Notes under the pieces: model-generated
Seen by the model: only the letters and a program-made list of their open reading frames with translations
Database searches by the model: none
Told to the model about the DNA's origin: nothing
Shown: in pieces, positions 1 to 24,810 of the stretch
How positions within the stretch are numbered: the first letter of the stretch is position 1
Layout: every line of letters begins with the position of its first letter
IMG/VR virus record: IMGVR_UViG_3300047322_000763
Span: 1 to 24,810 of that record
Origin: a virus
Reading direction: 5' to 3' (one strand)
Length of the DNA stretch: 24,810 nucleotides
Translations under genes and position numbers: made by a program

Positions 1-53
1 ATCTTGATGGCCCGAATGCGCTGGACCTCCTCGACGGACATGAAGCGGCTCAT
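1..53 (-). CDS. Partial unknown protein, N-terminus only
   Basis: Only the first 17 codons are inside the window; the gene runs off the left edge. It starts with ATG at 53, which overlaps the TGA of the upstream gene as ATGA, so it belongs to the same leftward operon. The visible residues read MSRFMSVEEVQRIRAIK. The segment SVEEVQRIRAIK resembles the opening helix of small phage helix-turn-helix proteins, but this is too short to assign. A second in-frame ATG five codons in (MSVEE) is an alternative start. Function unknown. Confidence 0.5.
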   Translation of the reverse strand, partial: MSRFMSVEEVQRIRAIK

Positions 54-292
54 GACCAGAACTCCCCGCTCGGTCCGTCGATGAGCAGGCGCAGAGCCGC
101 GGTGACTCGTCGTGTGGGGCTGCCAATCGAAGCCACCTGCTCTTCGGCCGCACTGATTGAGGGGCCAAGGTCGACCAGGGCCGCGAACGCCGATCGCAGG
201 CGCTTAAGGTCCTTCCTCTCGATTCCGTACCTCTTCAGGTGGGCGCGGAGTGCGCGGCGATCGTCCCCGCTCGCCTGGTGGAAGGCGGTCAC
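50..292 (-). CDS. Unknown small basic protein (80 aa)
   Basis: I do not recognise this protein. It starts with GTG at 292 in a GTGA overlap with the preceding stop, and its own TGA overlaps the next start, so it sits in a translationally coupled leftward operon. Residues 10-45 are rich in Arg and Lys (DDRRALRAHLKRYG, ERKDLKRLRSAF) and look helical. The rest contains a second helix-like stretch around TRRVTAALRLLIDG. There is no membrane segment or cysteine pattern. Nucleic-acid binding is possible from composition alone, but that is a guess. Confidence 0.62.
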   Translation of the reverse strand: MTAFHQASGDDRRALRAHLKRYGIERKDLKRLRSAFAALVDLGPSISAAEEQVASIGSPTRRVTAALRLLIDGPSGEFWS

Positions 293-546
293 AGGTAGAA
301 CCTCCCGTTTGAGTAGGTCGGCGCCGAGCCCCAGCCGTCATGCCCACCAAGCCGCTGCCAGAGATCAAACAGGCGGAACTTGCCGAGGTAGTAGCCGTCG
401 CGCCGAGTGAGTCCGTACTCGCCGGCCAGTTCAGTGACGCCGAACGAGTTCGGCCGACCGTGCAACTCGACCTCGCGCTTGAGGGCCTTGCTCCAGCGAT
501 CGAGGCGCAGGGCGATGGTCGCCCACTGTTTCTTGGTCGGACCCAT
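289..546 (-). CDS. Unknown small protein (85 aa)
   Basis: Unrecognised. ATG at 546 follows the upstream TAA (547-549) with no gap. Its own stop overlaps the GTG of the next gene. Residues 3-30 form a charged helical stretch (KKQWATIALRLDRWSKALKREVEL). This is followed by VTELAGEYGLTRRDGYYLGKF, which reads like a helix-turn-helix: a helix, a G-L-T turn and a second helix. The C-terminus is aromatic and glycine-rich. The middle part would suit a small DNA-binding protein, which is inference only. Neighbours on both sides are equally small unknown genes of one operon. Confidence 0.6.
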   Translation of the reverse strand: MGPTKKQWATIALRLDRWSKALKREVELHGRPNSFGVTELAGEYGLTRRDGYYLGKFRLFDLWQRLGGHDGWGSAPTYSNGRFYL

Positions 547-801
547 TTAGGCTGACCCCGCTTCCGTCTCGGCAAGACGAGCGCGCACGAAGCTGGGGCT
601 CATTCCGGCGACGGCATGGACCAACACTTCCTCCGGCCACTCGTCGGCGAACTCCCCCCACTCGAAGTCCGAGGCCACGGCGAACCGCCACAGCTGAGCC
701 AGGACCCCGGCGCTGAATTGCTGGTTGAACGTCTCGTTCTGGCGATTGCACCAGGCGACTGTCAGGCGCAGCTCTTCGACACCAAAGCGCTCGGTCTTCA
801 T
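547..801 (-). CDS. Unknown acidic small protein (84 aa)
   Basis: Unrecognised. It starts with ATG at 801, overlapping the TGA of the zinc-ribbon gene (798-800) as ATGA. The protein begins MKTERFGVEELRLTVAWCN and contains a Trp- and acidic-rich middle (FEWGEFADEWPEEVL) followed by a helical tail (SPSFVRARLAETEAG). Its acidic character contrasts with the basic downstream gene products. Small acidic Trp-rich proteins are common among phage inhibitors and DNA mimics, but nothing here proves that. High G+C at third codon positions supports coding on this strand. Confidence 0.62.
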   Translation of the reverse strand: MKTERFGVEELRLTVAWCNRQNETFNQQFSAGVLAQLWRFAVASDFEWGEFADEWPEEVLVHAVAGMSPSFVRARLAETEAGSA

Positions 802-962
802 TGCTCCACCCCCGCCCGGTCGGCCTCATTCGCTTCGCTGGCGAAGGCGCGGCACATGTCCGAGCACCAGAACGCCCCATCGCTCGGCAGCTCTTCACCG
901 CACTCCCGGCAAAGGTTGACCGGCTCCTGCAGCCCAACATCGTTTTTGTCTTCGTCGTTCAT
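798..962 (-). CDS. Small zinc-ribbon-like protein (54 aa), first gene of leftward operon
   Basis: The frame runs from ATG at 962 to TGA at 798-800 and overlaps the next gene by four bases. The peptide begins MNDEDKNDVGLQEPVNLCRECGEELP. It has C-x2-C (LCRECG) followed 14-15 residues later by C-x3-C (WCSDMCRAF). This spacing is typical of a short treble-clef or zinc-ribbon knuckle such as the one that recognises chopped protein or nucleic-acid ends. The rest is acidic. It is the promoter-proximal gene of the leftward operon and starts only a few bases past a predicted -10. Zinc binding is inferred from the cysteines; the role is unknown. Confidence 0.6.
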   Translation of the reverse strand: MNDEDKNDVGLQEPVNLCRECGEELPSDGAFWCSDMCRAFASEANEADRAGVEQ

Positions 963-971
963 GCGCCTATC

Positions 972-999
972 AGTATCATGCTCGTATCGCGTACGTCAA
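972..999 (-). promoter_or_regulatory. Predicted leftward promoter
   Basis: Read on the minus strand: TTGACG at 999-994 as -35, a 16-bp spacer, and GATACT at 977-972 as -10 (four of six consensus matches). The predicted transcription start near 965 lies only about three bases before the ATG at 962, so the first leftward message would be leaderless or nearly so. The -10 coincides with one of the repeated GATAC motifs, which suggests repressor control. Confidence 0.45.
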
Positions 1000-1022
1000 C
1001 TGTTGCGATACGGCGCCGATAC
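973..1022. promoter_or_regulatory. Candidate operator: four dyad-symmetric GATAC half-sites
   Basis: GTATC occurs at 973-977 and 984-988, and its complement GATAC at 1007-1011 and 1018-1022. The pairs are 11 bp apart on each side. All four sites are exactly symmetric about position 997.5. The inner two sit in an 8-bp perfect inverted repeat (CGTATCGC at 983-990, GCGATACG at 1005-1012). A fifth GATAC at 1052-1056 forms the rightward -10. The array covers both divergent promoters. The adjacent ribbon-helix-helix gene is the obvious candidate binder; half-sites one helical turn apart suit that fold (the phage P22 Arc operator has half-sites about 11 bp apart). Confidence 0.5.
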
Positions 1023-1028
1023 ATGCTA

Positions 1029-1057
1029 TTGACTCGGCACATGAGACCAGCGATACA
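1029..1057 (+). promoter_or_regulatory. Predicted rightward promoter for the RHH gene
   Basis: TTGACT at 1029-1034 (-35), a 17-bp spacer, and GATACA at 1052-1057 (-10, only three of six consensus positions). The predicted start of transcription is near 1064. This leaves a short leader containing the GGAGGAG ribosome-binding site at 1078-1084 before the GTG at 1092. The leader length rules against the upstream in-frame ATGs at 1042 and 1060. Confidence 0.42.
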
Positions 1058-1091
1058 GATGGCGACGGCAACGGAATGGAGGAGTCGGCTC

Positions 1092-1304
1092 GTGGACCCA
1101 GTTGTTCCAGACGGTGAAGGCGAAGGCATTCCGCTCTCGATTCGCTATCCGAAGAAGCTGCTGGAGCGTGTTGACTCGTGTGCCAAGGGCACTGGCAACA
1201 ACCGCACCGAGACCATCATGCATCTGCTCCGGTGGGCGCTGACCAAGTACGAGGGTGAGCGCGAACAGGAGTCGCGGTCCGGAAAAAAGAAGGGGGCGGC
1301 CTGA
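1092..1304 (+). CDS. Ribbon-helix-helix transcriptional regulator (70 aa)
   Basis: A small DNA-binding regulator of the Arc/MetJ ribbon-helix-helix type. Residues 12-20 (GIPLSIRYP) form the expected beta strand, residues 21-33 the first helix (KKLLERVDSCAKG), and NNRTETIMHLLRWALTKYE the second helix after the conserved turn. The C-terminus is a basic tail. I chose GTG at 1092 because GGAGGAG lies seven bases upstream and the predicted promoter fires at about 1064. The ATGs at 1042 and 1060 would precede or crowd the transcription start. The gene lies beside a symmetric GATAC array that is its likely operator, so autoregulation and control of the divergent operon are inferred. TGATG coupling joins it to the next gene. 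Confidence 0.72.
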   Translation: MDPVVPDGEGEGIPLSIRYPKKLLERVDSCAKGTGNNRTETIMHLLRWALTKYEGEREQESRSGKKKGAA

Positions 1305-1525
1305 TGGCCTGGCGCCGACTGGGAATTGGGAGTTCGGTAGTCGAGGACACGGCGTTCTGTAGGCTGACCGTGACGCATGTACATGGCGCAGGTGTCTGGC
1401 GCTGGTCTGCGATCAGCACCCGTCGCAACCTCGGAATCACCCGTCTTCAGGGCGAGGCGCTTCGGGCGAAAGATGCGAAGCGCGATGCGCGCCGTGCGCA
1501 GGCCCTGATTGGGACATCGTCCTGA
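1304..1525 (+). CDS. Unknown small protein (73 aa) coupled to the RHH gene
   Basis: Unrecognised. ATG at 1304 overlaps the stop of the RHH gene (TGATG), so the two are probably co-translated. The protein has a beta-like first half (SSVVEDTAFCRLTVTHVHG, then VWRWSAISTR) and a strongly basic helical second half (GEALRAKDAKRDARRAQAL). The start of the protein looks like a compact beta sheet of the sort seen in small phage proteins that report on a single domain. No catalytic motif is visible. Confidence 0.6.
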   Translation: MAWRRLGIGSSVVEDTAFCRLTVTHVHGAGVWRWSAISTRRNLGITRLQGEALRAKDAKRDARRAQALIGTSS

Positions 1526-1608
1526 AGCGACATGTCGCTGCAAGGGCGGTAGCGAGACGTAGAAATCAACCCATCACCATGAAAGGAGGCCGGTTCCCGA
1601 GGTTCAAA

Positions 1609-1633
1609 GTCGCATACGCGCTTATTATGCGAC
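1609..1633. repeat. Perfect inverted repeat in the 1526-1689 intergenic gap
   Basis: Arms of 8 bp, GTCGCATA (1609-1616) and TATGCGAC (1626-1633), are separated by nine bases. There is no T-tract after it, so an intrinsic terminator is unlikely. A regulator site or mRNA hairpin is more plausible. The rest of the 164-bp gap between the genes ending at 1525 and starting at 1690 contains only a 26-codon ATG frame (1579-1659) without a ribosome-binding site; I see no gene there. Confidence 0.4.
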
Positions 1634-1689
1634 GTCGAATGTTGGCGCAGACCTCGTGACGAATCGGCCTGGGGGATCCCGGGCTTGCC

Positions 1690-2121
1690 GTGGCAGATGT
1701 CGTACCGTTGCGCCGGGTTTCCGGCACCCATCTTCAGAAACCGTCACCGACCGGTAACGATCTCGAAATCGCCCTGTCCGGGGATTTCCAGGTTCAGCGG
1801 CCTGACGCACTTCAGCCGTTCCACCTTGCGTCTGGCAACGAGAAAAAGCGCCGAGTCCGCCGCGTCCTCGTCCGCGCGTGGGGGCTCTGGCGCTTCCATG
1901 GCCGCTCCCTCATTGGCGCCACTCGTGAGGCCGCGGACGGTGGTCCAGAGAGCGAGTACGCGCTCATCGAGTTCCGCCGCGTCCTGTTCGAGATGAACCT
2001 CGAAGCATGGGAGCAGCACCCGAACCGGTCACGTCGGGACGTTCACGCGCTCTTCCAGAAGACCATCGGCAAGCTGACTCCTCACCGAGGCGGCTGGCGC
2101 TGCTCGAAACGTTCGGCATGA
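1690..2121 (+). CDS. Unknown basic protein (143 aa)
   Basis: Unrecognised. GTG at 1690 opens the frame; the only upstream purine run (GGGGGA near 1673) is rather far, so the exact start is uncertain. From about residue 50 the sequence is clearly coding, with G/C-rich third positions: basic helices (EKKRRVRRVLVRAWGLWRF), a middle segment ESEYALIEFRRVLFEMNLEAWEQH, and a tail with RRDVHALFQKTIGKL. The first 45 residues are less convincing. The 3' end overlaps the 3' end of the converging membrane-protein gene by 40 bases. No domain is recognised; the Arg-rich centre might contact nucleic acid. Confidence 0.55.
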   Translation: MADVVPLRRVSGTHLQKPSPTGNDLEIALSGDFQVQRPDALQPFHLASGNEKKRRVRRVLVRAWGLWRFHGRSLIGATREAADGGPESEYALIEFRRVLFEMNLEAWEQHPNRSRRDVHALFQKTIGKLTPHRGGWRCSKRSA

Positions 2122-2483
2122 CGACGGGCCGCGAAGTGCGACTCCAGTCGCTTCACCAGGCGCCCGTATGGAACGGCCACGCCGCGAATCAGCACGACCC
2201 AGCCGACGAACAGCGGCAGCCCGGCAATCGTCAGGTCGTGGCCGATCTCTTTGCCGATCACCACCAGCGCGACCATGGCCACGAACAGCAGCAGGCCCAT
2301 ACAGAGGATTGCAGTCTGAATCGCCAACCAGTTGTAGCCACTGAACTCGTGCGGCCCGTCCTTCGCTCGCGCGAGCAGCAGCAAGAAGTGCAGGCAGGCC
2401 ATTCCAACGCAGGCCGCGACCAGGCCGATCAGCAAGCTCATGCGGCCATCGTACTCGGCGCGGTCGGGCTGCTCGTAGTCCAC
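2082..2483 (-). CDS. Small membrane protein with three predicted TM helices (133 aa)
   Basis: Three hydrophobic segments are evident: MSLLIGLVAACVGMACLHFL (about 15-40), then AIQTAILCMGLLLFVAMVAL after the NWL (about 53-80), and LTIAGLPLFVGWVVLIRGVA (about 83-105). They are followed by a basic cytoplasmic tail (RLVKRLESHFAARRH). The start may be GTG at 2483 (VDYEQP) or ATG at 2441 (MSLLIG); neither has a good ribosome-binding site. It is transcribed against its flanking genes and overlaps the end of the 1690-2121 gene. The position beside the regulator genes suggests a lysogenic-conversion or superinfection-exclusion type gene, but that is inference. It does not look like a pinholin or a canonical holin set. 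Confidence 0.62.
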   Translation of the reverse strand: MDYEQPDRAEYDGRMSLLIGLVAACVGMACLHFLLLLARAKDGPHEFSGYNWLAIQTAILCMGLLLFVAMVALVVIGKEIGHDLTIAGLPLFVGWVVLIRGVAVPYGRLVKRLESHFAARRHAERFEQRQPPR

Positions 2484-2620
2484 GGACGTTCAGGAGCACC
2501 AACGCCTTAGAGCCCGGAGGGGACCTTGCGCCGTACACCTGTAACCGTTTCGCCACGTTGTGACGATACCTTGCACTGGGTTGCGTTCCCGCGGTCGGTA
2601 ACGCTGGGGGCGATCGGCTG
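2484..2620. other. Divergent intergenic region (137 bp)
   Basis: This region separates the leftward membrane-protein gene from the rightward replication operon, so it should hold promoters for both. One GATAC (2565-2569) recurs here, matching the motif repeated in the 973-1056 switch. GGTAAC-type words (GTAACC near 2541, GGTAAC near 2598) are also present. I could not find a convincing -35/-10 pair on either strand. No coding frame is supported. Confidence 0.3.
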
Positions 2621-3532
2621 ATGGACTGGGCCGACGAGAAGTACGTGAAACTATTCACGCGCGACACGGTCACCTGGCGATCGTGGCCGTGGGAGGGCAG
2701 GGCGCTGTTCCCACTCCTTCTTCGCGCTGTCGACAACGCCGGCATTCTCCTGGTCGGCGGTCGCGAGCCCACCAGGTCAATCGCGTTGATGGTTGCGATT
2801 CCCGAGGCCGTCGTGACCCCAGCTCTAGAAGCTTTCTTGGCCGACGGCACCGTCGAACTCGTGAATGGGGCGCTCATCATCCCCAAGTTCAACGACGCCC
2901 AGGAGTCTCGCAAGACCAATGCCCAGGCCAAGCGCGAGCAGCGCGAGAAGGCCAAGGCAACTGCACGCACCACTCAAACACCGATTGTTATTACACCGCA
3001 CCGGCAGACGGCGGCAGACGCTGTCCAGTCCGCGGCAGACGGCGACAGATCTAGTCACCCTCCGTCCCCTGCCCTGCCCTGCCCTGCCCTGCCCGAAAGG
3101 ATCCCGCCGCGACAAGTCGCGTCGCCGGACAAGCACCCGCCTAAGAAAAACTCACACGACGAGCCGCCGACAGACCCGCGTCACGCGCCGATGGTCAAGG
3201 CGCTGTGTGAGGCCTTCGAACGGGTCATCGGCGCCAAGTACGCGTTCGGCAGCGCGACCGACAAGTCCGTTGGTGGCCGCAACGCAAAGGCCGTGACGAG
3301 CCTGCTGGGTATGGGCGTCGAGCCGACCGTCCTGGCTGCGTGGGAACGGGCGTTGCGCGAACAGGGCTTCCCGAAGGTCCGAACGCTTCCTGAGTTAGTG
3401 AAGAACTTCGATCACTTCACCGGCAAGGCGGGCCCCATGACGCCGCTCGAGAAGATGCGCGACGCCGGACGGCCTCGAGAGCATCAGGTCGGCGAACTCG
3501 ACTGGAACACCGGAAAGGTCATCAACCGATGA
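2621..3532 (+). CDS. Phage replication initiator / replisome organizer-like protein (303 aa)
   Basis: Likely initiates phage DNA replication by binding the origin and recruiting the helicase loader encoded next. The N-terminal 95 residues (MDWADEKYVKLF, then PWEGRALFPLLLRAVDNAG, then VTPALEAFLADGTVEL) match the winged-helix pattern of phage replisome-organizer N-domains. A charged and Pro-rich linker follows (about 95-185). The C-terminal domain (about 188-280) contains GRNAKAVTSLLGMGVEPTVL and a FPKVRTLPELVKNFDHF tail typical of phage replication proteins. The linker contains five CCCTG pentamers. The gene overlaps the DnaC-like gene by ATGA, the classic O/P-like pairing. A phage origin may lie in or near this gene, but I see no clear iterons. 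Confidence 0.72.
   Translation: MDWADEKYVKLFTRDTVTWRSWPWEGRALFPLLLRAVDNAGILLVGGREPTRSIALMVAIPEAVVTPALEAFLADGTVELVNGALIIPKFNDAQESRKTNAQAKREQREKAKATARTTQTPIVITPHRQTAADAVQSAADGDRSSHPPSPALPCPALPERIPPRQVASPDKHPPKKNSHDEPPTDPRHAPMVKALCEAFERVIGAKYAFGSATDKSVGGRNAKAVTSLLGMGVEPTVLAAWERALREQGFPKVRTLPELVKNFDHFTGKAGPMTPLEKMRDAGRPREHQVGELDWNTGKVINR
3067..3091 (+). repeat. Five tandem CCCTG pentamers inside the replication initiator gene
   Basis: Perfect tandem array of five CCCTG units followed by CCC. It encodes the linker PALPCPALP. Because the unit is 5 bp, gain or loss of one unit would shift the reading frame of the gene. Confidence 0.85.
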
Positions 3533-4317
3533 GCACTCTTGCGAGCGGTTACCACCCGGAGCTTGTGGCACTGGACGAACGCATGGTGCGCCTGGGTCGC
3601 CCCCCGGCCCCGGTCGTGTCCTGGCTGAGTGGTGGACTCAAGGGCGACATTCGGGAGCGGCACAAGGCGTGGCGGCAGCAGGTGGCCAGGTGGGAGCGGG
3701 CCAATCCCGACGCTGCCCGCCAGTGGCACGAACTGGACGCAGAATACACGACCGTCGAGGAACGGCTCGAGGCTGCCAAATGGGAAGCCAACACCGCCGA
3801 GTACCTCTACGAGCGCCTGGAGCGCTTGGGCTGTCCCAAGGAGTGCATCGAAGTCGTTCGCAAGCCGCGGGACACGGTGGCCATCGAGTGCGCCCGGGAC
3901 TGGTTCAACTCGGGCGACTGGTGCCTGGTGCTCTTTGGCGGCTACGGCGTCGGCAAGACCTCTGCGGCAGCGTGGATTGCCCATCAGATGCTCACCCGCA
4001 ACTTCAGTGCGCGGTGGGTGCGTGCGCCAGCGGCAAGCCGCAACACCGTTTTCGGGGCCGAGGCGGCGGTGCAGGCCGAGCAGGCGCGCAAGGCCGGCGT
4101 TCTCATCATCGACGACATCGGCGCGGACTTTGAGAACGCCGGGTGGAAGTCCTGGCTCGAGGACGTGCTCGACAGTCGGTGGGGCAACAACAAGCGTACG
4201 GTCATCACGGTCAACACGCTGACGATGGACGAGTTCAGCGCGCGCATGGGTGCCCGGCTCGGGGACAGACTGCGCACCGGGCGTGTCTACGACTGCGGAC
4301 AGGGGTCGATGCGATGA
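3529..4317 (+). CDS. DnaC/IstB-like AAA+ helicase loader (262 aa)
   Basis: Expected to load the host replicative helicase (DnaB) on the phage origin. The Walker A motif GGYGVGKTS lies at residues 137-145. Walker B is VLIIDDIGAD, with D195 and D196. A sensor-1 segment TVITVNT ends at N229-T230, and a C-terminal arginine-rich sensor-2/finger region follows (RMGARLGDRLRTGR). The first 120 residues are unusually long for a DnaC-like loader. They are helical and charged (QQVARWERANPDAARQWHEL, then EERLEAAKWE), probably a coiled-coil partner-binding region. ATG at 3529 overlaps the stop of the initiator gene. Transposon IstB proteins share the fold, but the phage replication context favours a loader. 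Confidence 0.82.
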   Translation: MSTLASGYHPELVALDERMVRLGRPPAPVVSWLSGGLKGDIRERHKAWRQQVARWERANPDAARQWHELDAEYTTVEERLEAAKWEANTAEYLYERLERLGCPKECIEVVRKPRDTVAIECARDWFNSGDWCLVLFGGYGVGKTSAAAWIAHQMLTRNFSARWVRAPAASRNTVFGAEAAVQAEQARKAGVLIIDDIGADFENAGWKSWLEDVLDSRWGNNKRTVITVNTLTMDEFSARMGARLGDRLRTGRVYDCGQGSMR

Positions 4318-4475
4318 AGCCCGAGACCCCTACGAAGACTGAGCTGCGCTCGCGGATTGCACTGCTTGAGCAGGAACTCGAGGTCCGCACCAGTCAGCTG
4401 GAGCAGGTGCAGCGGCTCTACGACCAGGCGCTGCTCAAGCTGGCGCAGCAGCAGACACGCAAGGGGGCCGCATGA
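4314..4475 (+). CDS. Small coiled-coil protein (53 aa)
   Basis: ATG at 4314 overlaps the TGA of the helicase loader, and the end overlaps the HU-like gene's ATG, so translation is coupled on both sides. After MKPETPTK the protein is one amphipathic helix (ELRSRIALLEQELEVRTSQL, then EQVQRLYDQALLKLAQQQ) with leucines in heptad positions, ending in a basic tail. It resembles the short leucine-zipper peptides that phages often place near replication genes. It may dimerise or bind the replication proteins; the exact role is unknown. Confidence 0.66.
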   Translation: MKPETPTKTELRSRIALLEQELEVRTSQLEQVQRLYDQALLKLAQQQTRKGAA

Positions 4476-4786
4476 ACGGCGACACACAGGAACTCGTCGA
4501 CGTGCTGGCCCACAAGCATCAGCTCACCAAGAAGTCCGTGCGCGAGCTGCTTGGCGATGCGGTTGCGCTGGTAGCTGAACTGACCTGGGAGCGTGGGCGA
4601 TTCAGTTGGTCCGGCCTCGGCACGTTCAGCGTGAAGCACCGCAAGGCAAGGAACATTCGCAACCCAGACACGGACCTGCCGATGGTTGCGCCCGCCCACC
4701 GCGCCGTGACGTGTCGCGTGGCCAAGGCATGGCGGCGGACCGACGTGGGTATGCCCAATGAGACACCAGAAAGGCTCGACGGCTGA
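4472..4786 (+). CDS. HU/IHF-family DNA-binding protein (104 aa)
   Basis: A histone-like DNA-bending protein. The HU signature is visible: residues 1-40 form the dimerisation helices (ELVDVLAHKHQLTKKSVREL, then DAVALVAELTWERG), residues 47-55 the strand WSGLGTFSV, and residues 56-67 the HRKARNIRNPDT turn that corresponds to the R-x-x-R-x-x-R-N-P-x-T motif at the base of the DNA-binding arm. VAPAHRAVTCRVAKAW matches the helix and strand after the arm. The PAT-type arm-tip proline is replaced by DLPMVAP. The position between helicase loader and recombination genes suggests a role in origin opening, recombination or packaging. ATGA coupling to the upstream gene. A short extra C-terminus follows the domain. 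Confidence 0.82.
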   Translation: MNGDTQELVDVLAHKHQLTKKSVRELLGDAVALVAELTWERGRFSWSGLGTFSVKHRKARNIRNPDTDLPMVAPAHRAVTCRVAKAWRRTDVGMPNETPERLDG

Positions 4787-4797
4787 GCCGGCCGGCT
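4786..4797. repeat. 12-bp perfect palindrome at the HU gene stop
   Basis: AGCCGGCCGGCT overlaps the TGA of the HU-like gene. The rest of the gap to 4880 holds a C-rich tract (CCCCCCCC near 4808) and the AAGGAG ribosome-binding site for the next gene. There is no T-run, so it is not a standard terminator. It may be chance in GC-rich DNA. Confidence 0.35.
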
Positions 4798-4880
4798 GCG
4801 CGGTCTCCCCCCCCTCCCCCGCGCGGTCCGGCACTTTTCACCGCAGTCCAACGCAGCACCAACCGAAGGAGCAACAGGCA

Positions 4881-5231
4881 ATGGGACGTCAAGCAGAGCT
4901 GGCAGGAATGGAAACCCCAACCGGCGACAAGGAACTCGACGCACTGGCCGAGGCCTTCAAGCGCAGCAGCAAGAAGCGCAAGGCGGCGCAGGACAACGAG
5001 CTGGCAGCCAGAGAAATCCTGGTCGACTCGATGAAGAAGAAAAAGCTCACCGTGTACGAGGACAGGAACGCTGACCCGCCGCTGCTCGTCACGTTGACGC
5101 TGAGCGAGAAGGTGAAGGTTCAGGCCATCGACGAGGTTGGCGAGGGCGATGACGACTCGGACGGCGAGGCGGTCACCGACATCGGCGAGCAGCGGGCCAA
5201 GAAGAAGCAAGCCCCGTCAGCGGAGGCCTGA
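4881..5231 (+). CDS. Unknown charged phage protein (116 aa)
   Basis: ATG at 4881 is preceded by AAGGAG at 4866-4871, which fixes the start. The protein has an N-terminal leader, a long Lys-rich helix (about 18-58: ELDALAEAFKRSSKKRKAAQ, then REILVDSMKKKKL), a short beta region (TVYEDRNADPPLLVTLTL) and an acidic, Lys-ending tail (EGDDDSDGE). I recognise the general pattern from phage early operons, with no assigned function. It is the first gene after a 94-bp gap and may head a sub-operon including Tad2 and the resolvase. Confidence 0.72.
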   Translation: MGRQAELAGMETPTGDKELDALAEAFKRSSKKRKAAQDNELAAREILVDSMKKKKLTVYEDRNADPPLLVTLTLSEKVKVQAIDEVGEGDDDSDGEAVTDIGEQRAKKKQAPSAEA

Positions 5232-5234
5232 GCC

Positions 5235-5474
5235 ATGGGAGAAGACAACGACATCGGCTGGGCCGTGAAGCAGTTGTGGAACGGCGGGAAGGTCACGCGC
5301 CCTGGTTGGAACGGCAAGGGGCAATACCTCAGGCTCCAAGTCCCAGACGAGAACTCGAAGATGACGCTGCCGTACGTGTTCATCACGACAGTCGACGGCA
5401 AGCGGGTGCCGTGGCTCGCCTCCCAGGCTGACCTGCTCGCGAGCGACTGGGCGGCAGTGGGGGCGCAGGACTGA
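5235..5474 (+). CDS. tad2: Tad2-like (DUF2829) anti-Thoeris protein (79 aa)
   Basis: DUF2829 proteins include Tad2, a phage anti-defence protein that sequesters the cyclic ADP-ribose signals made by Thoeris ThsB, so the effector ThsA is not activated. The family pattern is clear over the whole length: GWAVKQLWNGGKVTRPGWNG (8-27), then KGQYLRLQVP, then LPYVFITTVDGKRVPWLASQ (about 45-64) and ADLLASDWAAV. The highly conserved R-x-G-W-N-G-K-G and W-x-x-S-Q-x-D-x-L-x-x-D-W residues are present. The length of 79 aa is near the usual size. It starts three bases after the previous stop with GGAGG at 5221-5225. Assignment to the family is firm; ligand specificity in this homologue is inferred. Confidence 0.85.
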   Translation: MGEDNDIGWAVKQLWNGGKVTRPGWNGKGQYLRLQVPDENSKMTLPYVFITTVDGKRVPWLASQADLLASDWAAVGAQD

Positions 5475-5476
5475 TC

Positions 5477-6076
5477 ATGCCAGCCTTCAAACTTCCCCTA
5501 CCTCCGAGCGCGAACGACTTGGTGCGCCCCACCACGATGGGGGACCTCACCTGCGTCTACTGCCACAACCGGCCACCGAAGCGCCCAATGGTGCGGCTCG
5601 TGGCAACCGGGGAAGCGAAGGACTTTCGACGCCTCGCCCATCGGTGCTTGCCAGTGAAGCCGATGGGCGGGCCCGTCGAGTTGTACGTGACGGTGTTCCT
5701 TTGCCGTCTGTCGAGTGACGGGCTGAACCGAATCAAGGCGCTCGAGGACGCCATCAACGAGCGGCTCTGGTTCGACGACAAGCAGATTGGGGAGTGGCAC
5801 ATCAAGCGCGTCCTGGTCGACGACGAGTCGCAGGAAGGCGTCGTGTTTCAGGTGCAGGCGCTCGACCCGGCAGCAGACCCGGATCACCGCGAGCTGGCCA
5901 AGCGCCTCGCCCGCTCAACCATCGGCGAGCGTGAGGCGGCGGCCCAGCAGCCGGCGCTCTTCGCTGAGCCACCGAGGCAGGTGGTGCCGCGCAACCCGCC
6001 GCAGGAGTCGGTGCAGCAGCGCCTTCAACGGTTGGCCACTCCCAACCACGTCAACCACAGGAGCGACGACGAATGA
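5477..6076 (+). CDS. RusA-like Holliday-junction resolvase (199 aa)
   Basis: Cleaves branched DNA in recombination, replication or before packaging. The RusA opening LPLPPSANDLVRP (6-18) and the catalytic block DGLNRIKALEDAINERLW (81-98) followed by FDDKQIGEWHIKR (99-111) are visible. The motif normally reads D-x-D-N-x-x-K: here D81, N84, K87, D91 and D100/D101 are present, but the second Asp is Leu83. An insertion after the first strand carries C26-x2-C29 and H55-x-C57, which could hold zinc and is not part of minimal RusA. The C-terminal 70 residues are a low-complexity Gln/Pro/Arg tail. The gene overlaps the next by ATGA. Confidence 0.8.
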   Translation: MPAFKLPLPPSANDLVRPTTMGDLTCVYCHNRPPKRPMVRLVATGEAKDFRRLAHRCLPVKPMGGPVELYVTVFLCRLSSDGLNRIKALEDAINERLWFDDKQIGEWHIKRVLVDDESQEGVVFQVQALDPAADPDHRELAKRLARSTIGEREAAAQQPALFAEPPRQVVPRNPPQESVQQRLQRLATPNHVNHRSDDE

Positions 6077-6222
6077 ACCACACGCTGTTTCACGACTGCA
6101 CCTGCGACCGGTGCGAGCGGGCCAAGCGCTCGTCGCTGTACAAGGGCTCACTGCTTGCCCTTTCGGCGTGGGCGGTGTTCCTCGGCGCCCTGTGGGCCAT
6201 GGGGCGTTGGTGGTGGCCATGA
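6073..6222 (+). CDS. Tiny membrane protein with N-terminal Cys cluster (49 aa)
   Basis: ATG at 6073 overlaps the resolvase stop. The peptide starts MNHTLFHDCTCDRCERAKRS, with H-x2-C-x-C-x2-C, then a single hydrophobic helix (LLALSAWAVFLGALWAMG, about 27-44) and ends GRWWWP. By the positive-inside rule the Arg/Lys-rich N-terminal side is cytoplasmic, so the Cys cluster would face the cytoplasm. It is unrecognised; a metal-binding membrane peptide is the best description. Confidence 0.6.
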   Translation: MNHTLFHDCTCDRCERAKRSSLYKGSLLALSAWAVFLGALWAMGRWWWP

Positions 6223-6458
6223 GGCCGGACATCACGACAATGCGAATCGTTGCGATGGCAGCCGGGGAATCAATCACTGGCGGCGCGACCGCGCCCGAGA
6301 CCGTGTGGCTGTGCGACCGGATCGATGCGCTTGAGGCTGCGCTTCGTACTACGGCCCAGCGTAACCACCTGCGCACCCATGACTTCGCGACCAACTACGA
6401 CACCTGTCACGACGAAGTTTGCGCCAAGGCCCACGCCGCACTGAAGGCTGAGCCATGA
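6219..6458 (+). CDS. Unknown small protein (79 aa)
   Basis: Unrecognised. ATG at 6219 overlaps the upstream TGA, and the end overlaps the next ATG. The central part is helical (ETVWLCDRIDALEAALRTTA) and could form a short coiled coil. The C-terminal HDFATNYDTCHDEVCAKAHA carries His and Cys residues (C-H-x3-C-x3-H) that might bind a metal. It is part of a chain of five consecutive tiny genes, all coupled by short overlaps. Confidence 0.58.
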   Translation: MRPDITTMRIVAMAAGESITGGATAPETVWLCDRIDALEAALRTTAQRNHLRTHDFATNYDTCHDEVCAKAHAALKAEP

Positions 6459-6661
6459 CCCTCTCCGACCTTCAGTTCTGCCGCAAGCTCCTCGACCAGG
6501 GCGTGCCCCTCGAGAAGGCAACGGTGCGCCGCGTGGTGGACCATGCCATCGAGCTGGCCCTGCGTGAGCCGCTGCGGCACGACGAGCAGTGCCAGACATG
6601 GGCAGGCCAGGCCTGCGATTGCCCGGAGTCCTACCCGAGGGAGTACCGCCATGACCGATGA
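6455..6661 (+). CDS. Unknown small protein (68 aa)
   Basis: Unrecognised. Starts with ATG in an ATGA overlap. It has a helical first half (LSDLQFCRKLLDQGVPLEKA, then VRRVVDHAIELALRE) and a Cys-containing tail (HDEQCQTWAGQACDCPE). The tail's C-x7-C-x-C is compatible with metal binding or simply with a small disulphide-free knuckle. The 3' end overlaps the next gene by 11 bases. Confidence 0.58.
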   Translation: MTLSDLQFCRKLLDQGVPLEKATVRRVVDHAIELALREPLRHDEQCQTWAGQACDCPESYPREYRHDR

Positions 6662-6869
6662 CGACGACAGCGACCTGGAATTGACGGGCGCCTCTGACCT
6701 CCGTGTGTTGCTGCGGCTGCAGCGCGGTGAAACACGGCGACTACGTGCGCTGATCAAGAAGAGCGAAGACGGAACGTGCCGGTGGTGCGACCAATGGCGC
6801 GACGGTCCCGAGGCTCGACTGCATGCCGCCGATTGCCCGGCATTCACGCCGGACGGAGCCGTGCGATGA
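6651..6869 (+). CDS. Small zinc-finger-like protein (72 aa)
   Basis: ATG at 6651 is preceded by GAGGGAG about eight bases upstream, which sets the start inside the preceding gene. After an acidic N-terminus (MTDDDDSDLELTG) there is a basic helix (RLQRGETRRLRALIKKSED), then C-x2-C (TCRWCDQWRD) and H-x3-C (RLHAADCPAF), a C2HC zinc-knuckle arrangement. Function is unknown. The neighbours share small Cys pairs. Confidence 0.6.
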   Translation: MTDDDDSDLELTGASDLRVLLRLQRGETRRLRALIKKSEDGTCRWCDQWRDGPEARLHAADCPAFTPDGAVR

Positions 6870-7069
6870 AGCGCGACTGGACCGCAACGGCACCATGGTG
6901 CGAGCACTCGGCATGGAGCTGGGAGTTTCGCGACTGCGGAGTTCCGTGGTGTCGTGAGTGCGAGAACTACACAGACGGCTGGCGGCGGAATATTCGTCGC
7001 CCGTCGACGTGGTTCTTCGTCGCGTTCTTTCTCGTGCTGCTCGCGGCCAACATTTGGTGGCAACGATGA
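6866..7069 (+). CDS. Small Cys-rich protein with C-terminal TM helix (67 aa)
   Basis: ATG at 6866 overlaps the upstream TGA. The first 40 residues are aromatic with several Cys (WCEHSAWSWEFRDCG, then PWCRECENYTDGW), including C-x2-C. A hydrophobic helix (WFFVAFFLVLLAANIWW) follows near the C-terminus and a final Gln-Arg. The layout (metal knuckle then tail anchor) is the mirror of the 49-aa peptide at 6073-6222. It overlaps the methyltransferase gene by four bases. Unrecognised. Confidence 0.6.
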   Translation: MKRDWTATAPWCEHSAWSWEFRDCGVPWCRECENYTDGWRRNIRRPSTWFFVAFFLVLLAANIWWQR

Positions 7070-7623
7070 CCCACGACCTGTTCCCCGAGGTGCAGCCACA
7101 CAACGGCAACCCCGACGAGAACCAGCGCTTCACCATTCCGCGCGCCCTGGACTGGTGCCGCCGCATGGCCGGCGTGCGCGAATTCGACCTCGACGTGGCC
7201 GCTTGCGAGGAGTCGCATCACGCGCACCTTTGGTACGGCAAGGCCGAGAATGGGCTGCGCATGCCGTGGTTCGGCGACGTGTTCTGCAATCCGCCGTGGG
7301 ACGACATCGGGCCGTGGGTCGAGAAGGCATGGCGGGAGATGCGCTGGCCAATCGGAGCGGCGCCGGGGCCACAACAAGTCAACAGCGTCGCGATGCTGCT
7401 GCCAGGGGACAGGACACACCGCCGCTGGTGGAGGGACTTCGTCGAGCCACACCGCGACGGCCGCAACTTCGACGGGCCACCGCTGCGCGAGGCCGCAGTG
7501 CAACTGTCGACGCACTTCGCGCCGGAGCGCTTCCCGTACGGAGGGCCTGGCAATCCCGCTGGCATCGGCACGGCCGAGCCGAACTTCACCTCGTGCCTGC
7601 TCCTGTGGAGACGCAATGCCTGA
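7066..7623 (+). CDS. dam: Phage Dam-like N6-adenine DNA methyltransferase (185 aa)
   Basis: Transfers a methyl group from S-adenosylmethionine to adenine in DNA. The catalytic motif IV NPPW lies at 75-78 (VFCNPPWDDIGPW). The FDLDVAA segment at 40-46 is the SAM-pocket acidic loop, typical of the small circularly permuted phage Dam family (N-6-adenine-methyltransferase, about 150-190 aa). SVAMLLPG near 108 is the following strand. It begins with ATG at 7066 in an ATGA overlap. Phage Dam enzymes protect phage DNA from restriction or mark it for packaging. The target site cannot be read from sequence. Confidence 0.84.
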   Translation: MTHDLFPEVQPHNGNPDENQRFTIPRALDWCRRMAGVREFDLDVAACEESHHAHLWYGKAENGLRMPWFGDVFCNPPWDDIGPWVEKAWREMRWPIGAAPGPQQVNSVAMLLPGDRTHRRWWRDFVEPHRDGRNFDGPPLREAAVQLSTHFAPERFPYGGPGNPAGIGTAEPNFTSCLLLWRRNA

Positions 7624-7807
7624 GCCCCTGAAACCCAGCGCTCGTCTCGCCAAGGCACGGGCGGTACGCGAGGCACTCGAGGCCAACCCACAGGCGACGC
7701 TCGAGGAGCTGCGACGCACGGCGAAGGCCGGCCAGTCGCTGGTCATCCTGGTGCGCGAGCGGTGGAGAGCAGAACGGGGCTTGATATTTTCGCAGGCACC
7801 CGCATAG
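7616..7807 (+). CDS. Unknown small helical protein (63 aa)
   Basis: ATG at 7616, with GGAG eight bases before, overlaps the end of the methyltransferase gene by eight bases. The protein is basic and helical: SARLAKARAVREALEANPQA, then TLEELRRTAKAGQSLVILVR, then ERWRAERGL. The LEELRRTAKAGQSLVILVRE stretch reads like a helix-turn-helix (helix, glycine turn, recognition helix), so DNA binding is plausible. I do not recognise a family. Confidence 0.6.
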   Translation: MPEPLKPSARLAKARAVREALEANPQATLEELRRTAKAGQSLVILVRERWRAERGLIFSQAPA

Positions 7808-7843
7808 AAATCCGTGCGTCCCTTGGACCGGAGGACGCCTGAC

Positions 7844-8158
7844 TTGATTGCGTGCAGCGTTGATGGCTGTGGCAAAGAAGCGAAGCGCGGTGGCCTGTGT
7901 TGGACTCACGTGCAGCGCCGCACCAGACGTCGCCCTCTGAGTTCAGACGTACAGGAGCGGGGCGACAATCCACTCCAGCGCATGGTGCGAGCGGCCCTGA
8001 AGTTCGCCGAAGACACCGAGCGCCCGTCAGAGGGGAACCCGCGCGGCGAGTATGGGCGCGCCCTCCACACCTTTGAGCAGGCGCTGTACCGGTACAAGCT
8101 CACCTCGCGCGGCCGACTGCGTTTCACCAAGCGGGACGGCACGCCACTTAAGGACTGA
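7844..8158 (+). CDS. Zinc-finger protein resembling HNH-endonuclease N-domains (104 aa)
   Basis: I place the start at TTG 7844, because CGGAGG at 7829-7834 is well spaced from it and the protein then begins M-I-A-C; GTG at 7814 is an alternative that adds ten residues. Residues 4-24 carry C-x4-C with GLCWTHVQR (C-x2-H), the knuckle often found at the start of phage HNH or HTH proteins. A basic run RRTRRR follows, then a helical C-terminal region. No HNH catalytic core is present, so it is either a stand-alone DNA-binding knuckle or a relic. It is the last gene before the packaging genes. Confidence 0.6.
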   Translation: MIACSVDGCGKEAKRGGLCWTHVQRRTRRRPLSSDVQERGDNPLQRMVRAALKFAEDTERPSEGNPRGEYGRALHTFEQALYRYKLTSRGRLRFTKRDGTPLKD

Positions 8159-8160
8159 GT

Positions 8161-8190
8161 CTCACGCTGTCCACCACTAGGGCCACTCTG
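8161..8190 (+). promoter_or_regulatory. Late-region repeat element, copy A (upstream of terS)
   Basis: This is a 30-bp element starting CTCACGCTGTCCAC and containing AGGGC six bases before ACTCT-type sequence. It lies entirely between the stop at 8158 and the GTG of TerS at 8196; the element start is 35 bases before that start codon. It matches copy B (12019-12048) at 24 of 30 positions with the identical 35-base distance. GGAC also occurs nine bases upstream of both copies. It may be a phage promoter or a translation/RNA element. Confidence 0.5.
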
Positions 8191-8195
8191 TTTGC

Positions 8196-8579
8196 GTGGC
8201 ACTTACCCCCCGCCAGAAGCGCTTCGTCGAGGCGTACGACGGCAACGCGGCCGACGCCGCGCGCAAGGCGGGCTACACCGGCAGCAACAAGGTGCTGGCC
8301 ATCACCGGCTACCACCTCAAGCGCCACCCGAAGATTCGTGAGGCGCTCGACGCGCGCGAGGAGGGCGTGCTCAAGCGCCTCGCACTCAACGTGGCAGAGC
8401 TGCAGGAGGAGTGGTCCAACATCGTCCTCGACAAGACCGAGGACGTAACGGCGCGGCTGCGGGCGAGCGACCTGCTGGCCAAGAGCCAAGGCGCATTCAT
8501 TCAGCGGCACGAACTGAGCGTCGGGAAGTCGCTCGAGGACTTGCTGCGCGAGACGCTCACCGAGGAGCCGTCGAAGTGA
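8196..8579 (+). CDS. terS: Terminase small subunit (127 aa)
   Basis: Recognises phage DNA and hands it to the large terminase for packaging. The N-terminal LTPRQKRFVEAYDGNAADAA, then RKAGYTGSNKVLAITGYHLK, then RHPKIREALDA (residues 3-60) is the Terminase_2 family helix-turn-helix. A helical oligomerisation region follows (ELQEEWSNIVLDKTEDVTAR). The C-terminal peptide ending LEDLLRETLTEEPSK would contact TerL. GTG at 8196 has no purine-rich site; instead repeat element A lies before it. It is coupled to terL by a GTGA overlap. Confidence 0.85.
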   Translation: MALTPRQKRFVEAYDGNAADAARKAGYTGSNKVLAITGYHLKRHPKIREALDAREEGVLKRLALNVAELQEEWSNIVLDKTEDVTARLRASDLLAKSQGAFIQRHELSVGKSLEDLLRETLTEEPSK

Positions 8580-10024
8580 GCCCCGAGGCCACCCAGCTTC
8601 GCCGCTGGAAGGTTGACCCCGTCGCCTTCGTCCGCGAATGCCTGGGCGTCGAGCCAGATGCGTGGCAAGCCGAAATGCTCTCGGCGTTCCCGAAGGCCAA
8701 GCGCATGGCCGGCGTCGCGTGTAAGGGCCCCGGCAAGACCGCGCTCATGGCGTGGCTGGGCTGGAACTTCCTGCTGACTCGGCCACACTGCAAGGTGCCC
8801 TGCACCAGCATCACCGGTCCGAACCTTCGAGACGGACTCTGGGCCGAGTTCAAAAAGTGGCAGAAGCGCTCGCCAATTCTGCTCTCGCAATTCGAGTGGA
8901 CTGAGACGCGCATCAAGCAGGTGAGCCACCCTGAGACGTGGTGGGCGTCAGCTCGCACGTGGGCCCAGGACGCGAGCCCGGAGCAGCAGGCCAACACCAT
9001 CGCAGGCCTGCACGAGGACTTCCTGTTGTGGCTGCTCGACGAGGCCAGCGACATGCCGACCGGAGTTGTGTCGGCGGCCGAGGCGGCGCTGACGGGAGGT
9101 CGAGAGACCAAGATGGTTCTGATGGGCAACTGCACCCGCACCGAGGGCCCAATCTGGGACGCCTCGGGCAAGCGGCGGCACATGTTCCACGTCACGCGCA
9201 TCACCGGTGACCCGGATGACCCGAAGCGCTCCCCCCGCATCGACATCGAAGAGGCTCGCGCTCAAATCGCCGAGTACGGACGCAACAGCTTCATCGTCAA
9301 GGTGAACATCCTCGCCGAGTTCCCGGACCGACAGCCCAACAAGTTGCTCGACGCCCGTGACGTTGACGAGGCGATGGAGCGCACCCTGCCCGACTCGGCC
9401 TTCGAGAACGACGCCCGAGTGGTGGGTGTCGACACGGCGTACTTCGGCGACGACGCCAGCACCTTCGTCCCGCGCCAAGGGCGCATGTGTTTCCAGGTGA
9501 AGGAGTTTCGGCAGCTCGACACGGTTGAACTGGCTGACCAAGTGGTGCGCTTCGCTGAGTCGAAGAAGTGGAAGCCGGATGCGTTCTTCGTTGACGAGGG
9601 TGGACCTAGCGGCGGGGGCACCATCGATCAATGCAAGGCCCGCGGCTACTCGCGCGTCGTGCGTCCCGTGAACTTCGGCAGCAAACCGTTGGACCCGAAG
9701 CGGTTCAACAACAAGCGCACCGAGATGTATTTCATGGCGTCCGAGTGGGTGAAGTCCGGTGGCTGTCTTCCGAATGACCCAATGCTGGCGGCTGAGCTGA
9801 TTGCCCCTCGGTACTTCCCCGACAATCAGAATCGCATCTGTCTAGAGCCGAAGCTCGACATCAAGGCTCGCCTTGGCCGCAGCCCGGACAGAGCCGACGG
9901 CTTCGTGCTCACCTTCGCGTCGCCCGTCATCGCCAAGCGCGCGCGCGACATGAACGAGCAGGCGCGAACCCGTCGCGCAGGCAGACGCAACAGCGCCAAC
10001 GACTACGACCCACTGCGAGGCTGA
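8576..10024 (+). CDS. terL: Terminase large subunit (482 aa)
   Basis: The DNA-packaging ATPase and nuclease. GTG at 8576 overlaps the TerS stop. The ATPase domain has a Walker A-like loop ACKGPGKT (48-55) and Walker B FLLWLLDEAS with D155/E156. The nuclease domain begins at GVDTAYFGDD (D286), continues with AFFVDEGG (D340) and ends SPDRADGFVLTFA (D441), the three acidic positions of the RNase H-like fold. The length is normal for a podovirus terminase. The start after the overlap gives MSPEATQLRRW. The C-terminus is a short basic tail (RTRRAGRRNSAND). This is one of the firmest calls in the window. Confidence 0.93.
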   Translation: MSPEATQLRRWKVDPVAFVRECLGVEPDAWQAEMLSAFPKAKRMAGVACKGPGKTALMAWLGWNFLLTRPHCKVPCTSITGPNLRDGLWAEFKKWQKRSPILLSQFEWTETRIKQVSHPETWWASARTWAQDASPEQQANTIAGLHEDFLLWLLDEASDMPTGVVSAAEAALTGGRETKMVLMGNCTRTEGPIWDASGKRRHMFHVTRITGDPDDPKRSPRIDIEEARAQIAEYGRNSFIVKVNILAEFPDRQPNKLLDARDVDEAMERTLPDSAFENDARVVGVDTAYFGDDASTFVPRQGRMCFQVKEFRQLDTVELADQVVRFAESKKWKPDAFFVDEGGPSGGGTIDQCKARGYSRVVRPVNFGSKPLDPKRFNNKRTEMYFMASEWVKSGGCLPNDPMLAAELIAPRYFPDNQNRICLEPKLDIKARLGRSPDRADGFVLTFASPVIAKRARDMNEQARTRRAGRRNSANDYDPLRG

Positions 10025-10027
10025 ACC

Positions 10028-10333
10028 ATGGGATTCAAGACCGACAACAAGCCGAACCAGGACATCCTCAATTACTGGAACGCCGACGGCTCCAGGGCTG
10101 GCAACGGCCAGGGCAACGCGCAGTCTGCGGTGGACCCGTGGGGCAACCTCGCGGTCGCGGCCGGTGGCGCCAAGCCACCACCCGACTCGCCGGAGTTCAC
10201 GGACGCGGTCGTGCGTCAGCGCAGGGCGTCTGAGATGAACCGGCTCATGTTGGGTGTCGGTCGGTCCAGCACCTTTTCGCAGGGCGGCATGGGCAGCCTG
10301 AATCTCGGCACCACGAAGCTCGGAGGTCAGTGA
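10028..10333 (+). CDS. Unknown structural-region protein (101 aa)
   Basis: A small protein between terL and portal, a slot often occupied by a short uncharacterised virion or assembly protein in BPP-1-like phages. The sequence is Gly/Asn/Ala-rich and probably largely disordered (NYWNADGSRAGNGQGNAQSA, then VAAGGAKPPPDSPEFTD), with one helix (AVVRQRRASEMNRLMLGV) and a Gly-rich end. ATG at 10028 lies three bases past the terL stop. It overlaps the portal start (TGATG). No homology is recognised. Confidence 0.62.
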   Translation: MGFKTDNKPNQDILNYWNADGSRAGNGQGNAQSAVDPWGNLAVAAGGAKPPPDSPEFTDAVVRQRRASEMNRLMLGVGRSSTFSQGGMGSLNLGTTKLGGQ

Positions 10334-12018
10334 TGGATAACGAATCGCGCCGGCAGCAGTACCTTCGGCGAGACCAAGAGCTACGGAACGAGCGCGCCAG
10401 CCACGATGCGAAGTGGCGGGACATCGCGCGCCACGTTCAGCCACACCGCGAACGCTTCCTCGTATCGGGAAGAAACCGCGGCGAGCGGAAAGACCAGAAC
10501 ATCATCAACAACGGCCCGTGGCGCGCCTCGGATATCAACGCGGCAGGCATGCAGGCCGGCATCACCTCGCCGACCCGTCCCTGGTGGCGCACCACCACGA
10601 AGGACAAGGAGCTGGGCGATCTGGAGTCGGTGAAGGACTGGTGCAACCGCCTCGACGAGCGACTGCGCGCCATTCTCGCCGGCAGCAACGTCTACCTGAA
10701 GTTCCACGAGATGTACGTCGACCTTGGCGGCTTCGGAGTCTCTCCGATGCTCATCGAGGAGGACGTGCAACGGCTGATCAGGGCGACGGTGTATCCGGTT
10801 GGCAGCTATGCACTGGCAGCCAACGCCGCTGGCAAGGTCGACACGCTGTTCCATCGCGTCTCGATGACCGTGCGCCAGTGCATCGAGGAGTTCGGTGCCG
10901 AGAACTGCAGCGAGCGGATTCTCAACGCCAACCAGCGCCGACGCTTTGATGAATGGATTGAGTTGCTCCACGTCATCGAGCCAAACCCGGAGTACGTCCA
11001 AGGCAGACTTGGGCCGGAGGGCATGACGTACCGGAGCTGCTGGCTTGACGTTGGCGGCAACGAGGCCGATGGCTTCCTGCGCGAGCAGGGCTATCACGAG
11101 TGTCCATTCATCGCCCCGCGGTGGAGCACCACCGGCGAGGACGTCTATGGCAGCGGCTACCCGGGCGAGATGTCGCTAGGGGACTGCAAGACGCTGCAGC
11201 AACTCGAGCGTCGTGGGCTACAGGTGCTCGATAAGATTTCTGACCCTCCCATGGTTGGCCCGTCGAGCATGCGCGACGAGCCGGTCGACCTGATGCCCGG
11301 TGGCATCAACTACGAGGACCCTGCGTCACAGGGCCGAGGCTTCAGGCCTGCCCTTGAACTCTCGCCGCAGGCGCTCCCTGCTGTCGGCAACGAGGTGGCG
11401 CGCGTCGAACTGCGCATCAACAAGACGTGGAAGGTCGACCTCTGGCTGATGCTGGCCAACGACGAGACGACGGGCGGCCGGATGACTGCGACCGAGGTTG
11501 TGGAGCGCAAGAGCGAGAAGGTGCTCCAGCTCGGGCCCATGCTCGAACGCTTTCACGACGAGGGCCTGATTCCGTTCTTCGAGCGCGTGTTCAGCGTTGC
11601 CCTGCGGTACGGGGAGATTCCAGAACCACCGGCCGAGATGCAGGGGCAGGAACTCAAGGTCGAGTTCGTCTCCATTCTGGCCCAGGCGCAGAAAATGGTC
11701 GGGATTCAGGGCATCCGAGAACTGGCCAGCTTTGGTGGTCAACTCGCGGCCGCGCACCCGGACGTGCTCGACAAGCTGGACCTCGACCAGATGATGGACA
11801 CGTACGGCGAAATGCTGGGCACGCCTCCGGGCCTGGTTCGCAGTGACGACCAAGTCCAGGCCTTACGGGCACAGCGCGCACAGCAGGCGGCACAGGCGGC
11901 ACAAATGCAGCAGGTGCAGGCCGCCGCCCAGTCTGCGAAGACGCTCAGTCAGGCCGACACCGAGGGCGACAACGCCCTCACGCGCATGCTCGACGCCACG
12001 GGTCCTGGCGGACGCTGA
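10333..12018 (+). CDS. Portal (head-to-tail connector) protein (561 aa)
   Basis: Forms the dodecameric DNA gate at the head vertex. The sequence matches the podovirus head-tail connector family: ARHVQPHRERFLVSGRNRGE near the start, then NAAGMQAGITSPTRPWWRT, FHEMYVDLGGFGVSPMLIEE, PFIAPRWSTTGEDVYGSGYP, and TGGRMTATEVVERKSEKVLQ with the helical wing beyond. The family member T7 gp8 is 536 aa, close to this. The C-terminal 70 residues are Gln/Ala-rich (RAQRAQQAAQAAQMQQVQAA). ATG at 10333 has GGAGG at 10321-10325; the GTG three bases upstream is less likely. Confidence 0.9.
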   Translation: MDNESRRQQYLRRDQELRNERASHDAKWRDIARHVQPHRERFLVSGRNRGERKDQNIINNGPWRASDINAAGMQAGITSPTRPWWRTTTKDKELGDLESVKDWCNRLDERLRAILAGSNVYLKFHEMYVDLGGFGVSPMLIEEDVQRLIRATVYPVGSYALAANAAGKVDTLFHRVSMTVRQCIEEFGAENCSERILNANQRRRFDEWIELLHVIEPNPEYVQGRLGPEGMTYRSCWLDVGGNEADGFLREQGYHECPFIAPRWSTTGEDVYGSGYPGEMSLGDCKTLQQLERRGLQVLDKISDPPMVGPSSMRDEPVDLMPGGINYEDPASQGRGFRPALELSPQALPAVGNEVARVELRINKTWKVDLWLMLANDETTGGRMTATEVVERKSEKVLQLGPMLERFHDEGLIPFFERVFSVALRYGEIPEPPAEMQGQELKVEFVSILAQAQKMVGIQGIRELASFGGQLAAAHPDVLDKLDLDQMMDTYGEMLGTPPGLVRSDDQVQALRAQRAQQAAQAAQMQQVQAAAQSAKTLSQADTEGDNALTRMLDATGPGGR

Positions 12019-12048
12019 CTCACTCTGTCCACGGCGAGGGCGACTCTT
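12019..12048 (+). promoter_or_regulatory. Late-region repeat element, copy B (upstream of 12054 gene)
   Basis: Begins CTCACTCTGTCCAC and contains GAGGGC then GACTCT. It fills the gap between the portal stop (12016-12018) and the ATG at 12054, and starts 35 bases before that ATG, as copy A does before TerS. A GUCC/GGGC pairing across seven bases is possible in RNA in both copies. Confidence 0.5.
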
Positions 12049-12053
12049 CGCCC

Positions 12054-12524
12054 ATGAGACGAGCCCTCCCGTTCCTCGCGCTTGCAGCCGTCGTCCTCGG
12101 AGTTGGTGTCGCCGCTCAAGTGAGGACAGCCAGAGGCATCGAAATTGGCTCGAAGGTGTCTCCCTTCTACGTGAATGGCCCCCTTTACCTGAACAGCACT
12201 CAGCCAGGGGTCTTCGATGGTGGGAATGCCATCGTCTTCACTGGAGTCGGACACCTCGACTACGACTTCCCGACGCTGGGCGGCGCCAGCGCGGCCGTCG
12301 ACACCGTGTGCGCCGAGTCGAGTGCGATGACCGCCACCGGCTGTCGCTTCGGCGACCAAGTCCTTCTGGGTGTCGACCAAGTGCTCGTGAACGCCTTCGG
12401 CAACATCAACGCCTACGTGAGCGCTGCCGACGCGGTGAAGGTGCGCGCATGCGCGACCGGCATCACCGACGGCGGCTCATTCAATCAGCCGGACTCCGGT
12501 TACACGGCCCGCTGCATTCGGTGA
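12054..12524 (+). CDS. Putative exported or virion decoration protein with signal-like N-terminus (156 aa)
   Basis: The first 25 residues (MRRALPFLALAAVVLGVGVA) form a signal peptide or N-terminal anchor: basic start, hydrophobic core, small residues before position 22. The C-terminal half resembles a beta-sandwich module found in some phage tail or head-decoration proteins: DYDFPTLGGASAAVDTVC, then ALTATGC-like turns, VLVNAFGNINAYVSAADAVK and VRACATG. Four cysteines (C84, C97, C141-like region and the end) could bridge outside the cytoplasm. A signal-bearing protein between portal and scaffold is unusual. It follows repeat element B. Not recognised with confidence. Confidence 0.6.
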   Translation: MRRALPFLALAAVVLGVGVAAQVRTARGIEIGSKVSPFYVNGPLYLNSTQPGVFDGGNAIVFTGVGHLDYDFPTLGGASAAVDTVCAESSAMTATGCRFGDQVLLGVDQVLVNAFGNINAYVSAADAVKVRACATGITDGGSFNQPDSGYTARCIR

Positions 12525-12826
12525 CCAAGCCCGACAAGCTCGACGCCTGGCGCAAGCGGGAGCGCACGCAGGCGGCCCTCGACTTGCGCGAGGTGCTGAG
12601 AACACCGGCTGGCCGACGTGTCATCGCTCGCTTGCTGCTCAAAGCTGGCACCTACGGCTCGGTGCTGAACAAGCGCGACGCCGCGCGGCGAGAGTTCGGG
12701 CTGGCCCTTGAGCGCGACATCTTGCGAGTCGGCGGCGAGCAGGCGTGGGTCGAGCTGCAGCACATTCGCCTCACTGAGCTGCTGCCTCACGTTGTCCACA
12801 GCGTGGACGACGCTGCGGACTCATGA
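12521..12826 (+). CDS. Bbp19-like phage protein (101 aa)
   Basis: The pattern DLREVLRTPAGRRVIARLLL, then KAGTYGSVLNKRDAARREFG, then LALERDILRVGGEQAWVELQ matches the family named after Bordetella phage BPP-1 Bbp19, found between portal and scaffold/coat genes. Its function is not established; a small head-assembly factor is likely from position. GTG at 12521 overlaps the upstream stop (GTGA). The last ~25 codons contain repeat element C and the start region for the scaffold gene. Confidence 0.74.
   Translation: MTKPDKLDAWRKRERTQAALDLREVLRTPAGRRVIARLLLKAGTYGSVLNKRDAARREFGLALERDILRVGGEQAWVELQHIRLTELLPHVVHSVDDAADS
12786..12815 (+). promoter_or_regulatory. Late-region repeat element, copy C (upstream of scaffold gene)
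   Basis: Begins CTCACGTTGTCCAC and continues AGCGTGGAC. It matches copy B at 23 and copy A at 22 of 30 positions but lies inside the end of the Bbp19-like gene, 37 bases before the scaffold ATG at 12823. Here the stem is GTCCAC-N3-GTGGAC. As it is coding sequence, chance similarity cannot be excluded. Confidence 0.33.
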
Positions 12827-13494
12827 CGACGGAAGTCACCGGCGCAAGCATTCTCAGCGAGGCGGCGGGCAAGCCTGCTGATGGCACCGAGGCTACCACC
12901 GACGGCGCCGCCAAGGCACCCGCACCGATTGCCGAGACTCCAGAACAGAAGGCGGCCGCATTTGCAGCGGCAGCCGAGAAGGCCGCGCTCGAGGCTGCGG
13001 TCGACGAGAAGTGGGCACCCAAGCTCGGCGAAGGCCAGAAGCTCGACGACGCGTCGCTCGCTGAATTCCGAGAACTCGCCAAGAAGGGCGGCTTCAAGTC
13101 TGGCCAGGCCCAGGCGCTCGTAGAGTTCGACATGAAGCGCCAAGCCGCGGCCGAGAGGTCGCGGGACGAGGCTGGAGCCAAGTGGCTTGCGAACGAGCGC
13201 AAGACGTGGCGCGAGTCGCTCAAGACCGACCCGGACTTCGGTGGCGCCAACTACGACAAGAACCTGCGCTCGGTACAGCGCGCGATGGCGAAGTTCGGCG
13301 AGTCCGAGTCGTTCAAGAAGTGGCAGGAGGCTGGCGCGGGAGACCATCCCGAGTTCGTCAAACTCTTCGCACGCATCGGCGCCACGCTCGCCGAGGACCC
13401 CGGCGTGAAGTCTGGCGGCAAGGCCACCAACGGAGCGTCAGCCAGCGGCGACCTCCAGAAGTTCTTCGACAAGTCCCCCGAGCTGTTCACCTGA
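12823..13494 (+). CDS. Capsid scaffold/assembly protein (223 aa)
   Basis: A head-assembly scaffold: the coat protein polymerises around it and it leaves before DNA filling. The first 60 residues are Ala/Glu-rich and disordered. The middle is helical (AEFRELAKKGGFKSGQAQAL, then VEFDMKRQAAAERSRDEAGA). The conserved DPDFGGANYDKNLRSVQRAM, then AKFG, and GDHPEFVKLFARIGATLAED region is typical of podovirus scaffold-like proteins. The C-terminal peptide ends DLQKFFDKSPELFT, a charged tail suited to contact with coat protein. ATG at 12823 overlaps the previous stop. Some relatives carry protease domains; none is visible here. Confidence 0.76.
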   Translation: MTTEVTGASILSEAAGKPADGTEATTDGAAKAPAPIAETPEQKAAAFAAAAEKAALEAAVDEKWAPKLGEGQKLDDASLAEFRELAKKGGFKSGQAQALVEFDMKRQAAAERSRDEAGAKWLANERKTWRESLKTDPDFGGANYDKNLRSVQRAMAKFGESESFKKWQEAGAGDHPEFVKLFARIGATLAEDPGVKSGGKATNGASASGDLQKFFDKSPELFT

Positions 13495-13508
13495 AGGAGC
13501 GCTGAACC

Positions 13509-14501
13509 GTGGCCACTACCGCCCTCGTCGACACCAACCCCACGCTGCTCGACCTGGCCAAGAGCCAGGGCGCCGATGGGATGCCGCTGAAGGTCATCGA
13601 GACCCTCACCATGCGCCGGCCGCTGTTGCAGGACATGGTCTGGCGCGAGGGCAACATGTCGGGCGGTCATCGCATCAGCCGTCGCCGCGCGCTCCCCAGC
13701 CCGACCTGGAAGCGCATCAACGAAGGCATCCCGAACTCGAAGGCGACGCAGGACACGGTCGACGAGTCGTGCGGCATGCTCGCGCTGAAGAACGCCATCG
13801 ACGTGGACCTCGTCGAGCTGAATGGCGGCGCGCCGTACCGGGCCAAGCAGGAAATGGCCATGGGCGAGTCGCTGATGAACACCCTCGAGTCGGCGCTCTT
13901 CTACGAGTCGACGAAGACGCACCCCGAGCGCATCATGGGCCTCGCGCCCCGTCTCGATGCGCTGTCCGGCATTCCGTACACCGGGCAAATCATCAACTCT
14001 GGCATCTCCCACTCTGGCAGCGACCAGTCCTCGATGTGGTTCATTAACTGGAGCGACGACCACGTGTACGGCGTCGTTCCCAAGGGCACCGCGACCGGCC
14101 TCCAATACAAGGACATGGGTCAGGTGATGACCGAGGACGAGGACGGGAACGAGTTCAACGCCTACGTCGGCATCTGGAAGTGGCGCTGTGGTCTGGTGGT
14201 CGAGGATGCGCGCTACGTGGTGCGGCTGGCGAACATCGACACCAGCGCCATCGCGAAGACCGGCAAGTTGCTCATCCAGGACATGATCGACGCGGCCCAC
14301 CAGCTGTTCGATCGCCAGGGCCGGTGCGCCATCTACTGCAACCGGAAGATTGCGACCTACCTGCACCAACAGGCCCTCGACAGCACCATCAACAGCACGT
14401 TCTCCATTGACCGTGCCGGCGGTGCCGAAGTCGTCAACTTCCTCGGCATGCCCATCCGGCAGACCGACGCGCTGCTGAACACCGAAGACGTCGTCGCGTA
14501 A
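13509..14501 (+). CDS. Major capsid protein (330 aa)
   Basis: The coat protein of the icosahedral head. It resembles the BPP-1 Bbp17 / epsilon15 gp7 type: N-terminal TLLDLAKSQGADGMPLKVIE, the loop GHRISRRRALPSPTWKRINE, the spine-helix region MAMGESLMNTLESALFYEST, and the strand CGLVVEDARYVVRLANIDTS, followed by ILFDRQGRCAIYCN-type and FLGMPIRQTDALLNTE near the end. The family length is about 330 aa. Start is GTG at 13509 with AAGGAG nearby. It is followed by the cement gene, as in BPP-1. Confidence 0.88.
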   Translation: MATTALVDTNPTLLDLAKSQGADGMPLKVIETLTMRRPLLQDMVWREGNMSGGHRISRRRALPSPTWKRINEGIPNSKATQDTVDESCGMLALKNAIDVDLVELNGGAPYRAKQEMAMGESLMNTLESALFYESTKTHPERIMGLAPRLDALSGIPYTGQIINSGISHSGSDQSSMWFINWSDDHVYGVVPKGTATGLQYKDMGQVMTEDEDGNEFNAYVGIWKWRCGLVVEDARYVVRLANIDTSAIAKTGKLLIQDMIDAAHQLFDRQGRCAIYCNRKIATYLHQQALDSTINSTFSIDRAGGAEVVNFLGMPIRQTDALLNTEDVVA

Positions 14502-14524
14502 CCCCTTCCCAGGAGCACTGCACC

Positions 14525-14986
14525 ATGGTCACCGACAAGAACCTGTACATGAGCGACCAGCAGAGCCTGGTCGCTGCCGTTGGCGTCATCTACAGCGAGC
14601 GGACAATCAAGTTCGATGCGCCGCAAGCCATCCCGCAACTGGGGACCGGCACTGGCGGCCCGCACGACGTCGGCGCGGGCAATGAAGTCGAAGTCGTGGT
14701 CGAGGTCAACGAGGCGTTCACCAGCACCTCAAGCGACGGCACCGTCAAGGCCGAACTCATCATGGCCGACAGCGAGGACTTGTTGACGAACCCGGTCATC
14801 CTCCAGTCGAGCCAGGCCATTGTCTGCCCGGCGCTCGGCTACCAGTTCCGCCTCGGCGGGACGCTGCCGATCGGCATCACCAAGAACTACCTGGGCATCA
14901 AGTACACGACCGCGGTGCATGACCCGACCGCGGGCAAGGTCAGCGCGTTCCTGACCCCGACCCGCCAGACCACCAACGTCGGCTAA
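14525..14986 (+). CDS. Bbp16-like capsid cement/decoration protein (153 aa)
   Basis: Clamps coat subunits on the outer shell. It resembles BPP-1 Bbp16, the cement protein seen in the BPP-1 capsid structure: the strand-rich pattern SERTIKFDAPQAIPQLG, VGAGNEVEVVVEVNEAFTST, and AELIMADSEDLLTNPVILQS, then GYQFRLGGTLPIGITKNYLG and IKYTTAVHD. ATG at 14525 is preceded by AGGAG. It lies directly after the coat gene. Function is inferred from family and order. Confidence 0.82.
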   Translation: MVTDKNLYMSDQQSLVAAVGVIYSERTIKFDAPQAIPQLGTGTGGPHDVGAGNEVEVVVEVNEAFTSTSSDGTVKAELIMADSEDLLTNPVILQSSQAIVCPALGYQFRLGGTLPIGITKNYLGIKYTTAVHDPTAGKVSAFLTPTRQTTNVG

Positions 14987-15010
14987 CCGACGTCCAACGG
15001 AGCACACGCC

Positions 15011-15415
15011 ATGGCACTGACCAAAGAGCAGTTGGCCGAAGCGAAGACCTTCTTCGCCGAGGAAGAATCCCCGAAGCAGAAGGCCGACAAGGCGCTGCGG
15101 GCGAAAATCAAGGCCGCAGCCCACAAGACCTCGACCCACGCGCATTACGTGGTCGGGCCCCAGGGCGCGTACAGCCAGGGCGTTCTCTACAAGCCGGGCG
15201 AGGTCATCAAGCTCCCGCTCGATCGTGAGCCCAGCGTGACGTTCAGGCCGGCAAGCTCGAAAGGAATCGCCGCAGCTGAGCGGGCCGCAGCCCTGAAGGC
15301 CGACGAGACCGCCGAACTGGTGGCCGAGTTGGATACCGCGCCGGTCCTCGAAGACGACGCCGCCAAGGGCAAGGGCAAGAAGTCCGGCCGCGCCTCCGAC
15401 ACGGACGTCGCCTAA
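15011..15415 (+). CDS. Unknown virion-region protein (134 aa)
   Basis: Unrecognised. It lies between the cement and tail-adaptor genes, a position often held by a small structural or assembly protein. The N-terminus is a charged helix (TKEQLAEAKTFFAEEESPKQ), followed by a beta segment (YVVGPQGAYSQGVLYKPGEV, then IKLPLDREPSVTFRP) that reads like a small SH3-like or capping fold. The C-terminus is Ala/Asp/Lys-rich and disordered. ATG at 15011 has GGAG ten bases upstream. Confidence 0.66.
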   Translation: MALTKEQLAEAKTFFAEEESPKQKADKALRAKIKAAAHKTSTHAHYVVGPQGAYSQGVLYKPGEVIKLPLDREPSVTFRPASSKGIAAAERAAALKADETAELVAELDTAPVLEDDAAKGKGKKSGRASDTDVA

Positions 15416-15434
15416 CCACCGGAAAGGGTGACGC

Positions 15435-16082
15435 ATGGCGACGGCGGAAGCGCGCATCTGCAACCGCGCGCTCGCGCGCATCGGCCAGCTCCAGCAGATT
15501 GTCTCGCTGGACCAGGCCAGCGCCATCGCCCGCGCATGCAAGGCGCTGTACGCAGACTCCCGCGACGCTACGCTTGAGGCCCGAGACTGGCCCTTCGCAC
15601 GGCGTCGGTCTGTGCTTGGTGCCATTGCCGATGGCCAGCGCGGTGGCTGGGCTTACGCCTACACGCTGCCGGCAGACTGCATCGCCCCGCGGTACATCGA
15701 GCCCAACCAGAACAACCTCGACGACGACGACGTGCTCATCGCACCGGCCGACATCCTTGGCCTGGTCAGCGGGAACCGTGGCATTGCCTTCGAGACCGAG
15801 GACGATGCAGCGCTGGGTCGGGTACTGCTGACAGATCAGCCCGATGCCGAACTCGTCTACACGGCTCGCATCGAGGCGGTGCCGCGCTTCACGTCCACCT
15901 TCGTCGACGCGCTGTCGTACAAGCTGGCGTCAGACCTCGCGCTGAGCGTCGCCAAGCGGCCACCTCTCGCCGAGGCGCTCCAGCGCGAATTCGAGTTGAC
16001 GCTGGCTCGGGCAGCCGCAGCAAGCTCGAAGCAGCAGAAGCCGCGGCGTCCACCGCTGAGTTCCTTCGAGAGGAATCGGTGA
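15435..16082 (+). CDS. Tail adaptor protein, T7 gp11-like (tail tubular protein A, 215 aa)
   Basis: Forms the ring that joins the portal to the tail nozzle. The start ATAEARICNRALARIGQLQQ is the usual opening of this family (N-x-A-L-x-x-I-G), followed by YADSRDATLEARDWPFARRR, a conserved AYAYTLPADCIAPRYIEP, then ELVYTARIEAVPRFTSTFVD and ALSYKLASDLALSVAKR. T7 gp11 is 196 aa. The C-terminal extension is a basic, Ser/Lys/Arg-rich tail. It is immediately upstream of the nozzle gene. Confidence 0.86.
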   Translation: MATAEARICNRALARIGQLQQIVSLDQASAIARACKALYADSRDATLEARDWPFARRRSVLGAIADGQRGGWAYAYTLPADCIAPRYIEPNQNNLDDDDVLIAPADILGLVSGNRGIAFETEDDAALGRVLLTDQPDAELVYTARIEAVPRFTSTFVDALSYKLASDLALSVAKRPPLAEALQREFELTLARAAAASSKQQKPRRPPLSSFERNR

Positions 16083-16085
16083 CGC

Positions 16086-18554
16086 GTGCCCCCGAGCGTT
16101 CGCCAGACGAACTTCGGCGGCGGTGAACTGGACCCCCAGCTCTGGGGGCGCACTGACTTGCCGCAATACGGCCGCGGGCTGCGCACGATGCGGAACTTCT
16201 TCCCGTCGCGTCAGGGTGCGGCCGTCTCGAGGCCGGGCACCACCTACGTCGTTGGGTCGAAGTACGTGGACTCGCCCAGCCTTGGCCCCGACCGGGACGA
16301 AGGCCAAGCGCGACTCATTCGCTTCGACTCCGGGGATGCGCTGTACCAGTCGTACGCTCTCGAGTTCGGAAATCTGTACGTGCGCTTCATCACGAACGGC
16401 GGCCAGGTCGAGAGTCCCCCGGGAACGCCCTACGAGGTTCCGACTCCGTACAGCAACGAAGACATCTGGCAGCTGCAGACCGCCCAGCTTGGCGACGAAC
16501 TCATCATCTGTTCGCCAAATCACCCGCCGCAGCGTCTGCGCCGCAACGCGCACGCCGACTGGACGGTCGAGGCGGTGCGCTTCAAGGCATACACCCCGTG
16601 GCCAACTGACGTCGGAAACCCTGCCGCCGTGACCACGGGCTTCTGCATTGTCCGGCCTGCGTTCTGGGAAGCGAGCCACGATTACCTGCTCGACGACATC
16701 ATCGAGAGCGGGCTCTACGTCTACAAATGCATCACGCCAGGCACCTCAGCAATGGGAGGTGGCCCCATCACCGACAGCCAAGACATCACCGACGGGACGG
16801 TCCACTGGAAGGTCATCGCCGGGCGAAATTACCCGGACGTCGACCACATCTCGCGCGAGTGGCAGTGGCTGTGGACGGCCGTCGTGAAGGACAACGAAAC
16901 GGGGGCGGTCTACGAAACGCTCGGCGAGCGCGTCTCATTCACCTTCGACGGCAACGACTTCGACGGCTCAAGCCACCTCATCCTTGGGGACAATTGGTCC
17001 GTCTACCAGGACATGCCCATCATCTTGCGCCGCGACGACACTTCGGCGCTGCTGTCGCCGCCCGAGGGCTCCGACACGTACGTCGTGCAGGAATACCTTC
17101 TGTACCGCGGCAAGGGCGGCGCGTTCGGTTGGGTAGGCAGCACCAAGAGCCGCGAGTTTGTCGACGTCGGCGAGGCTCCAAACTACGCAATCCAGCCACC
17201 CGTCGGAACGGAGCCGTTCAGCGACCCGGCAACCCCAGGCGGCACCGGATGGCCGACGGCTTGCGCTTTCTACCAGGGCCGGCTGTTCTTCATGGGTCCG
17301 ACCAACAAGCCCGGAGACTTCTTCGGCTCAAAGGTCAACGACTTCCAGAACTGGGACGTGCGCGAGTACCTAGAGGTCGAGGACGAGGCGCTGCACTTCG
17401 AACTCGCCTCGCGTCGTCGGGAAGAGATTCGAAGCGCCGCGGTGCTCGGCAAGCTGGTGATGCCTACGAGCGTCTCGGTGTGGAGTGCCGACGGTGGCCA
17501 AGGGCAACCGATGGCGTTCGACCACATCGAGGCCCGCGTCGAGGAGGAAGTTGGCGCAACCCACCTGCCGCCGCTCATCGTCGAGGGCGCCATGCTGTAC
17601 GCGCGCGCAAAGGGTCGAGGTGTCCGAGCGCTCGCCGGGCAAGACCAAATTTCATCGATGCAGGGGGTCGACATCAGCGAGCACGCCCTGCACCTCTTCA
17701 CCGGCAAGGACAAGAGCCTCGTCGACTGGTGCTACGCCGAGGACCCGTGGGGCCTGGTGTGGGCTGTTCGGGCCGATGGCGCGCTGCTGTCCCTCACCTT
17801 CAACCGCCAGAATTGGGCCTGGGCGCGCCACGACACAGACGGCGTCGTCGAGTCGGTGTGCGCCATCCCGGAGGCGAACGAGGACGCGGTCTACCTCGTG
17901 GTGGTCAGGGACCTGGGCGCTGCCGGAAAGCACCGGTACATCGAGCGCATGACATCGCGCGTGAAGTACGGCGGCGTCGTCGTCAACGCTACCCCTGCCG
18001 TGGCCCAGGCCCCGGACTTCATCTGCCTGGACAGCGCGCTGCAGTATTTCGGTGTCGGCGGCATCTCGACCATCACCGGACTAGGGCACCTCGAAGGCAA
18101 GGAGGTCTGGGTGCTCGCGCAGGGGTCAGACCCCCTCGGGCCGTTAACGGTTGCCAGCGGAGGGATTGACCTCGGTGACCCGCTCGCCGCCAATGTCGAC
18201 ACAGGCCTTGGCCCGCGGTTGGTGGCCTACGTCGGGCTGCTCTTCACGCCGGAACTCGAGACACTCGACGTCGCAGGTGGCGAGGCGCGGCTCAAGAAGA
18301 AGACCGTCGAGCGCATCGGCTTCGAAGTCGACCAGTCCCTTGGGCTGCAAGTCGGGCAGGACTTCGACAACCTCGACGAGTGGGTGCAGCGCGACGTGGC
18401 TGACGGCTACAACGCGATCAGCTCGGCCACCACACTGGTCGACATGCCCGTCGACAGTACTTGGGACCAGTCGGCGCGCGCAGTGCTGCGGCAGTCCATG
18501 CCGCTCCCGGTCACCGTCGTCGGCCTTACGAGGGAGCTTGCCTTTGGCGAGTGA
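16086..18554 (+). CDS. Tail nozzle protein, T7 gp12-like (tail tubular protein B, 822 aa)
   Basis: Forms the nozzle of the short tail. The N-terminus SVRQTNFGGGELDPQLWGRT, then DLPQYGRGLRTMRNFFPSRQ and GAAVSRPGT matches the podovirus nozzle family. LRFIRFDS-type strands and the later block ACAFYQGRLFFMGPTNKPGD, then FFGSKVNDFQNWDV are also typical. T7 gp12 is 794 aa. GTG at 16086 lies three bases beyond the adaptor stop; GAGAGGAAT at about 16070 is the likely ribosome-binding site. The end overlaps the next gene by 11 bases. Confidence 0.88.
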   Translation: MPPSVRQTNFGGGELDPQLWGRTDLPQYGRGLRTMRNFFPSRQGAAVSRPGTTYVVGSKYVDSPSLGPDRDEGQARLIRFDSGDALYQSYALEFGNLYVRFITNGGQVESPPGTPYEVPTPYSNEDIWQLQTAQLGDELIICSPNHPPQRLRRNAHADWTVEAVRFKAYTPWPTDVGNPAAVTTGFCIVRPAFWEASHDYLLDDIIESGLYVYKCITPGTSAMGGGPITDSQDITDGTVHWKVIAGRNYPDVDHISREWQWLWTAVVKDNETGAVYETLGERVSFTFDGNDFDGSSHLILGDNWSVYQDMPIILRRDDTSALLSPPEGSDTYVVQEYLLYRGKGGAFGWVGSTKSREFVDVGEAPNYAIQPPVGTEPFSDPATPGGTGWPTACAFYQGRLFFMGPTNKPGDFFGSKVNDFQNWDVREYLEVEDEALHFELASRRREEIRSAAVLGKLVMPTSVSVWSADGGQGQPMAFDHIEARVEEEVGATHLPPLIVEGAMLYARAKGRGVRALAGQDQISSMQGVDISEHALHLFTGKDKSLVDWCYAEDPWGLVWAVRADGALLSLTFNRQNWAWARHDTDGVVESVCAIPEANEDAVYLVVVRDLGAAGKHRYIERMTSRVKYGGVVVNATPAVAQAPDFICLDSALQYFGVGGISTITGLGHLEGKEVWVLAQGSDPLGPLTVASGGIDLGDPLAANVDTGLGPRLVAYVGLLFTPELETLDVAGGEARLKKKTVERIGFEVDQSLGLQVGQDFDNLDEWVQRDVADGYNAISSATTLVDMPVDSTWDQSARAVLRQSMPLPVTVVGLTRELAFGE

Positions 18555-19023
18555 AGCCCAGGTGGTCCTGGCCACGCGCGAGCACGCCGAGGCGCTCGCC
18601 AGGACCATGCGCGCCGAGGACGTGGCCGAGTGCCATGCCGGTGGCCTCGCGCCCCTCGCGGCGTTGGTGCAGTCGGTCGATACCTCCGACGTCGCGTACG
18701 CAGCTCTGGTTGATGGCCAAGTCGGTGCGATGTTCGGTGTCGGCCAGCTCGCCGGTGTCGATGAGCCGGTCGGCCACGTGTGGTTCCTGACCGGCGCTTC
18801 CTTCGCCCGACACCCGAGGCCATTCGTGCGCATCGCGCGCTGGGTCGTGGCCCACATGCTCCAGCTATATCCGGTGCTCTTCAACATCATTGATTTTCGC
18901 TACACGGCCGCGGTGCGGTGGGCGAAATGGCTGGGCTTCGACGTCGGCGAGCCCATGCCGTTCGGGCCGGCTGGAGTTCCGTTCGTTTCCGCCCGACTGA
19001 GGAGAGACGCATGGGCTCGATGA
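18544..19023 (+). CDS. Internal virion protein, T7 gp13-like with GNAT-like fold (159 aa)
   Basis: TTG at 18544 is the best start: GAGGGAG lies seven bases upstream inside the nozzle gene, and the protein then begins MASEAQVVLATREHAEALAR. The pattern resembles the phage gp13-like/DUF2833 family with an acetyltransferase-like fold (VGHVWFLTGASFARHPRPFV, then LFNIIDFRYTAAVRWAKWLG and FDVGEPMPFGPAGVPFVSAR). In T7 gp13 (138 aa) is needed for particle assembly or ejection. Whether this homologue keeps acetyl-transfer chemistry is unknown. Confidence 0.78.
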   Translation: MASEAQVVLATREHAEALARTMRAEDVAECHAGGLAPLAALVQSVDTSDVAYAALVDGQVGAMFGVGQLAGVDEPVGHVWFLTGASFARHPRPFVRIARWVVAHMLQLYPVLFNIIDFRYTAAVRWAKWLGFDVGEPMPFGPAGVPFVSARLRRDAWAR

Positions 19024-19469
19024 TTGGTGGCATTGGAACCATCTACAGCGGCATCAAGGGCGCCACCGACGCGCAGGCGAGCGCTCAGGCCGAATGGAAC
19101 GCCAACGACGCCCTGGCTCAGTACGGGGCGCGCAACGCCACGCTGAAAGGCACGGCGGACGCCAGCAACGCGCGAGCCCTTGGCGCTCAAGTCCAGGCCG
19201 GACAGAAGGTCGCCTACACCAACAGCGGCGTGGACTCGACCGTCGGCACGGCGGCGGCCGTGCAAGCCGACACTGCTGGCCAGTCTGAACTCGACGCGCA
19301 GACGGCGAAGAACAACGCAGCGCGACAGGCCTGGGGCTTCAAGGTTCAGCAAGAGCAGGCGGCGCAGACGTACCGGGCAAAGGTTGCCTCCGCGCAGAAC
19401 CAAGGCACGGCCAGCGTGCTCAGCGGCGCAGGGCAACTCATTGGCGGCGCGGGGGGAATGTTCGGATGA
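19011..19469 (+). CDS. Internal virion protein, T7 gp14-like (152 aa)
   Basis: A core protein ejected with the DNA and placed in the outer membrane in T7. ATG at 19011 with GGAG near 19000 starts it inside the previous gene. The N-terminus MIGGIGTIYSGIKGATDAQA and the C-terminus LSGAGQLIGGAGGMFG are glycine-rich hydrophobic ends framing a helical Ala/Gln/Asn-rich core (NNAARQAWGFKVQQEQAAQT). T7 gp14 is 196 aa. The next gene starts in an ATGA overlap. The T7-like gene order supports the assignment. Confidence 0.76.
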   Translation: MGSMIGGIGTIYSGIKGATDAQASAQAEWNANDALAQYGARNATLKGTADASNARALGAQVQAGQKVAYTNSGVDSTVGTAAAVQADTAGQSELDAQTAKNNAARQAWGFKVQQEQAAQTYRAKVASAQNQGTASVLSGAGQLIGGAGGMFG

Positions 19470-21511
19470 AAGTCCCCATCTATCAGCGACAGGTTGAGCA
19501 AAGCGCCGGTGGCGTGCCCGGCCACGTTGGCGGCATGCCAGACAGCAATGCGGAAGCCATCGGGCGCGGCCTCACTGTGGTGGGTCAGGGGTTTGACTCG
19601 GCCATCTCGCAGCAACGGAAAGACGACGCCGAGTATCAGCGCCAGCTAGACGAGGCGCGCCACAAGGCCGACGTCACCGCTGCGCGCAATGCCCTGACGC
19701 AGTGGCAGGACTACGAAACGACGGTGCTGCACGGGAGCGGGTCACAACAGCAAGCCGTTCCAGGCGTGGCCGGCAACGATGGCGCCAGCGCGCCTCCGTC
19801 CGACGCCGATATCTCGGCAGCGGGCGAGAAAACCGTGACGGTGTTGACGCCTGAGCCTGGGGCCTTTGCCGAGTCGCTCAAGACACCAGACGCGCCGCAG
19901 GGTCCAGGGTTCCTGCAGATGCGCGGCATGGACGCAGTCGGCTCAAGCACTAACGCCTACGATGCACTCAAGAAGCGGCAACAGGATTTGCTCAATGGCC
20001 TGACCAACGACAAACAGCGCGAGCTTTTCCAGCAGGAGAGCGACGGGCTGCTCGTTAGCTCACGCCGCCGCATCGAGGACCATGCCGCGCAGCAAATCGG
20101 GGTCGGTCAAGAGGACTCCCTCAAGTCGGCTCGGGCCACAGCGCTGAACACCATCGCCAATAACTACACCGACCCCAGCGTGGTGCAGCAGCAGGTGTCG
20201 AGCGTCATCGGTCCAGCGCACGCCCTGCTCGCCGGTCGCCCCGCCGCAGAGAAGCAGTTCGAAGCCGAAATGATGCAGGACGTCGCCTCGACTCGGCTCA
20301 ACCAGTACATCGCGAATAAGGACTGGAAGGGCGCGCAGACGCTCTACTCGCAAGTCAAGGACCAGCTCGGAATCAAGGCCGACCATTTCGAGAACGTCAT
20401 CAACATCGAACGCGACAGGCAACAGGGTGACGCCGCAGCGCTGCAGGTTGTGAACAGCGCCCGCAAGCCGAACGGCTTCATTGATGAGGCCAAGGCCGTC
20501 GCGACGTTTGAGGCAATTCCCAAGGACACGCGAAGCGATGCCGCCAGGGTGGCTTTTGACCACTTCCTGACGCTCGAGAAAGCGCACGAGACGTCGGTGA
20601 AGTCCGACAACTTCGACGCAGCGCTGTCGGCATACCTGCAAAACAAGAACATCAACGACGTGCCCCCGGCCACCAAGGCGTGGATGATTGGCGACGGCAA
20701 GACGCCAGGCAATGACCCGAAGGCATGGCAGTCACTGTTGCAGATCTCCAATGCGGACGGGGCGCACGCTCGCGGAGCTGGTCCGTCTGATGATCAGCGC
20801 CGCGCGATGACGCAGTTCGAGGTGGATCTGCACGACCACCCCGACAAGTACGCCACGATGAGCGAGCCGGAGTTCCACGCCACCGTCTGGCCCATGCTCT
20901 CGAAGAACGACCGCGAACGTGCTGGCGCTCTCTTCGCCACGGCGCACGGTCAGGCCGCCAAGCCGGGAACCATCACGCCGGAAGAGAACAACATGCTGCT
21001 CCAGAAGGGGCGCGACGCCGGCCTCTTTGGACCGAAGGGCAAGGACCCGGCGCAGTGGGACGGAGAAGCGGCCGACTTCTACTACAAGGCGACCGAGGTT
21101 CTGCGCGAGCAGGCGACGGCGTACCGCCGCGCCAAGGGCGAGGCGCCACCCTTCAAGCTCATGGAGGAGTGGACCAACAACCTCCTCGTCAAGGGCAAGA
21201 TTCCGGGCTCCGGCTACTTCGGCACCAACTTCGGCGCAGGCGGCAAGACACGGCTCGAGGCGCTGACGAAAGGCCCGGACACCAAGTTCGAGCCCGAGTG
21301 GACCGACGAGCAGAAGTCCGAAGTGGTCAAGGGCATGCGCGCGCGCGGCATCGAGCCCACCGACCAGAAGATTGATTCCGCACTCCGGGCGGCCCACGGC
21401 TTCGCAGCGCCCCCTGTTCAGCAACCTGCAGCTTCAGCTACTTCGTCGAAAGACGTCTCGTCCGAGTGGGGTCTCGACTTGAGTCAGCCGACACCCGACT
21501 ACGGAGACTGA
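19466..21511 (+). CDS. Internal virion protein, T7 gp15-like position (681 aa)
   Basis: A long helical ejection protein of the inner core. It opens KVPIYQRQVEQSAGGVPGHV and is dominated by Gln/Ala/Glu/Lys-rich helices (e.g. FDSAISQQRKDDAEYQRQLD, then ARNALTQWQDYETTVLHGSG). Blocks such as ALKKRQQDLLNGLTNDKQRE and LFQQESDGLLVSSRRRIEDH are typical of podovirus internal proteins. T7 gp15 is 747 aa. No lysozyme or nuclease motif is recognised. It is coupled by ATGA to the gp14-like gene and followed at once by the giant protein gene. Confidence 0.72.
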   Translation: MKVPIYQRQVEQSAGGVPGHVGGMPDSNAEAIGRGLTVVGQGFDSAISQQRKDDAEYQRQLDEARHKADVTAARNALTQWQDYETTVLHGSGSQQQAVPGVAGNDGASAPPSDADISAAGEKTVTVLTPEPGAFAESLKTPDAPQGPGFLQMRGMDAVGSSTNAYDALKKRQQDLLNGLTNDKQRELFQQESDGLLVSSRRRIEDHAAQQIGVGQEDSLKSARATALNTIANNYTDPSVVQQQVSSVIGPAHALLAGRPAAEKQFEAEMMQDVASTRLNQYIANKDWKGAQTLYSQVKDQLGIKADHFENVINIERDRQQGDAAALQVVNSARKPNGFIDEAKAVATFEAIPKDTRSDAARVAFDHFLTLEKAHETSVKSDNFDAALSAYLQNKNINDVPPATKAWMIGDGKTPGNDPKAWQSLLQISNADGAHARGAGPSDDQRRAMTQFEVDLHDHPDKYATMSEPEFHATVWPMLSKNDRERAGALFATAHGQAAKPGTITPEENNMLLQKGRDAGLFGPKGKDPAQWDGEAADFYYKATEVLREQATAYRRAKGEAPPFKLMEEWTNNLLVKGKIPGSGYFGTNFGAGGKTRLEALTKGPDTKFEPEWTDEQKSEVVKGMRARGIEPTDQKIDSALRAAHGFAAPPVQQPAASATSSKDVSSEWGLDLSQPTPDYGD

Positions 21512-21512
21512 C

Positions 21513-24500
21513 GTGCCCGACCTCTCAGAAGTGCTGGATCAGATGAAGGCCGCCGAGGCCGCGCCCGCCGCGCCCGACGACCCCTCCAGCCCTCCCAAGT
21601 CCAAGTTCGAACTCGCCTACAAGGGCGACGACGGCAAGCTCGACGTTCAGCCGGATTCCGGCCAGCCCGCGCCCGACCCAGGGACGGCAGTCCCCGAGAA
21701 GCTCACGAAGTCTGTGAGCCCGGTCGATGACGCGCTCGACCAGATGAAGGCCGAGGAAGACCGCCTTCGAGATCTCGGTGCAAAGCAACTCCAGTGGCGC
21801 GTCGAGAACGACAAGGCGGACCCGAATCGCCGAGCCGAGGTGCTTCGGTACTCCGGCGCATCGGGCCTGGCCCCCGACTTCGTCGAGCAGAACCTCGACG
21901 CGGTGAAGGCCAGGGTCGACGCGGTGGCTACGAAGGATGACTGGGCGCGCGTCTCGTACCGGCAGCCCGGCCTCGTGAAGATGCTGCAGGCCACGCCCGA
22001 GGCGCTGCCGCTGGTGAAAGATGACTCGGCGAACCTTGCTGGCGTCGAGTGGGCCCTGGGCAGCTGGGGTCCGAATGGCTTCCAGGGCGGTGCCCCCTTC
22101 CACGCAATCTGGGACGCCATCAACGACCAGCGCACTGTCGCACGCCAGTTCAGCGAGGCGATCGATGGCCCTGGAAGTGGACCCGAGAATCAATCGGCCA
22201 TCCGCGCCTACGAGGAGCAGTATTCGAACAAGGACTACGGCGACAACGGGCCGATCAGCACGGCAGTGATTGCCACGGCCCGAATGCTCCCCTACTTGGC
22301 AATGGACCTCACGGCACGCGCCGGAGGTGGAGCGGTTGGGGCTCTCGTCGCTGGCGGTGAGGCCGGCGCCGCTGGTGTCGAGACCGGACCGGGTGCGGCG
22401 GTTGCGGCCACCGGTGGAGCGGCTTTCGGCGCTGGTGTCGGTCAGTTCGTCTCTGCCGGCCTGTTCAACTATTACGAGGCGCTGGGCCCTAGCTACTGGA
22501 AGCTGATCAACCTCAAGGACACGAACGGGCAGCCGCTCGACCCGGAGGTGGCACAGGCGCTCGCACAGGGCAGCGCGGTAATCACTGGCGGCCTGATGAG
22601 TGGCCTCACCGGAAAGCTCGGAGGATTTCTCACCAAGCCGCTCATGGCCCGCCTTGGCGCCACGACGGTCGAGAAGGCGCTCACCGACGCAAGCGTGGCC
22701 AGCATCATCAAGCGAGGCGGCCTCGAGTTCGGCAAGCACTGGGTCACCGGTGCAACCATCATGGGCGCCGTCGCTGGGGTGAATCAGGCGACGGTGAACG
22801 CGGCCGAAGACATCTCCGGCCAGCCGTTCGACGAACAGGGCTCGGTCACCAAGGCCGCAGCGGACGGCTTCATCGGCGGCCTGCGCGACATGTGGCTGAT
22901 TTCGGCCATCGGCCCAGGGCGCGAGCTGGTGAAGGACATCGGCCGTTACCGCTCCAGCGCCGAGGGTGCCGCTCGGCTCGAGGCGATGACCGAAAGCGCG
23001 AACGCCTCCAAGCTTCTCGAGCGCAGCCCGGAACTCTTCCAAAAGGCCGTCGAGCAGATGAAGACCGAGAAGGGCACGGTCAAGAACGTCTACGTGCCAG
23101 TGGAAGAGTGGACGCGCTACTGGCAGGACAAGAAGCTGGACCCGGGAGAGGTGGCGGCAAAGGTCATCGGCGACGGTGGCAAGGCGTTCTCTGAGGCGAT
23201 GGGCACAAAGGGTGACCTCGCCATCCCCGCCGAGAAGTATCTCAAGAGCATCGCCAAGACCGAGCACGCTGCAGGCCTGGCGATGGACGCGAAGCTCTTC
23301 CCGGATGACCTCACGCCGCGGCAATTCACCGAGGAGCGCAAGGCGCAAGAGAAGCGGCTCGAGGAAGAGGCGAACCGGCGAGCGCCAGAGCTGGAGCAGG
23401 GCAAGACCGAGGTGCGGGACTTCATCCGCGAGCAGGCGGTCAAGGCGGGAATCGGTCGCGACGTGGCGAAACAGAACGCGGACCTCGTCGCGGAGTACGT
23501 CGGCACGATGGCGCTCCGTCTTGGCGTCTCGGTGCCCGAGGCCGCGACGCTTGGCAATCTCGGCGGCCTGCGGGTGCTGGGGCCGAAGGGTCAGACCGTG
23601 GCCGCCGCCGCGGTGCAACACTTCCAGGGCGCATTGCGGCCCACAGCCGAACGGTTCCTCGAGTCACGCCTCGCTACCATGTCGCCTGAGGCACGCGCGC
23701 AGGAAACCTTCATCGATTCGACCACCGGCCTGCGCGAGCGTCAGGTCATCGACCAAGGGCCAGTCCCAGAAGGCAACCAGGTCGCGGTCATCACCTCGCC
23801 AGACGTGAAGGGCATCAACGACCATCCGACAGCGGGTGGTCACAACGTCGCCAACGACATGATGCGGGCCGTTGCCACTGGCGTCGGTTCTGAGCATCCA
23901 GAGGCGGCACGAGGCGGCACGAACTTCGTGCTTCACGTGAAGGACCAGGCGGATCTCGAACGCACCCTAGAACGGGCGCGCAAGGCGACCGGGAATGAGA
24001 ACCTCAATCTCATGGGCGCAGTGGGTGAGAATGCCGACAAGGCCTTCGCTGCGTTGGATGCGAAGGTGGAGCAGATGCGCAAGGAGAAGGCGCTACCCGA
24101 GCGCGGTGGCCTCAACCCGAAGCTCGATGTCGCTGGGCTCAAGTTCGGGCCCGAGCGCGCCGCTGGAACGGTGCCACCCGAGCTGGTGCATGAAATTGGA
24201 GGCCTGTCGGATCAGCAGTACGCCCAGCGCGTCTACGTCGACAAGGTGAAGGTCGGCGGCAGGGACGTGCCCACTGGCCTGCTCGCAAAGAAGGCGTGGG
24301 AGGCAATTCCTCGGAAAGCCAACGCCGCGATGCTGGACATGCGCGGGCTGAAGGACGCCAACAACAAGTACGGCAAGGAGACTGGCAACGGGATGTTGCT
24401 CGCCTTCGGTGACCTCATCGCGCACCTTGGCGGCTCAAGTTTCGACGCCACACATCTGTCTGGCGACGAGTACGCACTCCAGCACGACGACCCTGTGGAG

Positions 24501-24810
24501 CTGCAGCGGTTCGTTAACCGCTTGAAAGAACGCGTCGGATATCTGGGCCTGAAGCACTTCGACGCAGCAACTGGCAAGACAGAACCGATCTCCGTAGACT
24601 TTCGGCATGGCATCGGAACCGACCTCGACACCGCAGACCGAGCCCTCAACACCAAAAAGCGAGCGGAAGTCGGGGCTGGTGATCGAGGACAAGAGAACCG
24701 GCAAGGTGATTTGGCACCCGGACCAGAGCCTCGAAGAGAACCGAACAGCCCTCAAGCAGTGGAACGTGGAGCAGGACAAGGCCGAGGAGCAACGCGGCAG
24801 TTCCAGCGAG
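21513..24810 (+). CDS. Giant ejected virion protein, gp16 position, with two tandem GGDEF-like domains (partial, at least 1099 aa)
   Basis: This starts with GTG at 21513, one base after the previous TGA; the frame is open to the window end. T7's last core gene (gp16, 1318 aa) is in this position. The N-terminal ~260 residues are acidic, with a repeated LDQMKA. Residues about 265-330 and 400-450 are Ala/Gly-rich and hydrophobic (GAGVGQFVSAGLFNYYEALG, TGATIMGAVAGVNQATVNAA), which would suit membrane passage. Residues 735-850 read as a degenerate GGDEF domain: STTGL at 736-740, SPDVKGIND ending at 770, and GGTNF at 801-805 instead of GGDEF. Residues ~920-1045 are a second, more intact one: PTGL, LDMRGLKDANNKYG with D942 and N950, and SGDEY at 983-987, then ADRAL at 1041-1045. 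A transglycosylase motif like that of T7 gp16 is not seen in the visible part. From about 24660 the frame no longer looks coding; see the separate entry. Confidence 0.75.
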   Translation, partial: MPDLSEVLDQMKAAEAAPAAPDDPSSPPKSKFELAYKGDDGKLDVQPDSGQPAPDPGTAVPEKLTKSVSPVDDALDQMKAEEDRLRDLGAKQLQWRVENDKADPNRRAEVLRYSGASGLAPDFVEQNLDAVKARVDAVATKDDWARVSYRQPGLVKMLQATPEALPLVKDDSANLAGVEWALGSWGPNGFQGGAPFHAIWDAINDQRTVARQFSEAIDGPGSGPENQSAIRAYEEQYSNKDYGDNGPISTAVIATARMLPYLAMDLTARAGGGAVGALVAGGEAGAAGVETGPGAAVAATGGAAFGAGVGQFVSAGLFNYYEALGPSYWKLINLKDTNGQPLDPEVAQALAQGSAVITGGLMSGLTGKLGGFLTKPLMARLGATTVEKALTDASVASIIKRGGLEFGKHWVTGATIMGAVAGVNQATVNAAEDISGQPFDEQGSVTKAAADGFIGGLRDMWLISAIGPGRELVKDIGRYRSSAEGAARLEAMTESANASKLLERSPELFQKAVEQMKTEKGTVKNVYVPVEEWTRYWQDKKLDPGEVAAKVIGDGGKAFSEAMGTKGDLAIPAEKYLKSIAKTEHAAGLAMDAKLFPDDLTPRQFTEERKAQEKRLEEEANRRAPELEQGKTEVRDFIREQAVKAGIGRDVAKQNADLVAEYVGTMALRLGVSVPEAATLGNLGGLRVLGPKGQTVAAAAVQHFQGALRPTAERFLESRLATMSPEARAQETFIDSTTGLRERQVIDQGPVPEGNQVAVITSPDVKGINDHPTAGGHNVANDMMRAVATGVGSEHPEAARGGTNFVLHVKDQADLERTLERARKATGNENLNLMGAVGENADKAFAALDAKVEQMRKEKALPERGGLNPKLDVAGLKFGPERAAGTVPPELVHEIGGLSDQQYAQRVYVDKVKVGGRDVPTGLLAKKAWEAIPRKANAAMLDMRGLKDANNKYGKETGNGMLLAFGDLIAHLGGSSFDATHLSGDEYALQHDDPVELQRFVNRLKERVGYLGLKHFDAATGKTEPISVDFRHGIGTDLDTADRALNTKKRAEVGAGDRGQENRQGDLAPGPEPRREPNSPQAVERGAGQGRGATRQFQR
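23901..23920 (+). repeat. Perfect tandem duplication of a 10-bp word at the first GGDEF-like loop
   Basis: GAGGCGGCAC occurs twice in direct contact. The duplication spans the codons EAARGGT at the signature loop of the first domain. The unit is not a multiple of three, yet the reading frame is coherent on both sides. It could be a recent small duplication or chance in GC-rich sequence. Confidence 0.7.
24654..24810 (+). other. Apparent +1 change of coding frame after an A5 tract (24654-24658)
   Basis: Up to AAC ACC AAA AAG at 24648-24659 the main frame looks coding. Beyond it, the main frame has poor third positions and odd composition (EVGAGDRGQENRQGDLAPG). The +1 frame instead reads SERKSGLVIEDKRTGKVIWH and then PDQSLEENRTALKQWNVEQD, with G/C-rich third positions, and is also open to the end. 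ATG at 24607 and GTG at 24679 exist in that frame, but neither has a good ribosome-binding site. Three readings are possible: programmed +1 frameshift, a single-A indel (natural or sequencing), or a next gene that overlaps deeply. Confidence 0.55.

Follow-up and report, generated by a model that had tools for sequence, protein, structure and literature searches.

A giant, probable virion protein of a podovirus carries a degenerate and a putatively catalytic GGDEF domain in tandem

Residues 719-850 and 892-1058 of a giant virion protein encoded on a phage contig are two tandem GGDEF domains, a result on which Pfam and profile scores, shuffles, AlphaFold2 and Foldseek agree. We propose, with a probability of about 0.55, that this protein is a polyvalent, ejected protein whose cargo slot holds a dead GGDEF domain and a live one of a phage subfamily, and that it acts as a virion-delivered nucleotidyl cyclase altering host signalling. 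The sequence analysed was the entire virus record of 24,810 bases (hereafter the window), in which the gene in question and its upstream neighbour are located as follows:

19466..21511, + strand: lysozyme-like internal virion protein of 681 aa, encoded upstream (phrog_10475 endolysin, E 1.2e-13)
21513..>24809, + strand: initial 1099 codons of the gene for a giant polyvalent virion protein (reading frame without a 3′ end; the contig stops inside the gene)

By gene content, namely a portal (phrog_332), major head protein, Bbp16, and tail and internal virion proteins, the phage is an epsilon15/BPP-1-like podovirus. A T7-type phage was ruled out because the portal and Bbp16 indicate epsilon15/BPP-1. 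The initial annotation had placed the giant gene in the position of T7 gp16, which holds for its gp16-like place after the portal, tail and lysozyme-like genes but not for the kind of phage. The giant gene comes late in the order, following the portal, capsid, tail and lysozyme-like genes, as it does in the relatives and on the contig of an intact homologue (L162), which shares with the window the order portal, tail protein, giant. A lysozyme occupies the matching place in Carin1, PfDIW6, HU1 and ctQRb9, and across the relatives the gene preceding the giant is lysozyme-like, internal-virion or unannotated. T7 gp16 and the N4 virion RNA polymerase are giant internal proteins encoded in a late-gene position and ejected with the DNA. 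The window giant is like them in position and differs in cargo, and the searches made detected no sequence match to either. We infer that it is very probably packaged and ejected along with the DNA.

The N-terminal part of the protein contains two features upstream of the GGDEF pair:

21798..22067, + strand: LPD22 domain, residues 96-185 (Pfam PF18834, E 1.5e-9, exceeding the cut-off)
22464..23540, + strand: module, residues 318-676, common to the giants of epsilon15/BPP-1-type podoviruses (tblastn and BLASTP to 15 giants)

Residues 318-676 were matched in 15 giant proteins of 1900-3780 aa, including those of Cobetia phage Carin1, Pseudomonas phages PfDIW6 and HU1, Limnohabitans phage DC33, Vibrio phage MZH0603 and metagenomic phages. 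This module probably serves ejection or membrane passage, and LPD22 is present in all 15 giants that share it. The stretch from the module to a conserved STFLHExGH-type peptidase motif forms a slot, 62 to 1760 residues long, which in these relatives contains ART-PolyVal, PBECR5 (RNase), RadC or GNAT, or is short and without an effector or Pfam domain. GGDEF is absent from all 15. Because a PF00990 search of 80 virus or phage records, reached via LPD22 giants or portal relatives, found the domain in none of them while detecting the window itself, GGDEF is rare within this podovirus group. The window protein has an LPD-type domain, LPD22 scoring above its cut-off. Of enzymatic domains its truncated chain shows the GGDEF pair, while an HExxH motif was observed in L162 alone. 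The architecture is that of the polyvalent proteins described by Iyer et al. 2017.

As the initial annotation had expected, structure prediction of residues 700-1060 yielded a palm-like GGDEF fold in both segments. The AlphaFold2 model, based on a 48-row alignment, reached a pLDDT of 92.1 and a pTM of 0.86, and the GGDEF order of strands and helices is identical in its two halves. The pLDDT of domain 1 was ~95 although few alignment rows covered it (the window, L162, L163 and L164); without an alignment, AlphaFold2 gave a pLDDT of 39.5 and a useless model. The best PDB matches in Foldseek were PleD, a T. maritima GGDEF, DgcB, WspR and DgcR (E 4e-7 to 1e-4), with TM-scores of ~0.3 normalised by the two-domain query and 0.5-0.65 by target, the former being low because single-domain targets span half of the query. 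The alignment profile matched solved PDB GGDEF chains with E-values down to about 4e-16, and no unrelated family scored higher in either comparison.

The first domain has lost the features of an active enzyme:

23667..24062, + strand: GGDEF domain 1, residues 719-850, degenerate (profile match, shuffles, BLASTP to domain 2, domain-1 profile, AlphaFold2)
23913..23927, + strand: GGTNF, residues 801-805, the domain-1 GGDEF loop without acidic residues (sequence; EGTNF in L162)

Domain 1 scored 13.7 bits against a 7-sequence cellular GGDEF profile, compared with 6.9 for the best of 2000 shuffles, and its BLASTP match to domain 2 (E 2e-4) was above all 1926 scored shuffles. A profile made from domain-1 copies only matched single-GGDEF phage proteins with E-values down to 1e-14 and found nothing among the 15 non-GGDEF giants (best E 0.087). 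Aligning the two segments as single sequences with hhalign gave a probability of 2.7, a comparison that is uninformative without alignments. The domain retains Lys766, Asn769 and its GH, and T761 occupies the metal position of PleD Asp327. Judged from this residue and the GGTNF loop, domain 1 is catalytically dead, as had been claimed from the first reading.

The second domain presents a different set of residues:

24186..24686, + strand: GGDEF domain 2, residues 892-1058, a putatively catalytic member of the compact phage subfamily (Pfam GGDEF, AlphaFold2, Foldseek, L162)
24336..24338, + strand: Asp942, metal-ligand position, PleD Asp327 (Asp in 63/67 viral copies)
24360..24362, + strand: Asn950, guanine-contact position, PleD Asn335 (Asn in 67/67 viral copies)
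24387..24389, + strand: Asn959, base-specificity position, PleD Asp344 (viral Asn 11/67 and Asp 55/67; cellular Asp 88/88; Asn in L162)
24453..24473, + strand: HLSGDEY, residues 981-987, the domain-2 GGDEF loop (His at the Arg366 position in 45/67 viral copies; Arg in 88/88 cellular copies)
24657..24659, + strand: Lys1049, phosphate-contact position, PleD Lys442 (Lys in 59/60 viral copies having a residue there)

Pfam GGDEF matched residues 935-1016, with an E-value of 0.007 when the protein was scanned whole and of 1.2e-5 when the genome was searched; neither reaches the curated cut-off. The 7-sequence cellular profile gave 49.7 bits (best of 2000 shuffles 9.1), a score that is partly circular because that profile was built from domain-2 matches; the Pfam matches are not circular, so the independent support for domain 2 comes from the Pfam, PDB and structure results. 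The residues quoted in the initial annotation (D942, N950, N959, GGTNF 801-805, HLSGDEY 981-987 and ADRAL 1041-1045) all proved correct. Domain 2 does hold most of the catalytic residues, as stated there, with D942, K947 at the PleD Lys332 position, N950, the GDE core and K1049. Of the residues that mark a working diguanylate cyclase, domain 2 has the full set, namely the metal Asp, Asn335, [G/S/A]G[D/E]E[F/Y] and Lys442, and domain 1 does not. Departures from the consensus in domain 2 comprise Arg944 at the second Asp of DxD, Asn951 at Asp336, Lys955 at the His of GH, Asn959 at Asp344 and His981 at Arg366, and the window has no I-site RxxD five residues before GGDEF. Because Asp344, on which guanine specificity is judged, is replaced by Asn959 (also Asn in L162), we do not file domain 2 as a proven diguanylate cyclase. 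SGDEF enzymes are able to make c-di-GMP (PMC8079147), and Ser at the Asp344 position accompanies cGAMP synthesis in Hypr enzymes (PMC6456294).

Scanning viral and genome contigs for close relatives with peptides of the window protein gave nothing; homologues with GGDEF were recovered solely by a GGDEF-profile scan of viral contigs. That scan identified L162, an intact protein of 2565 aa that is 51% identical across window residues 52-1083 and contains LPD22, both GGDEF domains and then STLMHEVTHF at 1256. Its GGDEF pair spans residues 738-1085, in the middle of the protein between the LPD22/ejection module and the HExxH peptidase motif. The pair had been placed at the C-terminal side of the window protein, a placement that L162 contradicts and that is a truncation artefact because the contig ends inside the gene. 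Domain 2 is the stretch best conserved with L162 (73% over residues 905-1050 versus 53% overall), and all of its checked catalytic-position residues are identical there. The GGDEF tree joins the domain-1 copies of the window, L162 and L164 and places the domain-2 copies of the window and L162 in a separate cluster; the duplication is therefore older than the lineage split and the pair was inherited. The proposed search for the same pair in other phages succeeded in L162 and L163/L164, which together with the window are the only known cases of the dead-plus-live tandem; L166 has two GGDEF domains with the catalytic loops intact in both.

A second GGDEF-profile scan of viral contigs returned 58 viral loci, and in ~53 distinct viral contigs the domain lies inside open reading frames of 600-5977 aa, accompanied by ART-PolyVal, LPD1, LPD5, LPD22, LPD38, ddrB-ParB, RadC and InPase. 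Pfam GGDEF exceeds its cut-off in the subfamily members L165-L169 and L171. In a tree made by a quick method, with the root not inferred, 53 of the 54 giant-protein GGDEFs stand apart from 35 cellular ones (98% SH-aLRT for the cellular side), the exception being L171. The subfamily signature H-x-S-G-D-E-F replaces R-x-G-G-D-E-F: Ser takes the Gly368 position in 47/67 viral versus 2/88 cellular copies, and the I-site RxxD occurs in 1/67 versus 52/88. Among copies fitting the search pattern, the segment joining the SxG strand to the final helix has a median of 13 residues in viral and 25 in cellular domains. Because the viral copies are mutually related, these counts are descriptions rather than independent events. 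A pyrophosphatase (InPase) domain is found in 13/53 GGDEF giants versus 0/15 others, the latter all of one podovirus type. Because InPase would clear the PPi that a cyclase makes, the association fits an active enzyme; InPase is found in other polyvalent contexts too, according to the main text of Iyer et al. 2017 (PMC5512222).

Taken with the architecture, these features suggest a protein that would run from an LPD22/ejection module through a variable cargo slot and an HExxH peptidase motif to a long C-terminus, the slot in the window lineage being filled by the two GGDEF domains, a dead first and a second of the compact phage subfamily. Its residues make domain 2 a fairly good candidate for a purine-nucleotide cyclase that would produce c-di-GMP or, because of Asn959, possibly a mixed or adenine-containing dinucleotide. 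Because domain 1 has no metal site, cyclic-dinucleotide synthesis would take two copies of the second domain, contributed by adjacent subunits of an ejection protein that forms oligomers, and domain 1 may serve as a scaffold, dimer partner or nucleotide-binding regulator. The weakest step, which we regard as tentative, is that the product biases host cyclic-dinucleotide signalling before phage gene expression, for example by swamping a cyclic-nucleotide defence or changing the host state. A disturbance of host cyclic-nucleotide signalling was also suggested in the main text of Iyer et al. 2017 (PMC5512222). The role of GTP sensor in ejection that had been considered for the pair found no support.

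Many degenerate GGDEF proteins are nucleotide-binding or structural, and both copies here could likewise be dead, serving to sense GTP, GDP or c-di-GMP or as structural folding or spacing modules. The clear loss in domain 1, the several departures near catalytic positions that domain 2 shares with L162 and the missing I-site in the window speak for such a role. Against it, the subfamily keeps Asp327 in 63/67, Lys332 in 65/67, Asn335 in 67/67 and Glu371 in 62/67 copies, and the window has the counterparts of the metal Asp, the GDE core and Lys442, each identical in L162. A purely structural role would not need these residues. We judge this explanation unlikely, if still the strongest competitor of a live second domain.

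Considerably less probable is a pseudo-heterodimer in cis, in which domain 1 would hold the base or close the site while domain 2 is the sole metal centre, the product being a linear dinucleotide or cyclic mononucleotide and not c-di-GMP. An early duplication, with separate domain-1 and domain-2 groups, and the Lys766, Asn769 and GH kept in domain 1 would suit this arrangement, and the pTM of 0.86 suggests a fixed mutual orientation. Foldseek also aligned the whole pair over about 320-400 columns, including to a type III CRISPR effector chain and GTP cyclohydrolase III, with TM-scores of only 0.2-0.3. However, both domains of L166 keep the catalytic motif, and we know of no characterised GGDEF that works in this way. 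A spurious match to an unrelated fold, to which the Pfam score under the curated cut-off might point, is refuted by AlphaFold2, Foldseek, the profile-to-PDB matches, the shuffles and the intact subfamily.

CBASS, type III CRISPR and Panoptes are among the anti-phage defences that depend on cyclic nucleotides, molecules which the phage counter-measures known so far break down or sequester. A virion-delivered cyclase would, if true, be the reverse, acting before any phage gene is expressed. Extending a live second domain to the whole subfamily, many kinds of phage would carry a virion-borne, inhibition-free cyclase that floods the host with cyclic dinucleotide at the start of infection and mimics or saturates immune signalling, a quarter of them with their own pyrophosphatase and the window lineage with a dead-plus-live pair and relaxed base choice; we consider this generalisation rather improbable as a whole. 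The main text of Iyer et al. 2017 (PMC5512222) reports GGDEF in polyvalent proteins in a short paragraph, as "not very widespread". Its example, WP_004096050.1 from an Acetonema longum prophage, has GGDEF in a protein of great length and many domains, presumed to be delivered to the host along with the DNA, and LPD, ART and zincin-type peptidase domains stand alongside GGDEF in the proteins described there as they do here. Keyword searches of that main text turned up neither the compact clade and its H-x-S-G-D-E-F nor a tandem of dead and live domains or a podovirus architecture with LPD22. Within the open-access literature searched, the clade, how widely it occurs, its signature, its association with pyrophosphatase and the dead-plus-live pair all seem to be new. 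The 2017 remark thereby grows into a phage domain family defined by a signature, for which an intact homologue, a fold and specific residues for mutagenesis are at hand, and the idea of a virus-delivered second-messenger enzyme is now directly testable with purified domains.

Domain 2 resembles PleD, WspR, DgcB and DgcR in fold and at the metal Asp, Lys332, Asn335, [G/S]GDE[F/Y] and Lys442 positions. Unlike these enzymes, it lacks the I-site, has His at Arg366 and needs fewer residues to connect its SxG strand with the last helix; unlike canonical diguanylate cyclases, it has no sensor domain and forms part of a virion protein. Hypr GGDEF enzymes (GacA, PMC6456294) share with it the GDE[F/Y] loop and a substituted Asp344 position, where they have Ser or Thr and the window has Asn. 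One match among phage records, MT837137, was rejected as a phage GGDEF protein; the record is a piece of chromosome that encodes a membrane-anchored DGC. The stand-alone GGDEF proteins of Yuavirus and of Bordetella phages CN1, CN2 and LK3 differ in being 156 aa long, beside an antirestriction gene and outside a giant protein. They share the compact form, with 28% identity and an E-value of 1e-7 from one comparison, and are the nearest outgroup in the tree, where the Yuavirus-type proteins fall between the giant-protein and cellular groups.

A polyvalent-type inorganic pyrophosphatase domain was found in 13 of the 53 phage giants that carry GGDEF, including the proteins L255, L169, L269, L278 and L282. 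In several phage giants, the two domains are no more than approximately 50-150 residues apart; in others, the pyrophosphatase is located elsewhere in the chain.

Two GGDEF domains, both with the GGDE motif kept, are present in a further giant of at least 3205 aa (L166), which also carries the polyvalent-protein domains ART-PolyVal, LPD1, LPD5 and LPD38:
L166, residues 1084-1231, first GGDEF domain
L166, residues 1382-1534, second GGDEF domain

In the related giants L147, L148, L151 and others of the set L145-L153, the variable slot that separates the shared module from the peptidase motif extends up to 1760 residues, mostly without a Pfam match, and these unmatched stretches are candidates for unknown cargo domains.

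GGDEF also occurs in phages as a stand-alone gene. In Yuavirus PAC6 (L160:7989-8967), an antirestriction gene has such a gene (156 aa) immediately upstream, and relatives of this protein are the stand-alone GGDEF proteins of Bordetella phages CN1 and CN2.

The long ORFs of MT837137.1 (L002, labelled 'Bacteriophage sp.') are all bacterial-type, one of them encoding a membrane-anchored diguanylate cyclase, and the record is probably host DNA. Limnohabitans phage DC33 (L007, PQ492659.1) is labelled Inoviridae, whereas its gene set is that of a podovirus, with portal and giant LPD22 genes. On the L287 contig, the portal match (G099:C1:33911-35419) contains a single in-frame TAG, which may reflect an assembly error, a broken gene or TAG recoding.

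Follow-up and report, generated by a model that had tools for sequence, protein, structure and literature searches.

A giant open reading frame (ORF) at the 3′ end of the analysed stretch of viral DNA (the 24,810 nucleotides of IMG/VR record IMGVR_UViG_3300047322_000763, hereafter the window) encodes two tandem GGDEF-like domains, a degenerate copy followed by a compact copy that keeps most of the active-site residues of diguanylate cyclases (DGCs). The module is most likely a cyclic-dinucleotide synthase or binder that is injected into the host, its delivery and its activity being what we infer; the fold, the tandem, the slot that it occupies, the family to which it belongs and the conservation of that family are established by computation.

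A giant ORF of the Bbp10 polyvalent family

On the basis of tblastn and BLASTP matches, the giant belongs to a family of podovirus proteins that includes BPP-1 Bbp10 and Cobetia phage Carin1 gp32, with further members in Pseudomonas phages AF, HU1 and UFJF_PfDIW6, Xanthomonas phage CP2, and Caulobacter and Vibrio phages. Throughout this family the giant gene is preceded by a lysozyme-type gene and by internal virion genes if these are annotated. The initial annotation had assigned the gene to the T7 gp16 position; the location after gp14-like and lysozyme-type genes (Table 1) was borne out, whereas the gp16 family was absent among the Pfam and PHROG matches of the giant. The T7 gp16 assignment is unsupported, and the protein is instead placed in the Bbp10/Carin1-gp32 polyvalent family.

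Single-protein scans with the window sequence returned one protein only, L002 of IMG/VR, which is a complete homologue of 2564 aa with 52% identity over the part common to both giants and 65% aligned identity over the domain pair. Past its GGDEF pair, L002 continues through a linker and an HExxH segment into a long C-terminal part; the window ORF is cut off where the contig finishes, and its own metallopeptidase part is known from L002 alone. The N-terminal scaffold of the window giant is common to Carin1 gp32, UFJF and BPP-1 Bbp10, and the HExxH-containing C-terminal scaffold of L002 is common to Carin1 and others. Together with an LPD22 domain above its Pfam cut-off and the GGDEF pair, these parts give the composition of a polyvalent protein, that is, a giant in which effector domains of unrelated kinds occur beside LPD-type domains. 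The polyvalent-protein literature and synteny with internal virion genes argue that the giant is probably packaged and injected with the DNA; in three of six tested contigs that encode other GGDEF giants, genes just upstream matched internal virion protein (L059 and L070) or DNA ejection (L047) families.

Table 1. Features of the giant ORF and its neighbours, in window coordinates (residues are those of the giant).
Feature	Position	Strand	Remarks
gp14-like internal virion protein	18918..19469	+	phrog_418 internal virion protein, E 1.2e-15; Pfam T7_gp14 weak
Lysozyme/gp15-position gene, precedes giant	19466..21511	+	phrog_10475 and phrog_1044, endolysin
Giant polyvalent-type ORF	21513..24809	+	GTG start; 1099 aa visible; open at contig end
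LPD22, large polyvalent protein associated domain	21798..22067 (residues 96-185)	+	Pfam PF18834, 38.4 bits, cut-off 28.6
GGDEF-like domain 1	23664..24041 (residues 718-843)	+	Degenerate, shortened C-terminal part; HMM, hhalign, AF2
GGTNF at GGDEF position of domain 1	23913..23927 (residues 801-805)	+	Sequence
GGDEF-like domain 2	24180..24704 (residues 890-1064)	+	Compact, without I-site
D942 (PleD D327, metal) to N950 (PleD N335, guanine), with K947 (PleD K332)	24336..24362	+	
N959, base-selectivity position (PleD D344)	24387..24389	+	D 33, N 6, T 3 of 42 rows
SGDEY signature loop	24459..24473 (residues 983-987)	+	D985, E986 in 42/42 rows
Overlapping +1-frame ORF starting inside end of domain 2	24607..24810	+	Conserved in L002
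K1049 (PleD K442)	24657..24659	+	Lys in 41/42 rows

Two tandem domains with the GGDEF fold

Structure prediction (AF2) of residues 705-1062 (358 residues) reached a mean pLDDT of 92.9 and a pTM of 0.87 and shows two tandem GGDEF-like domains with the palm-like fold that the initial annotation had read from sequence patterns; HMM and hhalign matches beyond chance point to the same pair. The input alignment held 42 rows, and the confidence in domain 1 is the more telling because just five of these cover it. Prediction from a two-sequence alignment gave a pLDDT of 35, on which a fold search is meaningless. Compared with solved structures, domain 2 (model residues 198-348) matched many GGDEF/DGC proteins with Z scores of 14-16, including 6hbz_B (Z 15.3, rmsd 1.8 over 134 residues) and PleD 2v0n_A (Z 14.8, rmsd 2.2 over 134 residues), and the top viral structure matches included the GGDEF protein of Bordetella phage CN1 and a 1143-residue viral fragment.

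At the level of sequence, the motifs T921-G-L-L, D942, K947, N950, G954-K-E-T-G-N959, S983-G-D-E-Y987 and A1041-D-R-A-L1045 were confirmed in domain 2, so that the metal Asp, the guanine Asn, the G-D-E core and the Asn at 959 all stand where they had been proposed. The Pfam GGDEF model scored this domain at 16.6 bits (E 0.007), short of its curated cut-off of 23.8, which is a detection threshold and not a structural feature; on the window record alone the score was 19.2 bits (E 1.2e-5). A two-sequence profile of the window and L002 retrieved 11 PDB sequences (E up to 10; best 5e-5), every one a GGDEF/DGC protein or an unnamed GGDEF chain, and hhalign of the domain 2 profile against a small GGDEF profile gave an E of 2e-14 at 98%.

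The metal Asp, Asn, acidic pair and Lys of DGCs are present in domain 2 as D942, N950, D985-E986 and K1049. The guanine-binding Asp of active DGCs (PleD D344) is replaced by N959, and for this reason the domain is not filed as a diguanylate cyclase. In PleD this position sets guanine selectivity, and Ser or Thr there permits the use of ATP in Hypr enzymes (PMC9140294); a tested precedent for Asn at the position was not found in the literature. The substrate segment of the window domain departs from the family consensus at R944, N951, K955 and N959 and a clear equivalent of PleD R446 is absent, and given these changes the domain may bind without turnover. Synthesis of c-di-GMP in vivo by an SGDEF domain is on record (PMC8079147), and SGDEF in itself is compatible with synthesis.

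Where domain 2 ends and the overlapping +1-frame ORF begins, the GC signal by codon position flips. A reading-frame error at this place was considered and rejected: L002 runs on in frame 0 to the metallopeptidase, and the +1 ORF is found in both sequences. No convincing counterpart of the +1 ORF was found at that place in the other GGDEF giants.

Domain 1 is a degenerate copy

In domain 1 the motifs D735-S-T-T-G-L and G801-G-T-N-F805 were confirmed; ITSPDVK stands where the metal-Asp strand is expected, and the metal Asp is lost. Judged by its residues, domain 1 is a non-catalytic pseudo-GGDEF, in agreement with what the initial annotation had concluded from its GGTNF loop. An HMM of the compact family, built from domain 2-type copies only with the first copies left out, scored it at 36.2 bits as a segment and 30.6 bits within the whole protein, compared with a best score of 10.8 bits in 5000 shuffles and less than 5 bits for 15 related giants without GGDEF. 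Using hhalign, domain 1 matched a GGDEF profile without domain 2 at an E of 7e-4 (27%), and one containing domain 2 at 1.6e-6 (90%). In the model, the element order is that of the GGDEF core and the C-terminal sheet is reduced; the fold is otherwise backed by the HMM match. Direct Pfam or PDB sequence matches to domain 1 were absent, and a genome scan with domain 1 patterns gave no match. A bacteria-only GGDEF HMM detects the first copy in L031, L032 and L034 and misses it in the window and L002; because of this miss, the identity of the window domain rests on the chain of family members and on the model.

The pair occupies a variable slot

Across the relatives of the giant, the N-scaffold, which in the window extends to about residue 676, and the C-scaffold, from HExxH onwards, are conserved and the middle is swapped, in a slot that ranges from about 40 residues (MZH0603) to more than 1200 (DC33 and ctQRb9). 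According to Pfam, this slot holds a PBECR5 RNase in Carin1 and Ab9, an ART-PolyVal domain in DC33, ctQRb9 and ctEw122, a GNAT domain in 1.185.O and Ab9 and weakly in CP2, and LPD23 in AF. The GGDEF pair fills it in the window and L002, and a compact GGDEF domain lies in the same place, directly before the C-scaffold, in six further loci (L067, L074, L181, L068, L070 and L032). Different enzymes at one place are the pattern expected of an exchangeable effector position, which is how we would read the slot.

A compact GGDEF family with an invariant active site

Searches of phages with the domain pair by tblastn gave weak matches only, several of them annotated phage GGDEF proteins, and it was a mixed GGDEF alignment alone that opened further IMG/VR loci of the compact family. 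In 46 of the 55 IMG/VR loci the domain lies within an ORF of at least 1000 aa, several pairs of loci being near-copies of one phage. Although identity to the window is 18-35% outside L002, D942, N950 and G958 are, like D985 and E986, invariant in all 42 alignment rows, and at K947 two rows have Arg and the other 40 Lys; the RxxD I-site is absent across this alignment. Five close giants pass the Pfam GGDEF cut-off (26-51 bits), and four of them carry other domains (InPase with GNAT, methyltransferase, LPD22). One sequence, TIN4_36, was removed from the GGDEF set, its translation being without a GGDEF motif. Invariance of the active site across such divergent phages points to an enzyme in the family as a whole; for the window phage itself the case is weaker, given the four departures in its substrate segment.

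In a tree of 58 phage-type domains and 61 bacterial GGDEFs a single branch separates the two groups (100/99), a value to be read with the L098-L102 rows in mind, which come from genome assemblies and were pre-placed in the phage group by similarity, and with a bootstrap that is not fully settled. Two copies were found only in the window, L002, L031/L032 (with fragment L180) and L034. The first copies of the window, L002 and L032 group in a clade of their own (99/98), and so do their second copies (100/98), from which it follows that the duplication is older than the split of these three. In L034 the two copies are sisters in the tree (100/98), and both are canonical (TIGR00254 91.8 bits in two stretches, cut-off 37.4). 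With long branches in the tree, this is good but not final evidence that the pseudo-plus-active tandem predates the window/L002/L032 split and that the L034 duplication is independent. In the older tandem the first copy has lost the metal Asp, reading ITSPDVK or HISLRALK at that strand, and also the acidic loop, which has become GGTNF or GGD-F; the second copy retains both. Where GHxxGD is expected, domain 2 reads GKETGN in the window and L002; L031/L032 have GSNALGD, and ANN in place of ND; the single-copy relatives are mostly canonical.

Discussion

We consider it most probable (roughly 0.6) that the module is an injected cyclic-dinucleotide synthase whose synthetic chemistry is retained, carried in the effector slot of a Bbp10-type giant. 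According to this model, the giant would be packaged in the virion, would pass into the cell together with the DNA as infection begins and may be processed by its own HExxH metallopeptidase. Domain 2 would bind GTP (another NTP is possible) and would make a cyclic dinucleotide by pairing either with a second copy or with domain 1; lacking the I-site, it would escape product feedback of the usual kind. Without such feedback the module would be better suited to flooding or jamming the nucleotide signalling of the host, as an effector, than to homeostatic regulation.

Binders and sensors of the pseudo-GGDEF type are well known, and the module could instead be a non-catalytic binder of nucleotides or cyclic dinucleotides (a sensor, a sponge or a dimerisation device), the ancestral cyclase activity having been lost in the window, L002 and perhaps L032. 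Domain 1, without metal Asp and acidic loop, fits such a role, as do the altered substrate segments of the tandem phages when set against their mostly canonical single-copy relatives; however, the metal position, G-D-E, K947, N950 and K1049 are all kept in the window and L002, which is more than binding needs, and we regard loss of synthesis as the less likely, though still plausible, reading. That both domains serve as structural components of the virion or ejection apparatus, with no nucleotide role, is quite improbable. The gene is of the virion type and relatives keep the scaffold with the module absent or replaced, but the residues that are invariant in the 42 rows include those of the active site, beyond the core, and replacement by an RNase, ART or GNAT domain would be unexpected of a structural part in a slot that otherwise holds enzymes.

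A further alternative is a synthase that works asymmetrically within one chain, pseudo-domain 1 facing active domain 2 in the manner of the degenerate/active Palm pair of Cas10, and whose product may differ from c-di-GMP. The degenerate-then-active order kept since before the window/L032 split, the pTM, which suggests a fixed arrangement, and the altered base-selectivity residue are all consistent with this, and Foldseek aligns both domains along Cas10/Csm (8s9x_C, 6ifn_A) and GTP cyclohydrolase III (2qv6); these two-domain matches are nevertheless poor (query TM 0.23-0.31, rmsd 12-17), a lead only, and we give the arrangement very little credence. An injected asymmetric cyclase, free of feedback and altered in selectivity, that within minutes of the onset of infection would produce a non-canonical cyclic dinucleotide and so jam or hijack nucleotide-based signalling or defence of the host, is an unlikely elaboration.

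GGDEF domains in polyvalent proteins were already reported in 2017 (Iyer et al., PMC5512222), for example in the Acetonema longum prophage (WP_004096050.1), with the proposal that after delivery they act on nucleotide signalling, cyclic nucleotides being a means by which invading elements disturb the responses of the host. As in that report, the GGDEF domains of the window are embedded in a giant phage protein of several domains that also has a metallopeptidase (MPTase) and other enzymes; the window differs in its pseudo-plus-active-like tandem on a Bbp10-type podovirus scaffold and in being compact, without I-site and changed at the selectivity residue, a comparison made with the 2017 description. 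BPP-1 Bbp10 and Carin1 gp32 share the two scaffolds and the gene order after the lysozyme gene, but the Carin1 slot holds PBECR5 and that of Bbp10 is short and without GGDEF. Siphophage proteins of Yuavirus/Vojvodinavirus (NEU2024, Churro and LK3) fall in the compact clade of the window (L041), with SGDEF and no I-site; unlike the window domains they are separate 156-aa proteins, and their genes lie next to an antirestriction gene in a non-structural region. Overproduction of biofilm is reported for LK3 lysogens (PMC8471281). With PleD and DgcB the window shares the fold, the metal Asp, the Asn and Lys positions and the G-D-E loop, whereas it has no I-site, no receiver or sensor domain that could be seen, and N for D344. 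The D344 position is likewise changed in the cGAMP-type Hypr GGDEF proteins (GacA, Bd0367), where it is Ser/Thr; the window and L002 have Asn, and their relatives L071, L086 and L089 have Thr.

No report connecting a GGDEF domain with the virion or with ejection was found in the full-text literature, the coverage of which was incomplete. New here are the pseudo-plus-active tandem and its age, the compact family with its residues (58 domain copies) and the location in an exchangeable slot. The variable slot, the wider compact family, the 2017 report and the +1 frame over the end of domain 2 had not been part of the initial annotation.

The GGDEF module shares an interchangeable slot with RNase, ART and GNAT effectors, which speaks in favour of an effector role. 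The compact family offers about 40 natural variants, with Asp, Asn or Thr at the base-selectivity position and what appear to be two independent tandem duplications. If the protein is injected and active, the phage would deliver a second-messenger enzyme together with its genome, acting before any transcription.

Overlapping reading frames within the giant gene

The end of the second GGDEF-like domain of the window's giant protein is overlapped by a +1-frame ORF that has a counterpart in L002, the IMG/VR homologue with a complete giant gene (see the table), and the two versions share ~70% identity between both phages. GC content by codon position switches to the +1 frame at the overlapping ORF in the window and L002 alike. 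A second +1-frame ORF in L002 looks holin-like, since its predicted product has a basic C-terminus and a pair of hydrophobic stretches; a family search with this ORF returned no significant match.

Coordinates of nested ORFs and of the tandem domains in another giant
Feature	Location	Remarks
First +1-frame ORF	window 24607-24810 (+); L002 6004-6198	start ATGGCATCGGAA, within end of second GGDEF-like domain
Second +1-frame ORF	L002 6202-6429	immediately 3' of the first; within the giant gene's linker
Compact GGDEF copies (n=2)	L034 giant, residues 1081-1547	both fully canonical

Related loci and their annotation

Many records of BPP-1 bbp10 and its homologues are labelled crystallin-motif protein, lysin or lysis protein, although these proteins are polyvalent-type giants that contain an HExxH segment; such labels seem to be carried over. 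Limnohabitans phage DC33 (PQ492659.1), whose taxonomy line reads Inoviridae and whose 39-kb genome has a podovirus-type giant gene, is probably misfiled under that family.

Outside the giants, an antirestriction gene immediately follows the Yuavirus compact GGDEF gene (L003/L004, near 6995-7971), and on a plasmid of Streptomyces sp. WAC00288 (L027, 347-2037) a Pycsar effector family protein is followed two genes later by a GGDEF protein.

Compact GGDEF domains in other giants

In the domain tree, the GGDEF pair of the L034 giant is an independent duplication. In the giant phage proteins of L071, L086 and L089, cGAMP-type specificity is possible, because Thr occupies the Hypr selectivity position (PleD D344 equivalent) of their compact GGDEF domains.
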